Assembly: GCA_029861675.1 (NCBI GenBank) | Contig: JAOTYV010000121.1 | Span: forward strand, 1-12,468 | Direction: 5' to 3' | DNA length: 12,468 nucleotides | Source of the DNA: Alphaproteobacteria bacterium | GTDB lineage: Bacteria; Pseudomonadota; Alphaproteobacteria; UBA8366 | In this document: positions 1-12,468 of the stretch, one piece after another | Position numbering within the stretch: position 1 is the first letter of the stretch | Layout: each line of letters starts with the position of its first letter | Program-made: the position numbers and the translations under genes | The notes under the pieces: generated by a model | Databases searched by the model: none | Told to the model about the DNA's origin: nothing | Seen by the model: only the letters and a program-made list of their open reading frames with translations

Positions 1-588
1 TCGGCGTTGGGCTACAGCGGCCGCAAGTTCGGATGGTGGGCGATCCCGGACCAATACTCGATTGGCGTCGTCCTGCAGCACGAGTTTGCAGCGCCGCCGC
101 GACCGCCGGTGTTCGTGCTGTTCCCGACCGTGATGAGTCATCTGCCGTTCGATCCGCTGCCGCCCTATTTGACCGATTGGACCCGCGCCGCATCGGGATC
201 GGACTACGGGCAGGCGCCAGCTCCGGCGGAAGTGGGTACGGCGGGGGATTGGTCGAAAATCAGGAGCGCCTATCGGGAGTCGATCCGTTACAATTTCGAT
301 GTGCTGGATGGGTTGCTGTCGCAACCCGCCACGCAGGGCGCGATCATTGTCGTCGTCGGGGATCATCAGCCGCCGGCGATCGTCGGCGGGACGAAATCGG
401 ATTGGCGTGTCCCGGTCCATGTCCTTGCAAAGGCGCCCGCGGTGCACAGCCGAATTGCCGCCGCCGGTTTTTCGCAGGGCATGATGCCGGACGGCGCGCC
501 GCTTGGATCGCTGGCCGAACTCCATAAGATGATCGCGCAGGTGTTCGATAGCGGAAACGGTTACAATCGAGGCCGCCGCGGCAAGTGA
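1..588 (+). CDS. Sulfatase / alkaline-phosphatase-like hydrolase, C-terminal part (5' end outside window)
   Basis: The frame is open from the first base and ends at TGA 586-588, leaving the last 195 residues of a longer protein. The motif VVVGDHQPP (about residues 117-125) resembles the C-terminal Asp-His metal-binding motif of membrane-associated sulfatase/LtaS-like members of the alkaline phosphatase superfamily. The earlier MSHLPFDPLPPY segment matches the S/T-H-x-PF substrate-side motif of such proteins. Family members are usually inner-membrane proteins with an N-terminal transmembrane block and a periplasmic hydrolase or transferase domain that acts on sulfate or phosphate esters, or on lipid head groups. 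The membrane part and the nucleophile are not visible here, so substrate and localisation are inference. No start codon should be assigned inside the window: the TTG at base 7 is only an internal leucine codon. The tail ends in a short basic stretch (NRGRRGK). The next gene in the same direction encodes an AsmA envelope protein, 166 bases away. Confidence 0.75.
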   Translation, partial: SALGYSGRKFGWWAIPDQYSIGVVLQHEFAAPPRPPVFVLFPTVMSHLPFDPLPPYLTDWTRAASGSDYGQAPAPAEVGTAGDWSKIRSAYRESIRYNFDVLDGLLSQPATQGAIIVVVGDHQPPAIVGGTKSDWRVPVHVLAKAPAVHSRIAAAGFSQGMMPDGAPLGSLAELHKMIAQVFDSGNGYNRGRRGK

Positions 589-615
589 CGCGAGCGCTTG
601 GACTCATCGTGCGAG

Positions 616-630
616 AGGGGAATGTCCCCT
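616..630. repeat. Small GC-rich hairpin after the sulfatase gene
   Basis: AGGGGA and TCCCCT form a perfect 6-bp inverted repeat around a 3-base loop, 27 bases after the sulfatase stop codon. No T-run follows, so it is at best a weak terminator for the upstream gene. It could also be an operator or a stabilising 3' hairpin. Confidence 0.4.
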
Positions 631-632
631 AC

Positions 633-668
633 ATTGAAATATCCGCAAGGAAAGCGATCAATTTCAAT
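633..668. repeat. 8-bp AT-rich inverted repeat upstream of the AsmA gene
   Basis: ATTGAAAT (633-640) and ATTTCAAT (661-668) are exact reverse complements separated by 20 bases, in the 166-base gap before the AsmA-family gene. The centre-to-centre spacing of 28 bases is a little under three helical turns. The pair could be a dyad operator for asmA or chance in an AT-rich intergenic segment. I saw no convincing sigma-70 promoter pair in this gap. Confidence 0.3.
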
Positions 669-742
669 TTGGTCTGTTACGCACGATAACTTGTTCTTTT
701 ATGGACTTTACGGCACGGATACCTATCTATGTGCCGTGGCCC

Positions 743-748
743 GGAGAA
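743..748 (+). promoter_or_regulatory. Ribosome binding site deciding the GTG start of the AsmA-family gene
   Basis: GGAGAA lies just upstream of GTG 755, with 8 bases between GGAG and the start codon. The upstream ATG at 701 would add 18 residues (MDFTARIPIY...) ahead of the membrane anchor and has no comparable site, so GTG 755 is preferred. Confidence 0.6.
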
Positions 749-754
749 ACGTTC

Positions 755-3700
755 GTGAAAAAGCTTCTAATTTCTGTTGCCGGCGTTCTCGTGCTCTTGT
801 TCGCGGTGCTTCTGATCGTTCCGAGTTTCATCGATTGGAATGCGCGCAAGCAGGAGATTACGGCTGCGGTTCGAGAGGCTACTGGCCGCAATTTGACGAT
901 TCTTGGCAATATCGACGTCACAATTCTTCCGAATCCCGCCATCCGCGTCGCCGATGTACGGTTCGCCAACATTAAAGGTGCGGCCGCGCCGGACATGATC
1001 CGGGTGCAGGAAGCGCGCGTGAGCGTCGCCCTCGGCCCATTGTTCGAAGGCCGTCTGGCCGCCGTTGTGGGGCTCGTCAAACCGGTGGTTCATCTCGAAA
1101 AACTTAGGAACGGCGATGCGAGCTGGAATTTCAGGACCGCCGGCTCCGACGCGCCGGCTCCGACCGCCGATATCGGATCGTCGGGATCTTCCATTGACTT
1201 GAAGCTGGATCGGTTCGAAATCATCGACGGAACGGTCACCTATTACGATGCTGGCGAAGGCAGCGTTCGTCGGCTGGACCGGCTCAATTCCACCATATCC
1301 TTCGATTCTCTTTCCGGGCCATTCAAGGCCGATGGGGTCGCCCTGATTGGCGACATGCCGCTGACGCTGCAACTGTCCACCGGCCGGTTGCGGCCGAAGG
1401 CGCCGCTGCCGCTCTCCGCCATGGTGACGGGACCGGATGAAAACACGGTGTTGCGGCTACAGGGTAGTGTCACTGCGCCGATCGGCGACGGATCGTTTGT
1501 CGGAGAGATGCGTCTCGATTCCGAAAATTTCGCGACCTTCCTCCAATCCTTGAAGGTGCGTGCTATTCCGGCGGCCCTGTCCCGGCCATTCGCCGCGAAG
1601 ACCGAGATTACGGCATCGAAGCAAGGGATTGGGCTCAACACCATGGAGCTTTCCTTGGGCGACGTGCGGGCGACCGGTACGGTGACGCTGGAATACGATA
1701 AGAAGCCGCGCCTGACGGCCAATTTGCGCAGTACCAATTTGAACGTCGACACATTGCTTGCCGAGAAGGGGCGCCTGGGCGGTAAAGCGGGCGCAGGGTC
1801 CGACCGCCCGGCGTCCGATCCTGCCGGCAAATCCGAGCGCGCGGCGAATGGCGGATCGGCCGGAACGGGATTTGCTTTGCCCGAAGGGCTCGAGGCTGCG
1901 GTTCAACTGGCCGCCGATGTAGTGCAATACCGGGGCGGCGTCATCCGGCGGGCGGCGATGCGGGCGCGTTTAAAGGATGGGCGCATTTCGATCGAAGAAA
2001 CCGGCGCGATTCTCCCGGGCAACACCTGGGTCGAGGCGAAGGGGGCGGTCACGGTCGCCCAAGGGATCCCGCAAATCGATCTGCGGGTGTTGGGACAGTC
2101 CGACAACCTGCGAGAAGCGTTGGGATGGCTTGATGTCGACGTTACCGCGGTGCCCGCGGACCGGCTGCGAAGGTTCAAATTTTCGAGCACCGTCGCCGGC
2201 ACCCCGCGCGATTTGAGCGCGACGGATATCGACGTAACGCTCGATTCCAGCCGGATCACCGGCGGCTTGGTGCTTGCCTTTCGCGAACGGCCCGCCTTCG
2301 GCCTGCGGTTGGAAGTCGATCGATTTAGTCTCGATGGGTATTCACCGTCCCGGCGGGCGGGAATAGGGCAACGGCGCGCGCTCACGGGGAATTCAGACGC
2401 TGCCACGGCGCGGCGCGCTCCAGCGCCGGGTCCAGGGGGCGCATTGTCGCCGATTTTGCAGCATCTGAAATCTTTCGACGCCAATATTGAAGCGACGGTC
2501 CAACGTCTGGTGGTCGCCAAAACCACGGCGAAAAACTTTAAAATCGACATCAAGATCGCCAATGGCGCGGTCGAACTCCGAAAGGCTTCGGTCACGGACT
2601 ATGCCGGGCTGCAGGGGGTGGTGTCGGGGAAGTTGGCCGGAAAGCCGACCAATCCTGAGTTTTCGGCGGATTACAGCGTAAAACTCCAAGATCGTGCCCG
2701 GTTTGTGCGCTTTCTCGACAAACCCGCCATTTTGCGCGATGGGCGGTTGTCTGGCTTGTCGGTCAGCGGCACGGTCAGTGGCACGCTCGACCGTTTGAAG
2801 GTGGCAACCAAACTGACGGGAATGGATGGCCGGATCGACCTGCGCGGGTCGATCCGCAGTGCTCTGCTCGATCCAACGGCCAATCTGGCGGTGACCATCA
2901 AGTTTCCCGAGTTGACCAACGTCGTTCAAATAGCCGCAAGAGACTACACGCCGGCGGCGGGCAAACTTGGTGCGGTGGATCTATCTTTTCAAGCCGAGGG
3001 CACGCCGACATACATCAAGTTAAGTGACATTTCGGGTTCCACTGGACCCGTTAGCCTGCGCGGCAATGCGGATATCGAGTTGAGCGGACCCCGGCCCAAA
3101 CTTCGGTTGAGCCTTAGCACGAGCGAGGTTCTGCTCGACCTCTTCTTTCCGCCGGAGCGCAAGCGGCGATCAGCGGCGCCGGCCCGGCATCGCATTATTC
3201 CGGCCGCGGCCATTGCTGGAAGCGGCGCGCCGGCGGCCAAATCATGGTCGAGAACACCGCTCGATTTGAGCGTGCTGCACGCCCTCGATGCGGATATCAC
3301 CCTGGCGATGGCCGCGCTGACGAAGGGTCTCTACCGCCTGAAAAATTCGCAAATGCAGGCGCAGATCGAGGCTGGGAAACTGTCGATCGACAAGTTTGCC
3401 GCCGCATTTTCGACCGGAACCGTGAGCGCCAGCGGGTCGCTTCAAGCCGGCGTGAATCAAGTAGAATTATCGTTGCGCGCGACCGCGAAGGAAGTCGATA
3501 TCGCCGATCTCATTCATGCGCTGCGGGATTATAAATTACGCATTGGGCCGGTCCGGCTCGGCGCGCGCATGCGGGGGCCGGTGTCCGCGAGCATGACGCT
3601 GACGTCGCGCGGCGCTAGCGAGCGCGACCTTGTGGCCGGCTTACGCGGGGTGGCGAAAATCGTCGGCCAGCCGCAAACGCAATTCACAGGCGCCGCGAAG

Positions 3701-4234
3701 CGGGCGAGCGCGATTACCGGATTGGCTGGGGCGATCCTCGGCAACAGGCGCAACGGCCTTGGCAAGGCCGGTGATTTGACCCGGGCGACCGGCCTGCTCG
3801 TGGCGGCGTTCGAGGGCGCATCCACCTTGAATGGCGATATCGACATTCAGGACGGGATCATTTCAACGCGCAATCTGGTGCTGGTCGGCCGCGGTGGCCG
3901 TGCCCTCACGTCAGGAACCGCGCATCTGAGCAATTGGAAGCTCGAATCGGCCACCGATGTTACCTTGGGGCAGGATAAGGAACCGTTCATCATCGCGCAG
4001 ATGACCGGACCGCTGGACGATCCCTATGTCCGGAAAATCAGCGGCAGCTTGATTTCCGGCGGCGCGCCGGCGGCAAAGACCCGCCAGCAGCCGGCCAAGA
4101 AAATCGCGCCGGATCCGCGCGGTTCGAACGCGCCGCCAAACCGACAGCCGCAAGCGCCCGGCGCGCCAGCACCGGCAAAAAAACTAAATCCTGAAGAACT
4201 CCTGCGTCAGTTATTGCAGGGCGCTGGGCGATAG
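755..4234 (+). CDS. AsmA family protein, large envelope protein with N-terminal membrane anchor
   Basis: This 1159-residue protein starts at GTG with MKKLLISVAGVLVLLFAVLL, one hydrophobic anchor (about residues 3-24) preceded by two lysines. The AsmA signature follows: FIDWN, an amphipathic segment, TGRNLTILGNIDV and an NPAIRVADVRFAN strand. Long stretches of alternating beta strands follow. An AsmA-like C-terminal module covers about residues 915-1095 (DIADLIHALRDY, LNGDIDIQDGIISTRNL, MTGPLDDPYVRKISG). The end is a Pro/Ala/Lys-rich linker (about 1105-1143) and a short helical tail, NPEELLRQLLQGAGR. AsmA-family proteins sit in the inner membrane, project into the periplasm, and are thought to support phospholipid transport to the outer membrane or outer membrane assembly. 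Lipid bridging is known for relatives such as TamB and YhdP and is inferred here. The 3' end overlaps the convergent ribbon-helix-helix gene by 24 bases. The family is certain; the exact role is not. Confidence 0.9.
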   Translation: MKKLLISVAGVLVLLFAVLLIVPSFIDWNARKQEITAAVREATGRNLTILGNIDVTILPNPAIRVADVRFANIKGAAAPDMIRVQEARVSVALGPLFEGRLAAVVGLVKPVVHLEKLRNGDASWNFRTAGSDAPAPTADIGSSGSSIDLKLDRFEIIDGTVTYYDAGEGSVRRLDRLNSTISFDSLSGPFKADGVALIGDMPLTLQLSTGRLRPKAPLPLSAMVTGPDENTVLRLQGSVTAPIGDGSFVGEMRLDSENFATFLQSLKVRAIPAALSRPFAAKTEITASKQGIGLNTMELSLGDVRATGTVTLEYDKKPRLTANLRSTNLNVDTLLAEKGRLGGKAGAGSDRPASDPAGKSERAANGGSAGTGFALPEGLEAAVQLAADVVQYRGGVIRRAAMRARLKDGRISIEETGAILPGNTWVEAKGAVTVAQGIPQIDLRVLGQSDNLREALGWLDVDVTAVPADRLRRFKFSSTVAGTPRDLSATDIDVTLDSSRITGGLVLAFRERPAFGLRLEVDRFSLDGYSPSRRAGIGQRRALTGNSDAATARRAPAPGPGGALSPILQHLKSFDANIEATVQRLVVAKTTAKNFKIDIKIANGAVELRKASVTDYAGLQGVVSGKLAGKPTNPEFSADYSVKLQDRARFVRFLDKPAILRDGRLSGLSVSGTVSGTLDRLKVATKLTGMDGRIDLRGSIRSALLDPTANLAVTIKFPELTNVVQIAARDYTPAAGKLGAVDLSFQAEGTPTYIKLSDISGSTGPVSLRGNADIELSGPRPKLRLSLSTSEVLLDLFFPPERKRRSAAPARHRIIPAAAIAGSGAPAAKSWSRTPLDLSVLHALDADITLAMAALTKGLYRLKNSQMQAQIEAGKLSIDKFAAAFSTGTVSASGSLQAGVNQVELSLRATAKEVDIADLIHALRDYKLRIGPVRLGARMRGPVSASMTLTSRGASERDLVAGLRGVAKIVGQPQTQFTGAAKRASAITGLAGAILGNRRNGLGKAGDLTRATGLLVAAFEGASTLNGDIDIQDGIISTRNLVLVGRGGRALTSGTAHLSNWKLESATDVTLGQDKEPFIIAQMTGPLDDPYVRKISGSLISGGAPAAKTRQQPAKKIAPDPRGSNAPPNRQPQAPGAPAPAKKLNPEELLRQLLQGAGR

Positions 4235-4510
4235 ATCGGGCATGTCCCCATCGGCCGGTGACTTGACGGCCTGTGCATGGAGCAGGACATACACCCGGAT
4301 CGCGCTGGATAGGTTGCCATCGCGGTCGCGATCGATATCCGTCACCAGCTGATTGACGGTCTGGCTCCTGCCCGCCGCGATCTTCTTGAGTTCGACCCAA
4401 AACACGTTTTCAAGCGACACGCTTGTCCTATGGCCGGCGATGACGACGGATCGCTTCTTCATCGCGCCGGGTGCGGCGTTTGTCCTGGGGGCTTTGTCTG
4501 GAGACTCCAT
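4211..4510 (-). CDS. Ribbon-helix-helix domain protein (RHH_4-like)
   Basis: This is a small protein of 99 residues. The core KKRSVVIAGHRTSVSLENVFWVELKKIA (residues 18-45), followed by TVNQLVTDIDRDR and NLSSAIRVYVLLHA (to about residue 82), matches the ribbon-helix-helix family common in Alphaproteobacteria: one beta strand (RTSVSLE) and two helices, with NLSSAIRVYV as the second. RHH proteins bind DNA as dimers through the strand, so this is probably a small transcription factor with unknown targets. The ATG at 4510 was chosen, with a weak GGA 6 bases upstream. A TTG at 4573 gives a longer, less likely form, and ATG 4462 would give only the domain. The disordered N-terminus (MESPDKAPRTNAAPG) and acidic C-terminus flank the domain. 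From memory, homologues often lie near fumC and sspB in other alphaproteobacteria, and both are in this window, though not adjacent to it. Confidence 0.8.
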   Translation of the reverse strand: MESPDKAPRTNAAPGAMKKRSVVIAGHRTSVSLENVFWVELKKIAAGRSQTVNQLVTDIDRDRDGNLSSAIRVYVLLHAQAVKSPADGDMPDLSPSALQ

Positions 4511-4647
4511 TGAATTCCGAATGTTATGACGCTCCGCGGGCAAGTCCATCAACTGTCCATCCACATAATCCAATGGGCATCTGTATACCGGTTAAGGTGG
4601 GCCTAAAACACGACTCTGGCAATACGGACTCACAGATTGTTGAAGCG

Positions 4648-5280
4648 CTATTGGCAGGAATTTCGGCCTAAATCGTAAGAAAACTGCGCAATTCGCGCGA
4701 TGGCGTCCCGGTAGTTCTGTTCCGTCGATGGACCTGATCGGCGGCGCGGCTTAAGGCTATGATCGCCATCCGGCAACCAATGGACGGCAATCTGCCCGGA
4801 TAGATGGTATCCTGATACTTCGCTGGCGTTCCCGAGCGGATCCCGTTCGCCCTGGCAGATCAGCGCAGGCTTCTTGAAATCGGCCAGGTGGGCGGTCCGC
4901 AACCGGTCGGGTTTTCCGGAGGGATGAAACGGATATCCCAGGCATACCAAACCGGCCACCGCGGGATGATCCGCGACCAAACTGGCGATGCGTCCACCAA
5001 GCGACTTGCCGCCGATAATCAATCCGGGCTGATCCAGCGTATCGATGACGGTGTTCCAATGCGCCCGCAACGCGGGTTCGCGGTCCGGCGGCCGGCGCCG
5101 GCCGGTGGCCTGCATGGTCGTCATATAGGGAAATTCGAACCGCACCACGCGCAATCCGCAGTCGGATAGGCCGTGGGCAAATGCCGCCATAAACGGCGAA
5201 TTCATGCCGGCGCCCGCGCCGTGCGCCAGAACAATCGTGCGCTCGGCGTCGGCTGGGCCGTCGATGAGAAATTCGGACAT
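4648..5280 (-). CDS. Alpha/beta hydrolase, KANL3/Tex30-like
   Basis: The 210-residue cytoplasmic protein shows a complete alpha/beta-hydrolase triad. The nucleophile is Ser93 in the elbow GGKSLGGR, the acid is Asp147 in GERDPLG, and the histidine is His174 in GDHSLKPRR. The early LAHGAGAGMNSPFM segment (18-31) supplies the oxyanion region and is typical of the compact KANL3/Tex30/dienelactone-hydrolase-like group found widely in bacteria. The substrate is unknown; esterase or thioesterase activity is plausible but unproven. ATG 5280 (MSEFLIDGP) is the chosen start because the family begins a few residues before the first strand. The in-frame start at 5343 adds 21 residues with no family character. 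The gene lies 137 bases upstream (in its own direction) of the RHH gene and is divergent from the CheW-globin gene, with a shared 151-base region between them. Confidence 0.85.
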   Translation of the reverse strand: MSEFLIDGPADAERTIVLAHGAGAGMNSPFMAAFAHGLSDCGLRVVRFEFPYMTTMQATGRRRPPDREPALRAHWNTVIDTLDQPGLIIGGKSLGGRIASLVADHPAVAGLVCLGYPFHPSGKPDRLRTAHLADFKKPALICQGERDPLGNASEVSGYHLSGQIAVHWLPDGDHSLKPRRRSGPSTEQNYRDAIARIAQFSYDLGRNSCQ

Positions 5281-5431
5281 AGCGCGCCCCGCCCAAGGCG
5301 TGAAAATTCGATCAGGTTGTTGCGTATCGGGCGCCGGGCACACTGTAAAGGCCTCGTTAACTCCGTAGCCATAAATTCAAGGAGCCGGCGCATCGGGTTG
5401 TGGGCCGCGTTGCCGGGGATGGGGATATGGA

Positions 5432-6568
5432 ATGAGCGAGCAGATCGTCGCGGCCGGGACCGCCATGATCGACGGCGATACGGATCAATTCGTCATGATG
5501 CAGGTCGGCAACCAAGACATCGCCTTCGCTATTCAAGATGTCAGGGATGCGGTCGAGCCCCATGCGATCACGCCGATTCCGCTGGCGCCTTCCGCAATTG
5601 CCGGCGTGATGAACCTGCGCGGACGCATTGTTACGGTGATCGACCTGCGCCGGATACTCGGCGGAGAAGACGATGGCGGTGAAAATGGCCGGGAGTATTC
5701 CCATATGACCGGCATCACCGTAGACCGTCCGGAAGGCCCCTTTACGCTGCTGGTCGATTCCGTCAGTGAGGTTCGTCGGATTGAGCGAAGCCTGCTGGAA
5801 GCGCCCCCCGTCACACTGGACCCGGCATTGAAGCGCTTATGCATGGGCGTTTTTCAGTTGCCCGGGCGATTGGTCGTCCTGCTGGATGTGGATCGCATTC
5901 TTGAGCCGGAGACGATCCTGGCGACGCCGACAATTCCTTTCCAGCCGCGCCGGAAGGCGCCGATGATCGAGGATCGCCAACGGAATCGGGTGGCGGTTAT
6001 TGAGCCGCCGGGCGCACCGGCCATTGCCGAGCTGGAGCCGTACGAAGTGCCGCTCCCGCCGGCCCGCGCGGCTGAAGACGTGCTTAATCCAGCAATCGCG
6101 ATCGCCCATCGGACGACCGGCGGATGGAATGAAAATCCGAAGGTTGGTGCGCCGGCCATTTCCGACGTATCGAAAAGTATCACATCGGCGCCGCCGCAAC
6201 GCGCTGCGCTTCCGATCCTAGACGGTATTGGCGGGAAAGCGGCCCTGAGCAAGCTCGTCATCGCGGTATATGAAGAAATTCTCGGCGACCCATTGCTCGC
6301 CGACTTGTTCGTCGGGGCGGACATGCCGATGCAGCGCGAACGCATGGTCACCGCGCTCGAGAACCTTTTATCGACCTCGGGATCGAACTTCGCGAGCGCC
6401 GCGATCGGCTTCGATTGGCTGGTGCCCGAAAAAGTGATGGAAGACGAGCATTTCAACCTGTGCCTTGGCCATTTCGAGCGGGTCTTGGGCCGTCTTGCGG
6501 TCGAGAAGACGCTCGCCGAGCGATTCCTCACCGCGATCGAATGGTGCCGTGAAGGGGTCGTCGATTAG
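5432..6568 (+). CDS. CheW-like domain fused to a truncated-haemoglobin-like domain
   Basis: The 378-residue protein has two recognisable parts. Residues about 17-158 are a CheW fold: QFVMMQVGNQDIAFAIQDVRD, then the typical IAGVMNLRGRIVTVIDLRRILG core (56-77), LLVDSVSEVRRI (106-117) and LPGRLVVLLDVDRIL (143-157). Residues 159-260 are a Pro/Ala-rich, probably disordered linker. Residues about 262-377 resemble a group-1 truncated haemoglobin: IGGKAAL at the start, Y280 at B10, LFVGADM with F293 at CD1, then DEHFNLCLGHFERVL (338-352) matching the G helix. No histidine occurs between 227 and 339, so the F8 haem ligand is missing. CheW normally couples chemoreceptors to CheA; globins sense or bind O2 or NO. 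No other che genes are in the window. ATG 5432 is the only in-frame start after the stop at 5372-5374, and a purine-rich GGGGATATGGA precedes it. CheW identity is firm, globin homology likely, function unknown. Confidence 0.85.
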   Translation: MSEQIVAAGTAMIDGDTDQFVMMQVGNQDIAFAIQDVRDAVEPHAITPIPLAPSAIAGVMNLRGRIVTVIDLRRILGGEDDGGENGREYSHMTGITVDRPEGPFTLLVDSVSEVRRIERSLLEAPPVTLDPALKRLCMGVFQLPGRLVVLLDVDRILEPETILATPTIPFQPRRKAPMIEDRQRNRVAVIEPPGAPAIAELEPYEVPLPPARAAEDVLNPAIAIAHRTTGGWNENPKVGAPAISDVSKSITSAPPQRAALPILDGIGGKAALSKLVIAVYEEILGDPLLADLFVGADMPMQRERMVTALENLLSTSGSNFASAAIGFDWLVPEKVMEDEHFNLCLGHFERVLGRLAVEKTLAERFLTAIEWCREGVVD

Positions 6569-6584
6569 ACCCGGCCGGTCGGGT
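6569..6584. terminator. Possible weak bidirectional hairpin between convergent genes
   Basis: ACCCG and CGGGT can pair around a 6-base loop in the 23-base gap between the CheW-globin stop and the fumC stop. No T-run follows on either strand, so intrinsic termination is doubtful. It is listed because nothing else could separate these convergent genes. Confidence 0.2.
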
Positions 6585-6591
6585 GATTGGG

Positions 6592-7995
6592 CTATTTAGC
6601 CGGTCCGGTCATGGCATCGGGATCGACCCAGGCATCGAATTGCTCTTCCGTCATCAATCCCAGATCCAACGCGGCTTGCTTGAGCGTGCCGCCCTCGGCG
6701 TAGGCCTTCTTGGCAATACGGGCGGCGTTGTCATAGCCGATATGCGGATTGAGCGCGGTCACCAGCATCAGGGAGTCCCGCACGAAGGCTTCCAGGCGCG
6801 CATGATCCGCCTCGATGCCGGCGACACAGTGAACCGCGAAACTGTCGCAGGCGTCGGCGATCAGACGGATCGATTGCAAAATATTGTGCACAATCACCGG
6901 TTTGAACACATTGAGTTCGAAATGACCGGTCGACCCGGCGACCGTGACGGTGACATGATTTCCCATCACCTGCGCACAGACCTGGGTGAGCGCCTCGCAC
7001 TGTGTCGGGTTGACCTTACCCGGCATGATGGATGAGCCCGGTTCGTTTTCCGGTAATTGCAGTTCGCCGAGACCGCAGCGCGGCCCGGAGCCGAGCAGGC
7101 GGATATCATTGCCGATCTTCATCAATGACGCGGCCAGGGTGTTGAGCACGCCCGACAATTCGACCAGGGCATCATGGGCGGCGAGCGCCTCGAATTTGTT
7201 TTTTGCAGGGACGAAGCGAAGTCCGGTGAGCGATGCGACCTCATGGGAAAACGCGGCATCGAATCCGCGCGGCGCGTTGAGCCCGGTGCCGACCGCGGTG
7301 CCGCCCTGGGCGAGTTGGTAGAGGTTGGGCAGCGCGGTCCGGACCCTTTCGAGCCCCTTGGCGATTTGCGCGGCATAGCCGGAAAATTCCTGGCCGAGGG
7401 TGAGCGGCGTGGCGTCCTGCATATGGGTGCGGCCGATCTTGACGATCTTCGCAAAGGCGGCCGATTTGTTTTCGAGCGCTCCGTGCAGGCGGGTCAATGC
7501 GGGGAACAGGCGATCGCGGATTTCCAGCGCCGCGGCGATATGCATCGCCGTTGGAAAGCTGTCGTTGGAGGACTGGCTGCGGTTGACGTGATCGTTCGGG
7601 TGAACCGGGTCCTTCGATCCGAGAACGCCGCCCAGCATCTCGATCGCCCTGTTGGCGATCACTTCGTTGAGATTCATGTTGGTCTGCGTGCCGGAGCCGG
7701 TCTGCCAAACCACGAGCGGGAAATGATCGGCCAATGCGCCGCCGATGATTTCGTCGCAGACCGCAACAATTGCCTGAACAATGTCCGCGTCCAGCGTGTC
7801 GAGCGCCCGGTTGGCCAGCGCCGCGGCTTTTTTCTGATATCCGAAAGCGCGGATCAACGGCTCGGGCATGCGTTCGGTGCCGATATTGAACAGTTCGATG
7901 CTGCGCTGGGTCTGGGCGCCCCAATACCGGTCGGCGGGGACTTCGATCGTGCCCATGCTGTCGCTTTCTATGCGAATTGCCGGTTTCTTGCTCAT
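6592..7995 (-). CDS. fumC: Fumarate hydratase class II (FumC)
   Basis: FumC interconverts fumarate and L-malate in the TCA cycle as an oxygen-stable, iron-free homotetramer in the cytoplasm. The 467-residue length equals that of E. coli FumC. The superfamily signature [11 protein letters not shown] (320-330) is intact and holds the serine of the mobile catalytic loop. Other kept segments are [14 protein letters not shown] (99-112), [14 protein letters not shown] (132-145) and [11 protein letters not shown] (188-198), in which His191 corresponds to the catalytic-site histidine. ATG 7995 ([12 protein letters not shown]) gives the canonical N-terminus; the 29-residue in-frame extension upstream lies inside the TfoX-like gene. 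The start overlaps that gene's stop as ATGA and no good ribosome site is seen, so expression probably depends on translational coupling. A class I fumarase lies two genes upstream on the same strand. Confidence 0.97.
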
Positions 7996-8363
7996 GTGGC
8001 TTTTTTTCGCCGCTTGCGCTTCGGCGGCGCGGCGGCTTTCGCGGCGTGCGCCACGGCAAATGCCTTCCCGGCCCAATCGCATAGCAGGTCGGGGTCCTCC
8101 AGCACGTCGGCGGGCACCTCATGATAGGACATGCTGACCGGTTTGGATTTACCGCTATAGGTGAAGGGTCCCATGCCGGCGGCTTCGTATTCGGCCCGAT
8201 TGGCATTGCCCGTCTTGAGGTAGAGTGTTTCGCTTGCAATCAGGCCGAACATTATGCCGTCGCGGAACAGGCCGCCGCCGCCGAACATGCTCCGGATCGT
8301 CACCGCGCCGAACGACCCCAGTTGATCGTGCAGATAATCGGTGAATTCGGGGCTAACGCTCAT
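7992..8363 (-). CDS. TfoX N-terminal domain protein
   Basis: The 123-residue protein covers a complete TfoX_N domain: [10 protein letters not shown], then the signature [19 protein letters not shown] (24-42), LYLKTG (47-52) and the [18 protein letters not shown] strand region (67-84), ending near residue 108. The C-terminal TfoX domain of the competence regulators Sxy/TfoX is absent. Stand-alone TfoX_N proteins are common in Alphaproteobacteria and their function is not established; a link to natural competence should not be assumed. The tail is strongly basic ([11 protein letters not shown]), which could contact nucleic acid. It lies between the two fumarase genes: 47 bases downstream of the class I gene and overlapping the fumC start by 4 bases, so it is almost certainly co-transcribed with fumC. 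A GAGA stretch upstream of ATG 8363 is a plausible weak ribosome site. Confidence 0.88.
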
Positions 8364-8410
8364 GACGAATTCTCAATGCATCATATGCAGAAGATCGACC
8401 GCGTGCGGCG

Positions 8411-10027
8411 TCACAGGTCGCGGAAGAAGTCATTTCCCTTGTCGTCGGTGACGATGAAGGCGGGGAAATTCTCCACCTCGATGCGCCAGATCGCCTCCAT
8501 GCCCAGGTCTTCGAATTCGATGCACTCCACTTTCTTGATGCAGTCGAGTGCGAGCCGGGCGGCGGGACCGCCGATCGACCCCAGGTAGAAGCCGCCGTGT
8601 TTTTGGCAGGATTGGCGGACCTGGTCGGAGCGGTTGCCCTTGGCCAGCATGATCATGGAGCCGCCGGCTTCCTGGAAGCGGTCGACGAATCCATCCATCC
8701 GCCCCGCCGTGGTCGGGCCGAACGAGCCCGAGGCATATCCTTTGGGCGTCTTGGCGGGGCCGGCATAATAAATTGGATGGTCCTTGAAATACTGCGGCAG
8801 GTCCTTGCCCGCATCGAGCTGCGCTTCCAGGCGGGCATGCGCCGAGTCGCGTGCGACGATGATCGTCCCGGTCAGCGACAGCTGCGTCTTGACCGGATAC
8901 TTCGTCAGCGTGCCGAGGATTTCCGACATCGGCCGGGAGAGGTCGATATCCACGACGTCGCCTTTGAGGTCGTCATCGGTGATGGGCGGCAGGTATTTCG
9001 CCGGATCGGTCTCGAGCTGCTCCAGGAACACGCCGTCCTTGGTGATCTTGCCTTTGATCTGGCGGTCCGCCGAGCATGAAACGCCGAGGCCGATCGGCAG
9101 ACTGGCGCCGTGCCGGGGCAGCCGGATGATGCGCACGTCGTGACAGAAATACTTGCCGCCGAACTGCGCGCCGATGCCCATGTTCTGCGTCAGCTTGTGC
9201 ACTTCCTGTTCCATCTCCACATCGCGGAACGCCTGACCATGGGCGCCGCCCTCGGTCGGTAGCGTGTCGTAGTACCGGCAGCTCGCGAGCTTGACCGTTT
9301 TGAGATTCATCTCGGCCGAGGTGCCGCCGATCACGATCGCCAGATGATAGGGCGGACAGGCCGCCGTGCCGAGCGTGCGGATCTTTTCGTCGAGGAAGGC
9401 GATCAACCGTTCCGGCGTCAGCGTCGACGGCGTCGCCTGGAACAGGAAGCTCTTGTTGGCGGAGCCGCCGCCCTTGGCGATGAACAGGAATTTGTATGAA
9501 TCTCCTTCATCCGCGTAGATATCGATCTGCGCCGGCAGGTTGTTGCGGGTGTTTATTTCTTCATACATGGATACGGCCGACACCTGGCTGTAGCGCAGGT
9601 TGCTTTCCGTATAGGTGCGCAGCACGGCGTCCGAGAGCACGGCTTCGTCGCTGCCGCCGGTCCAGACCATTTGGCCCTTCTTGCCCATGATGATCGCCGT
9701 GCCCGTGTCCTGGCACATCGGCAGGATGCCGCCGGCCGCGATATTGGCGTTCTTGAGCAGGTCGTAGGCGACGAACCGGTCGTTGTCGGACGCTTCGGGG
9801 TCGTCGAAAATCTTGGCGAGCTGTTGCAGGTGACCGGGCCGCAACAGGTGGCTGACATCACGGTAGGCTTCGGCGGCGAGCAGGCGGAGCGCTTCCGGCT
9901 CGATCTTCAGCATGTCGCGGCCTTCGAATTTTGCGACGCTGACATGCTTGTCGGTGAGTTGCCGGTAGGGCGTATCGTCCGCGCCGAGCGGAAACATCGG
10001 ATGAAATTCTGAGTTCTGCGCGCTCAT
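8411..10027 (-). CDS. fumA: Fumarate hydratase class I, [4Fe-4S] dehydratase
   Basis: This 538-residue enzyme is the single-chain class I fumarase, in which the alpha- and beta-type domains are joined in one chain. It converts fumarate to L-malate through an oxygen-labile [4Fe-4S] cluster. Three cysteines that would bind the cluster are visible: Cys105 in [11 protein letters not shown], Cys224 in [15 protein letters not shown] and Cys318 in [12 protein letters not shown]. These are the same residue numbers as in E. coli FumA. The beta-type domain includes [21 protein letters not shown] and the end [31 protein letters not shown]. The start ATG 10027 is supported by AGAGGA 8 bases upstream. The symbol follows E. 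coli usage; fumB-type paralogues cannot be told apart by sequence alone. It heads a likely transcript running into the TfoX-like gene and fumC. Some class I enzymes also act on other dicarboxylates such as mesaconate; this is not decidable here. Confidence 0.96.
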
Positions 10028-10035
10028 GCTGCCGA

Positions 10036-10041
10036 TCCTCT
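10036..10041 (-). promoter_or_regulatory. Ribosome binding site of the class I fumarase gene
   Basis: AGAGGA on the minus strand lies 8 bases before ATG 10027. It confirms that start and is one of the clearest Shine-Dalgarno sites on the minus strand of this window. Confidence 0.6.
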
Positions 10042-10060
10042 GAAGACTGCGTTGCGCCGT

Positions 10061-10089
10061 TAGAAACGATAGATTGCCGGAACCGTCAA
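10061..10089 (-). promoter_or_regulatory. Possible promoter for the class I fumarase gene
   Basis: On the minus strand TTGACG (10089-10084) matches the -35 consensus at five of six positions and is preceded by C, as in the alphaproteobacterial CTTGAC form. Seventeen bases later comes TTTCTA (10066-10061), a poor -10. If used, transcription would start about 25 bases before ATG 10027. It would separate the fumarase transcript from the SDR gene upstream. The weak -10 keeps confidence low. Confidence 0.3.
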
Positions 10090-10120
10090 GCGTCGTTCCG
10101 CAGCCCGCCGCGCGCCCGGC

Positions 10121-10858
10121 CTACGGCCGTCCGCCGCCGACCCGGATATTCGCGGCCGAGGTATAGGAAGCCTTGTCCGACAACAGCCAGAGCACCGCCT
10201 CGGCAATTTCCTCCGCCTGGCCGGCGCGGCCCATCGGCACGGCGCGCACCGCGCGTTCGACCTTCTCCGGCGGCGGCATGCCGGGCACGGTAATCCCCGG
10301 GCTGACCGCGTTGACGCGAATGCCTTCACCGCCGACTTCCTGCGCCAATCCCATGGTCAGGCTGTTCACCGCTCCTTTGGACGCGCCATAGAGAATCCCT
10401 TCATGCGGGCTGCCCGAGGTCGCCGAGCCGGAAGATATGTTGACGATGGACCCGCCGGCGCCGCCATGGCCGGTCGACATCCGCTTGACCGCTTCGCGCG
10501 CGCACAGGAAATAACCCATGACATTAATTCTTAGGACGTCGTCGATTTCGGCGCCGGTCAGGGCTTCCAGCCTGCCGCGCGGGCCGTGGACTCCGGCGTT
10601 GTTGACCAGCCCGGTCAGCCGGCCCAGGTCCCGGTCTACGGTCTCGAAGAGCCGCATGACGTCGGCCTCGATCGCTGTGTCCGCCTGGACGGCGATTGCC
10701 GTTCCACCGTCCTGCGTGATCGCGTCGACGACGTCCTGTGCGGCGTCCGCGCCACCGCGATAGACGACGCAGACCTTGTGGTCGTTCGCGCCGCACAGCC
10801 GGGCGATGGCGGCGCCGATGCCGCGGCTGCCGCCGGTGACGATTGTGATCTGTTCCAT
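10121..10858 (-). CDS. Short-chain dehydrogenase/reductase (SDR), classical type
   Basis: The 245-residue protein has all classical SDR marks: the nucleotide-binding glycine motif TGGSRGIG (8-15), NNAG (86-89), Asn112 in LRINVMG, Ser142/143 in NISSGSA and the YGASK pair Tyr157/Lys161, followed by RVNAVSPG (181-188). The Arg after the second strand (VVYRGG, Arg34) favours NADP(H) over NAD(H), an inference from family trends. Members act on alcohols, sugars or ketones; its nearest look-alikes are YgfF or glucose-dehydrogenase-like oxidoreductases, but the substrate cannot be deduced. ATG 10858 was chosen because the protein then begins three residues before the first strand, and GGGGA lies just upstream. 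In-frame starts at 10876 and 10885 would add 6 or 9 residues. It lies 79 bases after the PEP mutase-like gene on the same strand and may be co-transcribed with it. Confidence 0.9.
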   Translation of the reverse strand: MEQITIVTGGSRGIGAAIARLCGANDHKVCVVYRGGADAAQDVVDAITQDGGTAIAVQADTAIEADVMRLFETVDRDLGRLTGLVNNAGVHGPRGRLEALTGAEIDDVLRINVMGYFLCAREAVKRMSTGHGGAGGSIVNISSGSATSGSPHEGILYGASKGAVNSLTMGLAQEVGGEGIRVNAVSPGITVPGMPPPEKVERAVRAVPMGRAGQAEEIAEAVLWLLSDKASYTSAANIRVGGGRP

Positions 10859-10937
10859 GATTCCCCGCTTATCCATCCGTACCACCGTAACACACTTGCC
10901 AGGTGATCCGCGCCGGCTTGCGGGCGGTCGCCGCCGA

Positions 10938-11777
10938 TTAGGTTTCGGCGTCGAGCAGGGCGTTCAGCTCGGCGTTGCTGTAGGTGTTTTCGGTGAAACC
11001 GTAGCCGCCGGATTTGCGCAGTTCCTCGGCGGCGCGTTGTGTCGTGGTGTACGCGGCCCGCGCGATGCCGCCGCCGACGCTGACCCGGGCGACGCCCAGC
11101 GATTGCAGCTCCGGCGCCGGCGGCGTCTTCGGTCCGGCGAGGATATTGACCGGTCCGGCGATGTCGCGCGCAAGCCGGCCGATCGTCTGGCCGTCCGAAA
11201 CGCCCGGCACGAACAGGCTGCGGGCGCCGGCCTCATAATACGCGTTGGCGCGCGCAATCGCGTCGTCCAGCGTGGCGCTGCCGGCGCCCATCCGCAGGAA
11301 CCCGTCGGTGCGGGCATTGATGACGAACTCGATGCCGGCGCTGTCCGCCGCTTCCCGCGCGGCCTGAATCCGTTCGACGCTGAGCGCGAAGTCGAATAAC
11401 GGCGCGTCGCCGTCTTTGGTGCCATCCTCGATGTTGCAGCCGACCAGCCCCGCGTCGATCGCCTGCCGGACCGTTTCGGCCATTTCTTCGGGGGCGATGC
11501 CGTATCCGCTCTCGAGATCGCCGGTGACGGGAATGTCCAGCCGTGCCGCCATCTTGCCGGCTTCGGCGATCATTTCTTCCCGGCTTATCTGTTCGCCATC
11601 CCGGAAGCCGCGAGAGAACGCGACCCCCGCACTCGTCGAGGCGATCGCGGGAAAGCCGCTTTCGGCGAGGATCAACGCGCTGGCGACGTCCCAGGCATTG
11701 GGCAGGATGAGGATTTCAGGCGCCGTGTGAAGGCTGTGAAATTGTTTGGCTTTCGATTCGAGGGAGGTTTCCGACAT
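10938..11777 (-). CDS. Isocitrate lyase / PEP mutase superfamily protein
   Basis: The 279-residue protein is a TIM barrel of the PEP mutase/isocitrate lyase superfamily. Recognisable motifs are LPNAWDVASA (25-34), GFPAIASTSAGVA, GDLESGYG (86-93, with Asp87 a likely Mg ligand), CNIEDGT (114-120, metal site) and VINARTDGFLR. The catalytic-cysteine loop of true isocitrate and methylisocitrate lyases (K-K/R-C-G-H) does not occur: after IEDG the chain runs TKDGDAPLFDF. Ordinary isocitrate-lyase activity is therefore unlikely. It may cleave or rearrange another C-C or P-C bonded alpha-keto acid; the reaction is unknown. ATG 11777 is preceded by AAGGCGG at usable distance. It lies 45 bases downstream of sspB on the same strand. 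The C-terminal helices (SNAELNALLDAET) complete the usual length of this subgroup. Confidence 0.88.
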   Translation of the reverse strand: MSETSLESKAKQFHSLHTAPEILILPNAWDVASALILAESGFPAIASTSAGVAFSRGFRDGEQISREEMIAEAGKMAARLDIPVTGDLESGYGIAPEEMAETVRQAIDAGLVGCNIEDGTKDGDAPLFDFALSVERIQAAREAADSAGIEFVINARTDGFLRMGAGSATLDDAIARANAYYEAGARSLFVPGVSDGQTIGRLARDIAGPVNILAGPKTPPAPELQSLGVARVSVGGGIARAAYTTTQRAAEELRKSGGYGFTENTYSNAELNALLDAET

Positions 11778-11822
11778 CGGTGCCGCCTTTGGCAGGGGTG
11801 GGACCGGATCGTCCCAGAATTG

Positions 11823-12314
11823 CTATTTGTTGCGGAACGTATCCAGGGCGACGACGTTGTCGTTGTCCTTGGCTTCGCCGGCATTGGCTTCCGTCGGGGC
11901 GTCGCTCGCGCCGTTTGCCGAGTCCTGCTCGACCGTGTCGTCGTTCTGGGCCGCGGTGTCGCCGGGCTGGAATTGCAGCGCAAAATTTACCGATGGATCG
12001 GCGAAGGCATTGACGGCGGCAAACGGGATCGTCAATTGCTGCGGCCGGTCGTTGAAGCTGAGGGTCACATTGAAAATATCTTCGGCGACGATCAACTCCC
12101 AGAATTGATATTGCAGGACGATGGTCATCTCGATGGGATATTTTTCGCGCAGTTCGTCCGGCAGCACGACATCCGGATGATCGGTCCGAAAGGTGATGTA
12201 CAGGTGGTGCGATCCGGGCAGGCCGTGTTCGGCGACATAGTTCAGGGCTTCCCGAACCACGTTTTTAAGCGCCCGCTCGACCAAACGATCGTATTGCAGC
12301 AAATCTTCGGTCAT
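11823..12314 (-). CDS. sspB: SspB-type ClpXP adaptor (alphaproteobacterial SspB)
   Basis: SspB binds ssrA-tagged proteins and hands them to ClpXP for degradation. The 163-residue protein has the expected three parts. The substrate-binding fold (1-118) includes LVERALKNVVREALNYVAEHGLPGSHHLYITFRT and a hydrophobic strand MTIVLQYQFWELIV. A flexible acidic linker rich in D, E, A and N covers about 119-152. The C-terminal tail NVVALDTFRNK should be the ClpX-binding peptide. ATG 12314 (MTEDLLQYDRLVERAL) is the canonical N-terminus; the upstream in-frame start at 12359 would add 15 residues without family character. The tmRNA gene that encodes the tag lies directly upstream on the same strand, so tag and adaptor are neighbours. 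Family assignment is firm. Confidence 0.93.
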   Translation of the reverse strand: MTEDLLQYDRLVERALKNVVREALNYVAEHGLPGSHHLYITFRTDHPDVVLPDELREKYPIEMTIVLQYQFWELIVAEDIFNVTLSFNDRPQQLTIPFAAVNAFADPSVNFALQFQPGDTAAQNDDTVEQDSANGASDAPTEANAGEAKDNDNVVALDTFRNK

Positions 12315-12370
12315 TTCACTGACATGGAGTGTACCACGGGGCGTCAGACCTACAACCAAGGCCTGAACTG

Positions 12371-12408
12371 AATAAATAGTGGGGGGCTTCTGTTGCCCGG
12401 TGCCCCCC
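12371..12408 (-). terminator. Terminal hairpin and intrinsic terminator of ssrA
   Basis: GGGGGGC (12408-12402) pairs perfectly with GCCCCCC (12387-12381) around a 14-base loop, and the minus strand then continues ACTATTTATT, a T-rich tail. It can serve as both the 3' structural helix of the tmRNA coding piece and a Rho-independent terminator. It would shield sspB from ssrA read-through. Confidence 0.65.
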
Positions 12409-12468
12409 GAACCGCGCTTACTTAATCAGATTAAGCAGCGAGGCGGGCTTCGCCCGCAGAGTTATCAT
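12379..12468 (-). ncRNA. ssrA: tmRNA (ssrA), 3' end of the coding piece, two-piece type; rest outside window
   Basis: On the minus strand the sequence entering the window reads GAT AAC TCT GCG GGC GAA GCC CGC CTC GCT GCT TAA (12466-12431), that is DNSAGEARLAA-stop. The two bases before it (AT) would complete an Asn codon, giving N-D-N as in alphaproteobacterial tags. The end LAA is the ClpX/ClpP recognition terminus. Straight after the stop comes the short helix CTTAAT-CTG-ATTAAG (12435-12421), the stop-codon-bearing helix of tmRNAs. A strong GC stem (12408-12381) follows, with the loop ACCGGGCAACAGAA. The gene then ends with no tRNA-like T-arm/CCA half, unlike one-piece tmRNA. This fits the circularly permuted alphaproteobacterial gene, where the acceptor piece is encoded first and the coding piece last. 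The acceptor piece, intervening segment and alanine-tRNA-like part lie beyond base 12468. tmRNA rescues ribosomes stalled on broken mRNA. Confidence 0.88.
12443..12457 (-). repeat. Perfect inverted repeat inside the tmRNA tag frame
   Basis: GCGGGC-GAA-GCCCGC (minus strand) is a perfect 6-bp GC stem with a GAA loop, made entirely of tag codons for A-G-E-A-R. It is listed separately because stable structure within the tag frame is not an expected part of tmRNA. Confidence 0.55.

Follow-up and report, generated by a model that had tools for sequence, protein, structure and literature searches.

A CheW adaptor carrying a truncated-haemoglobin fold at a conserved alphaproteobacterial locus

The window, by which we mean the whole stretch of 12,468 nucleotides analysed, carries a gene for a two-domain protein together with several genes that recur beside its relatives:

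701..4234, plus strand: AsmA-family protein, conserved neighbour
4211..4573, minus strand: ribbon-helix-helix protein (RHH_4), conserved neighbour
4648..5343, minus strand: alpha/beta hydrolase (Abhydrolase_11), conserved neighbour
5432..6568, plus strand: CheW-globin fusion gene, 378 aa
5486..5905, plus strand: CheW domain, residues 19-158 (Pfam PF01584, 6.5e-28; PDB CheW chains, best 5.2e-14)
5906..6193, plus strand: Pro/Ala-rich linker, residues 159-254 (37% mean identity in the clade)
6194..6565, plus strand: predicted group-1 truncated-haemoglobin fold, residues 255-378 (sequence and predicted structure)
6592..8082, minus strand: class II fumarase (fumC), common to the L004 and L007 loci
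8411..10027, minus strand: class I fumarase, conserved neighbour
11823..12359, minus strand: SspB, conserved neighbour

The fusion gene is the sole gene on its strand at this point, diverging from the hydrolase gene across an 88-base gap and converging on fumC across a 23-base gap. A promoter scan detected no sigma-70-like promoter at 5250-6700, and two terminator-like sites were observed within the gene against 1.3 expected. The two fumarase genes, of class I and class II, are close neighbours (6592-10027) separated by a TfoX_N gene. Because the annotated fumC start overlaps this TfoX_N gene, the true start is probably further in.

The first-pass annotation had read the protein as a CheW adaptor joined to a truncated-globin-like domain, and this reading was upheld by Pfam PF01584, a globin fold model and homologues that carry both domains. 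The CheW half scored 97.5 bits with PF01584 (cut-off 23.5), and the profile search that the annotation had proposed also listed Bac_globin for the tail. At E ≤1 these were the only two families found in the protein (P0001); it lacks kinase domains and is thus not CheA, and MCPsignal was absent at the same threshold, which separates it from HemAT-type receptors. An NCBIfam scan returned one CheW model far under its cut-off and, for the C-terminal piece, a stray weak transporter match. The fold comparison proposed for residues 255-378 gave a 2-on-2 truncated-haemoglobin fold, predicted at high confidence; a non-globin fold was ruled out by comparing the structure model with known folds. Misassembly or a chance fusion, the other way in which the annotation could have failed, was ruled out by five homologues (64–71% identity) and by orthologues across the order, the proposed architecture survey having found a recognisable globin tail in 22 of 43 genomes.

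The family profile matched in 33 of these 43 genomes, all from the order to which G008 belongs. Among 385 genomes sampled across the class, whole-model matches at E ≤1e-55 were found in only four, each belonging to the same order; scoring was limited to each genome's five best candidates, such that a further CheW could have escaped. One more genome of that sample gave a match over 7-273 with internal stops. Scanning genome contigs with a single sequence gave no confirmed match; an alignment-based scan did work, and its matches are to be read as a lower bound. The named members Hwanghaeella, Marivibrio and Aestuariispira are placed by NCBI in the Aestuariispiraceae, Rhodospirillales, and one source already annotates some relatives as 'chemotaxis signal transduction protein/truncated hemoglobin YjbI'. 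The entry CP051228.1 (L008 / L099) carries the title Mesoflavibacter sp., which looks wrong: over the tree columns its CheW domain does not differ from that of P0080, named Pacificispira.

At least one of the AsmA, RHH, hydrolase, fumarase, TfoX and SspB genes stands beside the family gene in 11 of 13 family loci (L001-L013, tail-less members included), the exceptions being L005 and the short L009. Of 67 other CheW loci L051 alone matches, through AsmA and SDR genes at 22–34% identity. Neighbours common to the family loci are thus nearly absent at other CheW loci, which indicates that the locus is orthologous across the family and is not a che operon.

CheA, receptors and other CheW proteins were seen in the genomes of relatives, not in the window's own genome. 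CheA was seen in 17 of the 22 genomes with a globin tail (as a CheW match in a long frame; partial in G039). In all seven genomes checked, six of those 17 plus the tail-less G010, CheA showed the Pfam order Hpt, dimerisation, HATPase, CheW and REC. In 12 of the 17, no CheW other than the globin-tailed protein was found outside CheA; further CheW proteins occur in G003, G012, G014, G016 and G039. Hwanghaeella grinnelliae and Aestuariispira insulae are among the relatives with additional CheW proteins. As genome completeness is not given, the description 'only CheW' is safest for G008, whose chromosome is a single 4.9-Mb contig. The annotation had supposed that the globin acts at the level of the adaptor, and these counts strengthen that placement. 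MCPs were present in all 12 genomes searched. The CheA operons that were read contain chpT-, cheY-, cheB- and cheR-like genes, with ctrA- and fliI-like genes nearby in some (mostly named by eye). In G004, the one set scanned with Pfam, this identified HPTransfase, a receiver, CheB, a receiver with Trans_reg_C and a FliI-type ATPase, and found no family in the piece taken for CheR. The partner CheA at the loci L081-L087 (G008, G004, G007, G001, G010, G003 and G006) is a hybrid that combines Hpt and the kinase core with one or two CheW-like domains and a receiver at its C-terminus; at some of the loci a ChpT-like gene lies beside it. These seven operons yielded no separate cheW.

Alignment of the window's globin domain placed the residues of the haem pocket as follows:

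6269..6271, plus strand: Tyr280, position B10, kept
6308..6310, plus strand: Phe293, position CD1, kept
6332..6334, plus strand: Gln301, position E7, kept
6344..6346, plus strand: Met305, position E11 (Gln in the stand-alone truncated haemoglobins examined)
6410..6412, plus strand: Phe327, at F8, the proximal His position of haem globins; His lost

A tyrosine at B10 and a phenylalanine at CD1 had been noticed in the first pass. The motif DEHF...GHF, which had been taken as a haem landmark, did not hold up as one: it marks the start of helix G, and the proximal position lies elsewhere. The SHRRLI segment of THB1, whose histidine we take to be the proximal one (the helix names are likewise assumed), aligns with IGFDWLVP of the window's protein and puts Phe327 at F8. 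In the six full-length members of the window's clade F8 is F, Y, V, V, F and F, never His, and Tyr B10 and Gln E7 are retained in the clade despite these three different replacements. That P0001 and P0002 match Bac_globin over a short stretch was considered as a sign against haem and dropped; P0008, with His, matches equally partially, and P0005, without it, nearly in full.

Across the family, His is found at F8 in 57 of 102 distinct globin-tailed proteins compared, the window's included, and Tyr B10, Phe/Tyr CD1 and His F8 occur together in 51, which makes a haem-binding ancestor of the family probable. Poor alignment of P0038 and P0094 slightly inflates the non-His count. Stand-alone truncated haemoglobins, one from each of seven genomes and chosen as the best scorers with the family profile, had the F8 His and the pocket Y-F-Q-K-Q-H in 7/7. 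We mapped the F8 state on a tree of the CheW domain only, built from 139 proteins (130 distinct), with P0112, P0113 and P0117 left out and P0082 and L103_G014 without the trimming motif; tails were called globin-like above a cut of 9 bits on a custom HMM, chosen by us. Eight changes between His and non-His were counted, at least five of them forced. A repeat tree that dropped the unreliable rows P0038, P0094 and L109_G024 (scored tail-less, though a contig end cuts it) gave six changes, at least four of them forced by starred branches. Long branches meet in the repeat tree, that of the window's clade included, and the placement of this clade is therefore unsure. The repeated changes suggest that the fusion probably arose with a haem-binding globin and then lost its proximal ligand several times, a direction read from the alignment and tree.

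Constraint on the domain was examined within the window's clade, where mean pairwise identity was 80% for the CheW domain, 73% for the globin and 37% for the linker (ungapped columns; 6 proteins, 15 pairs). The last 17 residues of the globin domain are nearly invariant among clade members. The globin-to-CheW divergence (log ratio) was 1.4 in this clade and 0.9–3.2 in four His-keeping clades, one of which is also fast, at 3.2. Two other non-His clades reached 3.8–3.9, and the fast globin evolution there fits relaxed constraint or decay rather than re-use. A separate lineage that lacks most pocket residues still gave a globin fold model (pLDDT 89.8), whose best PDB match was THB1 (8.4e-4, TM 0.62) with no other under 0.001; this model is less independent proof of a shared fold, because its alignment included relatives with intact pockets. 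In P0006 (280 aa), which is 91% identical over 66% of the query, the reading frame seems to shift in the linker just ahead of the globin, which could reflect a pseudogene or an error of assembly.

We lean, by a little, towards the reading that the main CheW of these bacteria carries a haem-free pseudo-globin, derived from a truncated haemoglobin that once bound haem and kept as a binding module of the baseplate. Sequence and models back its CheW domain, predicted globin fold, conserved locus, loss of the F8 His in the clade and conservation of the domain. The gene would encode a working baseplate adaptor; orthology makes it probable that this is the flagellar chemotaxis array's main or only CheW. 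Its CheW half would enter the CheA/CheW rings, as expected from the family, and the presumably flexible linker would tether the domain of group-1 truncated-haemoglobin descent below or beside the baseplate, near CheA. The window's domain has probably lost normal haem binding. With the F8 His gone from the clade, it more likely binds another protein or a small apolar ligand, by which it could tune or position the array. In relatives with an intact pocket the tail may instead read O2, NO or redox state. A HemAT-like haem gas sensor is not supported for the window's copy, where F8 is Phe (F, Y or V in the clade), and stays plausible for the relatives that retain Tyr B10, Phe/Tyr CD1 and His F8. 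More tentatively, and with more doubt than confidence, the order's main or only CheW may have become a globin-coupled adaptor for O2, NO or redox, after which haem was dropped in several lineages, that of the window among them, and the globin re-used there as a haem-free sensor of a ligand or partner.

Retention of Tyr B10, Phe CD1 and Gln E7 on the distal side would also suit a globin that still binds haem, with His340, His347 or a Cys near helix G, for example, as its proximal ligand, and that senses O2, NO or redox directly at the adaptor. His340 is present in 6/6 clade members, half of the globin-tailed proteins keep the full triad, and tyrosine, which P0002 carries at F8, can ligate haem iron in some other proteins. 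F8 itself varies among F, Y and V with no fixed substitute, however, and His340 persists in lineages whose pockets are gone (e.g. P0047 and P0068), so it looks structural; we regard haem binding of this kind as quite unlikely. The tail might otherwise be the remnant of a former haem sensor, now decaying and functionless, with only the CheW half still mattering. The repeated changes of the F8 His, the complete absence of the tail from one clade, the fast globins of two non-His lineages and the apparent frameshift ahead of the domain in the close relative P0006 speak for a relic. A globin conserved nearly as well as CheW and far better than the linker, a nearly invariant C-terminus and a fold predicted at high confidence speak against it, and we consider a relic unlikely in the window's clade.

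Group-1 truncated haemoglobins can have NO dioxygenase activity, and the fused globin could have been, or could be, an NO- or O2-consuming enzyme moored at the array rather than a sensor. The fused copy of G037 shares all six pocket residues (YFQKQH) with the seven stand-alone proteins, and a stand-alone truncated haemoglobin scoring >50 bits occurs in 10/11 genomes whose fused copy has the F8 His vs 0/11 without it (Fisher 3.4e-5). This association is not significant once relatedness is counted, since the independent changes behind it number about three (sign test, p 0.5). The 50-bit line was moreover our own choice, and weaker globin matches of 21–31 bits exist in 6/11 non-His genomes and in G008. 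For the window's copy an enzymatic role could hold only if the domain binds haem, and we judge the enzyme reading improbable.

CheW is usually regarded as a passive coupler. If the sole CheW carries a haemoglobin-derived domain, every baseplate ring bears a possible cytoplasmic sensor. Under the more tentative reading of a globin-coupled CheW in this order, O2/NO or redox would be read in the cytoplasm on every array ring, and CheA would receive receptor-free input from a molecule that is both sensor and scaffold. What makes the fusion interesting is that it can stand as the sole CheW outside CheA and that loss of its haem ligand recurs. The fold and sequence family are those of the group-1 truncated haemoglobins (THB1, HbN, P. 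caudatum Hb), from which the window's copy differs in lacking the proximal His.

CheW proteins with fused domains are already known, namely CheV, CheWS and CheW-CZB (PMC12691637, PMC10653840). CheV likewise joins a CheW domain to one more domain, in its case a receiver (PMC12691637). The CheWS of Treponema denticola has a C-terminal CheR-like, SAM-binding domain and is described as a possible adaptor-level input bypassing receptors (PMC10653840); a classical CheW is also present there, whereas here the extra domain is a truncated globin and the protein is the only non-CheA CheW in most relatives with CheA. HemAT receptors also tie a globin to the chemotaxis pathway, through a sensor globin placed N-terminally to the signalling domain of a receptor (PMC13401364) instead of a C-terminal group-1 truncated globin on CheW, and the HemAT globin is reported to bind ethanol without haem (PMC7542364). 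RsbR, a non-haem globin of the stressosome, similarly places a globin-fold part on a large signalling assembly (PMC6614362), although its partner domain is STAS, its globin family is another (PMC6614362, PMC9237108) and a haem-binding form exists in V. vulnificus (PMC9237108). The proposed role of the globin module would resemble that of the non-haem RsbR globins and of SAM-binding CheWS. No published description of a CheW-globin fusion was recognised among the papers listed in the literature searched, which covered few subscription journals. A supplementary figure of PMC10653840 counts 30 unstudied CheW architectures, among which this one may be included; the main text contains no word starting with 'globin'.

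The family offers a natural series at an orthologous locus, from canonical pockets, through pockets without the proximal His, to proteins that lack the domain altogether, so whether CheW itself can be a signal input becomes testable in cultured relatives. At the far end of the series one clade has the CheW half without any globin tail (24 tail-less rows in the repeat tree, L110-L116 and others), which implies that the tail is dispensable to the adaptor. In this clade a long acidic, Lys/Ala-rich tail replaces the globin, and in many members it bears a motif like WWxKxRGK; this tail may be a pole or membrane anchor.
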